NCBI GenBank assembly: GCA_029532415.1
Contig: JAQOTA010000020.1
Span: forward strand, 620,001 to 684,000
Direction of reading: 5' to 3'
DNA from: Marasmius tenuissimus
Taxonomy: Eukaryota; Basidiomycota; Agaricomycetes; Agaricales; Marasmiaceae
Length of the DNA: 64,000 nucleotides
Part shown: positions 1 to 64,000 of the stretch, piece by piece
Layout: each line of letters begins with the position of its first letter
Numbering within the stretch: position 1 is the stretch's first letter
Notes under the pieces: model-generated
What the model was told of the DNA's origin: nothing
Database searches by the model: none
The model's input: the letters and a program-made list of their open reading frames with translations, nothing else
Made by a program: the position numbers and the translations under genes

Positions 1-275
1 ACAGGGGGAAGCAGCTTGAGCTTGTATTGGTGGTACAAGCGCGCTCAACTTGGGCATACACACTAGGAAAAAAATACCACGTTATATGCCTTTTGCCCAA
101 CCCGAAAATGCAGAAAACATTCTAAATACTCGCTATAGTGAAAACGCAGCAAAAAGTTGGCGTAATCAATTGCGAATTTTGAATTTTGCCTGAATATCCA
201 CAAAATCAAATATTTAGACTGTTGATTCTGTTTTCGAGTTTTGAAAACGCATCCAACGTGGTATTTTTTTTCTAG

Positions 276-1325
276 TGACAACGTCTCTCCCGACGGAAAC
301 GCTGTTTGCTCAGCCTGGGAGAAACCAGCAAGCCACCTGCCCGAAGGCGTGGAGTTCACATATCCGGACCCCCAATCGAAACACCAAAACTGGGTGAAGC
401 ACACGGAACATGAGGGCACTCAGTGGGAAGTTCAATTATAAGCCTATGTTGTTAATATTGATTTTTGTGGTCTGAGTTTGGGCCTTTCAGATTCCCCGGG
501 AACTGGGCCGCCGCTAAGAACGGTAAAGGTGGAGGCGCCGAATGGGCGTTCTCAGGCAGCGCTTCCGAGTCCGTGCACAAGTTTGCCACTGAATTCTACA
601 ATAACGTGGACAAGAAATTTGCCGTGAGTTGCCTCATCCATCACCTACGTTCAATGAAATTCATATGAGCTACACAGGAACATGCAGTGGAAGTACTGAA
701 AGTTGGTGTGGATACCAGAGGTAACAATGCACCTGGGTCGTCCATGTTCCCTTACTTCCGAAGACCTGTTTTCGTTCACAACAATGGGCGCTTGGATGTA
801 ATTCTGCACCAACGTAACACTGACAACATAATTAGGAAGGGCGCGGCAGTTAGTACCTCGATCCTTTTGGCACCTGGGAAGCTCTCGGTCGTGAAGCTGA
901 CATGCGTTACAATCGCATCCCCAAAGTTATTGTACGCAACGGTATTGATGGTAGTGAAGAGGAAACCATGTCTTTCCACAAGATTCACGAGCTCAACCAC
1001 CCTATTTATGCCGTGACTTGTGTTCCTCGCGTGAGTTGCCTTACTGCTGATCAAGTACATGCTGACTAGTTCCACTAGGGCTTCACCAAAAATGTTAGAG
1101 ATGGATCCAAAGTCTTGTCGTGGGACTTCCGCCTTGTCAACATGAAGGTCTTGGGAAAAGTAAGTTGATTGTAATCTCAAAATTTACTGTCGTGCCCTGA
1201 CAATTAATATGCAGAAGGCCGCCAGGGTGTTGGGCAGTCCCAAAAAGTCAGTCAAGGTCCGAAAGGCCTCCGAGATCAACTTTGATGAGCCTGGACCCTC
1301 TTCCAAGCGTGTTGGTACCGCATGA
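276..1325 (+). CDS. Unrecognised multi-exon gene, 5' end not resolved
   Basis: Six exons join in one frame: 276-429, 477-623, 678-767, 854-1030, 1079-1159 and 1215-1325 (TGA). Each is bounded by GT and AG sites, and introns are 47-86 nt. The first listed exon begins mid-codon, so earlier exons lie at or before the window start and the protein is partial here. The visible product is about 220 residues. It contains FPGNW, WAFSGSASESVHKF, RYNRIPKVIVRNG and HELNHPIYAV, and ends in a short basic segment (KKSVKVRK). I see no signal peptide, membrane segment or catalytic motif I can name. Steady frame across six exons argues for a real gene. Function unknown. Confidence 0.6.
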
Positions 1326-1979
1326 CCATTTGTTGCTGTGCCTTGTTTTATCTAAGTATCTCAGCTTGACCTCTCCCAAAAAAAATACTATTCATGTTTG
1401 TCTGCTTTCTAACTTGCCAACCTCAAAATTTGAACAAGTACCGTCATCTGGCGGCATAAGTGAAACCAAAGAATGAGAATCGTGCTTGCTGGCACCTATA
1501 GTTGCAGTTCTGCAACTATAGGCGCTGGTGACGACCGTGTTATACTACTCGCACATCATGTATTTGAGGTATCCAATGGAATTATTTATGAACTTCGCCA
1601 CTAGATACATGCATTGGACTCAACAATAGCGAACTGTACCCGCTGAGGCAGTTTTTTTAGGGGGAGGTCATGGTCGCGGACCATACATCTTTGGCGGGGA
1701 TTGGGTGGAGCCACTCAGACAAGAGTTTCTCCCAATGGAGAGGTTCGGCCTGCGCCGCTTGCGGCCATCCCCCCCAGTCATGGTACTTATATGGATGGTT
1801 ACAATCAAAGCACCGTTGGAGTACATCAGGAAGATCACAAAAAAAACCGTTCTTGGCTATTCTCGGCATGTACAGGCTACTGTAAACGTTGCGGCTGTTC
1901 AGCCATTCAGCCTACCAAATGGCTCAAAGGTCGAGAAAGGCCGGAAAATTACCCGTCTTCCTGATGTAGGGGCTCGGGG
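1326..1979. other. Intergenic, short hairpin, no gene recognised
   Basis: No convincing coding exon is seen. A perfect 13-bp hairpin (CTATAGTTGCAG with its complement, 2-nt loop) lies at about 1495-1522, 170 bp past the upstream stop codon. It could be a transcript-end structure or a remnant of a small palindromic repeat. Confidence 0.4.
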
Positions 1980-2295
1980 ATAGCGGACCGAACTGAAGAC
2001 AGTTTGGCTCTGTTAGGTAGAAACGGGGCACCAACCAGAATTTCACGGTTGTAAAACTGGATTCGGGAACCATAGAGCTTAACTGGCCAGGTAAATCACC
2101 TCTTTCCCATCCGGTAAACGTACACCCTGGCAAAGGAAAAGGCTGAGGTTACGCGATTGATAACCCAGTGAATACACGAAGGTATATTTGATGGATTATG
2201 TAGCAATAACAAGTTTGATTTCCGTTCGATAATTTTTTTGTGGAAACACAATGCCCGTTTACAACGCCGGGTTCCGGCCCTTAGCGGTGGCCATG
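1980..2295. repeat. Left arm of a large imperfect inverted repeat
   Basis: This stretch is repeated in reverse complement at about 5358-5720. Shared blocks include CACCTCTTTCCCATCC, AATTTTTTTGTGGAAACACAA and GCCGGCC-like sequence near the inner edge. Both arms can be read as the same decayed peptide (GHQ-EF---TGFG), so they may be inverted copies of a gene fragment or the arms of an old palindromic element. The space between the arms is filled by the younger element at 2317-5343. Confidence 0.6.
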
Positions 2296-2530
2296 CAAGC
2301 CTATTAAAGTACTGTCTGGTGATGTGCGGGCTCAGGCTTGAGCCCTAGAAGGCCCAAGCCTAGCCTGGGGCTTGCAAAGCCCAGCCTAGCCCTGGCAGAG
2401 GGCTTTGAGGGGCTTAGGGCTCAGGCTTGAGATTTTATAAGCCCAAGCCTTGGGCTTGGGCCCTCCTCCCTGTCTGAAAGTGAGATGTGGTTGCATATGT
2501 CAGATATTCTGCTCATTCTACTGTTATCAA

Positions 2531-2851
2531 TGTTGAATCCGTGGACTATAATTAGATCCCGGTATATCTGAAGTCCCGGTTCATACTTCCCGCCATTGTA
2601 TTATGTGGGACAATGCATTCGCTATTGTTCTATTCTTCATTGTTTATTATACTCATATGTACAATTTCTATTGTCGTCCTTATATGGTAACTCTTTTGTA
2701 TCTTCATGTATATAAGCTCGTAGTTCTCTACCTGAATCTACAGTGTGCTTGAGCTTCTACGTCTCGCCTCTATCTCTCTAAACTCCTCTCTGGTAAGTAG
2801 TAGTGTAGCCATGTTGTAGTCCTCTGCGCTAGGCATCATGCCGGCTCATCA
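2531..2851. mobile_element. Candidate solo LTR, 321 bp
   Basis: The segment begins TGTTGAATCC and ends CTCATCA (TG...CA), and is flanked by atcaa and attaa, a 5-bp duplication with one change. Alignment with the related repeat at 46985-47462 shows these 321 bp as an extra block in otherwise collinear sequence. It includes a TATATAAG motif, as LTR promoters do. No internal retrotransposon region or second LTR is seen, so this would be a recombination product. Confidence 0.6.
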
Positions 2852-3017
2852 ATTAACTCCTGAGACTGATAGTTAGTGGCCCATTTGTTTTTTGCTGAGG
2901 TTACTACTCACTAAATACTCACTGACTAGTGTCTTCTTGCTGTCAAATTGGGTCCACTGTACACATGCAATTTGTACCTTGGTAGTGGTCCAATCCATGT
3001 ACCACTGACTGGTAGGT

Positions 3018-5136
3018 AGACTCCTTCCCATTCGCCTCCGGACAGCCTGAAAAACCAGTCGAGTTTGAGGTTGTGTGTTATAGTTGTGTTTTTTTTTGTA
3101 TTACGTGTTTGTGATTATGATACTTTACTGGTTTTTCTTAACTGTCCTACGGCGACTGGCATAAAATACAAGCGCTGTTTGGGCATTGTTTGGCAGCCTC
3201 ATTAGCGCCCTGAGCCCTGCATCAACACAACCACCATTTTAGCCTGCACTGCACATTGTTTGAGAGCACATTTGGCCTTAGAGAGAATATTGTTGAGACA
3301 TAGAGTCATTATGTTTGATTCTATTACCATTTCATAGATTGTTGCAAAGGAATTCCTGGACTTGTTGCCAGTGGGAATTGCCGGCGCCAATGAATTGCCA
3401 AACAATGCCCAAACAGCGCTTGTATTTTATGCCAGCCACCGTAGGCCAGTGAAGAAAAAACCAGCAAAGTATAGTAAGCATAAATATGTAATACGTAAAA
3501 CCCTCATTCTGGCTAGAGGATATACCACTTGCACTGTCCATTCCCTCTTGACCACTTACACCACCCACCTCTACTTACACCACATGAGGTTCAGATGCAC
3601 CCGATTTCTCAAGATACACCACTTCGACATTGAAGAAGGTGGTGTGGGATGGCAGTTGCCAATTCAGGAATGTAGCCAAAGCGAAACCGAGGCTCGAGCC
3701 TGCTCGCTTTTGATAGACCCCAAGTCAACAGTGTTCAATGTCTCCCTTTTTCTCCCGTCCCCAGCACTCGTCACGGCGTGAAAAAATTGCATGCGTGTAT
3801 ATTTCGGTTTAGGCTCATCACTACGCCACATTGCTAACATACGGCTACAGCATTGATCTTAGTATAGTAGTAGTCACTGTAGCCGCTTCACATAACAATC
3901 TATACATTATCTACTTGTAATCCACAAAATTAATTTATTTTAACCTATACAATAGCCAACGTCCTCTTCAAAGCAACCCACCTGTACTAGATTGTGGCGC
4001 GACTGAGATGTCAAGAACGGCGAAGATTGTTAAGCAACGCAGCCCCGGATGGGCCAGTAAATATCAATGTAAGTTCTCAATCATACATTTGCCTTTCTTT
4101 ACAAACTTTGAAACGGGCGATGAATTCATGCTTTTCACGGACATGCTGCGCTACTGTGCGATGGCCATAATAATGCGTACAAAGCGGAAGCATGTTATGG
4201 TATCATAGTCCAGCGCGAGCGTGTCTGCCAAACTGTCAATTTAACGTAGTTGCAATACTGCAGGGAGCAGGAGAGAAAGAGAGAAGGCAGAAAGCCTCAG
4301 GCGGTGGTAATAAACCACTGAGGTAGTATGGTATTCCTAGCTAGCTTATATACAAGAGTACTAGATAGCTAGAATATAGTAGAATGGAGTAGAATGTACT
4401 GTGCATGATGTAGGTCCAACTGTGCATGATGTACGTAGGAGTAAGTACGATCAGTAAGGCAAAGGGTTATGGAGTATGGGGGAGTATATGAGTAATGTAG
4501 GTCTGAGGGCAATGATATCATACAATGTGTAGGGTCAGGTAGGCGCAATGGTTAGCTAGGCCGAAGTTGCCATACCTAGAATATTGACTAACGTTCCTTC
4601 AGCGTCAAGTTCAACTCCCCCACCAAACCTCCATGGTTTTATCGAAACCTTTTCGAGCGATCCGGAGACCAACCGAAGACAGTATCTTGATGGTAGTCTA
4701 GTCTACTTCTCCACTTATCTTCCGTTATACGACAATGAATCTAGAGTTCAAAGCTAAACTACCTTTGCTGCCACATTGCTGACAGGTGAATAATTTTGGA
4801 ACTTAGTGATAATCACGCGAAGTGACGGCCCAAGCACAGAGACGACTCGGATGGAAAAGCGGGCACGCCGTCAGGCATATCATCTGATTTATCTTGCCCC
4901 ACTTTTAGAGACTACTTACACCACCACCACCTTGACACATGATCTTTTCAGGTGGTGTAGCTAGGGAATTCGGATGCATCTGAGGTCTATATGGTGTAAA
5001 TAAGGGTGGGTGGTGTAAGTGGTCAAGAGGGGGTGGACGGTGCAAGTGGTCAATCCCGTTCTGGCTACCACCTACCACTCGAACTTGAACCGTGGCTGGT
5101 TTTTCAACTTTCCGAAGGTGAATGGGAAGGAGTCTG
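3018..5136. mobile_element. Long-TIR element with 10-bp target duplication (Mutator-like size)
   Basis: The left end AGACTCCTTCCCATTCGCC is repeated inverted at the right end. The arms are about 200 bp, continuing through ACCACTTGCACTG and CTTGACCACTTACACCACCC. Direct copies of gactggtagg flank it at 3007-3016 and 5137-5146. A 9-11 bp duplication with long TIRs fits the Mutator-like superfamily. No transposase frame is present. The left arm is split by the hairpin MITE at 3088-3501. The interior (4200-4600) has TA-rich GTAGAATGxAGTAGAATG and TGCATGATGTA repeats. Confidence 0.65.
3088..3501. mobile_element. Hairpin MITE nested in the left arm of the Mutator-like element
   Basis: Two arms of about 100 bp are inverted copies of each other. 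The left arm contains GCATAAAATACAAGCGCTG and TTGGCAGCC. The right arm contains CAGCGCTTGTATTTTATGC and GAATTGCCAAACAATGCC. The unit interrupts the left TIR of the element at 3018-5136; the right TIR lacks it. It has no coding capacity and would be the youngest insertion in this stack. Confidence 0.65.
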
Positions 5137-5357
5137 ACTGGTAGGAGGCTTTCCGGGCTAACTGGTATACAATCTAATAGCTCTACTCTTGGTTGTGCAA
5201 CCACTATGTACGTTGATACCCAAGCCCAGGCCCAGGCCCGAGCCCTAGGGCTTTGACCTTGGACTTAGGCTCAAGGCTCGGGCTTCAATTCTGGTGAGCC
5301 CAAGCCCGAGGCTTTGAGCCGAGCCCGAGCCCGTGCATCACTACTACTGTTTTGCGC

Positions 5358-5720
5358 CGCTAGTGGCCGGCACACTGCCTTATCAACGGGTGTTGTGTTT
5401 CCACGAAAAAATTATTGGTTGCGAATCAAACTTCTTGCCGTTACATGGTCTGTAAGACACAACTTTGTGAATCCATCAAGTTAGCAGTCGTGAGCTCTCA
5501 GCCTGTTCCTCTGCTAGGGTGTATGTTTACTGGATGGGAAAGAGGTGACTTATTGGGCCGGGTAACTTTATAGTCCCCAAATCCAGTTTCACAGGCGTAA
5601 AATTCTGCTTGGTGCCCCGTGAGGGTTATCAGCGTCACTTGTAGGGCAGCCAGCATGCAATCTACCACAATGAAAACACATACCAGAGAAAGTCCTCGTA
5701 GTCTCCGATAGACCATCCCG
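5358..5720. repeat. Right arm of the large imperfect inverted repeat
   Basis: Reverse-complement partner of 1980-2295. Read on the minus strand it encodes a peptide with a hydrophobic start and the TGHQAEFYACETGFG block that is recognisable, broken, in the left arm. The minus-strand reading frame of 72 codons at 5498-5716 might be an exon of an old gene, but no family is recognised. Confidence 0.5.
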
Positions 5721-5743
5721 CCGCCCCCCTGGCCTCAGCCAGT

Positions 5744-6906
5744 CACTGTAGACTTTGGACACGGCCTACTTGCCGCGTTTGAAATGGTCTAATTCGTCAA
5801 ATTCGAGGTCAGCGCAAGCTCTATGAATCTGCCATTTATTGATCGTGTTTATTGCGATGGCAAGCTATCGAACTTGAAATCGCACAGTGAGAAAATGGAA
5901 AGTCACGTCATGAAAAGTCTTTCTATCTTAGCACGGGCAAGATGGCTGTTAGGGTGGAAGGACACGGTGCATTCAGGGGCAGTGGAAAGGGTAGATTGCG
6001 GCAGAGACCATACACAACACGTTTTATCGACTGTCATCACAAGGCGGACAGAGCCCTCATCCTATAGACAGTCGTCGACAAGGAGATACCCCGATGGAAA
6101 CCTGTTGATAAGTTGGATGGTGCAGCAAGACCACAAATGCTAACTTCATTTATCACTAGTTTTCTTCCTGAAGGCTCGGCCTATCCACCAGAATTTGATC
6201 TGCATCGAGATACTTTGTGCGCTTTCGTGAGGCCTAAGCCATAAGTAATGAAGCATCAACACATACGGACTATCAAAGGATAGCACTTTTCCCATCTCCC
6301 GTAGCTCCTTCATGGCGTTCCGGTCATCGCAGTCAACTGGCTCGAAGACCATCTGTACCATTGAGCAACAAAACGCCTACGAATACTGGTACGTTTTGAG
6401 CAACACAGAAAGTCGTCGTAACAGCTCCTGGACCACCGGCGATAATCAAAATCCAACGTGGCCCAAGAAAACGAGCCATGTGTTCGCGAACCAATGCAAC
6501 GACCTACAAAGACAGCTTGAGGGCTAAATTAGAAGAGCAACTTGAATGTACTCAATGCATGACCAAGCCCTATCCTGCATATCATAGTTATGAACTCAAA
6601 TCTGGTGACCAATTCTCGAGATTAATATCAATTCTGGTGCCGCCTTAATCGCCCTCCTTCCGCTCGCGTCCTTAAGATTCCATCCAAATAAATCACCAGG
6701 AAAAGCAAAGAAGTAAGCCAGAGCAACGTACGTGCATTGTCATCCAGGCTGAGCATAACATGGCAAATCTCCAGCAGGTACAACATCCCAGATTTCCTTC
6801 AGAGCCCGCTCAAGTTATGGTGAGGTTGCGGTGATAAGGCAATGTTAGAAGCGTCAAGATGAGTAGTGATAAATGACAGCTACCTAAGATGGCAAAGTAG
6901 GGCTAT
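5744..6906. other. Intergenic, no confident gene
   Basis: Short open frames occur on both strands, but none joins into a credible multi-exon model. On the minus strand around 6300-6500 a short hydrophobic frame (WILIIAGGPGAV) could be an isolated exon. I cannot assign it. Confidence 0.3.
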
Positions 6907-8524
6907 CTATTGGCTACTATATTCAGGTAATGCTTCCTCCAAGCCTCTCGCATCGTGCATCATCCGGCGTAGATCGGCGAGGTCCCGACTCATCATATCG
7001 AGCCTCAAGTATACGTCCATGTTGGGCTCGTCAACGCCCACACTCTCCGGTATGTCTGTGCCGCGATCCTCCGTCTCTTGTGGTGCGACATAGCTCGCAG
7101 GGACGTCGAGGCAGCACTTCTCCGGGATAGAACCTAGACCTGGACCAGCAACAGTGTAGGACGACACTGCCCCGGCGTCCTCGTCTCTTTGGCATGACCC
7201 TTCGGCATCTCTATCCCTCCTCCAAAAGCACGATCTGAAAACGGTAGTGGGCTCAACTGCTGGTTTCGACCTTTTGTCCTGGTGAATCTTTCTTCGGCGG
7301 CGGCAGTACAAAATTACGAGTAAGACCAAGATAAGGAGAGCCAAGGCTCCCAGGACCGCACCGATAATCGTGCCGACGTTTGGTTTACGAGTCACAGGGG
7401 GAGTGCCGCTTGGAAGCGCAGTACTAGGTTCAGCGGATGTGCTTGTGGGATTACCCTGCTGGTGTGAGTTCTGCGTATTGGGAGAGCCATGTTGACTAGA
7501 TGTCTGGCCAGATAAAGTTGCTGATACATCGGCTGCCAGTGTTCCATGACTAACGCAACAGCGAGAGTCAGCAGATAGTCCGAATGTGCAAAGCAGTCCG
7601 ACTCACGGGTTTTCATTGGTGCCCTCCCCACTGTTTGTGTTAGTATTAGGAGTAGATGGCATAGATGGGGTCACCGACACCAACGCTGGGGTGGATCTCT
7701 GTGACCTGAGAACCGAGTGAGCGACTAGTCAAACTAGAACTGGAACAGTAAAACTTACGGGTTTCCAGAGGAGCCAAACTGGCCGCCTGGAGCTGTAAGA
7801 GTGAAGGGGGTGGTGGATGTGGCAGGGGGGTTAGGCAGGGTATTGGTGCTGGGGTGTGTGTTTGGGCTTCCTGTTGCTCGAGTTGTGGTTTCGGGAGATT
7901 TGCTAGTCAAACTGCCACCGGTAATACTGCCGAGACCAAAACAACTACCCGGTTGTGGCGGGAGCGAATCTTCACGCATTCCGGGAGTGCTGGTAAGGCA
8001 GACAAACTTCTTTGAGTACTACTGTTTTGTGATTCGACTGAATATTTGAAATTTGACCCACATCGGGTGGCATTCACCGTCCGCACGTCTCTGCAGCTCT
8101 GATGCTGACAGGGTTTCGATGTCATATGCAGCCACGGCGAAGATTTCTCTGGTCCCCAAGGTGAGTTGGATGCCAAGTTGGAACATCGAATCATACCCTT
8201 CATCCTTCAAAAATTCTGCTTTCATCATGTCGGTCTGGTTCTCTGACTCCGCCGGTCCAACGTATAGACTGTCCTCGGAACTGGAGAACGAGGTCGAGGC
8301 TACAGCAAAAGCGAAGTTCAACGGATCTACCGCTTGGTATGCCGATACCAGTGTAGCCACGTCGTCGCGTTTTGTCTGTGCTGGTATTATCCCAATATTG
8401 AGGCTCGCAGAACGTTCAAAAAGAGTGTAGATTATACTGGTAGGAATGGGAGTTAGGAACGCGGGAGATAAACATATTTGCCTCGGAATTAGTCTCACAA
8501 AAGGAATGGACGGCGCGAACTCAT
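6907..8524 (-). CDS. Secreted/single-pass membrane protein, Kre9/Knh1-like N-domain, family copy 1
   Basis: Six exons on the minus strand join in frame: 8524-8499, 8436-8197, 8148-8062, 7989-7759, 7705-7607 and 7549-6907, giving 441 residues. Exon 1 encodes the start of a signal peptide (MSSRRPFLF). Next comes an extracellular domain of about 110 residues opening with SLNIGIIPAQ, then a long Ser/Thr/Pro-rich stalk. One membrane helix (TIIGAVLGALALLILVLLVI) is followed by CRRR and a cytoplasmic tail ending LDMMSRDLADLRRMMHD...LPEYSSQ. The N-domain resembles the Ser-Thr-rich membrane-anchored (Kre9/Knh1) family, by pattern only. The stalk suggests a glycosylated cell-wall or surface protein. 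The stalk is longer than in copies 2-5. Confidence 0.75.
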
Positions 8525-9269
8525 GCTGCAAACCGTCAGGAATTGAGGTGTACGGAAGAGACTCGGGCACAACAGGCAAATGAGGGTGGCAAGGAGGGGT
8601 GCTTGTTAACACGATATCCAAACATCTTCGAAGATATCCCTGAGCTCTGATCGCAGGATCAGGATCTGTTGTACGTGGATGCTGATTTGTGATGGATTGT
8701 CCGCGTCTTCTCTCGCTGCACCACGCCAGCACTGTCACCGGTGAAACAAGAAGGGTAAGACAATCGAGTGCAATTGTCTGGTACTCAGTACTCACCTCTG
8801 AGGGAATGTCTCCTACATGAATTGAGACTTTGTTCTTGCAGGTATCGTGTGGCGGGTTGAGTGTGGCAGAATTGGGAGATGTGCTGAGCTGCAACACAGT
8901 GAGAAGTTTGATATCCCTGATCGGTTTGGTAAAAACTCGATCGGTGTTTTGTGATTATTCGCTTCCTGTAATATCGGTTCATGAAGAGGGAGAAGTTGAC
9001 TGATGAGAACACATGAGGGGTTTCGGAACCCACGAGTGTCACGACTGATTGTGGTGGTATGCGAGACACTTTCTGTTCCTTGTCAAACTATCCACTGGTT
9101 CGTTCAAGATCTGCCGAGACCAGAGCGCCATCAGCGCTCTTCAATTACCGTCAATTTTACTCGACGGTCGGTACTTACTGGTTCTGATAATCATGCACTC
9201 ATCATGAGATATAGGTATCAACCCAGAAACAGTAAACTCTTCAATGGACATTTCTTTCCTTGACCTTTA
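8525..9269. other. Intergenic between two family copies
   Basis: This should hold the promoter of the minus-strand gene ending at 6907 and the 3' end of the one at 9270-10489. An open minus-strand frame runs through 8525-8897 but looks like a non-coding extension of exon 2 of copy 1. No separate gene is recognised. Confidence 0.35.
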
Positions 9270-10489
9270 CTATCTCCTATATTCCGGTAGCACATCCTGA
9301 GATCTATCTACCATCATCCGTAATTCAGCAAGGTCCTGGGCCATCAAGTTGACCTTCATGCTCAAGTCCTCATCCACACGCGGATTGAGCGGTCCAAATT
9401 CTCGATGCTCGTACGTAATATCGACGACCGAATGAGAGTCATCGAGACCTTCCTCCATCACTCTGGGAGCTGAATGCGGAATCGGAACTAGGTGGCCTGC
9501 ACCGTTATGCCGATGTGTACATTTTCGTCTCCAATACCACAGTCCGAGCACGAGACAAAGTATGAGTGCTAGAAAGGAGCCTATAACCGATCCCACAATT
9601 ATGCCTGCACTGGACTTATTCTGTTATTGGGTACAAAACGGTCAGCACAGTGATCGAAGAAAGAGTAAATCGTCAAAATACGCACTGAATTTGACTCGTC
9701 GTGACCATTGGTAGGTTGAGTGGACTTCGCCGGGATCTCGGAGGTGAGGGATGAGCTTGAGGGCTCACTTCCAACGCTGGTTTGGGATGACATGCCAGAG
9801 GAAGAGAAGGAGGTTGTCTCTAAAGATGACGTAGTACTCAGGCTGGATATGGCCGCAATGCTGGTCTGGCTTTCTAATTCTGCAGTACCGCGCCTGACGG
9901 CTATTTGTGTCGGGTGGACACAGAGCGGAGTACTAATGAGACAAGCGAATAACCGTGAGCATTTCATACTAGTGGAAGGGAAGTATTCGAACGCACGGCA
10001 TGGTAGGATTTTGACCAATCCTATCCATCCACTCGTCTGCAGAGCCCGTTCCGATATCGTATGCAGCCAACGTGACGTTTTTCCTGAAATTCTTAGGCTT
10101 CAACATGAATGAAGAAAATAAGGTCCGAGCAGAAGACCTACTCAACCTCTTTGAATTGTAACATCACATGGCCGGTCATAAAGGCGTCCGGCGTCTCTTG
10201 CGTACCATAAAGGACGTTCTCTCCACCAACAGGAGATGGGGGATACTCCAAGATGGCAAATCTCGTCTGATTATCGTTCGATTCGCGATTCCAGTTCACT
10301 TCGATAGTATCGTTGGGGTGCACATGTGATGGTACCCCGGAGAGTGAGAAGCTATTGCTGTCTCCTACGAGACTGAATAACAACATGATAGTGCTAGATC
10401 AAAGTAGAGGGACCGTGAGTGCTCCTAGATTGTTCCCTCTTGGAACAGGCGGATCTGACTCACAGAATGAGTGGAACGTAGGTCATCAT
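9270..10489 (-). CDS. Single-pass membrane protein, Kre9/Knh1-like N-domain, family copy 2
   Basis: Five exons join in frame: 10489-10464, 10393-10142, 10083-9997, 9932-9686 and 9620-9270, giving 320 residues. A signal peptide (MMTYVPLIL...LFSLVG) is followed by an N-domain with LSGVPSHVHPNDTIEVNW, a Ser/Thr-rich segment, a membrane helix (GSVIGSFLALILCLVLGLWYW) with RRK stop-transfer, and a tail ending VNLMAQDLAELRMMVDRS..VLPEYRR. The intron positions match those of the other family members, including a 26-nt first exon. Together with copy 1 it forms a head-to-tail pair. Role inferred only: cell-surface or wall-sensing protein. Confidence 0.75.
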
Positions 10490-12262
10490 AATGGGGCGTA
10501 CTGGGCGGTGTCAAACTCGGAGAGACGAATAGACGATGAAGGTTCATAAAGCAAAATTTATTTCTCGACATCATGAAGTGTCTAAGAGCGAACCACTGCC
10601 CTCAGCTCGTACATCAGGATCACAATCACCGCAAAATCACGATAGTACAGGTTCACCAACCAAAATAAGCTAAACATCAGTTCGTTCGCATACACTTGTG
10701 CTATATTTTCATCTTCGTCCCGCTTCGACTGGGTGACAGTTTCGACAGTTTCGACATGGCCTGCCGGTGTCTAGCCGTTTATCCTGTACAGGCTGAACGT
10801 GCCAAAAACTACCGACCTCCCGTGATACTGATGCAAAGATATGAATTGATTATGATTCGAAACTTCAGCGCGTGAGTCTGCACATACTATGCGGACCGGC
10901 GACATAACAGTATTGACACTGGGATTATGCACTATACATGATGAGCGATGGAGATTGACGGAGAGTAGTAACAGAGACACACTATTCTGAAGGACGAGCC
11001 CAAAGGCCCGATAGGCGCTCGATATTCAGTCTTTAAACAGTCTGCTGTACGCGTTGATACATTGAGATGATCAATCAAGGGCGCATGGTGCAACAAAGGT
11101 AGGTAGCTGGCCACGCGAGAGAAGCATGACACAAGATGCAACGTCGCGATCAAAGAATGGGGGACAGGGGAGGAACGGAAAAGCGCGTAGTCCTGCTTCA
11201 CCAGAGGCGATACGTCCTCATGATTTTCATGATAGATGAAAGAGCCCAGCCCAATGGATCCGAGATTTCAGTCCAGCCATTGCAGCGCGCTATCATTCTC
11301 GAGAGCCAATTATGCGGCAACACGGTGGACAGATCAGGAGTCTCGACGAGCGTAGGGCTGGCGGGTATCAGGCGAATGAGACGGCGCCCAGCAACCTCCT
11401 ACATATCTTCGAAGAGGACAGGCGCACGCTAAACACTACGGCTTCCTTCGTTCAACTGCATGAGCATCCTGCAAAGAGTTTTTGGGCACGATCAAATATA
11501 AGCTTACGACGCTCGCCCTCAACACCTATCACACCTCGTGTAACCCCTTCTTCCTCACTTTGCACGACACCAGAGCCTTCAGAAGCTAGCAGTACTGCTG
11601 AGCAACCGCTGTCGTCGTAAAGCCGCCTACGGAAAACGCATAATTCCAATCTTCTATGGTAAACTGTCGACGAAATTCCCCGAGATAGGTACTTAGTCAG
11701 ATATGATAATAGCTTGGGCATACGTACCGCCTCATCTGGCCCAGTTCGATCCAAAGAATTAGCCTTGTAGCTGCAGAGTAAGCCAACGAAAATTCAGGGT
11801 CCATTGGTTGTCCTCGAGCGATCAGCCATACTGAGTTGCAAGTCTTGATGGAGTGTTCTCACTGATGGTTTCTCTATTGAAGGATCAAAATTCTGACCTA
11901 GAATGGAGAGAAGAATGGCAACGCACAGTTGTTGCTCATCCACAACACAGTCAACTTGATCTACGGCCTATCTCCAGCATCCGGATTTCCTCGTTCGTTG
12001 AAACAATGACCGTTGCGACTGGGTGAACCACTGCTCCAGACGAGCTTTGAGAGAGCATCTTGACGCAAATGGGACGATAGAGAGTCATGATAGTTCAGTA
12101 AGTGGAAGATGATGGGGGTAAAGGTAAGGAACAAAACCAATCGGAGGTTCTCCGAATCCAACTCCGAGGCCGACGAGGACCGGCCGCAAAGTCACGTGGG
12201 ATTTTGGAGATGAAAAAATTGCCGGTTTAGTGAGGTTTAGTGTCACCGACCTAGAACTTGTC
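10490..12262. other. Gene-poor stretch
   Basis: Only short, mutually overlapping open frames occur, with no consistent exon chain and no family I can recognise. A minus-strand frame of 100 codons at 11452-11754 has no identifiable motif. Confidence 0.35.
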
Positions 12263-13115
12263 TCAACTTGCTTCTAGCCATGGCACAGGTCTACAAAAGG
12301 TTGAATCTTTTCCAATCTTGTCCTTCTTTCTGATTCGATACATGATACGCCCGTCAACATTCGATACAAATATCTTTGTTGTACGAGGTTTCAAGCGGCA
12401 AGCCAGATATCCCTCGATGATCTCCTTAACCGACCCGGACACATTCTTAAGGAACTCCAGCACTTCCCACCACATCTTCCTCTCTATCTCCTGTTCCTTT
12501 TCGCCCAGAGCAAAGTCATTGCACTCTGAAACTTACTGCATACAACATACCAATCCCGCTGTCCAATCGACGCATAGATAATTTGCCGACTTCCCTTTTC
12601 ACTCGTAAGCGCCATCTGGGCTTTGTGCCGGCGCATTTGTTCAGCTGTGTCATTCCTTGCGTGGTGGATGATTTCGCTGTAGTAGAATCCGGGATTGACA
12701 GAGCGACAGGCACTACCGAGAAGGTGCGCTTGGAGGGCACGGATGAACATGACACCGAGAACTGGAGGTCGGGGGTGCAGAAAAAAAGCAAGAATGGTGA
12801 CTTTCCGAACGTCAAGGGCATAAGAACTTACTCTTGAGCTCAGCGTATCGCTTACTACATGGAATTGAACTGAGTATATTGAATAATTGGATCAAAGGAG
12901 CCAGAATCCAACTTACTCAACTCCGCCCAATTGCTCCTTGGCATTGTTCGAAACCATTGCAACCCTCGGGACATTCTGTGGGTATCCTTCACCATTTCCC
13001 GGAGCTTTGGAAGGTGGAGAATGATATGAAGCACCACACCGGCCACGCTGATGACCACGCTCACCTGCAGTCTAACTATCCAAGCGAGGCGCGCCCAGTC
13101 GCTTGGGAAAAGCAA
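12263..13115 (-). CDS. Possible unrecognised minus-strand gene, model incomplete
   Basis: The best exon is 12530-12263. It follows a good acceptor (TTTCAG) and encodes ALGEKEQEIERKMWWEVL, KEIIEGYLACRLKPRTTKIF and a basic end before a stop. A second likely exon around 12750-12570 encodes RNDTAEQMRRHKAQM, and a third (13115-12960) is hydrophobic (VVISVAGVVLHIILHL). I could not find splice sites that join all three in frame, so the gene may be mis-modelled or decayed. No family recognised. Confidence 0.3.
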
Positions 13116-13119
13116 AACT

Positions 13120-13860
13120 GAATATTCGACGTAAGTAGTTACTACTTAGTCTTCTGCACATTCTGCGACTTTTCATATTCAGACACACAAACAACGGCAT
13201 TCTCAGCGAGAATATCCAGCCGCTCCAATCGGCCAATTGCGACCTTGATTGCTCTGATTGAGTCGAATGAATTATCCACAACTCATGGTTCTGGAAGCTT
13301 GTCTCCCTCTTCATTTCCAGCATGAAAGGTCAGGCCTTTGGATCTAAGGTAATCCCGGAAATGATGTCTGAGTCACCCTCTGATGTCTCTTGTCCCTTTT
13401 TGTCGTTCTGCACACCAAATAATCGCGGCCTCTCACGGCGAAATTCTTCGCTGCTTCGTACCCCAGTGAACCAGCCCAGTGTTGGCTCTGGTGATGAGCA
13501 CAACTTGTCTCCTGAGTGATACACCCTCCAAGATGTGTGGCATACCATCCAGTCTCTCTTGGATGAATTGCTCTTAATTCATGTGCGTGTTCGAAGAGGG
13601 TCTTGGGATAGGTGGCTGTGTCGAGTGCTGGTGAGAGCGGGTTTAACCTTCAAAGTACAGTGTTGTCATTGAGATCTAGGATGCCGGATACGTTCCTCTA
13701 CTTACCAGCAAATCTACCTATCTCGTTCCGGAATGGTCTGCAAGGACCTCGTTCATTGATATGGAGTTCTACCACCTTGAGAGTCAATAAGTGGCTGGTG
13801 ACATGTGTCATACTGGCATAGTAATTCTGACCGTCCCATTTCAGTACGGTTGAATTCGTG
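13120..13860 (-). pseudogene. Possible decayed gene fragments, minus strand
   Basis: Scattered minus-strand peptides look coding: SHLLTLKVVELHINERGPC (near 13800), LFEHAHELRAIHPRETGWYA (near 13580) and AIKVAIGRLERLDILAENAV (near 13220, ending at a stop near 13145). They lie in different frames with stops between and only one plausible intron. No family is recognised. Treated as a low-confidence relic. Confidence 0.25.
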
Positions 13861-13898
13861 GTAATCACAGTGAATGTATTGGACCGATTAGACAGCTA

Positions 13899-14287
13899 GT
13901 TACTGGGTTTTGCATAATAGCGTGAACACGCGATTTTTTTATTTCACGTCGGGCTCCTCGGAGCGCTCATACTGCCGGTGGGGCAGTATAGACTGCCGTT
14001 GGTTTGAGAGACCTGCAAGATTGAGCTTCGAGCGAGCTTTCTGACTTCTATCCACAATACTGACTCCAGGCAAGCCTGAACCAGTTGAGACATCCCAGAA
14101 GAGGATAAATAATCATACCTGTGGGCTTCAATGGTACACATTCCACTCAGAGAAGGCCAAAGCCACTGCGGGATATCCCGACGGAGGTCAAATCTCCAAG
14201 TTGCCACAGCGGCTGGAGGTGTCGGACCGGGTCACGTAAGGCGAAATATTTTTTTCGCATGTTCACGCTATTATGCAAAACCCAGTA
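13899..14287. mobile_element. MITE with about 33-bp terminal inverted repeats
   Basis: The left end ACTGGGTTTTGCATAATAGC (continuing GTGAACACGCGA) is repeated inverted at the right end, with few differences. The element is about 390 bp, encodes no protein I can support, and lies between the fragmentary genes and the 7TM pair. Target duplication is not clear. Confidence 0.65.
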
Positions 14288-14564
14288 GTACCTTAGCCCA
14301 ACCTTTCAACCTCACCGGCTCATCGGCAAATGACCATGTTCTCCGACGATCACCGTCACCGCTTGTAATGAATGGGCTTGAATGGACCGCGACATCTTGA
14401 CCTGACGCAGTTCATCTCCGAGATTTGTGAAGTGAAGTGACTGATACTTTCCGATCCCAATACGTACACGGAAACTGGTATGTTAATCTCGATGATTCCG
14501 AGCCGTTCGTAGTAATACACCTTCTATTCTGTATGTCCATAGCCCCAGGCCTGTTCTACCCTCC

Positions 14565-15969
14565 TCAACAGCTTGCCTCCGCAACCTGCTCTCTCCTCCC
14601 AATCTCGCCTTTGTATGTCCCATCAGTGTGGTCGTCCGTTATCTTAAAACTTCCGGTCTGCAGCGTAAACCCCCTCAACCCTTCATCCTTTGAATTGAAC
14701 ACGCTCCTCACAGTTATCACCTTCCTCCTCGCCTCACGGGCAATCCGGATGAGCATCATGTAGAACGAGATGCATATAACTGAGGTCATCTATATGAAGG
14801 ACATCAGACCAAAGTTCCTCAAAATCATCAGAACATACCGAATAAACGACCACCGGTTGCCAAACCGGCCTCCGAACATATACAAAAATCGTCAAGGATA
14901 ATGAGAACGTGTAGAGCATGCCAGAGTCTATAGCCACCCTAAGGAACGCCATAAGCGTCGAACGTGCGGCACCGACCCGGAATTCGGAGTTTTCCCGGTC
15001 GATCCGCCAGATCTTGAATGCTAGGAGGCCTATGGTTGTGGTCAATATTGAAAGGAACGTTCTTGAGAATAAAAAACGAGGAGCTGATAGTTTCAATGCC
15101 CCGGGAGACGTTACTTACCAGTACTGATCACGTTGGTAATCAAAGACGCAACAAAAAACGAGGTTGTCCACCGTCTGATACGTAGGAGCTCGTCAAAGGT
15201 CCCATTGAAAACTAGGACATTGGCGGCAACGTTGCCTATAACGGTCGCTGGAAGTCGACTTATCAGCGTCCTGAATTAAATCAGACCGAGCGACGAGAAA
15301 CGAGCGTACCCAACAATCCAAGCCACAATAGGAACGGTATAACCGCTACGACCGGTTTTGACTTCCATACCAAGATACCTCGATACGCCTGTTAACAATA
15401 CCCCTTTCAACACGAGGGTCATAAAAATGTGTACAGGGAGCCATGGTACTCACAACGACCGCGTCTGCAAGCAACGTCAAGGTCATAAAAACGTAACTTC
15501 TTTCTCTCTCTGGACCTTGTTTGATTCTGATGAGATACGAGGCTGGGCTGATATCCGTCTGGTGAGTGGGATCTTTCAGATGACGGGCGAGATCTTGGAC
15601 GGCTTGGACGAGGTCCATGATTACGATCTGTCGAGTACGTTAACGAGGATCTTTGAAGTTCAATCGAATTTATGGGGCACCGTAGTCGAGAGAAGGAACA
15701 ATGCGATAGCAAGAAAAACTGCCCTCTTCTTGACGGTTTGAGGCGAGCCCGTGAAAGGCTCTCTTAAATCCGATTGCCCCAGTAGCTCTTTAAGCGTGAT
15801 TACGAAGAGGGGAATCGATGCTCCTGAAGACATGCAAGTAAGGAAACAGAAAAGTCATCACATCAAGGACACTGGCCTCCAACCCAAACTAGGACGCACC
15901 ATATAGCGTCCAATCTATTGTCAACCCCACGAACTTAGAGACACTTCGAGTGAGGTCGTTGTCCTTCAT
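14565..15969 (-). CDS. Seven-TM receptor-like protein, tandem copy A
   Basis: Seven exons join in frame: 15969-15900, 15823-15681, 15627-15454, 15388-15310, 15247-15119, 15029-14839 and 14789-14565, giving 336 residues. Hydrophobic segments alternate with short loops: LYGASIPLFVITLKELL, AVFLAIALFLLSTT, VAVIPFLLWLGLLG, TSFFVASLITNVISTGLLAFKIW, IDSGMLYTFSLSLTIFVYV and MTSVICISFYMMLIRIAR. The TGLLAFKIWRIDRE and DSGMLYT motifs mark the large family of uncharacterised 7TM proteins of Agaricomycetes. It lies head-to-tail with copy B and keeps identical lengths in exons 1-6. The start is the first ATG after an in-frame stop. Ligand and role unknown. The donor of intron 2 (GTGCCC) is weak. Confidence 0.75.
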
Positions 15970-16472
15970 TGGGTACTATTCATCGGTTCTCAGAACAGAA
16001 AAACGTCCAGAGGACTTGATATGCGTATCCAGAGGCGACAATGAGGGAAGTGGAGGTAAGCCTACTCAACGGATCATCTTGATTAAAAGTCTACACGTCT
16101 ACCCTCTGTCACGATGTCCTTGTCTGCCAACATCCCTAAGATGAGACCCGAGACGTTAATTAATGGGAGCAATATGTTCGATGCCAGCACCCCTAGATAT
16201 TCCCTCATACCGCTTCTATAAAGGGGCTGTGGCGGGGAGCAGCTGGTATCGATCTGTGGATCATCTCTCCTGAGTTCCCCGCAACGACCGCTTGAAGTGA
16301 TCCAGAGAAACTTCGAATGGATTCCCTGCCGGTTTCGATGATCGCCTAGTTCATACCAGTCGATTGGGTGGCAGAGCACCGGCGGATGACCAGAATGAAT
16401 CTTCATCGTGGTAGCACCTTCGCCTGAGATTTGGGCGGAGCGAGAAAAGTAACCCGACTCTACTCACGTCTA
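15970..16472. other. Spacer between tandem 7TM genes
   Basis: About 500 bp holds the 5' region of copy A and the 3' region of copy B. A 107-codon minus-strand open frame at 16083-16406 has no recognisable motif and I do not call it. Confidence 0.35.
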
Positions 16473-17941
16473 CTACCCTCCGGCCGCCGACGAGCTCCCT
16501 CTTGTTGTTTGACAGTGGCGACAGGGAGTTGAGCGCTCGACGATCGTAATCACTTCCGGTTTTGTCGCTCCTAAAGTGTCCTCGGTGCCGATTTGGATCT
16601 CCGTCTTCTTCATTGCCTCCGTACACGTTTCTTGAGTATCAGTCGCACTGTCGTGCACTGAGAAACCTTTCAACGCTTCGTCTTTCGGGTTGAATACACT
16701 CTCGATGTCTCCAGACCTCGTGCGCGATTCACGAGCGATCCGGATCAGGATAAGGTAGAAGCAAATCGATATTATTGAGGGCATCTAGGAGAAGAATGGT
16801 CTGTTAAGCACATTAAGACTGGAACGAATAGAATCGTCCGAGACGTACCGTGTTCACGAATGTATCCTTACAGATAGACTGTGTAATGTAGGCCCATATC
16901 GTCACGGACAAGAAGATAGTGTAAACCAGTCCTGAATCGATAACTACTCGAAGGAAGCCCATCAGTGGCGATCTTTTGATGCCAACTCGAAATTCGGAAG
17001 ATTCTCGATCGATTGTCCATATTTTGAATGCAAGGAGACCTATAGGCGATAGTGATTATGAGTCTGGACTCGTCGAACGAAGTATTGCAAGGACGTACCC
17101 GTACTGATGACATTGGCAATCAACGAAGCAATGAAGAAGGATGTGGTCCAACGTCTAATCTCAATAAGCTCTCGCCGACTTTCATCGTGGATCGTGCCTA
17201 TGGCGATCATGGTACCTATAACAGTGGCTGGTAAACAAGGAGATCAGTTCAAACGCGACGGCTCTGACCTGAATATTAGGAGAGGCTTACCCAAGAGGCT
17301 TGTCCAAAGCACCCAAGGAATCGCGGCAATCACTGGTCTCGCTCTCCACACCAAAGATCCGCGATACGACTATTCGAGTGGATCACGGCCACGTAAGGTT
17401 CACACGGAGATTCGAGTGGAAGGTGGGAGGCTCACGACGACTGCATCTGCCAACAAGGTGATTAACATAAACGCATACCCTCGTTCCTTCTCAGGTCCCT
17501 GTTTGATTCTCGTGAAATAGCTCGCTGGGCTGATTTCAGTCTGGCCGGTCGGATCCTGGAGATGTCGAGCGAGCCCGCCAAGGTCCTGAATGATATCTGA
17601 CACAATGACCTGCATGAAGTTCCTTGAGCTTTACCCCGTTGTATCAATGGCAAGCAGCACGAGAGATCGAACCATTGTCGTAAGTAGGAAGAGAGCGAAC
17701 GTGGCGAATATGGCTTTCTTGTTGATTGTTGGGGGACAAATGAGGGTTTTTCGATGATGGCGTAGGGGCTGGAAGAGCTCTTTGAGAGTGATGATAAACA
17801 GAGGGACGCTACAGCCTGTTTGATCATAGTAAATCAGCAACGAGAGGACGAATAGGGTCTAGAAGACACACCATAGAACCCCCATTCCACAGCCAAGGCA
17901 GCAAAATTGGCAATATCAAATGCAATATCGTCGTTCTTCAT
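16473..17941 (-). CDS. Seven-TM receptor-like protein, tandem copy B
   Basis: Seven exons join in frame: 17941-17872, 17815-17673, 17609-17436, 17369-17291, 17227-17099, 17039-16849 and 16784-16473, giving 365 residues. Exons 1-6 have the same lengths as in copy A (70, 143, 174, 79, 129, 191 nt). Motifs match: FYGCSVPLFIITLKEL, ISPASYFTRIKQGPEKERGY, STGLLAFKIWTIDRESSEFR and MPSIISICFYLILIRIAR. The tail is longer than in A and polar. An upstream in-frame ATG at 18013 would add 24 residues; I chose 17941 because it aligns with the start of copy A. Likely a membrane receptor or sensor of unknown ligand. Confidence 0.75.
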
Positions 17942-18013
17942 GGTGTCTTCCCTTGCGCTGAGGTGATGTGAAGGAGCAGGTTCGAGAGGGATTGGTTCTG
18001 GGGAAAGGGACAT

Positions 18014-18663
18014 TTTAAGCCAGTCGAGGAATGCAGACCTGAAGTGAAAATGTCTAAGGTCTGCTTCCGGTTCTCGATTGTGAGCGGCAAACATCCGCAT
18101 ATCCGCCCCTGTATAAAGGGTGGCTCGGCGAGAGGCTATCATTGTCTCAGACGAGACGCCCGTTTAGGCGACTAACCCATATATTTCCTTCCCTAGGAAA
18201 CCAATAGGTATAGCTTTCCGAAGCATCAGACGTGAAGGTGCACGTATTATATATTTCTTATTTCTGATAGCGTTCATGTCGGTGACGCTGATTGGGAGAA
18301 CAGCATGGAGTCGGCACTGGAGAGTTACTTGCTCAATAGAGATAATTTCGTACGCCACCACACAGATGATTGAAGAATAGATGAGTATGGAGGAGTCGCT
18401 GACATGTGAAAGACGATGAAACGCTCAACATACCTACCTACTACCCTGACCTCAAACCGGGCCATCCTTGAACTCTGTTCGGCTATCGACAACTTTAACT
18501 GGGTTTAAGTGAAGCAGCAATGTTGAACAGGTTCTGTCCAGAATGCACGACATGATGGTTTGAGATAAAATCCTATGCCTCCATACGTCATCAAGAGGAG
18601 CTTCGCTCTTTCATCGCTCAGACGCATTCGAGGACAATCTGAAAACAATAATATCACTCCCAC
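18014..18663. other. Intergenic upstream of the 7TM pair
   Basis: No gene recognised. It should contain the promoter of 7TM copy B (minus) and the 5' flank of the tRNA gene (plus). Confidence 0.35.
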
Positions 18664-18759
18664 TGTGATGTGGTGTAGTGGCCAACATTGCTGTCTTTCA
18701 TTCCATCATTTCACGGCAATACGACACAGCAGCCCGGGGTTCGATTCCCCGCATCGGAA
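18664..18759 (+). tRNA. tRNA-Glu (anticodon TTC) with 24-nt intron
   Basis: The T arm is perfect (CGGGG, loop TTCGATT, CCCCG at 18735-18751) and runs into acceptor strand CATCGGA plus discriminator A. The anticodon stem GCTGT/ACAGC encloses loop CTTTCA-C, giving anticodon TTC at 18697-18699. A 24-nt intron (18701-18724) sits after position 37, the usual eukaryotic site. A six-T run at 18789-18794 is a good RNA polymerase III terminator. The 5' acceptor strand TGTGATG has one mismatch (G2-G71) and one wobble, so reduced function is possible. Confidence 0.8.
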
Positions 18760-18788
18760 CTGGAGGAATATATACAGACGTACTACAA

Positions 18789-18794
18789 TTTTTT
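18789..18794 (+). terminator. Pol III terminator of tRNA-Glu
   Basis: Run of six T 30 nt after the tRNA 3' end. Confidence 0.7.
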
Positions 18795-20580
18795 CTCAAT
18801 TTATCGATCGGAGACGGTGCTCTCTGATTACATCCTTACACGATCCGCCCTCAAAGTGCCAGCAGTTGTCCATACTTCCCCAGACTATCTGCTCAAAAGT
18901 TGAAAGAGAAAAATCGCTTACTATCAGTGCTTGGGAATGAAACAGTTGTGGGGCTAGTCCTGGAGTTGCAGTTCCTGATGTGAGTCGAGTCAACGCATTC
19001 AGACAGTCGCCAGTGGGAATGATTATACTTTTGATTCCAGCCAAACCGATGCAATTGTCATGTATTGAACGAGCTCATTAAAATGACGCCGTACAGACTA
19101 TGCACCAAGCTCGAGGTACCTCACAGCACAATACCAAGCAAATCTCCTCGGGACTACGAGCAAACTACAGGTACAGACAGTAATAATTGACTTTACAGGG
19201 CAAAAAGCTGTCATGAAGCTGATTGAGCACTGGATATCAGTACTGGGGGTTAGCCTCTATATCATATTCCTTCGACTCGAGCATGGTTCACATGATCAAA
19301 GAAGCGGGGCGATGCCAGAATGCGGTTCTGACGGTAGGGATCATTTTGCCAGTCTCATCAACGCCCTCAGCTGGTACGAATCGTACACCAATGTGGGGTA
19401 TTATCTCCGTGTAAACTGGCTTTCAATTCTGTGGCTGGTTCGAAGAATCAGCCGGGTATTGCCGACAGTCACGTGTCGTTCGACGCTGGTCTCACCTCGC
19501 GTTATTTTCTCTGCGTCTCACCAAAACCTGGACCATCTCAGCACGTCCCCCTGCTTGTATGCTCTTATTCCTTTATTTTTGATCACCAGGGAGAACTTTC
19601 TCAGTGGGCCGTGGCTATCAAGTACAACTCAAGAGCGAAGGGCCGAACGACAACGATGTTTCAGGACCGCTTCTGGACGGATGTCGCATGTATCGCGATC
19701 AAGTACGGAGTTTTGTGCCATGTCTGAGAGTATAGAGATAGTGGGAGACTGGAGGAATGTGTTTATTCATCGATGGTATCTGATGGTCTCGTGGTCAAGG
19801 TATGTTCGTCGTTCTTTGCATGCAACCATGCTCTCATTTGTGTCTTGTTTAAGTATTCAATATGATCCGGAAGATAGAGTCTCGACACAGAATATCTATT
19901 CTAAGCTGGAACTGCAGGATATTAGCATGAACCGTGTCCATCCTGAGTTGGAAATCCTCCTAGCCAACGGTCACCTACATCTCTGCCCCAATGTTACTCG
20001 CTACCACGCTTACCGTTGACAGGGCCCTGAAAGGAGGAACATTTGCCTTCGCGGTTACTCAAGGCCCCAGCGAACTCCATAGCGTCGGTATATTTTCCTG
20101 TTTTCTTTCAAGCTGGGGTCGATCTCGACTGACGTCAGTACACCAGAAAAGATCAAGTGGGCGGTAGAAGATGCCACACAGTGCGCTCTAATCTACAACT
20201 GTTTGAGTCTACGATTTGTGGGGATGTTTCTGTTCTTTTTCACTCGTCGGTGTGCTCACAGGCATCTGGTGGCATAGTCCATTGTATTGGATATCGGGTA
20301 CAGTCGGATGACTGGTCTAGCTATGCAAAGAACGTGTTACCCTGAAAGGTGTCAGAGGTGTCAGAGAATCGAGAACGGCGGAGGGAAGCGGTATGTCTAT
20401 ACACACACCTCCGAGAAAAAGTTTTGGCTCACCCGTCATGTCCACGGTCTCTAAGTATCGGTAGAACTACGGAAGATGTACTCTGGGCCGGGGTGGTAGT
20501 CTCGCCAGTAGACTCGCGTGGCCAGTACGTTATGTCTCGTTGATGGGTTGATGGGCAGGAGCACAAGACATAACGACTGG
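18795..20580 (+). other. Unresolved stretch, possibly a decayed gene
   Basis: A 268-codon plus-strand frame at 19213-20019 is the longest here. Its composition is not clearly protein-like, and peptides in the two other frames of the same strand look equally plausible (for example DHQGELSQWAVAIKYN near 19590 and GGTFAFAVTQGPSELHSVG near 20035). No continuous exon chain or known family is seen. It could be a frameshifted pseudogene. The right end abuts the RecQ/DUF6589 element. Confidence 0.3.
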
Positions 20581-20601
20581 GCTCAACATCGCTCCAAAAA
20601 C

Positions 20602-20640
20602 CGTGTCACGGAAATGTGACAAAGGACTTAGTGAAATTTC
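20602..20640 (+). repeat. Left TIR of RecQ/DUF6589 element
   Basis: 39 bp, matched in reverse complement at 27411-27449 with 3 mismatches. Confidence 0.8.
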
Positions 20641-20819
20641 GCACTCCCGTCTCACCCAGTCTGGCAGCAAAGCTTGAACTTCAGCAGCATCCCATTCTCT
20701 CGAACTTCAAAAATGCGTAGATAGGATGATTATATTGGCCTTCAGTAGCATAAGGTAAAATTAGGGATAAAGATTGATATAGACCATCATAGATAGCATT
20801 ATTGCTGCGCGGGCGACGT

Positions 20820-23807
20820 CTACCAGCCAGGTAGCCCATAACTAGTGTTTCTCTGCTCCTCGTAATGTGTAAAGGAGCCAGTGGCGTCGTCGCGAGCGGG
20901 GTAGGTGGTTGTGGAATGATGGTTGTAAGGGTAAGGTGTAAATTGGCCGAACGTGTGTGTTGGATATGTGGTTCGGTGAGTGGTGCTGTACACTTGAGGG
21001 GTGGAAGGATGAAAAGGGTGATTTGAAGTCCTACGGATGCTATATGCGTTTGCGGGTCCTGTACTTGGTGCTGGAGAGGCTGAATTGTGAGGAAAAGAAT
21101 GAACATTTGATACAGGGCTGAAATATGTTGTAGCTGATGGCGGTTGCGGCCTAGTATACTGGTCGTGCCGTTGCTGGGGTGTAGTAGACCCATTCAAAGG
21201 CACCGTGAAGTCGTATTGCGCGGGAGAAAACATGTACTGAACCGAGTTTTGGGCGAGCTGCTGCGGGTATGAGTTGACAGAGACTGGCCTCGGGCTTGGT
21301 GACGGTGTGGTAGGGGCAGCAAGGTGCGGGAACAACGTAGTTGTTGTTGAGTGAGGTGCCTCGCAGTGTATGCCAGAATGCCGTTGTGCTGAATTGGGTG
21401 TTGGATATGCTGTGAGCAGACTGAAAGGATCTCGTGGGGTGTGCGAAGTTGCCGGTCTGGTTGAAGGAACAGGCGTTCCGGGGTATGGAAGCGAGGGAAA
21501 TAGTGCTGTTTGTAGACGATGGTGGTTGTGGGAGGAAGAGTTGACAGTGTCTGGCCTCGTGTCCGACGTTACTGCGGGTGTTCTCGGCGGCTGTATATTC
21601 TGATTCGACGACGTCGATGATGTCGTTCTCGCACGCTTTTCACTCCCTGCCAACACCTCCCCTTCAGCCCTCTCTGGTTCCTTTCTCTTTGTAGCAGCAG
21701 ACGTTTTTTGACCCTCTTTCACCTTTTTCTTAAACGGTGGAATTGTGAGTTTTGAGATATAATTCCATAGATCAACACCATGTTTGTCCCACCAACTCCA
21801 GTGACCAAGGACCGTCTTCAGCCGCTTGGTAGATGGAATTGGACCCGTAGAAGCCAAGAGCTCGAGGTGAGAGTCCGAAAGTATTCCCTTGAAAGACCAC
21901 TGTGAACCTGAATGATGGCGTTCATAGGTGTCGACCCGCCATTTGTGGATGGCGAGCTGCGTTGCTTTATCGAGCTCACCCTTTTCGACACCGGATTGAC
22001 GAGGGGTTGAAGTATATTTTCCAGGACGACAGCGATCAAGGAGAGTTGGATCACACACGTCGCAGCAAGAGCGTCTAGAAGGGGCTAGGACACGGTGAGT
22101 TCATGGATGCGAGTCGTTGAAATGAGTTCACTCACGCAGTGCTTGATTTTTATAGATGCTTGTTAGGATCTCGCGGCGACACTTGCCAGTGAGTACAAAC
22201 GCAAGGAGATTCTCGTCCTTGGCTGTCGGTAGCAAGGTCGGTTCCCATCCCTTCTGGGGCAACACATCGGATAATCCACTATGCAATCCTCGTTTGACTC
22301 CCTGCCGCTCTGCTACCTTCTTCCCTGTGCCCTTGGAGTATTCACCAGCTGTCTCGGCTGACACTTTACTGTTCTTTTTGCTCTTTCCTCCCCCTTTGGA
22401 CCCCTTTTCCTCGAGTTTCTCGCAGTCTAGTCCATACATTGACTTTTCAACCAGTAGAACTGCCAGACCGGTGCGCCCATGCCCTCGTGCCGCCCTTCCA
22501 GCTCGCTGAATCCATATAGAAGTCGTGTCCGGCAGTTTCCATTGAACAACAACATCAATATCTGGGATGTTGCAACCCTGTTCACATTGCAATTGAGGTT
22601 AGCGTTGACACAGTCGGCCGTTACATTTTCCACTCACCATACCCGCAGCATCTGTACAAATGAGGACACGAACCCCATTATCTGACCTGAAGTCATTCAT
22701 CACGGCTTTCCGATACTTTTTCGAGTATGCGGCGCTATACGGTCGAATAATATTCTTGTTCCGAAGGTGCTCTGGCAGCAGGGACTCCAAGTGGTCTTGG
22801 ATATCAGCACCGGTAGCAACATTGTCGGCATAGATGAATGTCTTTGGAATTGGGGATTCTGGTGTTATGCGAGGTGGTATAACGAAATCAAGGTCTCGGT
22901 ATGTGTTCATCGCATGTTCCATAGCGCGTACAACAAGAGAAACATTGGGCCGGTCGTTCCCAATGTCTATATTGATGAAACTGTTGGGTCCTGATCTTGA
23001 GAAGTGAAGCTTCGAGGTTACATCGTTTCGAACACGAGGTGAGAGGGTGGCAGACAGTGCCGCAAATGGAACGCCTTTCGGGAGTAATGCGCGAAGTATA
23101 CCCAGTTCCCCGTATTTCTTCCGGAAACCTCCTCCCCAGTGAGAGATGACATGCGCTTCGTCCACCACCACTGAAAGAATTCTCTTTCGAAGCTCTGCAT
23201 TCCTCAGGACCTTGTCGATGAAGCGCTTTGTCAACATCATCTCTGGTGAGATGAGTACCACCTGGTACTTTCCCGAACAGATTTCCTTCAATGAGAGGTT
23301 AGTAGACTGCTATTACTGACCGTAACTTGTGCTTACCATCAGGTTCTGTGCTGCCAAACCATCATGAGCGCTATTGATAGCAATTGTGCTCAATCCGTAC
23401 TCCTCTCGAAATGTCTCGGCATGTTCGTCCTGAAGCGCGATCAACGGCGACACAACAAAAGTCACTTTTCCCGCAGCGAGTGGATGTGCATGAGGTGCGG
23501 CGATTATCAGGGATTTTCCTGCTCCGGTGTGGGCATGAATGAGACTATCGCGTTGGAGAAGCTGCGCTCGTGCAGCTTCTTTTTGGAATGGCTTCAAGTC
23601 GAAACTGAGGTGGAACTTGCTCTTGATACATTCATCAAGGTTCTCAAAGTCTGCGAGGCGTGGTTGTGGAACCTCTTTCGGTTTCGAGGTTTTGTTGGCT
23701 GTTCGTCCCCCTTTTTGTTTGGCGTTCTTCCTCCTCGTCTGATAATTGGACTATGGATGTTTCGATTAGGTCAAATGAATGGTATTATGGGCTCTAGTTG
23801 GTGGCAT
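20820..23807 (-). CDS. RecQ-type ATP-dependent DNA helicase
   Basis: Exons on the minus strand: about 23750-23337, 23285-22638, 22577-22136 and 22084-20820, roughly 920 residues in one frame. Helicase motifs are in order: I (HTGAGKSL), Ia (VSPLIALQDE), II (VVVDEAHVISHWG, DEAH box), III (AALSATLSP), V (LICTDAAGMGCNIPDIDVVV) and VI (QRAGRAARG). These fit a superfamily 2, RecQ-like 3'-5' helicase. After the core comes a Cys cluster (SCCDVCDP) and a Pro/Thr/Ser-rich C-terminal 300 residues likely disordered. The 5' end is uncertain: the ATG at 23807 is separated from the open frame by a stop at 23751-23753, and no canonical GT donor joins them. Divergent from the DUF6589 gene. Confidence 0.8.
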
Positions 23808-23903
23808 TAAAAGTGAGAGGTAGAGTAGAAACAAAGGTAATGGTCAAGAGGTAGGGAGATTTTGAAATTTTGCATCCGCGACTTCGTCTCTGCTTCCACC
23901 GTC
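23808..23903. promoter_or_regulatory. Short divergent intergenic region
   Basis: Only 96 bp separate the presumed helicase start from the DUF6589 start (MATPPSSP...). Both genes must be driven from this segment or from sites inside each other's 5' ends. An in-frame ATG at 23862 would shorten it further. Confidence 0.45.
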
Positions 23904-26900
23904 ATGGCCACACCACCTTCCAGTCCCCCTCGAAGCTCCCCCACCCCAGGTCAGAACGACAGTAATATTCAGCTGGATCTCCTCGATCCCCTGCTTTCAT
24001 GCCGCCTACCGTCAAAAAATCTTCCGCCAAGCTCTCCACTTTCCTCCGTGCCTCCTAGCCCAACTCCTATAGTCGAGGCAGATCCCACAACCCCTGCGGC
24101 GGCCGACTCGTCAGATGATCCAGGAATCGTGTCCACCGATCCGATCGTTGGCTCGCCCGCTACTCAGAAGAGAATTCGCCATGAAAAATCTCAGGCAAAG
24201 CGTGCGACTACTCTGGCTGCAAAGAAGGCAGCTCGGGCACATGAAGCTGCAATAGCGGCTGAGGAGGCACGGAAAAGGAAGTGCCAATACTTTCACAACG
24301 TACTAGTAAAGCTAAATCAGGAAGGGTTCACTTTCGGGGAGCTGCTGATGCACTTCCTTGATCCAGATAATTGGGAGGGTAGCGTGCGGTGGCACCAGTT
24401 TCTTGCGGCACCAGGGCGTCTTGAGCAGATTTTAGATTGGTTTGTGGGTGGCCAATACCCCCCTTCTGTCCGTTACAGAACGCAGGAGTGGGCAGTCAAG
24501 ACGACATGTGAAGTGGTTGGGGAAGAGGCAGCAACAATCACCAAGTCTGGGCTCCTCAAAACACACAATCGGGACATCAACGAGGAGTTTATCATGTCCT
24601 ACAATCTCCGAGACTACTATGATGAGCTGAAAGATGGGGGCGCAGGGAATATCCTCCGAGTATTTGAAGCGGTGGCCTACTCACAGCGCCATCCCACATT
24701 CACGAAACAGCGGAAACTACGAGGACGGGTAGTAAGTCATGTTCAACTTCTACTGGGTAACCATTCAGAGAGTAACTCACAATGATATCAATAGATCGTG
24801 ACTTCTTCCGTTATTGGATGTCTGGGAGAACGGAATCACTTCAACAATCTGCCGCAGAGGATGATGTCCATGTACTTGTATTCGAACGGCGCACAGCGAC
24901 AGTTAATCACAGTCTTGTCTCGCCTCGGGGTGTGCGAAAGCTATCCGACGTTGACTCGGAACGAAACCGTGAAGCCCAAGGAAGGCCGTGTAGTCGCAGT
25001 CAGGCAGAAGCCATCACCCAATGTCATGGATGGGAAGAGACTTGGGATCTTGCGGCGCTTGTCAGTCTCCATGCGCGAACAAGCTCGGAACCTAGCCCAA
25101 ACAGGGCTGATGGAGGAGATCTTCGATAATATTAACTTCCAATCATATGTGGCGGAGCAGAAAGTGGGAAGCCATAGTGAGTCCTAAGGTTCTTATTTTT
25201 GTGTCTTATGGTCGGCCTAATGTTTGTTTGTATGGCTTCTGCACAGCTACACAGGAAAATGGCACCTGCCAGACCATAGTCGACCTGTGGAAGGCAGAGT
25301 TAGACTCCCTCAACACTTCGAAGCTGATAGAAGCCTTCCTACAATCCCCACCACTTTCTCTTTTCAACATCGTCCATAATAACGAGGAGCAGCTCCTATT
25401 TCGGCACTGTCTCGTACACGACATCGTCCAAGTTGCCATTGATTTCAGTGGACAGGAGAAGCTCAAGTCGTTTCGGGTTCTTGCAGAACAAAAGCAGCCA
25501 CGGTCAGAGTACAAGATCGAGGTTCACAAGACTCGGGTCTATCCTCTTCCTGCTCTCAATATAGACGAGTCAACAATCAAGGGAAACGCTGAGGTGGATG
25601 AGGCACGGGTGAAGGAGTTGAAACTTGATGAGATCATTCAGTTTTGGGAGCGAGGGCGCCTCATTGCAGGTGATCAGCTGTCACTGGCGCGACTTCGTGC
25701 TCTACAGAATATCCGCGCTGGGCAAGAAGGCGATTACGAGGCATTGTTGTCGCACATCCTGATCCCGGGGATCTTCCATATCAAGATGGCGGACATGACA
25801 GGCTTCGTTCCAACACACTTTGGCCGTGTAGGCAATCCGAGCTGTATCGCTCACGACAACACGGCACTGAACCGCCTTCCTATTACCATCACTTCACTTC
25901 CGAGCTACCGAATATGCCGCGACATCGTCTTTGTGTCGTACTATGCACGAGTACTGCAATGTCTCCTGCTCGTCTCAAACAAGCCAACACTGAAGGCCTA
26001 CGCTGATTCAGTAGAATCCTTCCAACAACTCCAGGATGACGCCGCAAAGGTGTACGACAGATTCGCGAATACAAACACGGTCATCAAGCTGCGTTCCGAG
26101 AGAGAGCTCAAAGGAAAGGGTCATGGAGACGTTGTATTCGAGAATGCCGTATTGTTTCTTCGCGACGCCTTGTATTCTTACGAGCTGACAAGGGCAGTGA
26201 AGGCCGGGGACTCTGGCCGTGTCGTATTGGTACTCAAGATTTGGGCGCTGAGCTTTCGGGGAAGTGGCCGCACGAAGTATGCGTACGAGATGTTGCATCT
26301 GATACACAACCTCACTCACGTATGGCCCAAGGAAGTAGTGTGAGTAACAATTTTATTCTGCTCGAGTTACGACTAAAATGTGACCTAGAAAAATCGTACT
26401 GAACAACTGGTTAGTCAATACGTCGGGAAAGGCTAACCGCTTTCTGGAGGCGGACTTACTTCAAGAGCACCTCAATTATTGGATCAAGGTAATTTCCGTG
26501 GAAACCAAGCTCGAGCTTCCTCTTGATCTCGAATTCGCAGGTTTTTTTCAAGGCGCACGGCAGTAATATGTCCTGGGACTGGATCGCAATGATTGCCCCG
26601 TGTGTAAATATCCTTCGACATCTGGCCAACGTTATGAACGAGACACTCGGTGCACGACAGGGCTCGCGCCATAGCTCTGTGGACCTGCAAAAAGATATTG
26701 GCGTGTTGATGAAAAATCTTCAGGAGCACCAGGTGTACGAGGTTCAAAACGGCCGGACTGTTGATGATGACGACTCGCAGATCTTCAAAGACAATGTCAC
26801 TGCAGGAATAGAGGCATTGACGACGGGCAGCGACAATCCACTCACCGAGTATAACCGGAATTTTCGACGGCTTCAGAAGCGACGTCGAATGCCGCCAGTC

Positions 26901-27329
26901 AAAACTGATCCTACCCCAGCTCCCGCCCAACAACAGAACGATACTCGAGACTCGAATTCTACCGCTTCTTCATCCATCCCAGTTCACGACCATACCACAA
27001 CCCCTTCACTGAGCGCTTCCACCTCAGTTCAGAACTCGTGTCAACCTCCTAATTTCGATTCTGCTGACCCCTCCTGTCTTGAGTCTTTGTTACCTGGCAT
27101 TGAGCAGGAGGGAGGCCATAATGATGATGTCGAGACCGAGGAATTGGTTAGCGAGTCGTGTATTGAGGAAGAAAATTTAGGTGCCGAGTTTCTGGAGGCA
27201 GAGAACGGGGAGGAAGAGTTGATGTTTGAGATGATGACGGAGAGCGATGTCGAGCTCAATTCTGGAGACGAAGAAGACGAATTGGCCAATGATTTCGGGG
27301 AGACTGACTCAGAAGATGAGGATGAATGA
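23904..27329 (+). CDS. DUF6589-domain protein, putative transposase of the element
   Basis: Five exons join in frame: 23904-24731, 24795-25176, 25247-26339, 26389-26488 and 26541-27329, giving 1,063 residues. The N-terminus is Ser/Pro-rich, followed by an Ala/Lys-rich helix. The central part carries conserved blocks typical of DUF6589 proteins of Agaricomycetes: EIFDNINFQSYVAEQK, IDEST, RLIAGDQLSLARLRALQNIR, PGIFHIKMADM, FENAVLFLRDALYSYEL, YEMLHLIHNL and LNNWLVNTSGKANRFLEADL. The C-terminus is strongly acidic (Asp/Glu). The order Asp, then GDQ, then a downstream Glu/Asp-rich helix recalls an RNase H-like DDE core, which is inference. The chosen ATG is the second in frame; 23862 would add 14 residues. 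Partner of the divergent helicase. Confidence 0.75.
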
Positions 27330-27410
27330 AGTATGATAGACTTGCGAAGGATACGTGCATTGTGACTGCAAAAGACGTATATTTGCGTCGAGGACGTTGT
27401 AGTCGTACAT

Positions 27411-27449
27411 GAAATATCACTAAGTCTTTTGTCACATTTCTGTGACACG
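27411..27449 (-). repeat. Right TIR of RecQ/DUF6589 element
   Basis: Reverse complement of 20602-20640, 36 of 39 identical. It is followed by ccaaaaa, the candidate target duplication. Confidence 0.8.
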
Positions 27450-30242
<2,793 letters not shown>

Positions 30243-31060
30243 TAGTCTTCTCCCTCGCTCTTTGTTCACGGACATTTGTTCCTCTCCCTTTGGACGCACC
30301 TTCTTTCTCCTTATTCGGTTGATAACGGACCTTACATTCATCTTCATACCCACTAATATTGACGTTTATCTGGCACATTTGTTGTACTGTATCTATAGCT
30401 TTACGTCTCGTAGTTTACTTCCATGTGCTGCAACCTGCTCTTAATGCTTTGGACCTTGATGGTATCCCCTTGACGAGGGACACATTGAACGAAAAACGGT
30501 ACGAGATCGGGGTCGGTGTCTCATACTCATTTCACTACTTCGTTATATAAATGTGATGTGCCTTCGGGCGTTGGACAGAAGGATGACGGGGATGTAAATG
30601 TGTGTTGAACCGTGGAGAGTCGTGTTGGGCATCGTCTCTATTGGCCGACTGTCACTGACATTCACGTGAGGCCAATCCCTTTAACATGCACTCGCCCCCA
30701 GTAGCCAACGGCGATACTATCGGTCATAGCCCGTCGAAAAAAGCTCAGTCAGAGAGCTCCAATGCGCGCACTGGTCAGGCGAGCTCCCCTGTCGCTTCGA
30801 CCAATTAGAACCAAGACTCCAACAAAGGGGCGCTAGTGCCAGCGGAGCCGCTCAGTCCCCCACCACGCCTTTGAGTCCCCCCGGCCTTCGGTGATAACCA
30901 TCACCTATCCCCATGCATAATATCTGATGATAGAACGCCGACAAGCCCCAAATCCTCTTACGCTCAGTAATTGGCGACGGAGCAACAATTTTTCTCGTAT
31001 CATTGGGTTTATACTGCCAAGAATAAATGACTCGAACTCGAGGCAAAGACGCAAATCAAC
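30243..31060. other. Intergenic
   Basis: 3' flank of the GMC gene and spacer. No gene recognised. Confidence 0.35.
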
Positions 31061-31079
31061 CAGATCAAAACACTGGGAA

Positions 31080-31420
31080 GGTTTTGCCTTACCCACCTCT
31101 GGACTACTTCCTGCTGGCAGCGTCTTTGGGATCGAACGTTTCATTAATGTTCCTGTGGGCTCGACAGCACGACAACTTGATGCAAGAGACCGCGTAGATC
31201 CGAAAATCACAGTAATGGATGATCCAGAGACAATGGGCGAGCCAAACATTGGTCTCCCCCCCCAGCCTACCTACTACAACCTTGTTGATAGGACGTTGAG
31301 GGCGGTCTATAGAATGTGTACTTTAGACTCGATAGGGTGAGTCAGGACCTCGCTGATCTGCGCTGGGGTATGCACGATATACGAGGCGTGGACACCACAT
31401 CGGAGGTGTCATTTGCCTGA
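31080..31420 (+). pseudogene. Decayed C-terminal fragment of the Kre9/Knh1-like membrane family
   Basis: The plus strand encodes VFGIERFINVPVGSTARQ, matching the tail segment TVLEKRIVNVPASSVAQRQ of copy 3. In another frame it encodes LDRVSQDLADLRWGMHDIRG, a clear match to the conserved tail motif (LDMMSRDLADLRRMMHDxRG). A frameshift near 31335 separates them, and no signal, N-domain or membrane helix is found upstream. A dead sixth member lying just ahead of the three-gene block. Confidence 0.65.
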
Positions 31421-32362
31421 ATATGGCATCCAATACGTCAAGCTGGCTCGTGGGTTATCACCATGGCTGATTGTAATAGCTCCTTTGCAGTATATAGGCA
31501 TGAACTTGTAGTAGGCGTGGACGCATCTTCAAGAGCGGCGAGCTTCGACAAAGTCAAACGGTAAACCGGAGACAAAGTTACTGTGGTATACTCAAACTTG
31601 GAACCGTTTTGTCCTGTGTTGGTCCTGTGCCAGGTTTGTACTCGTCCCGGTTCTTGTGAGGCTCATTTTGCGTTTGATTCTGTAACGGGAGCTACCTAGA
31701 TACATATGTGATTCCCACGGCTTTACCTACGTATACTTCGCCGATCCTCTGGGATCGGCATCACTCTCTTTACTTACCAGTACTCAACCTATCCCATAGC
31801 ACACTACGTACGGTGTGGTTGAACTTATGTGCTTGCGGCATTGAGGCTACTCTGGGAGATTCGATTTACAAATTGGCGGGCTCCATTAGCCGACTCTCAT
31901 GGACATTCCTGCGCTGCGGTCGGTCGGCGTTGGCCCAAAATTGGTTCGATCTCTGCCTCTCTGACCAGGTTCATCATAAAAACATCCCGTACGCCGCGAA
32001 CCATAGGTTTTCACTCGTAGGGGGTGACTTCCTGGCAGCTCAACTTAGTGCAAACAATTGCAATGGAAAAGCAAAACAAAGCTCCAAAGACTCGTGATAT
32101 TCATCTGATGAGGGCTAGCTCTTCTTGTCATTCACCATCTTTGGTCAATGAGAAGACTCGTATGGACCTATGCAACCATCATGATGTTTGAGAGCTCGAT
32201 TTTGCATCCGAATACATCACGGTGATCTCGTTGCTCGATAGATGCTGATGCTGGGAAGCCTCTGGGTCACTTGTGCGAGATCATAAAATCGACGATGCGG
32301 CCTACTATGTTCCTCGATCATTCAATTCTTCCTTTTCCCTTCGGTCGTGACTATCATTCACT
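31421..32362. other. Intergenic
   Basis: No supported gene. A 129-codon plus-strand frame at 31708-32097 has no recognisable features. The 3' part should contain the promoter of family copy 3. Confidence 0.35.
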
Positions 32363-33520
32363 ATGAGATTCCGCGTCCCATTATCTTTTGTGTGAGTTTT
32401 CTTCTTCCAGTTCTGGAATATCCATACCCCCGCATCCTCACTGCCCATCAAGTTGTGTACTCTACTTCCTTGTTGGATATTCGGTCGGCTTCACCTTGGA
32501 AGGAATTCCAACACAGGTGACATTAGGCCAGAAATTCACGGCAACATGGTCTCTTCAATCGCAGGATCCAACCTCTTTCCTCATCTTGGCCAGCCGGGCG
32601 AACCCAACTGTTGAATCCGATTTCACGAACCTTGGAGCGACGAACGCAGCATCGCAAACGACGGGTACGATGGAGCTCAGATTTTTCAATTATGAAGGGT
32701 GAGGTATGATGTTCCAACTTGACATCCTACTCACGCAAAAGAGTAGAGCAACAGTGACCCTATTGGGATGGGATGCTGGACTTGAAGGAGACTGGTAAGT
32801 TATAGTGAGAAGTGCTGTGAGATTGATAGGTCCTCATGGTGTTCCCTCGGCATGCTAGGCCTCCAATCTACAAACACTCACCCCCAATGGTTATCGCCGC
32901 TGCGACAAGTCAGATGTCAAGAGCCGGCACCACCGAAAGTCGTACAACAAGCAAAACAGACACTGTCAGATCCTCCGAGCCTTCAACTATACCACAGTCC
33001 TCTGCAGTCGACTCACCGTCCATCCCTACCACTAGTAGCTCAGGCTCCGTGCGTAGCTCTCAGGATTTTACAAGGTCGAGCTACATTCATGCAATTACGT
33101 TGACAGGACACCGGCAAGACCCCAATAATTGCTGGGTCAGTGGTTGGCAGTGTGGCAGCGATCCTCCTTGTACTAGTGAGCTTGCGGTGGTGGAGGCGAA
33201 AGCAATGTAGAAGGCAAGCCGAAAGAACACATCCCTGCAAAGACAATATGGAGACAGTGTCTCCATATCCTCTTGCTATTTCAGATCTAGACACTGTCTT
33301 GGAAAAACGCATTGTCAACGTCCCTGCGAGCTCGGTAGCGCAAAGACAAGAGGAGGATCGCACTGGAAGGGAGGGTACAGAGTGCCAAGCAAACGAACAG
33401 ACCAATATAGACGTATACCTCAGTCTCGATTTGATGCGTCGGGAGCTGTCTGAGTTACGCCGGATGATGCAAGATTCACGAGCTGCGGAGGAGTCACTAC
33501 CTGATTATAGCAGCCAATAA
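32363..33520 (+). CDS. Single-pass membrane protein, Kre9/Knh1-like N-domain, family copy 3
   Basis: Five exons join in frame: 32363-32391, 32453-32698, 32744-32794, 32859-33048 and 33107-33520, giving 309 residues. The signal peptide is split by intron 1 (MRFRVPLSFV/CVLYFLVGYS). The N-domain contains FTLEGIPTQVTLGQKFTATW and TGTMELRFFNYEGRATVTLL. A Ser/Thr stalk, one helix (IIAGSVVGSVAAILLVLVSL) and RWWRRK follow, then a tail ending LDLMRRELSELRRMMQDSR..ESLPDYSSQ. First of three tandem genes on this strand. Confidence 0.8.
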
Positions 33521-33542
33521 GTGGCAATCGCCATCTATTGTG

Positions 33543-33758
33543 TTATGAGTATTCGGTATGGGCCAAAGGTTGTAGATAGCCTGTAGATACATGTAATTTC
33601 TTGTCCAACGTGTTCCAGTTGCTCTGAACATACCGCAGAGTACTTGTTGGCTTCCCGATCTTCGGCGTCTGCGTATTGATATCTTCATTCCAATTATCAA
33701 TCATCTCACTATCATACTTGCGCACACGATTTGACAGGACCTCCCATGCGTCGTCCAC
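33543..33758 (-). pseudogene. Truncated DUF6535-type gene fragment
   Basis: The minus strand encodes DDAWEVLSNRVRKYDSEMID followed by NWNEDINT. This resembles the start of the DUF6535 domain common in Agaricomycetes, where the motif continues into a conserved hydrophobic stretch (LLVFAGLFSAV). Here the match stops after NEDINT and the next residues are unrelated, so only a short N-terminal relic remains. Assigned by pattern memory. Confidence 0.45.
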
Positions 33759-35433
33759 TGAGCTAGAGTCCGTTTCTTACGGGACCCGAAGGACGATTAG
33801 TGATCATAGGCATGCCAAATCGACTACCTGAGAGAACACCAGGGAATGCGCGGCGCTTTCTGATGTGCAACTGTTCATGGAGATGGCAACTATTTAAAAG
33901 GTCAGCCTCCGTATTTGAGCTAGCTCAGAAGAGAATTACCTTCATTTAGTTCAGCCTGCTTGCCGGGGAGTTGAAGAGGAAGTACTGATTAAAGGTACAC
34001 TAGATGCAAGTGGTGTCACCCGGGCATCTCAATCATATGGGTAGAGGGGGGGGGGGTCTCCAACGGGCCCTTGAGGTCAAAAGGTTACCCCTCTTGGAAT
34101 GTGTTCTGAGGAAGCTCGGGAGAACTTTTGAGACCTTTTAAAACTGATTTCCGGGAGTACTGGGAGGCTAGAGAATGAAGCAGATCACTAAAAAGGGCCA
34201 TAATTTCATGTTTTTGCCCCGAAATCTGGTGTGAGCATTGTATATGCCAGTGACTGGAAGGACATACTTTGGTCACCAGACTCCAGAGTAAGAGCCCGGA
34301 TGGCTGGCTCAAGCCGGAGCGACAGAGCTATAGAGATTAAGGCCGTTTGAAGACACTCGTGCGGCTGCGGGTGACGAGTGTGGAATAGCGGTACGTGATT
34401 AGATTGTTCATTCTTTTGACGAGCGGCTTACGGAGTATCCTATCAAGTGCAACCATATGAATACTACTACTCTAGCTGTGATAAAAGATTCCATTGACCC
34501 TGAATTATCGAAGAAGACCATCTTGTGGCTTGCAAATTTATAGCCGTCTAGTGTACACTGTATGCTCAATTGTCGCCTTTCAACCGTTTGGAACGGGATG
34601 TCAGTCCATCGTCTCGCACGCTCCTCATCCTTCGCACTCTTATGGACTTACGCTAGATCTCAGTGTTACGGGAGCATCAGTGAGTACATGGATGTTCTGA
34701 TTCTTCTCGGCTTTGCCCCTGGCCTTGGGTGTGTTTTCCCCCGCGCTTCACACCATCGTTGCTGATTTTGGTCCCGACCTATATCCAGGCGATACTCGAA
34801 TCCGCTGATGCTTGGCGAACGTGCATCTCGTCCATGATAGAGATAGTTTCCCTGGGATACAGTCAAACCTATAGCTATGATGGATCCTGACCCCAGCGAG
34901 CGGACGGTGTGTCGAGGTGTTTCTATGGTTATCAGCCTCGTTCCTGAAAGTATGGGTACACCCTATAGCTCACTCATGTTCACTAACCACTGATTCTTAT
35001 CCGTCGTTCCAGTCAAAATTGTGATTTGGAAGGGACACGAGTGAGAATTACCGTGCTATTGAACTTGAGGCAGACAAACCAAAGGCCTACATAACTATGC
35101 CTCATTGCACCGTACTTGTGATGCGGGCGTATTACCTATCCATACACAGGTTTCTCCCTTTTCCCTCGCTAGTGACCTTCCCACAGATATCGCGAATGCT
35201 ATGCTTTGATTGATGACAGTGCGCACCTCCGCCGCAGCTTCGTGATCTAAGCGCCCACTCTGCATCTCCTCCAGTTCGATGTTACCGCAACACACAGGAC
35301 TGTTTCCATGGTCGAGAGCTCCTGATAGTGGGAAGGTCATACAACCCTCTTATATAATAAACCCGACAAGCATTCCAACTACATTGTCTGCAGCCGCTCC
35401 TCCTCTATCCTCAGAACCTTTCCGCCTTTCTCT
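33759..35433. other. Intergenic, no gene recognised
   Basis: About 1.7 kb with only short open frames and a G-run near 34047. Nothing joins into a credible gene. The distal part is the 5' flank of family copy 4. Confidence 0.35.
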
Positions 35434-36622
35434 ATGAGAATCTGTCTGCGGGTCTTTTTGTAGGTTGATATCACAAATGAGAGCCCACCCGCGTCCTAAC
35501 GTTTCAATGATCAAGCTTCATAGTTTCCTTTCTCCTCGGACATTCGGCCAGCCTTAATATTGAGGGACTACCAACACAGGCGACGCTAAACCAGACCGCT
35601 ACAGTGGTGTGGGCACGAAAACAAGAAGATCCGACAACTTTTGCTCTCGTAGTTGCGCCGACTCTGTTCACTCAAGAAGACGTCATATGGGCTGGGATCG
35701 TGGAGGAGCCAGTAGGGGGAACAAGCACTATGTCATTCACACTCTCTAAGGACGCCGGGTGTGTTGCATGCGCTGAAGGATTCGGTTTGATAATCTCCTT
35801 ATCGCAATGTTCAGGAAAACGGTGACCTTGGCGGCGTATAAGTATGGGCCAGAATCCTTTGGAGACTGGAAGCAGGAGTTCATGGCCGGTCGATCGAAGT
35901 AAGCCTCGATTCAAGTCGAACCGTGTGCATAAAGATGCTCATTATGATGCTTACTTCATAGTTCTCCCTTTTTTGTATACCCAACTCCAATAGTTATCGC
36001 CGCTATTGGGGAACAAACGATATCGCCTTCCCAGATTGCCACCATTTCCGAGGGCTTAGCCACTGATGGAAGTTCCGCAAACACATCTTCACAGCCTTCC
36101 AAGACCCAATCTTTACCTGGCCCTATCACAGGGACTTCAAGTTCAAATTTCGTGCGTATACTTCGCTGTCCTTCATCTCCGCGTGCAGTCAACTCGTTTC
36201 GTCTCTAGAACACGTCCAAAATACGAATCATTGTAGGATCAGTCGTCGGTTTCTCGGTGGTCCTGTTCATGTTGTTCGGGCTGTGGTGTTGGAGGCGAAA
36301 ACACAAGAGGAGGAGAATACAGCCCGAGAGGACCAATCATTCAGTGGATGAAGACATAGGAACAGTGTCGTCGCCTTGTCCTCTTCTCGGATCACACCCA
36401 GATACTACCTTCGGGAGACCATCCGCCGATGTCCCTGCTAGTTTGGTGTCACAAGAAATAGAAGATCGGGGAGTGGAAATGAGAGAGAATCAAACAGCGG
36501 GACACCACACAGCGGACGTGCACTTAAAGCTCGATATGATAAGTCGTGATCTTGCTGATCTACGGCGGATGATGCACCATTCGAGAGGCACAGAGGAATT
36601 GTTACCTGAATATAGCCAATAA
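35434..36622 (+). CDS. Single-pass membrane protein, Kre9/Knh1-like N-domain, family copy 4
   Basis: Five exons join in frame: 35434-35459, 35516-35758, 35815-35898, 35962-36151 and 36209-36622, giving 318 residues. Signal peptide MRICLRVFFFIVSFLLGHSA is followed by LNIEGLPTQATLNQTATVVW, a short Ser/Thr stalk, helix IIVGSVVGFSVVLFMLFGLW, RRKHKRRR and a tail with LDMISRDLADLRRMMHHSR..ELLPEYSQ. The 190-nt fourth and 414-nt fifth exons have the same lengths as in copy 3, supporting recent duplication. Confidence 0.8.
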
Positions 36623-37883
36623 CACTTTGGTTGTTCTGGGATTGTGGGTGTTTTCGAGCATGTTGGCAGCCGCTGCGGGCTATAGTCGCAAGTAATAGCT
36701 CCGGATCTCTTATAGGGTTACAGATGGCAATCAACATCATACATGGCTTCAAGTTGCTAGATAGTTTGATTGAATGGCGAATCGGCCAGTGTTTCGGCAT
36801 TTCGGATTTGTGCTCGACTCGGCAAAGGCCGAACAGAGCACATGGCCAAATTTGGAAGCATCTCAGTTTGAACTTCCCTCGTCTCAATCACCATGACTGG
36901 TCGACCCAATTCATGGGTCTGCGTGACGTCATAAGTAAAATCGTACACGATAATTTCGAAGTGAGTTGAGGTATCATCTTTGCAGACCTATGCATTGTGA
37001 TGATTCCGTTATATCGGGAGGTGAGATGCAATCAACGCACGCAGCTACAACAATCAAAGTCTCATAGCATTAGCAGACCGCCGGATTCGGAGGTATCAAA
37101 ATGCGGTCCAGAGCCCCGGTTTGAAAGTGATAGAGGATGACTGCGGAGTTTGGTGTGCTCTCGCCCCCGAGAATCGTTACCCTTAGCGCGTCGCTGATTA
37201 AATGTCTATCCCAGCAGGACCATTCGCCCGAGATCAAAGAAGTTCATATTTCCATCTCGAGACCACTCATCGTCTCGTGGATATTCGTCCGTCGCCCTCA
37301 ATGGAATGTTATCTCAGCTCCCCTGCGATACAGCTCTACAGTCACCCGTCTACCCCGTGGTGACATTTGAGTGATCGTCGTATTATGATTGATTTTGAAC
37401 CTCTCAGCAAGATCAAGGGTTTCTATAGATATTGTTTTCTAGAATCAATTAGGTAGGTTCATCTCCACCTTCGCATCCACGTGCTAATCTCACACATAGA
37501 TTTGATGTTCCAGTTGGCCATGTTGCGGCTGCGAGAGGCAAAAAAATTTGGGAACTACCAGAGCAGATGAACCGGAAATCAATTGAATTCATCTGCCCAG
37601 ATCTACCACATCATATACACCGGTCTATATCCGACACTTCCTCACCCTCCACAAGATCTTGCGGATCAAGCCACATAATGATGAATACTTTGCACTAGCG
37701 ACCGGATTCTTGTGACCTAGGAGACGATCTCCTGGGTATCCTCCGGCGAGACGTATCATCACGATCCGTGCTCAATAAATTATGGTCATGCAATCCCTTT
37801 CTGTCATGAACTCGACGAGCGAGTTTGTTGCATTACTCTCTATCACTCTTTTCTTCTCCCAACCATTCTGACCGTCATTGACC
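36623..37883. other. Intergenic
   Basis: No supported gene. A plus-strand frame at 36631-36969 ends with a protein-like segment (GLRDVISKIVHDNFE) but I found no partner exons. The last 100 bp is the promoter of copy 5. Confidence 0.3.
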
Positions 37884-39223
37884 ATGAGGTCCCGCCCTCT
37901 GCTTCTTTCGTGAGTGGTGTTCCAGGGCGATCATCTGCCGGCTTTCTTAGTTCTCGGTTCTTACTTTCCATCCAGCTTTATTCTATCTTTCGTTAAAAAC
38001 TCAGCTGGTTTTAATATCGAGGGAGTACCAGCACAAGTGGCGCTCAATCAGCTCGCTACAGTGGTATGGACACACGAACAAGGAGATCCAACTAGTTTTG
38101 GGCTTGCTGCTGCGCCGACTCCGTTTTCTTTTTCATCTGCCATTGTCATTGGATCGGCAGAGGCAATCCCACAACAGACGGGCACAATGATATTCCGGGT
38201 CTCAAAGAATCAAGAGTATGTTGCATATGCATACTATAAATTTCGACTTGTCAATTTGCCCAATTAACCTCGACCTTCAGGAAACCACTGTACTTGGCGG
38301 CTTGGGACACGAGAAAAGAGTCACTGGAGGCCGTTATAAGGGCGTCGGCGTGAGTATTGAATCAAGTAGCATAGCGTGCACAGAGTTGCTTATCAAGTGC
38401 TCTCTCATCATAGTCCTCCAATCTTCAAAGGGCCGACCCCAGTCACTGTTAGAGTGCAGTTAGCTAACTCGCAGACACCTACCAGTTCAAGCTCGCCCAC
38501 CACTGAGCTCTCAAGTGTGAGGATCTCTACAGCCAGTTCCAGTCTGAGCGGTACTACAACCACAGAAGCTACTACGCGTGATACTGCGAGTACTATTAGC
38601 GATCCTACAAGGGTTCCTCCAAGTGACACTTCAAGCAATAGTACAAGCACTGTCACAAGCGACAGTCCGGCCGCCTCTTCAACGTTCACACAGTCTTCGA
38701 ATGAAACCCAACCAACGTCTGAGCCTATAGCTACCAGCTCGAATTCCGTACGTATCCTCCGCTATATTCTCCACGCTACGTTGACCCGCATAGATCACAG
38801 GACACAGTTAAAACCCGAATCATCGCAGGATCGGTGGTCGGCTCCCTAGCAGTGATCATCATTGCATCACTGGGGCTGTGGTATTGGAGGCGCAAGCGTA
38901 TGTGGGAAAGGATCCAGATCAAGAGGGGGCACTGGCAACCGCTTGATGACGACGTTGAAACCGTGTCCCCTTCCTCTAAAGCTCCCAGTTCACGTCCACC
39001 CACTGTCTCAAAGAAACCCTTCGATGACATTGGGAATCCGGCAACGAGACGAGAGGTAGAGGGCCATGAAGGGGAGACTACGGAGAGCCAAGCAACTGAT
39101 CAGCCAAACGTAGACCTATCCTGGAGGCTCGACCTTATGAGTCGGGACCTGGCCGAGTTACGTCGAATGGTGCATAATTCGAGAGGTGAAGAGGAGTCAC
39201 TACCAGATTATAGCAGCCGATAG
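37884..39223 (+). CDS. Single-pass membrane protein, Kre9/Knh1-like N-domain, family copy 5
   Basis: Five exons join in frame: 37884-37909, 37976-38215, 38281-38349, 38414-38747 and 38801-39223, giving 363 residues. The signal peptide MRSRPLLLSFILSFVKNSA leads into FNIEGVPAQVALNQLATVVW. The stalk is a long Thr/Ser stretch with many candidate O-glycosylation sites. The helix is IIAGSVVGSLAVIIIASLGLWYW, followed by RRKR, and the tail ends LDLMSRDLAELRRMVHNSR..ESLPDYSSR. The stalk exon (334 nt) is longer than in copies 3 and 4 (190 nt). Confidence 0.8.
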
Positions 39224-40270
39224 TATGTGATTAATGGACATAGGTACCTTGCAATTAACATCTTCGACGTCTACACTGCGGTACAATGAACTTGCTGGGA
39301 TAAGCCGTTCCAGCTGCCGCGTCTGAGTGAAACCCTTCGGTAAAAGCCGAATAGAGCAATCCACTCGAACTCGGACTTAGCGACCGCCTCAAGTTCAACC
39401 ATCATAAATCCCGCGTCCTCAACCTATTAGACGTACCCGCTCGGAATCTGCATACGAAGACTTTGATGCAAGTTGAGCTTCGATCTCCGTGAAGCTGCTA
39501 ATGCTAACCTCATGGTCTTTTCCGTCGATGCTTATCCCGGGAGACAAAGTTACACTGCAACAATGAGAGTTTCAGAATCATGGTGGCACCGGCCAGAACT
39601 ATCTCACTTGAGTACGGATTCAGCCTATCGCAAGCCGAGTGTCATGCAGGCTGAGGTCATCTCCCTTGACACCGTCGATTGTCTCATTGCAGAACATCGT
39701 TCTATTTAGATCCACAACTCGCGAATTTTCTCCCTAACGTGGACGTTCACAAGGTTTTGCCATCGTTCTAGCTTCCTGTTGCCTGCCGGCGGATAAGACA
39801 GAAACTCTGAAACGAAGATTAACATATTACTTCCTCAGAGAGGATTTGGTCTCGGGATCCGACAGAAAAATAAGACATATTGGTGAGTCTCTCTCTCGAC
39901 TCGGATGGTGTAAGAGGAGATCTGAAGCACCCAAGTATCCTGACCATAGGACATTCACGAGTTGCGTTTATGAAGGTCGCCTCTAACCACGGTGGAGACC
40001 ACCGCCAAGATGTACCGTTCGGTCGAATTGGACGGGTATTGAGCACAAGATCTTCAAGTATCTATGATAGGCTGAACGATTACCAAGTGAATCTTTTTGC
40101 TCTGGAGTAGGTTCGGATATGGAAACAGTCAAGGGAAGCACTTTAAAGGTGAGAGGTTCGGGAGGGAAATGAGGTGAGGTGCGTGATGAGCTAAAATGTG
40201 TTTCATATTCTCCTATATATCACTGTTCTCCCGTCTAAAAGTTCAACGGTCCGTAAGGCCCCATCACGCC
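39224..40270. other. Intergenic
   Basis: No supported gene on either strand. Confidence 0.35.
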
Positions 40271-41266
40271 TCATACCCCAGGCGGATCAACCTTCTCATC
40301 AATTTCATCCAATGGAAGATTGTTCCTCGGATATTTGGCCCACGCGTATATCATATCAAAGTCTCTACAAGTGTGCGCAGTTGCGGTGCCGAACGTAGAA
40401 TTTGCCTCTGGGAGCCAATGGTATACCACGAGGTTTACGTCTAGAGTATGTGAGTAGGAACACCACTGTTTGCCGAGCGCGGGAGAAAGATGGAGCTCAC
40501 TTGAAGAAGAAAAAATCGCCTGGCCCAGGTGTTCAATACAGTGTTGAACATGGAGGAACTCAACCGGGGAATAATAATCTGGTCAGAGCGCTTTTCAAAT
40601 CGTATTCTGTGGAGACAGTTGCAGTGATACACGGGAACAGAAGGAGTGGTAAACACCACCAAGCCATGGACTTGATGAAAAATATCCAGCCCAACGGCGT
40701 AGTGATTTTGGTCGCTAGGAATCAGAATGGGGGGCACCGGGATCTTGAGAGTCTATGACTCTGGGATTTTTGTGAGAGCAACTGCCGAGATGGGAAGGCA
40801 AGGTTGGTCATTTTAACACTGAATCGAAGGACAAACTCACACCGGTACTGATCGTTCTAGTGCCCATTCAACTCTATAGATAGCTCGCCAACATATTCTG
40901 TTGTATCACGGCCCGCGCCCGTACTGAAAGTAATAACTTCGTGATTGATAAGGTAGTTTGCTGGTACTATGGCGTGTGGGACGTCCTGTGGGACGTCCCA
41001 CACGCCATAGTATCAGCAACTCATATGAGATGTAAGCTTGGTCGTCAATGAAAACTTACAGTAGAGTGAAGGGGGCTCTAGGTTCCTCTCATTGTATCTA
41101 CTCCGCCCTACGCCTCGTATCCAAAACACGGAAAAGGCCACATTGATCAATCCGAGGATGATGACGAGGTTATGTAATTGTCTGGAATGTCTGAGCGAAC
41201 AGGGAGGAGATTGCGATTCGTATTCGAGCCCGCTGTCTAATTCATCATCGTTAGTGAAAAGCAGAG
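40271..41266 (-). pseudogene. Dead ustYa/DUF3328-like oxidase gene
   Basis: The minus strand preserves the exon order of the intact paralogue at 51586-52618. There is a membrane helix (LVIILGLINVAFSVFWIRGV), then ANYLINHEVITFSTGAGRDT, then VGLDIFHQVHGL, then SPVEFLHVQHCIEHLGQAI, and the terminal HTCRDFDMIYAWAKYPRNNL ending at 40271. Lesions: TAG at 40857-40859 where the paralogue has Trp, TGA at 40595-40597 and at 40583-40585 where it has Arg, and His-x-x-His-Gly in place of the conserved HxxHC. No start ATG is evident. The first intron holds a 29-bp hairpin. Non-functional relic. Confidence 0.75.
40958..41019. repeat. Near-perfect 29-bp hairpin
   Basis: The arms 40958-40986 and 40991-41019 are reverse complements with a single G/T mismatch, separated by a 4-nt loop (tgtg). 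The centre is GTGTGGGACGTCC. It lies inside an intron of the ustYa pseudogene. Confidence 0.85.
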
Positions 41267-43483
41267 GTCTCTACAAATCGTGTCAGTGGTCTGACATCCG
41301 GGGGCTTAGGATAGCACTCACCTTATATATTAGTACCATTCACCATTCACCCCACCATATCCACCTTATATTATTGCCTAGGACGATGATAAGGTCGAGG
41401 TAGATACGACGATCCGAGTTAAGGGGAAAAGCTAGGGATCGAACGCTTGTGGGCCAGTGGAACAGATTGATGGCAGCTGCATGCAGTAATAAACTCGCCG
41501 TTCGAAATGTCGATATCTGAGGTAGTCGAGTCGTTACTGGACTTAGTCAGCTTCTAGCTGGAGCTCATGAGGCATTTGATCAGAGGCGAGTGGTACCTGT
41601 GCCCGAGGGATTGAGGCCTGAATAGTCCAAATAAAAACAGAGAGACGCGGAACCGGGAATCCAAACGTCGACTCGACTAGCCAATGAGTGGTAAAAGGGA
41701 AAGAAGGGGATCAACCGATCACGCCAGTATCACGCCCTGGTCACTTTCGGATGTGACAAGTGTGATATCGTGGCAGCCTTTGTCTTCGTCAACCACGATG
41801 AGCTCGACTCTAAAGAAATTCTCCAAAAACACAAGCAACCGGCGGCGATCTTCAATTAAATGGCAAGCGTTTATGCAACAGAAATGTGACCCCTCAAGGC
41901 CTCATACGTCGCTGCGAGTTCGTCATTCCGCTCAATCTCATTTGTAAAATTTTTTTGGCTGAAACTGAGATGTCGTTACATCGGTTTAGCTGCTCGATCG
42001 TGATGTCTGTAAGAAGGACAACATTACGCCGCTTCTTTGCCTTGCTAGACGTCTCGTTTTTACCACTTTCTTTAACAGATCTATAAAATCATGTCTTAGT
42101 CGAGACGCCAGAAAGTCGTGGACGTGACGATGATGGACTGATGAGCAACCCGCGAGAGACTACATTATCGTAATCCCTATGGACATCCTTGTGACCACTA
42201 GGTCACCGTGTCGAGCTCAAGGCCGATTTTAACTCCGAGGCATGTTCATCTGGCTGCCAGCTACTATGGTAGAATACGTTGAGAGTATAGATCAGTCCGA
42301 TGCAATCCTAGGTGCGCGTTAGCATCACCCTTCAATATCTTGTCAACTAACGGTCGGATCTTGTCTATAGACACAAGACATTACAAGAGTCCAAATCTCG
42401 AACCAGGAAGATCAATGACACCTCCTTGACGGCAATCCCTTGGCGACCTTCTCTCCATCAGCTTTGGCCAGCAAAGTCGCATCAGCCCTTCACTCTACCA
42501 TTTTGCTACATCATTTACGATCATCGACCGTCCGCTAAGTCTGCGTTGCTTCTCAGTCGCCCTTGCAATGATACCACTACTTTCTCTTCAGTACCTCCCA
42601 CCCAACGCCCTATAATCCTCTTGACTTCAGCTCTACGTGTGTCTTGCTGTGTAGTCATTCCGAATTCCATTTCTACAAGATCATGCAGCACGCTGCGCCG
42701 TGCAAAGCGGCCCAGATGATGCCTCTCATGAGTCGGGACTCCGGTTCCTGGTAGCACTCGACAGCCTATTCGCCCTGAGTCCGAATTAAACATGTAGCAA
42801 AGCTTGCTCGTTTGACGTGGAGAGGTGATATCACTCGCTCACTACTTATATGCTCAATCTAATGCTTTGTCGCCATGAGGTCGCCTTGCCTGGTACTACC
42901 AAACCTCGTTCTCTGAACCGATCGATTTGGATGGGTTCATATATGGTTTGAGACGCGGGATCGTCGGTGGTGTAACTTAACTCTGTCCGAAACGGCGGAT
43001 CGTCGGGTTTGGCTTGATTTCGAATAGCTCACTCGAGTACTATATGCACTGTGATTATGAGTATTGCGAAGCTTTCCTAACGATATACAACATCTTTCCC
43101 CGTTACCTTGAAGACGATACGTGAGCTCAGACTGGTTACTATTGGACCCGTCCACCAGAAGTATAAAAATGTACCGCCGTCGGAACAAAGAAGACTATCA
43201 CGCACAATGTTCGCCAAATTATCCCACCAAACTTGAACCTCTACCGCCCGCATCGACCGTCGTTCTCTCTTCGGTTCTCACTGGATGTATCAATACTTGA
43301 GCCGTTAGAGAAAGAGGTTCTACCCGGCGTTTGGGGATGAATTTGTATAGCATGAACCTACCAAGGAATGATGCACGGTGAGCTCACCTGCCCGGGTAGG
43401 ATGCCATCTGGTCATCGAACCCACTAACAGTTCGATCTTTTCCTTCCTGAACGGATAATCTACTGCAGACTTCCTTAGGTTAT
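41267..43483. other. Intergenic, no gene recognised
   Basis: Short open frames only. A 90-codon minus-strand frame (42521-42793) and the overlapping plus-strand frame are not convincing. No repeat structure noticed. Confidence 0.35.
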
Positions 43484-43851
43484 GGGCTAAGTTACTCACG
43501 TAGTCTTAGCCTTGTCTCAACTTAGATTTTTTTTACTTGTGTCGACCTTGAGTCGTGCGTGAGCCTCAACCTCAAGTAAGTCGAACTAAGTTGAACTCAA
43601 GTTGAACTCAAGTCGAACTCAAGTCGGCCGTAAGTCAAGCTCGTATTGAGCCTAAGTCAACGTGAGCCGGAACCTAAGTCGATTGTAAGTCAAGGGTAAG
43701 CCACGCGTTAGTTAACCTCCGGTCGAGTGTAAGTTGAGTCGAGAACAGCGGGTTGTGGGAGAAAAGCATTGCGATTGTCATAATTCCTCGAACATACAGC
43801 GTGTACGAGCTAAATCAAGAAAAAAAAAGATAGCAGTGTAGCACACTCGGC

Positions 43852-44536
43852 TCAAATCCTCTTCTTTCCCTTCTTACTCTGAGAGTTTGCCGGCTTCGCA
43901 TTGCCCGTTGGGGCTTGACCGTCACAGCGGGTTTGACTGACTGGTCGGCCACTGGCACTGTACATTCCGCTGATGAACATCGTAGAAGCCACAGCTGACT
44001 GGCGAGTGGAACGAGGTCTCGCACTGGGGGCAGTCACACTCGGAGCCGTCCGGCTTCGTTTCGTCACGGAAAGGGATGGCGACGGGGTCACCACCCTTCT
44101 CTTCCTTGGTGGGTCTTTTGGGTTTGGATCGGCTTCGGTCATGGCCTATAACAAGCTAAGTTAATGATTGAAGTAGTATACGAATGATTGAACTTGCCTC
44201 GTGAGTACGTTTTATACGTTGAGTAGCCTTGTTCTTCGTTGGACTTGGTATCAGACTTGGTATTGGCTTGAGAAAACGAGCATAAGCACAAGGTCTTCAA
44301 GAGTGATAAGGGGTTGAACATACCTTTGATGGAGCTCTCTCAGGGTTGCCATCGCTGCGGCCATGGTCACCACCAGCCACACAAACGTTGGCCTCCCCTC
44401 TCATACGGCCAGCTTCAGGTTCCTCTCCAACTTCCTCCATGCGACCAGCTTCAACTCCCTCTTCGACCTCCTCCACACGGCCAGCTTCAGCCTCCTCTCT
44501 AACCTCCTCCATATATCCGCTTTCGTCGCCCTCCAC
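43852..44536 (-). CDS. Candidate element-borne gene, charged low-complexity protein
   Basis: On the minus strand, a first exon (44536 to about 44336) encodes Glu-rich repeats (EEVxEExEAGRxEEV). After a plausible intron a Ser/Thr/Lys/Arg-rich exon ends at 43852 (ADPNPKDPPRKRRVVTPSPS ... SQSKKGKKRI). Splicing is not certain and no domain is recognised. It lies inside the TIR element at 43484-45986. Confidence 0.3.
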
Positions 44537-45231
44537 ACGAGTGTCCCCCTAAGCTGTACGAGAGGCGAAGGGAAGAGAAAATTCTCAATGGAATGAGAAT
44601 TTACGACAAGACTGGAGTCTTAGTCGAAGGGAAGCAGGGAGGTGAAACAATGTTCATGAATTGATTCGGACGCCAGTCGAGGGTTAATCGGTATCGGAGA
44701 TGAATGACGAGAGCTCGAGCAACAGATGGCGTACAGCAACGGTGAGGAATAAGCGACAGTGTTGTGGAGCGTCGAGGTTGTGGAGTGAGGCAAGGTCCGG
44801 GATGGTTGAATTGAAAAGTGCCGAACGGCATTCCAAGCTGCCAGTGGCTGGGCAGGTGGCTTGTCAGTTACTAGGGATCAGCTGAGTAATATTTATCACA
44901 CTCGCTTCGCTTCACTCATCTCGCTACTCTCTTCTTTCACCTCCACCACGTCCAACGATGCTCAAATCGCCATTTGGACCCAGTAAGTTTTTTTTTCTCC
45001 GTTATTTTCCATTCAGTTGAGTTTTAATAATCTCCTTGATTACCAGCCTCGCCTGAGCTCCACTATGCTTGGGTTTCGTATGGACCACACGCATGAATCC
45101 ATTCGTGCGTTACCACTGATTCCATTCAGCGGTACTTGACGGTCTCATATGATACTTATAAAAGCAGTCAAATTCATCACCCTTGGCCTCATTCCCATTC
45201 CTGTATCCTTCCTGTACACGCACGCACACAT

Positions 45232-45590
45232 GCCCAAAGCGCCCAGAACGAGGACACAACCTGCTCGCAGGGCGAAGAAACTGGCCTCGAAGAAACAGCA
45301 GACGTCGAAGAAACAGAAGACGGCGAAGCAGGCCACCAAGAAGAGGAAGCCCACCAAGCAGCAGCAGCTCACTTCCTTGAACGAGAGGATTCGCGACGTT
45401 CTCGGAAACATCCGTCTCGTTTCGAATATTTCGGAACCTCTCCCTCCTCCGCAGGACTCGCGGTACGTGTCATATCCTCTAGAGCCGTGCAACGTACTCA
45501 CTATTGTCTTTCTGCAGGCCTCAGCGAACGCTTTACCTCCTACGAATGCACCGGACTCGCAACCCGCAAACTTCAACGACGTAAGTCTAG
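45232..45590 (+). CDS. Candidate element-borne Lys/Arg-rich protein, 3' end unresolved
   Basis: From the ATG at 45232 the frame encodes a strongly basic stretch (MPKAPRTRTQPARRAKKLAS, then KKQ/KKRK repeats) followed by LTSLNERIRDVLGNIRLVSN. A GTACGT donor near 45463 and a TGCAG acceptor near 45517 extend it with a second basic exon. The end could not be fixed. A nuclear, DNA-binding role is plausible from composition alone. Confidence 0.3.
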
Positions 45591-45986
45591 CACGACCTCG
45601 AGTTCCGTTGGCTTATGCTTCCTCCGTTGCAGTTCGTTACTATCGTTATGTGTGGTACTTCTACGTCGAAGAAATATATACATTGTTCTCCCTCGCATCC
45701 CATTCGTCGTTTGAACCACGGCTTAGTGTCGACGTGCTCGACTCAACGAAGATGAGCCCGACTCATGGGCGTCTTACGGGTGGCTGACCGCGAATCACGG
45801 TCGACTCGGGTTAACTTGAGTTTGACTTACGGCCGACTTGAGTTCGACTTGAGCTCGACTTGAGCTCGACTTGAGTGGACTTGAATTCGACTTACTTGGA
45901 CTTGAGACCCACGCGCGACTAAGGCTGACTCAAGTAAAAAAAATCTAAGTTGAGATAAGTCTGAGACTACCTAAGCTACTTAGCCC

Positions 45987-46984
45987 GTATCAAAAGGAAG
46001 TCTACCCATGGAGTAGCTGAACGACGGTGGTTTCAGTTTTTTTGCAAGACACCGTTAGACGCAGACATGATCACGTACTGGTCTAGTACAAGACGTACAC
46101 AAGAAACCAGCTTGTTAACATCGGGCTCCAGCCTTCGAGAAGCGATTTCGTGTTTTTCAAGTTGTGTCATGAATCCTACAAGAGATGCAAAGGTCAACAT
46201 CTTCTCAGACTCAAAAAATAAAGAGAATCGAAGGGAAATTTGGGCTTCTTGAGGTCTTGGTGGAATTGAATGTTGAATTAAAACATATATTCAGGTTGTG
46301 TAACTGCATCACCCATCGTGCAAACTCGACCAAGTTAGACAGTAACGAGTGAAGGAAACAAGCGGGATAATCTACGAGATGTGCACTCGGGCCCACACGG
46401 TTTCGTGAGCCTAAAAGGTGAACCTTGTGAATTGGAAAAAACCGAATCGGACACATGGTATCTCCGGATGTTTGGTACGTGCCTCGGCGATTGTCGAGAG
46501 TCTTTCATTTCGCGGGCCGAAGCATCTTGGTTTTGGACATTTATGCTGAATTCCTTCTCGATTGGGTTCGGTATACGGCCTTTTCTAACTCCCAATCAAG
46601 ACCGGGAGGTCATACTGCCAAGTAAATAATGACCTATAAACTCGGAGCCGACAATCCCGCGATCACTGAGCGATGTGTCTGGCGGGTCGTGAACGGGACC
46701 GGAACTCGCATAAATTTCAAGTTCAATGGACCCACTAGATTCAATTGGTAACGTTTAGCTGATATTGTGTTCGTATCGTATCTGGTTATTGAGCCTAGCT
46801 GGCCTTCGCAGCTGTCGGTTTTTATGTTGCTAGGGCTCAATGACAGAAGGCACACTGGTCAACTGGGACGCGTCTCGCAATTCTTCCTCTTCACCTTGCT
46901 CCTTCTCCTTTGTCTGCTTCAAATCTTGGAGTTTGAAGCTTACAACATCACATAGAACTCGTTACGCCACTCGCCGCTGACACC
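45987..46984. other. Intergenic, no gene recognised
   Basis: Only short overlapping open frames, none supported. Confidence 0.35.
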
Positions 46985-47462
46985 GGGGCTTCAAAAGCCC
47001 CGGCCTAGCCCTGGCAGAGGGCTTTGGGAGGCTTTCTTTCTTGTTTGCAAGTGAACTTATGCGGATATGTGTCGGATATTTTGCCACTTCTAGTGTTAAT
47101 AACTCTCAAGACTGATAGTGAGTGGCCCTCTGGTTTTTCCCCTGAGGTCAGGACTGCTGACCAGCGACTTCTCGCTATTGAATAGGGCACCCATGCAGCT
47201 TGTACTTTGGCGGCGGTCCAATTCACGTACCACCGAGTAGTAGGAAGCTTTCCAGGCTATATGGCACGCAATCTGACATCCCTATTCTTTGTCATGCAGC
47301 CTTATGTACGTTGGTACCCAAGCCTCGACCCAGGCTTGAATTCTAGGGTTTTGATTTCGGGCTTAGGCTTAAGGCTCGGGCTTCAATTTTGGTGAGCCTG
47401 AGCCCTCCGAGCCGAGCCCAAGCCCAAGCCTTTGAGCCCAGTCCGAGCCGCGCATCACTAAG
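46985..47462. mobile_element. Truncated copy of the hAT-like element family
   Basis: The right end (GCGCATCACTA) and subterminal GAGCCCAAGCCC sequence match the right end of the element at 2317-5343. The body (GGCCTAGCCCTGGCAGAGGG, AAGACTGATAGTGAGTGGCC) matches its interior without the solo LTR and the Mutator-like insertion. The left TIR is missing. Confidence 0.65.
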
Positions 47463-47806
47463 TTATAACTAGTAGTAGTAGTATGCCACCTTATGCAGTA
47501 ACAAATGCACCGTGTCCAATTTAATCTCGTCGTTATGCGTTTCCCAAAAGCAAGGAATGCCAGAAAAAAAGTCGGGTAACGTCCAGACTGGCTGCACCCC
47601 GCTGAGGATAGGATCCATCAATAACGGTTGTGGAGACTCGGGATAACCTTTCGTTCCCGTCAAGTAACAGAGCTTGCCCTGATACAGTCCAGTCAATATA
47701 ATTTGGCCTTCTGTGGAAGTGATATAGATCTCATAGTCTTTGCAAGTTAATACAGGTATACGGAGTGCTTGAACAACCAAAAGGACATGTTTAGAGTACA
47801 CGAAGG

Positions 47807-47813
47807 TATAAAG
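47807..47813 (+). promoter_or_regulatory. TATA box of the methyltransferase gene
   Basis: TATAAAG, 38 nt before the ATG at 47845. Confidence 0.5.
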
Positions 47814-47844
47814 GCCCGCAAGCATCTAGGAAAGAGTTATCGCC

Positions 47845-49684
47845 ATGTCTCTCTCAGAATTGACCTCACTCCAACAGACTCTCAATGAAGCCATTGATGT
47901 ATACAAGTCTGAATTGGCGGCCCAGAATATTCCTGAGCCATCGCTCAACACATCGAAACCTCACCCTACAGACGACACTGCCTACCTTCCGACCCCGGCA
48001 ATGTTTGAAGCACGGAGGACGGCCCTGGCAAGTATGGTGAGCACACTTGTTCTTTTGAGAGTGAAGTTTAACTCACCGGGCTATCATCATCTGGGCAGGG
48101 TCTGATCAAGACGCTCGTTCAGAACCCCCACGACACTGTACTTGCAATGAGTTGGGCAAGTATGGAGGTGGCAAGCGTCCGTCTGGCTGCCGAGATCGGT
48201 TTGGCCAGTACATTGGGTGACTCAGAAGAAGGTTTGAACGTCCAAGAAATTGAGGACAAGACGGGTGTCGACGGCCTGAAGATTGGTGTGTTGGAAGTCA
48301 TCCATTATTGTGCAATTTCTGACTGTTCGTCCAGAACGTGTCTTAAGACTCCTCATCACCCAAGGATGGTTTCGAGAGACGAAACCGGGGTACTTTGCCA
48401 ACAACAGAACTAGTAATCTCATCAAGCGGGATCAACCAGGGCGTCACCTTTCAACCTGGATGTAAGCACAGTTCTATGCTCGTGTAGTTATCCGTCTCCC
48501 TAATTACCATTAGGAACGAGCGGTTCCATAAGACTTCCGTCAACTTACCCGAAATGCTCGCACATCCCGATCCTGCGTGGCGAAAGAGCGATAGCCCGTT
48601 GAAGACGGCATTCCAGTTATCCTACAAAACTGATCTGCCGGTCACTGGTAAGGTTAGTTGGCTCACAACATATCCAGAGGAAGCTACCGGCTTTGCGTTG
48701 GCGTGGGTATTGTCCCTTGTCGCTGAGTTCCAATGTGAGCTAACTTCGTACATACCAGAATGGGCGCTTTGGGTCCAACATTGGACCCCGGTGTTGTAGC
48801 CGACTTCTCCTGGGGGGAGATTGCGGAAGGAAAGGATGCCATCGTCGACGTCGGTGGCGGACAAGGAACCTTGAGTTGTTCATTGGCTGCCAAGTATCCC
48901 GAAATCAAGCAATTCATTGTTCAGGATCTCCCGGAGACTCAACCTGCCGCCGAAAGCTATATAGCTTCGAAAGGTCTTTCCGACAAGGTGATATTTGAGA
49001 CACAGAATTTCTTCGAGCCTCAAAAGCGCCGCGGAAAATACGTGTTTGTACTACAGCAAGGTGTGTAATCTTGTTTGATCGACGGCTGTAATCTTGCGCT
49101 GAGAGGGTTTGTAGTCCTAGATGACTGGAGTACTGAACAAGGGGCTGTTATATTGGGGCACATAAGAGATGTTTTGAACAAAGGGGTGCGTGATAGCACG
49201 GGTTGATTAAAACTCTTAAGTGGTGCTGATCAAGCCTTTCCAGAGTTCTATTCTCATCATCAACACTATTATCCAAGATGGAGTTTTCGCGAAATCTGGA
49301 CCATCGTTATCAGAGTCTCTTTCGTCCTGGACCGATAGGGCTCTATACACTCCTGTGTCGCCACCACCGCTGATACCATCGGATTTCGGGGAAGCGAGTA
49401 GGGTGCGACATCAACTCAATGTCGGCCTGACTGGGCTTTGTAATTGTGAGTGCTCGGTGTTCATGCGATGGGTTGCTGTGGGTGCTAATGCGAGGTAATA
49501 ATCTATATAGCCTTCGAGAGGACTCTCTCACAAATGAAGGAGATGGTGGAGTTGAGTGGGATGAAGATCAAGAGAGTGAACCCGACCAGGTGACTCGATG
49601 ACTCGACTTCGAGCACGTCCTGCGCTAATGCTGCTTCACGTTTGCAGGGGATGGGCATCAATCACAGAGGTCGTGTCTATATAG
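47845..49684 (+). CDS. SAM-dependent O-methyltransferase family protein
   Basis: Ten exons join in frame: 47845-48036, 48099-48285, 48335-48461, 48514-48647, 48678-48702, 48759-49060, 49115-49185, 49244-49445, 49511-49589 and 49648-49684, giving 451 residues, typical of fungal class II O-methyltransferases. A helical dimerisation region comes first, then a winged-helix part (GLKIERVLRLLITQGWF), then the SAM motif AIVDVGGGQGTLS and QFIVQDLPE. In this family the catalytic His lies in LHDW; here the site reads VLDDWSTEQ, so the His is Asp. It may be inactive or use different chemistry. It sits 1.9 kb from the UstYa gene and is a candidate tailoring enzyme of the peptide cluster. Confidence 0.85.
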
Positions 49685-50327
49685 GACACTGTAGTCCTAT
49701 TATTCGAAGAACGCTGGCCCAGGGACCACGACAAGTGCCTGTTTTGTCGTCTTTCAAGTGGTGTATGAAGTTTGTCGGTTATTGATTTGATCTCCTCCGT
49801 CGCCACTGTTTAACTCTGGGACTGTCAGTAGCTACTTGGTAGGTAATACAATTAAACTGTATCAGCAGTATCATTATTGGGGCCTTCATAGCGGGTGACC
49901 GTCGCAGACGAATACGAGCTCTAGCTTGATCTCCAGATTTCGGCTCCTTACGCATTACTTGAGAGATGCTGGCTAGTGCCCAAATGTGCTTTCTGTTTTT
50001 ATACCCGTACGCTCATAAAATGTTCCAGCTGTTCCGTTATACGACTCAGGGCAAGGCTTAGTATTGCATCTTTGATAACCAAATCAAGAGAGGATAAACC
50101 GGTCGTAATCAAAAGAACAAATAGGGGCGTACTTTGCAGGACTTGAGTTTAGGCACACGTGTGAAGGAGACTACTATTCGTTCTGTAATACATATCTGTC
50201 CTATTGTTCTAATTACCATGAGCATTGACGAACGTCCCGACTTCGATAGACAGTCGACCATGAGAGTTTGGGAAGCAGGGGTGAAAAGAGTGATATGTGT
50301 CCATTCCCGGCTGCATTATAGACATAT
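49685..50327. other. Intergenic
   Basis: 3' flank of the methyltransferase gene. No gene recognised. Confidence 0.4.
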
Positions 50328-51310
50328 CACGGCGGGATTTTTGATGTCCACGCGTGCTTTGTGTGGTGATGTCCAGTCAGTTGTCCAGTCGGTTGTCCAG
50401 TAGGATGTCCACTGCTTGTCAGTCACGATACAGTCACAGATGAGCTGTTAATAGGCAGGAAATTGTCACAGGTTTGACCTTTTTTGCCCAGCGAGCATGA
50501 TTAAACTGCCAAAGAGCGAAGCGCGAGCTACTTGTGCTCATACCAGATCCAAAGTCTTGGTGCTCGGTGCTTGGATCAGGCACACAGACACAGCCTACAA
50601 TGGGTAAGGACTTTGTGTCCCCTTATGTACTTTCAGAAGCCACCACGTTTATTGCACTGTTATACAGTTCTAATTTAGGGTTCAATAGTTTGTAGAGGCC
50701 ATGAAACATCGGGTCCAGGGAAGTGGAAAGAGCAGATGGGAAGATGTTATGCCAGAAAGACGCGAGGGTCTAAGTGTAAGGAAAGGGGCTGATAAACTAT
50801 AAAAGGATAATCACATCACGTGACCTTCCCGATATAGCTTATCGTCAATTCTCCATTTGCTTATCCGTACCATTGTGCTTCTTTGCGCTTCAAGTACTGA
50901 TCACCATACTGGGCAACTACAAATGGGTGTGCCGAAGGTACGGGAGGTCTTGTAGAAGGGCCAATGCTGCATGGTATTCAAAAGCCACGGTTCTGTCAAA
51001 GGTGGCCCTTGTCACTTCAAAGAGAAAGATAGGCTTCAGCCCCAGGGAGGTCCAGGCTTAGAAGGAAGGTGCAAGAACCATTGACCAGAGGCCAGACCCA
51101 GGGCTCGGGTACTGTAAGCCAGTCTTGCCGGGTGGTGATCCCTTTCATGAGAATAATTAAAGCCGGAATGCAGCAATACTTGTATGGATAAACAGTTTTT
51201 GTTTGATTTTGGTCACATCCTGTGAGTGGACATCCTATTGGACAACTGACTGGACAACTGACTGGACATCACCACACAAAGCACGAGTGGACATCAAAAA
51301 TCCCGCCGTG
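50328..51310. mobile_element. 983-bp TIR element with GTCCAGT repeats, CACxG ends
   Basis: The left end CACGGCGGGATTTTTGATGT is matched in reverse complement at the right end, and similarity covers about 85 bp, including GTGGTGATGTCCAGTCAGTT. Each arm holds three to four direct GTCCAGTYRGTT units. The trinucleotide tat flanks both sides. CAC-ends with a 3-bp duplication resemble CACTA-type elements. No coding gene is supported inside. It separates the methyltransferase and UstYa genes. Confidence 0.7.
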
Positions 51311-51585
51311 TATCCAGGCACTCCTTCCCCAACATGAGTATATCGATATTATCATGCACAATGCTATGAGCTGTGGAGGGCGGTGTGGGCGATGATGGCG
51401 GTTGTAATCGAAGCTGGGGTGCTTGGACGCTTGAACACCGTCCCTGTCGGCAATTCGCTCCTTTCCCTTCAGGGGCGCCAGATATGTGCGAAGAGCAAAT
51501 TGAATCTGAAAAGATTCATTATGTACTGATACAGACGGTCCAAAGCACAAAGCCTCGTAGCAGTATGTACTTTACAATCAAATGC

Positions 51586-52618
51586 TCACGCCCCTGGTGG
51601 CTTCACAGTCGCATCAAACTCATTCAATGGGAGGTTGTTCTTCGGATCCTTCGCCCATTCATAGATTGTGTCGAAGTTTCTACACGTGTGAGGAGTTGCT
51701 GAGCGACCATAGGTCGAGTTTTGCTCGTAATTCCAGTGATAGATTATCAAGCTAACGTCTATATCCAGGCATCAACTTGGTTTAAGAATAATCAGGAATT
51801 GTCTTGAACTCACCCGACGAACACAGAATAGCCTGCCTCAGATGCTCGATGCAGTGTTGGACATGCCAATCTTCGACGGGAGGGTAATAGTCTGGTCGCA
51901 GACCCTTCCGAAGCATATTCTGCCAAGATAAAAATGTCGGACTCGATTAGCGTTGCCATGAATTTGAAGGGATATCTGCACCAACTGACCAAACAATGAA
52001 CCTGATGGAAAACATCCAACGCAACAATGTAGTTATCCGGATCGCTCGGAATTCTGATAGTCGGAACTGGAATCTGGTTAGCGTCAGATTCAGGAATCCT
52101 CGACAGTGCGACTTGTGAGCAGGACGACAGACAAATGGAACAAAGGTATAACTCGAGTCAACGACCACGCAATACAAAGTTCAGAGAGGCTTACTTACAT
52201 CGATACAGATCGTCCCAGCGTCTATCGAGCTCCGGGGAAGGTCCTCCTACGTATTCCGTCGTATCATTATTCATTCCGGCGCTAAAGGTGACGACCTGAT
52301 GTTCGATCAAATGATTGACTGGTGCTGGAGAAATGGGTGTTTTTCAGTCGAAGTTTTGTCCAAACGCTAGAGAGAATACTTGCAATAAAGCATCTGAGGC
52401 TCCGGATCCTTAGTATGGTCATGTTGGCTCCATCCCACGCCTCGGATCCAAAGCAGAAAAAAGACGATATTGGCGAGCCCAAGGAGGATTATCAGAATGA
52501 TTGATCGTCTTGAGGAAGGGCGGATTGGTAGCGCTGATTCGTTCGGCTGGGCCTCGTTATCGTCATCTTCGCCCTGGAGGAGTGGTTGGTACGCATGATC
52601 TTTCTCTTCATTATTCAT
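51586..52618 (-). CDS. UstYa/DUF3328 family oxidase
   Basis: Five exons join in frame: 52618-52384, 52324-52199, 52111-51990, 51919-51814 and 51758-51586, giving 253 residues. Intron 1 has a GC-AG pair (GCAAGT donor). A short acidic cytoplasmic N-terminus is followed by one membrane helix (IILIILLGLANIVFFLLWI). The lumenal domain has both hallmark motifs: HxxHC in DVFHQVHCL and HxxHC in WHVQHCIEHLRQA, and ends HTCRNFDTIYEWAKDPKNNL. In ascomycetes, members of this family carry out oxidative cyclisation or oxidation of ribosomal peptides (ustiloxin, phomopsin, asperipin). It is divergent from the repeat-peptide gene at 53183, sharing a 564-bp intergenic region, which supports a substrate relationship. 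Confidence 0.85.
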
Positions 52619-53182
52619 ACTGAGGGCTCGAGGGAACACAAGGGGAGAGTTATCAGCGGAATCGCATGATATGAGAGAAGCTAATAAGTCCAGTCTCTGA
52701 GTTCGTTTAGAGTAAGGTTGTCTCGGGCGAACAAGACGCCACGATCATGGCCTCCCGAAACACCACCTCCATGACCTGCTTCTCCCGTGTTATGAACTAC
52801 TCACTAGAACGCCTCAACACACCCGAACGTCAGAATTAGAGTCAGATGATGGTCGGGTAGCAGTCATCAGAGGGACCACCAGACCGCTGTCAAGTTAAAG
52901 ATGCGTCTATGACTCGTGATTCCCACCTACTAGTTCAGAATGTGGTAACTGAACGTGAGTACTGACCAGTCTGTGATGCGGGTAGGACGGGTAGGCTATG
53001 GATGTGGCGCCGCTCACCACTTCTGTACTCCTCATTTGCGATAGCAAAACTCACTCAGCGACCCCGTGTATCAGGGCAGTTTTTCTATCTCGCTTCTGGC
53101 GTCTTATCGCCTCACCACCACTCGCTTGGCTTTAAAATAAGAACGTATCACAATAGGCCTGTTGTATCCTGCACATTTTACC
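52619..53182. promoter_or_regulatory. Shared divergent promoter region (UstYa / peptide precursor)
   Basis: 564 bp between the minus-strand UstYa start and the plus-strand precursor start. A TTTAAAATAA element at 53131-53140 lies about 45 bp before the precursor ATG. No other motif identified. Confidence 0.4.
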
Positions 53183-53805
53183 ATGCGTAGTCTAATCGTT
53201 GTCGTCTACCTTTCCCTCATCGTCGCTGCTCTCCCCGGATCTGTGAGTCCTTCTCTGTAGAACCCCTCCTTGCAACTGAACTTCACGTTGAGATATAGGT
53301 TCGATTTAGCAGGGTAGGTGCCTCAAGATCTCCACCTCGATGATCACCATCTACTCAAATACTCCTCCATTCACTAGTCAAGCGAAGAATCCGACGTTGA
53401 CCTCCAATTCCCAAATTGGGACCGCAAGAGAGCACTGGTGAGTGAGCCCAGACACCTCGATTCTCTCATGCCTCATTGAAGAACGACTCTTGTTGACCAT
53501 ATCGTACACTTGTACTCTAGGCCACCGATGAATCTGACGTCGATCTTCAGTTCCCGAAATGGGACCGTAAGAGAGCTCCGGTGAGTTTTGTCCCCTGGAC
53601 ACAATGCTCTTCATCTGACCGAATGATATGCTCGTGATATAGACCACCGACGAGTCCGAAGTAGACCTACAGTTTCCCAAGTGGGATCGCCGTGCAGCGG
53701 CCCCGGTGGGTCTTTAAATCTTGGGCGACCATGTGCCCAACTTATCCATTACCGATGGCCATCTAGGAATCCGATGTTGATCTGCAATTCCCCAAGTGGG
53801 ACTGA
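53183..53805 (+). CDS. Secreted repeat-peptide precursor, candidate RiPP (dikaritin-like)
   Basis: Six small exons join in phase 0: 53183-53242 (signal peptide MRSLIVVVYLSLIVAALPGS), 53299-53313 (VRFSR), 53378-53437, 53521-53580, 53643-53705 and 53767-53805, giving 98 residues. Exons 3-6 each encode one copy of ESDVDLQFPKWD (variants: Asn for Lys in copy 1, Glu for Asp in copy 3). Copies 1 and 2 are followed by RKRA, copy 3 by RRAA, and copy 4 ends the protein. Lys-Arg and Arg-Arg are Kex2-type sites. Signal peptide plus repeated cores plus Kex2 sites beside a UstYa gene is the known dikaritin precursor layout. Alternatively a Kex2-processed secreted signalling peptide. Confidence 0.85.
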
Positions 53806-54370
53806 GGATGCTGAGCCACGCCGGTTAAGAAAAGAGAAATCTTAAGCGTGAATGGTCTATCTTGTACTTTGTTTGGCTTGTACATGATTTCGAGGCTATG
53901 GAATATTTCGTGTCTATTTCAGCCGGGTCAATTATTGAGGGGATGGGCAACCTCCCCGGCCTCAACAAAGATTGTGATACTCTGAGCCGCCGGCGCGTTG
54001 ATTCTGAAGAGCTCGCGTCATACACCTCAATACTCCCTTGGCTTTTGCGCTCGCCTCACAGTAACTAAAGGCACATTCGTACATTCGGTTGTATCAGCAC
54101 CTGTATCGAGTTCTACGCTATCTAAGCTGCTACATTGATGCGGCAGAATGTGTTCATTGATCGACCATGTGCTAAGGTGCCCGTATGGATATACGCTGAA
54201 TCAAGGCAGGTCATAACCAATCAGCTGTCGAGGACCATCATGTCAATAATCACCTATACCCGTATAGCAAGTCTATCTATCTACAGCTCGATCAATTGAT
54301 GAATATCCAAATCCTTCGAATGGTCATCAACGAATTAAAGAAATACGGATACCTCTAATGAAACCACTGG
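53806..54370. other. Intergenic
   Basis: 3' flank of the peptide gene. Short open frames at 53825-54068 on both strands are not supported. Confidence 0.4.
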
Positions 54371-57125
54371 TCAACTGCGCCTGAACCATCTACACAAAAT
54401 CAGCGTCCGGGAAGTAGGGACGGTGAGTCGAATGTGACGGCGATATGCGAGCCCCGTTGGTTCATATAACCAAGCGAACAGGTGTAAATTGGTCATGAGA
54501 GCCGGCGCCAGCCTCCCAGCTTCTATCTTCCCAGAATCCCGGTATGGGTCTCCGATAGTAAGCTCGTTGAGCTGCGGCATCAGCAGCAGCAGATCTATGA
54601 GGCAGTCGTCGGCAAGGGGGACGTCATCGAGAGTGAAGAACTGCAACGACCAGGACACGTTGGACCGCACGAGGAAGGTCGGAGTGATTTTGGAAGAAAA
54701 ATGTCATATTCGGGCTATCTTCATTAGAGGAAATCGAGGCCAGGTTTCCTCAAAAACCAGGCAAAATACTTGAGTTTTCTCCTTACCTCGTACTTACCTT
54801 ATTACAACGCGCTGACAGCTGTACTTGAGAGAACCTTGAGCAACGCAGTTGAGTGAAACTTGAGGGAGCGAGTGAGTGAAACTTAAGGGAGTGAATGAGG
54901 TGGCTCAAGGTCGACGTTGAGGGAGTAGATGAGGCAACTCAAACTGTGCTCAAGGGTACCTCAACGTCGACCTTGAGGGAGTAAACAAGCTGACTCAACT
55001 TCACTCAGGCCATGCTCAACAATGCTTCAAGGTTTGTCTCAAGTCAGGTCGGGCGAACACACATGAAAGGGTAGAACAAAATATATTGTATATGTTGTGT
55101 GAATACATAGGAGCGGCAAGTACACCACATAGTGAGGGCTGCCATTGTTCAATGTGAGCACTGTACAACATGCAGGGCTTATGAAGTCAAGTGCCAACCT
55201 TGGGTTGGGCCGGTTTCTGGCCAGGACAACATATTCGTTGACTGTGGAGAGGTTGTAAGTAGCTGAACCAGACAGACAGAGAGGGAACACGTACCAGTAG
55301 GTGACTCGGTGGCGAGTGCATATCCTGTGTTGTTGTTTATTTCTTCCTTTCTACACTACATTTCAGTGAGATACAGAGTGGAGGAGAGGGCTTGTTTATA
55401 AATTACAGTGCTTCAAAATTATACATTGTGTTAGAGCCGCCACTATATCAATGGAGGCATTCATTTAACTCAAACCATTCATCATGTTCCGTCCCAGCTG
55501 TCCAAGTTTCAGAAACAAACGAGAATCAAGACAAAAAAAAGACTCACAGCAACAAATGACTTCTGTCCTCATGAACCCTAAGCACTCCATCTTCAAGTGT
55601 ATACAAAGCTCTGGGATGCCAAGTTGGAAGGGACTCTGAGGATAACAAAGATGATGCACCCACTTTGTGGCAATTCATTGCTCAAGTTTGTACTTTCCTT
55701 TACTCATGTTCATACTCTTGAGTCTCTTTATCATTTGCTCAAGCCCACATTTTCCTTCACTCAAGTCCATTTTCCTCTTTGCTCAAGTCCATACTTTATG
55801 TACACTCAACTCTGACTTCTTCTCTCAAGGCTATTTATTCCCTACTCAATTTTTGCTCAAGTTCCCTACCTACATTAGTACAGAGTGAATCTCAAGTTTT
55901 CTGCTCAAGTCATTCTCAAGATTTCCTCAAGTCATTCCTTCAGATATTTGTCAAGGTAATACTCAATTTGATACTCAAGTTGAATCTGATTTTGAGATCT
56001 ACCACTTGAGCAGCATACTTGAGGGTAAAAACCTAAGGTAGAGGGCCTAAGGAGCCTCAAGTATTTTGCCCCAATTTTGAAGGGAAGGTGGCTGTGGAGT
56101 AGCATTAGATGACTCCCCATTCAGGTGATCCTTTGAGTCGGATACCTCCCATGTGACAGGAGTGTCACCTATATAGGAAGCATGGGCATTTGTCGCTCCA
56201 CTTCGAGAGTCAACGAATCCAGGGAAGGGCATGTAGCCACATCCAGGATCGCACAAAAGGCTTCGTGCGGGAAGGGTGGTGTTTGGTCTCCACGTCCAAA
56301 ACAATACCCGGACTCAGGGATCTTGATTGTCAGAGCACAAAGACGGGGGTAATCGCGAGACGGGGATCTCTTGATATCCTAGATTTCTCGAGCGGGAGAG
56401 TGAAACATGCCGTGAGAAGGTTTGGGCAAGCCTCGAGCATCATCACTGCTATGTCGAGGGTGACACTGATGCTGAGAGTCGTGATGTTGGGAGAGAGAAA
56501 GGCTGTACTGATATAATCCAATTCCTCGTCATGATCTCCCACGAAGTCATACAGCGACAACGACGAAAACAGTTCGAGTTTCGCGAGATCATCGGCTGAG
56601 AGGATTTCAGAAATGGATTTCAGTACCTCCATCCATGCTGGTCCTTCTTCTTCAGAAACGTGTTCCACGGTCAACGAGCGTAGCTGGGTCATTCGACCAA
56701 GCTGACGTACGATGCGACAAAATGCGTAAAAGTCGGGATATTCAGTGTAATCCAACACGAGCTTCCCCCAGCGTGGAGCGTATTCCAGCAGGAGATCAGG
56801 CGCACGGCGGTCCGTTGAACCTGGTCTTAAAGGGATGTTCTTCGGGTGTTGTAAGTGAAGCGAGAGTGCGTGGAGGGTGCAATTGGGGTATTCTTCGTCG
56901 TCTGTAAGGCATAGGGTGATAGGTGCCCAGATCCGAGGTGTGGAAAGTCCTACATGTCTTCATTGGGTGCAAACGAGGCTGATATTGACGGCCTGGGAGA
57001 CGACGGGCGTCCAGCTACTGTTGTTTCTGAGAGCATTTTGCGAGAACCAGTTGTAATATACAGCTTCAGTGAAGATTTCTGAGAGTGATTCCGATGGTAG
57101 ACGTCGAATTGGCCCTTGATTGGAT
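54371..57125 (-). pseudogene. F-box/LRR gene split by a transposon
   Basis: From about 57125 the minus strand encodes an F-box core (IRRLPSESLSEIFTEAVYYN) and SLVCTQ-RHVGLSTPRIWAP, where the Trp expected after the Gln is TGA at 56960-56962. The frame continues through LRR-like sequence (TQLRSLTVEHV, LSPNITTLSISVTL) to a stop near 56330. LRR-like coding sequence resumes beyond the inserted element: SLQFFTLDDVPLADDCLIDL and MPQLNELTIGDPY, ending 54371. A nonsense codon and an insertion make it dead. The intact relative is at 59813-61510. Confidence 0.65.
54760..56070. mobile_element. 1.3-kb CTCAAG-rich TIR element inside the F-box pseudogene
   Basis: The ends GGCAAAATACTTGAG are inverted copies, and cca flanks both sides (3-bp duplication). 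Both halves are filled with dozens of CTCAAG/CTTGAG words: the left arm has TTGAGGGAGT units and CTCAACGTCGACCTTGAGGG; the right arm has CTCAAGTCCAT-type units. No transposase. The middle (55080-55700) has short non-coding frames. Confidence 0.65.
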
Positions 57126-57991
57126 CGCTGGTGCGAACTAGATATCCGAAAGTGTTCGCATGTGAGTCAGTGGGACCAAGAAATTTGCACCCAATGGGTT
57201 ACCTAGAATCGAAATGGCCAGTAGACAGGATTGGTATTTACTCGGTGGTGGAGGTTGAAGAGCAGGCTCCTAGAACCAGCCTCCCGCGATGAGGCTAGCA
57301 ATATCAAGTGGTAATGAGGACGAGGAGTGGTTTTGACCGCAGTGTGTAATCAATATTATGTGGAAACATTTCTCAGCCAATCAGATCAGAACAAACTTGA
57401 GGAACGCCTCACCGTAGTTTGATAAAGCGAAAAATTTTTCAAAGCACTGGGCAGTACGATGGACCATCAGGAGTAGTTACTTATAACAATCATTCATCTC
57501 CATTATGTGTTGTAGATGGGTCCAAAGCGCCGACATCCCGACGACGAACAGTGTACGTTGCTCCTGTCTCCACTTTCGATTGCGCCTTCGCAACTCAACT
57601 GATGGTGCCACCCCAGCCAGACTCTTCGTGAGTCCAATTAGAGACCGTCTGGAAAGAGGTGTTGATTACAATCCAATGGTGCATCTCCGACGTTACCCAA
57701 TATATCCCAAAACCACGAGGCCTCTATGTTCACGTTTATGGCGCCCGATTCACTTCGTCATCCATGGAAGCACTATTTGGATGTTGCATCTCCTGAAATG
57801 AACTATCTTCCAACACGAAAAAAATAGAATCACAACACGATCTACGAGTCAGGGGAAGATGCGGCTCCCGGACGATCAGGTGCCACTCAAATCACTCCTC
57901 GAAGCTATGGCGTTTGACCGTTCAGACAACTCTTTTGTTTTTAAACTGGATAGCGGTGGTACGAGTTTCTATTTCTCATCACCCCACCATC
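57126..57991. other. Intergenic
   Basis: No supported gene. 5' flank of the GH10 gene. Confidence 0.35.
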
Positions 57992-59370
57992 ATGCGATTG
58001 CTATCAATCTTAGTGACCTCACTTCTTTGGCACCGTCCAGTCTCGAAAATCATCCTCAAGGACCTGGCAAAACCTCGATTCTTTGGAACGGCGGCAAACA
58101 CAAGCTACTTATTCCATGATCGAAACTATACACGAGTTGCAGCCACTCAGGTATGCTCGCCCAAACTTGAGGTTTTTCCGCTCGTTAACGCCGACGAAAG
58201 TTCTCGATTTTTACCCCAGAAGATGAAAGTAGGCGACTTACTGCATTCTACAAGTTCATTCACAGACGACGTTCCCGCTAAAGTGAAATGGGGCGAGATC
58301 GAACCTTTGCCGAACGTATTCAACTTCACGGCCGCAGATGAGATCGTCGAGTTCGCTGAAGGTCGTGAAGCAAAAATCAGAGGGCACAATTTCATGTGGT
58401 TCGTAGTCCCACATTCCTCTGGTCTTCATCACCGACCTGATGCTTGTTCAAAGGCATATTCACCTTGCACCTTGGGTTAACGATTCTTTGTCAGCGACTG
58501 AGCTGGACGCTGCGCTGGAAAACCATATTAGCAAGATTATGGATCATTATCGTGGAAGGCTCTACGCCTGGGATGTTATAGTAAAACTTATCTCTCTCTA
58601 CGCGGGGACGATTATTGAGACCGGGACCGTATGACGAAACAGAACGAAATCATCAGTGATACTCCCGCAAACGCTACCTTCAAGGACACAATTTGGACCA
58701 GAAAATTCGGAGGACTGGACGCAATGAAGAAAGCTCTCACTTATGCTCGGGAAGCAGATCCACAGCCGAAACTCTAGTGAGTGGCTTAATGCATACTTAC
58801 ATTTGGTTGTTATTCTTACGCTGTAAAGCTACAATGACTATGACATCGAAGGATTCAATGACAAGTCCAACGCTCTTTATGAGATCGTCAAGTCTCTTCA
58901 GAAGGACGGTTAGGTTACGTATTCTTAGAGGGTCTAACTAGTCCTCATACTTCCGGTAGGAATCCCCCTCGATGCTGTCGGTTTCCAAAGCCACTTCAAG
59001 CTCGGGCAAGTTCCACCCAATGTTCGGGAGAACCTTCAGCGATTCGCAGATCTCGACCTCGACGTTGCAATTACCGAGCTCGATGTTGACCTTGGTGGTC
59101 CAGCTAATGCTTCAGCTCTCGCTCAGCAAGCGAAAGATTATCATGAGATCGTTAGTGCGTGCCTTGCGGTGGAGCGGTGTGTTAGCGTGGTGAGTGTATT
59201 GATCTGTCCTGGGATCAGTCGTGAACTGACATTGAACATTATCCTAGACGGTTTGGGGTATTTCAGATGATCTTAGTTGGCTTCCTGGAAGTGGAGCTCT
59301 GCCTTGGGATGGAGAAAAGCAGGCCAAACCAGCGTTCTTTGCCATGGCAGACGCATTCAAGGGAGTTTGA
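57992..59370 (+). CDS. GH10 endo-1,4-beta-xylanase, secreted
   Basis: Six exons join in frame: 57992-58398, 58454-58580, 58643-58776, 58829-58908, 58960-59189 and 59248-59370, giving 366 residues. A short hydrophobic start (MRLLSILVTSLLW) may be the signal peptide. GH10 landmarks follow: RFFGTAANTSY, KVKWGEIEPLPNVFNFTAAD, IRGHNFMWHIHLAPWV, WDVINE (acid/base Glu), YNDYDIEG, VGFQSHFKLG, AITELDVD (nucleophile Glu) and VTVWGISDDLSWL. It would cleave xylan backbones outside the cell. Odd: the conserved NEMKW before the first landmark is AKVKW, and about 33 residues upstream (VCSPKLEVFP...) do not resemble the family. An unspliced or mis-modelled intron is possible. Confidence 0.8.
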
Positions 59371-59812
59371 TCTTCTGTTGCTTAGCTGGCCACTTGTCTG
59401 TCGCAACTTCTTGAGCGTTTCTCTATTCAGAATTGTTATTCGTGTACATCGCCTGAGGATATGGACAGTAAACGATGTTCGTACCTAACCTGATGTCTGG
59501 CGAAAAACGGCCTCCGGGCAATTTCTGGGTTTTCAAAAAAGCTGTGGGGCGTGGGATATTTACACTGGTACCGGATGGAAGGACCCAGGTCCCGTGACCG
59601 GAAGTCCCTGAAACCCTTGACCCGGACCACCACTATCGCAGCGAGAGATACTGAAGAATTCGGCGTCTTTCTTTCTATTTTCTGAGATAAGAGAAGGAGA
59701 AGCAGAGTAAAAGCGCACCTGTACACTCCAAGAATCGATTCTTTAGGTTTGTTCTCCCTTGCTCCCGCTCTTAGTGACTAAAACGCCCGTAACAGCCTCG
59801 CGAAAAGGAGAA
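59371..59812. other. Intergenic
   Basis: 3' flank of the xylanase gene and 5' flank of the F-box gene. Nothing else seen. Confidence 0.4.
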
Positions 59813-61510
59813 ATGACGTTGGACCTTCCAATAACGTCGTCCATGGCCCCGATTTCGGACTTGGAATTGGTCGAACAATTGACCAGTTCTTACTCAATGC
59901 CGTCCTTACACTCCAATCAAGCCGATATTCGCCAGTTTCTCACTGAGATCGAGCTGGACCTTTCGGCTTACGATGACAAGATAGCTGATCTCGAGGGTCA
60001 ACTGATAGCTTTGAGGGAGAGCAGGAATGCTCTCCGACAGAGAAAGTCCCGTTTTTCGTCACTTTTAGCTCCCATTCGCCGCCTACAATCGGAACTCTTA
60101 CAGGAAATCTTTATATATACCGTTGCCGGGTCAGGACAAGATAGCGGGAACACCTTTGGCATCTACTCAATATGGAGATCGAGCACATTGTTTCTCAGCT
60201 TTGTTTGTAGCCGGTGGAGGAATATCGTCTTAGACACGCCCGCACTATGGTCCGCTTTTGGCTTTGAGATCAGTACCAGGGCTGGCGTCCCTGTTGAACT
60301 CTTTCTCACGCGGTCAAGAGGCAGGCCACTCTCTGTAGAGATCACTTCAGGCTCAGACCATTCAGCCATGGAGACCTTGAGGAGCCTTCTTGATGATTCT
60401 GGGAGAATCGCATGGCTGGACTATCATAACGTATCTCAAGTGGATTACCTCCGTATGCTCGAAAGAGTTTTGTGCTTTCCAACACTCAAGGATACTGTAT
60501 TCCGTACTCGACTTTTCCGCGACTCCCCTACGGCATTCAGTGACTCAGTGCCACTACTGGATACTTTAGTGTGTCGTTACGAGAAGACACGGCGACTACC
60601 CATTCCTTCTCTCCCACTCAACCGAATCAGGAGCCTTGTGTTCCAATGGGGCTGTAGCGGTTCCTTGAGCAACATGTTCGACATGCTTCGGGATCCAGAC
60701 TTGCGAACCACCCTTCAGTCCCTTGCATTCGAGTCTCTCCCAGACCACACGAGGTTGGGTTACGTTTCCCAGAGCGATCATTCCGGTTGGCGGGAATTGG
60801 AGGATAGCCCCGCCGAGCTGCCGAACCTCGAGGAATTGACATTAGTCCTTTACCACCACTCCGGAGTCTATCCGCATATTGATGATATCGTCAGCAATCT
60901 TACCCTCCCTTCCCTCACCAAGTTGTACCTAATAGGCGATTGCGACTGGGATGGAGCGTTCGATAGGGAGTGGCCCAGAGCCTCCGTCGACTCATTCCTC
61001 TCTCGTTCTCGGAGCGCAGGGGTGTTAGCCAGTGTCGTATTCGATGGTCTTCCAATCACGGACGTGATCGTAATAGCTTTCCTGCAACACACACCATCCC
61101 TCGAATTTCTCACGCTAAACGAGCTATTTGCCAAAAACTACTACCGCGATCATCTAAACGGGGAAGAGCTGGGATTAGGGCAGGCCGTTGAGAGTGTTTC
61201 AAGGTTGTTCGTTGACACATTGAACACTCGGTTCTATCCATCCCGATCACCGTTTCTTCCGAAAGTGCGATCTCTTTGTTTTAGAGTACATAAACATTTT
61301 GACGCGGACGCCGAATTTGTGGATATGGTGAAGTCGAGGTGGTATCCTCCTCGAGCTGAACGCGGGAGCTTAGCACATGCCACGCTCAGGGAGGTCACTC
61401 TGGCGGTACTTAACCGAAATCTGGACGAAGAGCTTTATGAGCCGCTGAAGTTGTTGGAAGAGGAAGGACTTAGGGTAGTGGTTGCGGGAAACGGTCAGAT
61501 TGTCGTTTGA
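59813..61510 (+). CDS. F-box/LRR-like protein
   Basis: Single exon of 565 residues from the first ATG (MTLDLPITSSMAP). A predicted coiled coil (ELDLSAYDDKIADLEGQLIA and following) precedes the F-box-like segment PIRRLQSELLQEIFIYTVAG, then the familiar SFVCSRWRNIVLDTPALWSAF. Leucine-rich stretches follow (LPNLEELTLVLYHH, LPSLTKLYLIGDCDW, HTPSLEFLTLNELF). This is the common Agaricomycete F-box architecture, expected to recruit substrates to an SCF ubiquitin ligase. Substrate unknown. A paralogue is dead at 54371-57125. Confidence 0.85.
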   Translation: MTLDLPITSSMAPISDLELVEQLTSSYSMPSLHSNQADIRQFLTEIELDLSAYDDKIADLEGQLIALRESRNALRQRKSRFSSLLAPIRRLQSELLQEIFIYTVAGSGQDSGNTFGIYSIWRSSTLFLSFVCSRWRNIVLDTPALWSAFGFEISTRAGVPVELFLTRSRGRPLSVEITSGSDHSAMETLRSLLDDSGRIAWLDYHNVSQVDYLRMLERVLCFPTLKDTVFRTRLFRDSPTAFSDSVPLLDTLVCRYEKTRRLPIPSLPLNRIRSLVFQWGCSGSLSNMFDMLRDPDLRTTLQSLAFESLPDHTRLGYVSQSDHSGWRELEDSPAELPNLEELTLVLYHHSGVYPHIDDIVSNLTLPSLTKLYLIGDCDWDGAFDREWPRASVDSFLSRSRSAGVLASVVFDGLPITDVIVIAFLQHTPSLEFLTLNELFAKNYYRDHLNGEELGLGQAVESVSRLFVDTLNTRFYPSRSPFLPKVRSLCFRVHKHFDADAEFVDMVKSRWYPPRAERGSLAHATLREVTLAVLNRNLDEELYEPLKLLEEEGLRVVVAGNGQIVV

Positions 61511-62408
61511 TGGGTTTATGAATACAAGGTCTAATAGATTCTTGGTGTTTACGAGTTTATCCAAATGCTTACGTTCGGAGTGGAGTTAGATGAAACAGGC
61601 TTCTTTTTTTCGAACACGAGAATCCCTCATTCTCATTCCTGAACATCCCAAAAAGTTTCTCCGAGCTTCGGCGTCCCTCGATCTCTCTGATTGTGTGGGC
61701 GAATCGTCCAATGGGGAGGTACTCTCCAAGTGTGTTCATGATGCTACCATTCTCAATGCCTGAAGCATGAGAGTGGGATACATTATGGTTATTGGAGTCC
61801 TCTGCGTCACTTCTGAGGTTTTTTCAATGAGGCTGATGAATGAATCTTCCCGCTGTCTACAGTATGTGGCCGAAGTCAGATTTCTTGGCAAGGGAAGAAG
61901 CAGCTATCGACGTACTTCAAGCGGCTTACTGAGTGCTCCAAGGGCAAAGGCCAAGGCTTTCACATAATACTACAGGCGCAAGAATTTCTCAGACACGCGT
62001 TCTGGCTCACCAATACCACCATCGAACGATTTTACAAAGGTCGCCCACCTCACAAAGGCAAATGCCGCCCCATCAGGAAACTATTAGGCCAACGAGACAG
62101 CCCAAATGGAAGCTGTCAAACGCCGAGATAAGAATCAAACATTCACTCGGCGCGTTTTGATGCATCTTTTATATTGAATTCAATCGACTCATGTTTTCTC
62201 ATGTCACTCTCGTACTCCACTCCGATGTGATTTGTTTCTTTACAAATTTGTCCAGTTCAAGGAGGAACAAGGGGTGGCTGTAGAACAGTCAACAAAAATC
62301 GCGTCACTCGCCTATCCAAAAACTTATAAAAGGCGGCCAGAAATCAGCATTGTTTCCTCACTCGAACACACCAGCAGTCGTCTGTTCAAGCATCCTCTTA
62401 CCACTATC
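61511..62408. other. Intergenic, hydrophobin promoter
   Basis: No supported gene. Peptide-like frames at 61767-62160 change frame repeatedly and may be a relic. TATAAAA at 62325-62331 is 84 bp ahead of the hydrophobin ATG. Confidence 0.4.
62325..62331 (+). promoter_or_regulatory. TATA box of the hydrophobin gene
   Basis: TATAAAA in context AACTTATAAAAGGCGG. Confidence 0.65.
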
Positions 62409-62868
62409 ATGAAGTTCAGCCAGCTTTTCACCGTCTCTGCCCTCGCTACCCTTGCGGTCGCCACACCCACTGGAGGCTCCGGTGGTGGATCCGGCGGAAA
62501 CTGCAACACTGGCCCTATCCAGTGCTGCAATAGCGTCACTAAGGCCAACGACCCCGCCGCTGCTGGCGTCCTCGGCCTCCTCGGTATCGTCCTCCAGGAC
62601 TTGAACGTTTTGGTCGGTTTGTCATGCAGCCCCATCACTGTCATTGGCGGTGGAAACGGTGGATGGTAAGTTTGATTTTGTTTCTCGCTGACTTCGAGCG
62701 GTTTTACTGAGATGCGAACTATAGCAATGCCAGCCCTGTCTGCTGCGAGAACAACTCCCATGGTATTTACCCTCTTGTGATCCCCCTGTTCGATTTTCCA
62801 AGTCGCTAACCCATGTTTCCTCTTTAGGTGGCCTCATCTCCATCGGCTGCATCCCCATCAGCCTCTAA
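62409..62868 (+). CDS. Class I hydrophobin
   Basis: Three exons join in frame: 62409-62665, 62725-62762 and 62828-62868, giving 111 residues. The signal peptide [20 protein letters not shown] is followed by a Gly/Ser-rich linker. All eight cysteines are present in the hydrophobin pattern [35 protein letters not shown] and IGCIPI. Long spacing between the first CC and the next C fits class I. Such proteins self-assemble into amphipathic layers on hyphae and fruiting bodies. Confidence 0.95.
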
Positions 62869-64000
62869 ACGGCTCACCAGTCGGACTTCGGTCTATCGTC
62901 GATAGTTGCTTCATGTGTTCGGGTTAATCGTTGAGCTTTGGTTGTCGCTCGTTTATTTGTAAACTTTGAAAACCAGAATGCAATTAGGACTTGACGCGTT
63001 GTTGTTACTTAATCTTCCCTCCGTGTGATTTCGAGCGTAGACTTGGGTTCTTATTGACTCACTGCCAAGGTAGTAAGTTGACCCTCCAGAGCGGAGTTGT
63101 CCGCGACGCTTTTACGCCCATGAACGGGGATGACTGGAACGAGGGCAAGTTTCTTCTTTTCGCGATACGGAGCACCCCTCAAACACGCGTTTCCTGCTAC
63201 TCCCAAGCGTAGCTGAGAGTGCTGGTCCCGGAGGGTCGGCAACAGTGGCTGAAAACTCTGAGCCCGAGTCGGTCAAGCGTAGTCTGAGTATGTACATAAT
63301 ATATGCCCTCATAGGAATCAAAGACCGACGGTGATAAAACACACTGAGGAGCGATTAGTGGGAGAGAAATAGAGTGCTATAAGGTGCTATGACCACAATT
63401 GAAACGATGACACAGGGAATATTCCTACTGGCATCTCTCCACAACCCTTTTCCTCCGAAAACACATACATCTTACTTCCCCTTCGTCTCCCTCCATTCTC
63501 CCACCACGTATCATGCCAGTGGGCGCCATCCACCTTCGGAACGGCAGACGAGGGCCGAGATGTGGGTACTCCCAAAATAATCCCATATCAGTACGCTCGT
63601 ACGGAGAACGGGGGCAGGCGTTATTTACCACGGTTCTCCTCAAGCATCACTATCAGGAAGTACAACAAACGGCGCTGTATCGATCGCGTGATGGGGATCA
63701 CTTGGTAGATGTGGTTCGATGGCTGGCAACCGAGGTGGTAACCTGGAAGTTTCGACGCCTGTAACGCGAGCGTCTATTATCGGATGGAAGCATGGTGACA
63801 CAATGGAGAAGGAGCTTTGCCCACATACCTGAACCTCAGAGTCCAGCCTCAAACAACAAGGGAAGTTTCTACTGGTTACTTCGTCCAACAGAATCCATAC
63901 CCGGCTTCTGGTCCAACGACGTTTATATCTTGAGTTTCCGGCCGTCTACAGTAGAATTTCACGATAGAAGAGACGGCGGACAGTTCGTGGCTTCGCCTAA
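62869..64000. other. Intergenic, no gene recognised
   Basis: Hydrophobin 3' flank followed by about 1 kb with only short overlapping open frames. Confidence 0.4.

Follow-up and report, generated by a model that had tools for sequence, protein, structure and literature searches.

Head-to-head pairs of a UstYa/DUF3328 gene and a repeat-peptide precursor gene in Marasmius tenuissimus: a candidate fungal RiPP module

We analysed a stretch of 64,000 nucleotides (hereafter the window, with positions counted from its first letter) from the genome of Marasmius tenuissimus, a basidiomycete of the order Agaricales that is listed among the agents of cacao thread blight (PMC8581569). The window lies on contig C11 (JAQOTA010000020.1, 620,001 to 684,000). 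Two divergent genes, one for a repeat-peptide precursor of the KEP type and one for a UstYa/DUF3328 enzyme, make up the locus:

51586..52618, minus strand: UstYa/DUF3328 gene, 253 aa (gene model and Pfam match)
52384-52618, 52199-52324, 51990-52111, 51814-51919, 51586-51758, minus strand: the five UstYa exons (gene model)
52619..53182, no strand: divergent intergenic region, 564 bp between the start codons of the two gene models
53183..53805, plus strand: precursor (KEP) gene; open spliced frame, all exons in phase 0, GT-AG introns, homologue in Marasmius sp. AFHP31
53183-53242, 53299-53313, 53378-53437, 53521-53580, 53643-53705, 53767-53805, plus strand: the six precursor exons (spliced model)
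53183..53242, plus strand: exon 1, signal peptide MRSLIVVVYLSLIVAALPGS (13-residue mean hydropathy 2.98; judged by hydropathy only)
53299..53313, plus strand: 15-nt microexon VRFSR; frame kept, identical five residues in the AFHP31 homologue P0001
53387..53422, plus strand: core 1, ESDVDLQFPNWD, then RKR (53423-53431)
53530..53565, plus strand: core 2, ESDVDLQFPKWD, then RKR (53566-53574)
53652..53687, plus strand: core 3, ESEVDLQFPKWD, then RR (53688-53693)
53767..53802, plus strand: core 4, ESDVDLQFPKWD, with the stop codon directly after

The predicted precursor has 98 residues with the microexon and 93 without VRFSR, and its five introns, all GT-AG, measure 56–83 nt. The longer model is supported because VRFSR sits at the same place in the AFHP31 homologue (P0001, PQX77_020548; both proteins are predicted), which shares 83% identity with the precursor at 100% query coverage. 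Each core-bearing exon carries one core; these exons encode 20, 20, 21 and 12 residues (SSEESDVDLQFPNWDRKRAL, ATDESDVDLQFPKWDRKRAP, TTDESEVDLQFPKWDRRAAAP and ESDVDLQFPKWD, respectively), and the DNA contains four 43-nt copies at spacings of 143, 122 and 115. With a signal peptide, recognised by hydropathy only, and repeats with dibasic sites between them, the precursor is of the KEP type. Trp is kept in all four core copies, and Tyr is absent from all of them. The residues following the basic sites (KR-AL, KR-AP and RR-AAAP) give a weak X-A/X-P (Ste13) signal. The computed m/z values of the [M+2H]2+ ions, for the linear peptide and for a form lacking 2 H (2.016 Da lighter), are 905.4125 and 904.4047 for TTDESEVDLQFPKWD, 883.3994 and 882.3916 for ATDESDVDLQFPKWD, and 739.8435 and 738.8357 for ESDVDLQFPKWD.

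The enzyme matched the Pfam UstYa profile (PF11807) with 171.4 bits against a cut-off of 25. Both metal-binding-type motifs are intact (HQVHC at residue 156 and HVQHC at 180), and hydropathy indicates a single N-terminal hydrophobic stretch at residues 40–58. Its first intron is of the GC-AG type (donor TATT/GCAAGT), with GT at the same place in four other UstYa loci of the genome (L015, L016, L024 and L025). Both reading frames of the pair are intact. The public model of the enzyme (P0002, PM082_009715) comprises 143 aa and misses part of exon 3 as well as the membrane stretch, and the precursor had no public M. tenuissimus counterpart among the matches of our protein and profile searches; the microexon and the GC-AG intron could account for this poor annotation. 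The initial annotation had given the coordinates, strands and divergent layout of the two genes (53183-53805 on the plus strand, 51586-52618 on the minus strand), a secreted precursor of 98 residues and a UstYa/DUF3328 gene with both HxxHC motifs, and our models bear it out on these points. Its "four near-identical cores" stand as four cores with RKR, RKR and RR sites, corrected to two identical ones (ESDVDLQFPKWD) and two, ESDVDLQFPNWD and ESEVDLQFPKWD, that differ by one residue.

Related systems include the DUF3328 enzymes of cyclochlorotine biosynthesis. CctR is a binuclear copper enzyme with the HxxHC double motif as its metal site, and it is located in Golgi, endosome and vacuole membranes; its copper site has been compared with that of plant BURP cyclases (PMC12435403). 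CctR and the other cyclochlorotine enzymes have the same membrane helix and HxxHC(x)nHxxHC arrangement as the window enzyme, but CctR hydroxylates a non-ribosomal peptide, whereas the putative substrate of the window enzyme is a ribosomal precursor. For P0003, a relative from M. oreades, an AlphaFold2 model built from 8 sequences is of low confidence (mean pLDDT 55.8) and would place each HxxHC motif in its own helix. A search for solved structures related by sequence gave no convincing hit, the single match having an E value of 0.97.

The pairing is not confined to the window. When the joined window cores were used to query the 71-Mb genome, they identified a second site (C11:774.4-774.9 kb; E 0.004 and 0.46), and a further UstYa gene lies 3 kb from it. 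The PF11807 profile gave 26 exon matches in the genome, which we read as 13 loci, and each of the 12 loci other than the window (L015–L026) was taken as a 10-kb piece. Eight loci (window, L015, L016, L018, L019, L021, L024 and L025) form class 1, in which an intron separates the motifs and the second motif resembles HVQHCIEHLRQ; the other five (L017, L020, L022, L023 and L026, with L023 assigned by its first motif only) form class 2, with HxxHCLxYLRQ. Repeat-peptide arrays were present at five class 1 loci:

Window: the precursor described above
L016:7372-8975: precursor with 22 copies of VDARFSPWGKR, with one residue change among the copies (array scan)
L018:4000-9700: one precursor facing two consecutive UstYa genes head to head; 14 listed cores of the type VDxxNxxWxI
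L021:6465-8425: one UstYa gene and two tandem precursors, a more divergent first one and a second that carries DVDNANKINRWA cores
L024: precursor with 3 cores DxAFPYWDRK, head to head with UstYa

Arrays occurred at 5/8 class 1 loci and in 0/22 control pieces; with the window locus left out, the proportion was 4/7 (p 0.0015). The contrast between the classes alone (5/8 vs 0/5) gave p 0.075. The controls comprised the 5 class 2 loci, 8 random pieces shortened to 5 kb (from eight contigs, 40 places having been drawn), 6 other pieces of the window (four of 10 kb and two of 6 kb) and 3 flanks. The cut-off of at least 13 clusters was fixed after the output had been seen; the five arrays gave 48, 926, 192, 66 and 13 clusters, the other class 1 loci 2, 8 and 2, and no control exceeded 7. 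On the top score taken by itself, L024 (19) equals one window piece (19) and barely exceeds another (18). No repeat array was found in the 10-kb pieces of L015, L019 and L025.

By the chosen starts, all five pairs are head to head, with gaps of 564, 1336, 1079, 1012 and 785 bp. Four of the five families have cores that fit the pattern [V/A]D-x-x-[F/N]-x-x-W, with L021 as the exception: in its second precursor Tyr replaces Trp in 1/4 cores, and the core spacing is longer. The Trp is kept in all 22 copies of L016, whose precursor carries X-A dipeptides (DA, EA, SA, GA, AA) after most KR sites, an alpha-factor-like layout. Among the 14 listed cores of L018, V stands first in 12 (one K, one L) and D follows in 13 (one N), and single-Arg cleavage sites are commoner than dibasic ones. 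A DNA pattern for D-V-D-x-x-F-x-x-W-(G/D/E) matched 13 times in 71 Mb, 12 of these in two UstYa-linked precursors, compared with 1 match for the reversed-pattern control. Each of the five core queries matched only UstYa-linked sites, among the matches listed. A shared promoter motif was considered and dropped, as the five intergenic regions have one 7-mer in common (null mean 0.24, maximum 1) and no 8-mer. The pairing of a KEP precursor with DUF3328 in a basidiomycete, as first annotated, thus holds at the window and recurs at four other places in the genome.

We then compared the core copies within precursors. Summed over six pairs, the 12-codon window cores differ at 40 synonymous positions over 39 sites and 6 non-synonymous positions over 177 sites (pS 1.03, pN 0.034), and such mostly synonymous differences rule out chance repeats as the origin of the cores. 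The frame-shift control covers a shift by one base (pS 0, pN 0.25; three rows without a stop), a two-base shift being interrupted by stops. Consistently, the 22 cores of L016 gave pS 0.82 and pN 0.013; these copies were chosen by a pattern that fixes most residues, and a looser scan returned the same 22 and no more divergent copy. Judged from these counts, the cores of both precursors are under strong purifying selection at the peptide level.

Among 12 candidates, the protein search with the precursor matched only PQX77_020548, and a profile search with four precursors retrieved 2 of 1086 candidates, PQX77_020548 and the public model for the precursor at L024, P0010. Matches of P0001 to the NCBIfam profiles BrnA (18.3 bits of 60, E 0.002), AmcA (12.4 of 40) and HdrA (9.5 of 300) were taken as chance. 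All four cores of PQX77_020548 read FPDWD, compared with FPKWD or FPNWD in the window, so the residue before Trp changes in concert across the cores. None of the 8 protein matches to UstYa (7 named, 1 unnamed) was named as Marasmius sp. AFHP31, so that conserved adjacency of the pair in a second species is conjectural. In a UstYa tree of 15 rows, the window enzyme forms a clade supported at 100/100 with L015 and L024, the latter 76% identical to it. M. oreades P0003 is the partner of L016 (92/93), and both L018 enzymes stand apart with L019 and P0009; with 3 of the 12 inner branches starred, the finer order is tentative. The L024 cores (FPYWDRK) are also the most similar to those of the window, with a weak cross-match (E 0.03 and 0.07). 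The nearest relative of the window enzyme in the tree thus stands opposite the precursor whose core is most like that of the window, and enzyme relatedness apparently fits core type. As for L015, its 10-kb piece either lost a repeat precursor or never contained one.

The window holds one UstYa gene, and C11 carries five within ~192 kb (591-783 kb; the window spans 620-684 kb), a local hot spot. At 50328-51310 lies a 983-bp element with 86-nt inverted terminal repeats (97% complementary), which ends ~275 bp from the UstYa stop codon. The best 40 of 81 genome matches of its arms, its own two included, are at 93–100%, and several are paired ~900 bp apart; the element is a member of a MITE-like family. 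An exon of a Methyltransf_2 O-methyltransferase (48739-49065) lies ~2.5 kb from the UstYa gene. PF00891 has 25 genome matches, none on C7, C23 or C32 nor elsewhere on C11, and a wider cluster with a conserved O-methyltransferase was dropped because no PF00891 match lies near the other four pairs. Among 20 of the 32 listed open segments of at least 100 aa right of 42 kb, Pfam identified this exon, GH10 and a hydrophobin. The GH10 xylanase exons and the hydrophobin (57797-62666) are ordinary neighbours, and a 587-residue open frame between them (59747-61507, plus strand) has no Pfam match. The genome contains two matches to the Kex2-type P-domain (P_proprotein). It also contains 24 matches to tyrosinase (PF00264), none on C11, C7, C23 or C32, the contigs of all five pairs; tyrosinase-assisted chemistry was dropped on this ground.

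Dikaritins (ustiloxin, phomopsin, asperipin-2a and victorin, all of Ascomycota) derive from the same kind of secreted precursor, which has several cores and Kex2 sites and is encoded next to a DUF3328 gene with the double HxxHC motif. Asperipin is not known to require a tyrosinase, and the victorin locus includes a DUF3328 gene. The window shows the dikaritin layout in that a KEP-type precursor adjoins a DUF3328 gene with 564 bp between divergent starts. It differs in being basidiomycete, in having one UstYa gene and no tyrosinase match on its contig, in a Tyr-free core built on D-x-x-F-x-x-W, and in a recurring unit of two head-to-head genes; the older five-gene definition of dikaritins includes a tyrosinase and also looks to a transporter, peptidase or methyltransferase. 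The cores of ustiloxin, phomopsin and asperipin have Tyr, unlike those of the window, L024 has FPYW, and victorin closes its ring through Phe (review PMC9233826).

The initial annotation treated this layout as known from ascomycetes only, which published surveys contradict. For Basidiomycota, Umemura 2020 gives 103 of 1680 KEPs as having a DUF3328 gene within 15 genes (PMC7329392); another paper puts the UstYa-like genes of Pleurotus at 16 (PMC8893723). The absence of Tyr from the window cores was correct but is not without precedent, given the Phe-closed ring of victorin and the KEP type P-3, which is common to both phyla, stands partly beside DUF3328 genes and combines W with P (PMC7329392). 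The general pairing and a Trp core beside DUF3328 are thus shared with Umemura 2020, whose main-text passages do not describe head-to-head pairs or five families in one genome and whose main text does not contain "Marasmi". Our searches of the open-licence literature turned up no account of this locus, none of a UstYa-made Trp cross-link and none joining Marasmius and UstYa.

Collectively, these data lead us to read the locus as a two-gene fungal RiPP module in which UstYa oxidises and probably cross-links the core, possibly through Trp, a reading to which we give a probability of about 0.5. The multi-core precursor enters the secretory pathway, as its signal peptide indicates. Kex2 would cut after RKR or RR and Kex1 would trim the basic residues, consistent with the P-domain matches in the genome, probably yielding acidic 12–17-mers that end in FPKWD or FPNWD. 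By analogy with CctR, a Kex2-cut precursor on its way through the Golgi would be a natural substrate of the neighbouring DUF3328 enzyme. Family knowledge suggests that the head-to-head UstYa, a single-pass membrane protein with a putative two-copper HxxHC...HxxHC site and O2 as oxidant, oxidises the core. The least certain step is that this oxidation may be a side-chain cross-link closing a ring inside D-x-x-F-x-x-W. The invariant Trp would be its most plausible partner, because the core lacks Tyr and no tyrosinase is nearby. The four further enzyme-precursor pairs would make related peptides. Several observations speak against this reading: the linear Trp-ending KEP peptides of other Agaricomycetes described below, the Tyr that replaces Trp in one L021 core, the three class 1 loci lacking an array (L015 of the window enzyme's own clade among them), the lack of an 8-mer common to the five intergenic regions and the low confidence of the structure model.

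Other readings of the pair have to be weighed. The peptides may be linear signals from an alpha-pheromone-like KEP cut by Kex2 and Kex1 (and Ste13 in L016), with UstYa acting elsewhere or not at all. Such repeat precursors in Basidiomycota were described by Le Marquer 2019, and the alpha-pheromone-like KEPs that this study and Vogt 2022 treat in Agaricomycetes have the same signal peptide, Trp repeats and dibasic sites; they also share Ste13-type spacers with L016, where these are frequent (KR-DA/EA/SA). The products reported by Vogt 2022 are linear, and the words UstYa and DUF3328 are absent from its text (PMC9769878): KEP peptides with Ste13 motifs or a C-terminal Trp were detected in linear form in Coprinopsis, Lentinula and Pleurotus, with SGTGEASAADW, MSGVAADW and GPPAPSW confirmed in tissue or supernatant. 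The core cross-link as initially annotated is therefore not supported as it stood. Nor is a conserved Trp alone a sign of cross-linking, because W is not enriched in KEPs beside DUF3328 genes (20.5% compared with 24.5%; PMC7329392). However, cross-linked forms could have been missed, as the detections relied on Mascot searches against KEP sequences and the detection sections mention no cross-link modification (PMC9769878). Moreover, 17 of 76 KEPs resembling basidiomycete pheromone candidates have DUF3328 neighbours (PMC7329392, same passages), all repeat precursors that we found are head to head with UstYa, and the matches listed for the core queries are UstYa-linked only. We consider purely linear signals rather unlikely, though a serious contender.

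A core that is tailored but ringless is improbable in our judgement: here UstYa would hydroxylate, desaturate or halogenate residues such as Asp, Leu, Pro or Trp and leave the peptide linear. DUF3328 members indeed carry out hydroxylation and halogenation besides macrocyclisation (passages of PMC12435403), and the window holds a single UstYa gene on a contig free of tyrosinase matches, whereas cyclisation of ustiloxin and phomopsin requires a tyrosinase (PMC7329392). Against this, DUF3328 enzymes are tied to ring closure in the KEP-derived ustiloxins, phomopsins and asperipin (passages of PMC9233826 and PMC7329392). A silent or decaying locus, unexpressed and with its layout inherited by duplication, would fit the short public UstYa model, the lack of a public M. 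tenuissimus precursor among the matches and the repeat element near the UstYa stop codon; both frames are intact, though, the cores are under strong purifying selection and the microexon and GC-AG intron could explain the annotation, which make it very improbable. We put ring closure of the core at about an even chance and Trp as the linked residue lower, because linear KEP peptides keep Trp and W is not enriched. As a wider proposal, a basidiomycete RiPP class in which UstYa without tyrosinase closes a [V/A]D-x-x-[F/N]-x-x-W ring through the invariant Trp, with at least five pairs diversified within a single mushroom genome, is possible but doubtful.

Already known are KEPs with DUF3328 in Basidiomycota, a Trp core beside DUF3328 and UstYa families in mushrooms, according to the passages cited above. 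Apparently new, within the literature consulted, are the locus itself, the head-to-head two-gene unit, the presence in a single genome of five parallel families whose core pattern is largely shared, and the fit between enzyme relatedness and core type, although some of the precursors may stand in published supplementary tables. Umemura 2020 raised the question whether KEPs of Basidiomycota are scarcely ever cyclised or rely on a different motif for it (PMC7329392). Five head-to-head pairs, with four core families sharing the Asp/Trp pattern, make this question directly testable. If the peptides are cross-linked, Trp-based side-chain closure by a copper enzyme would be added to fungal RiPP chemistry. 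Together with the four other pairs, the locus looks like part of a family of mushroom peptides that are modified by enzymes and akin to fungal toxins already described.
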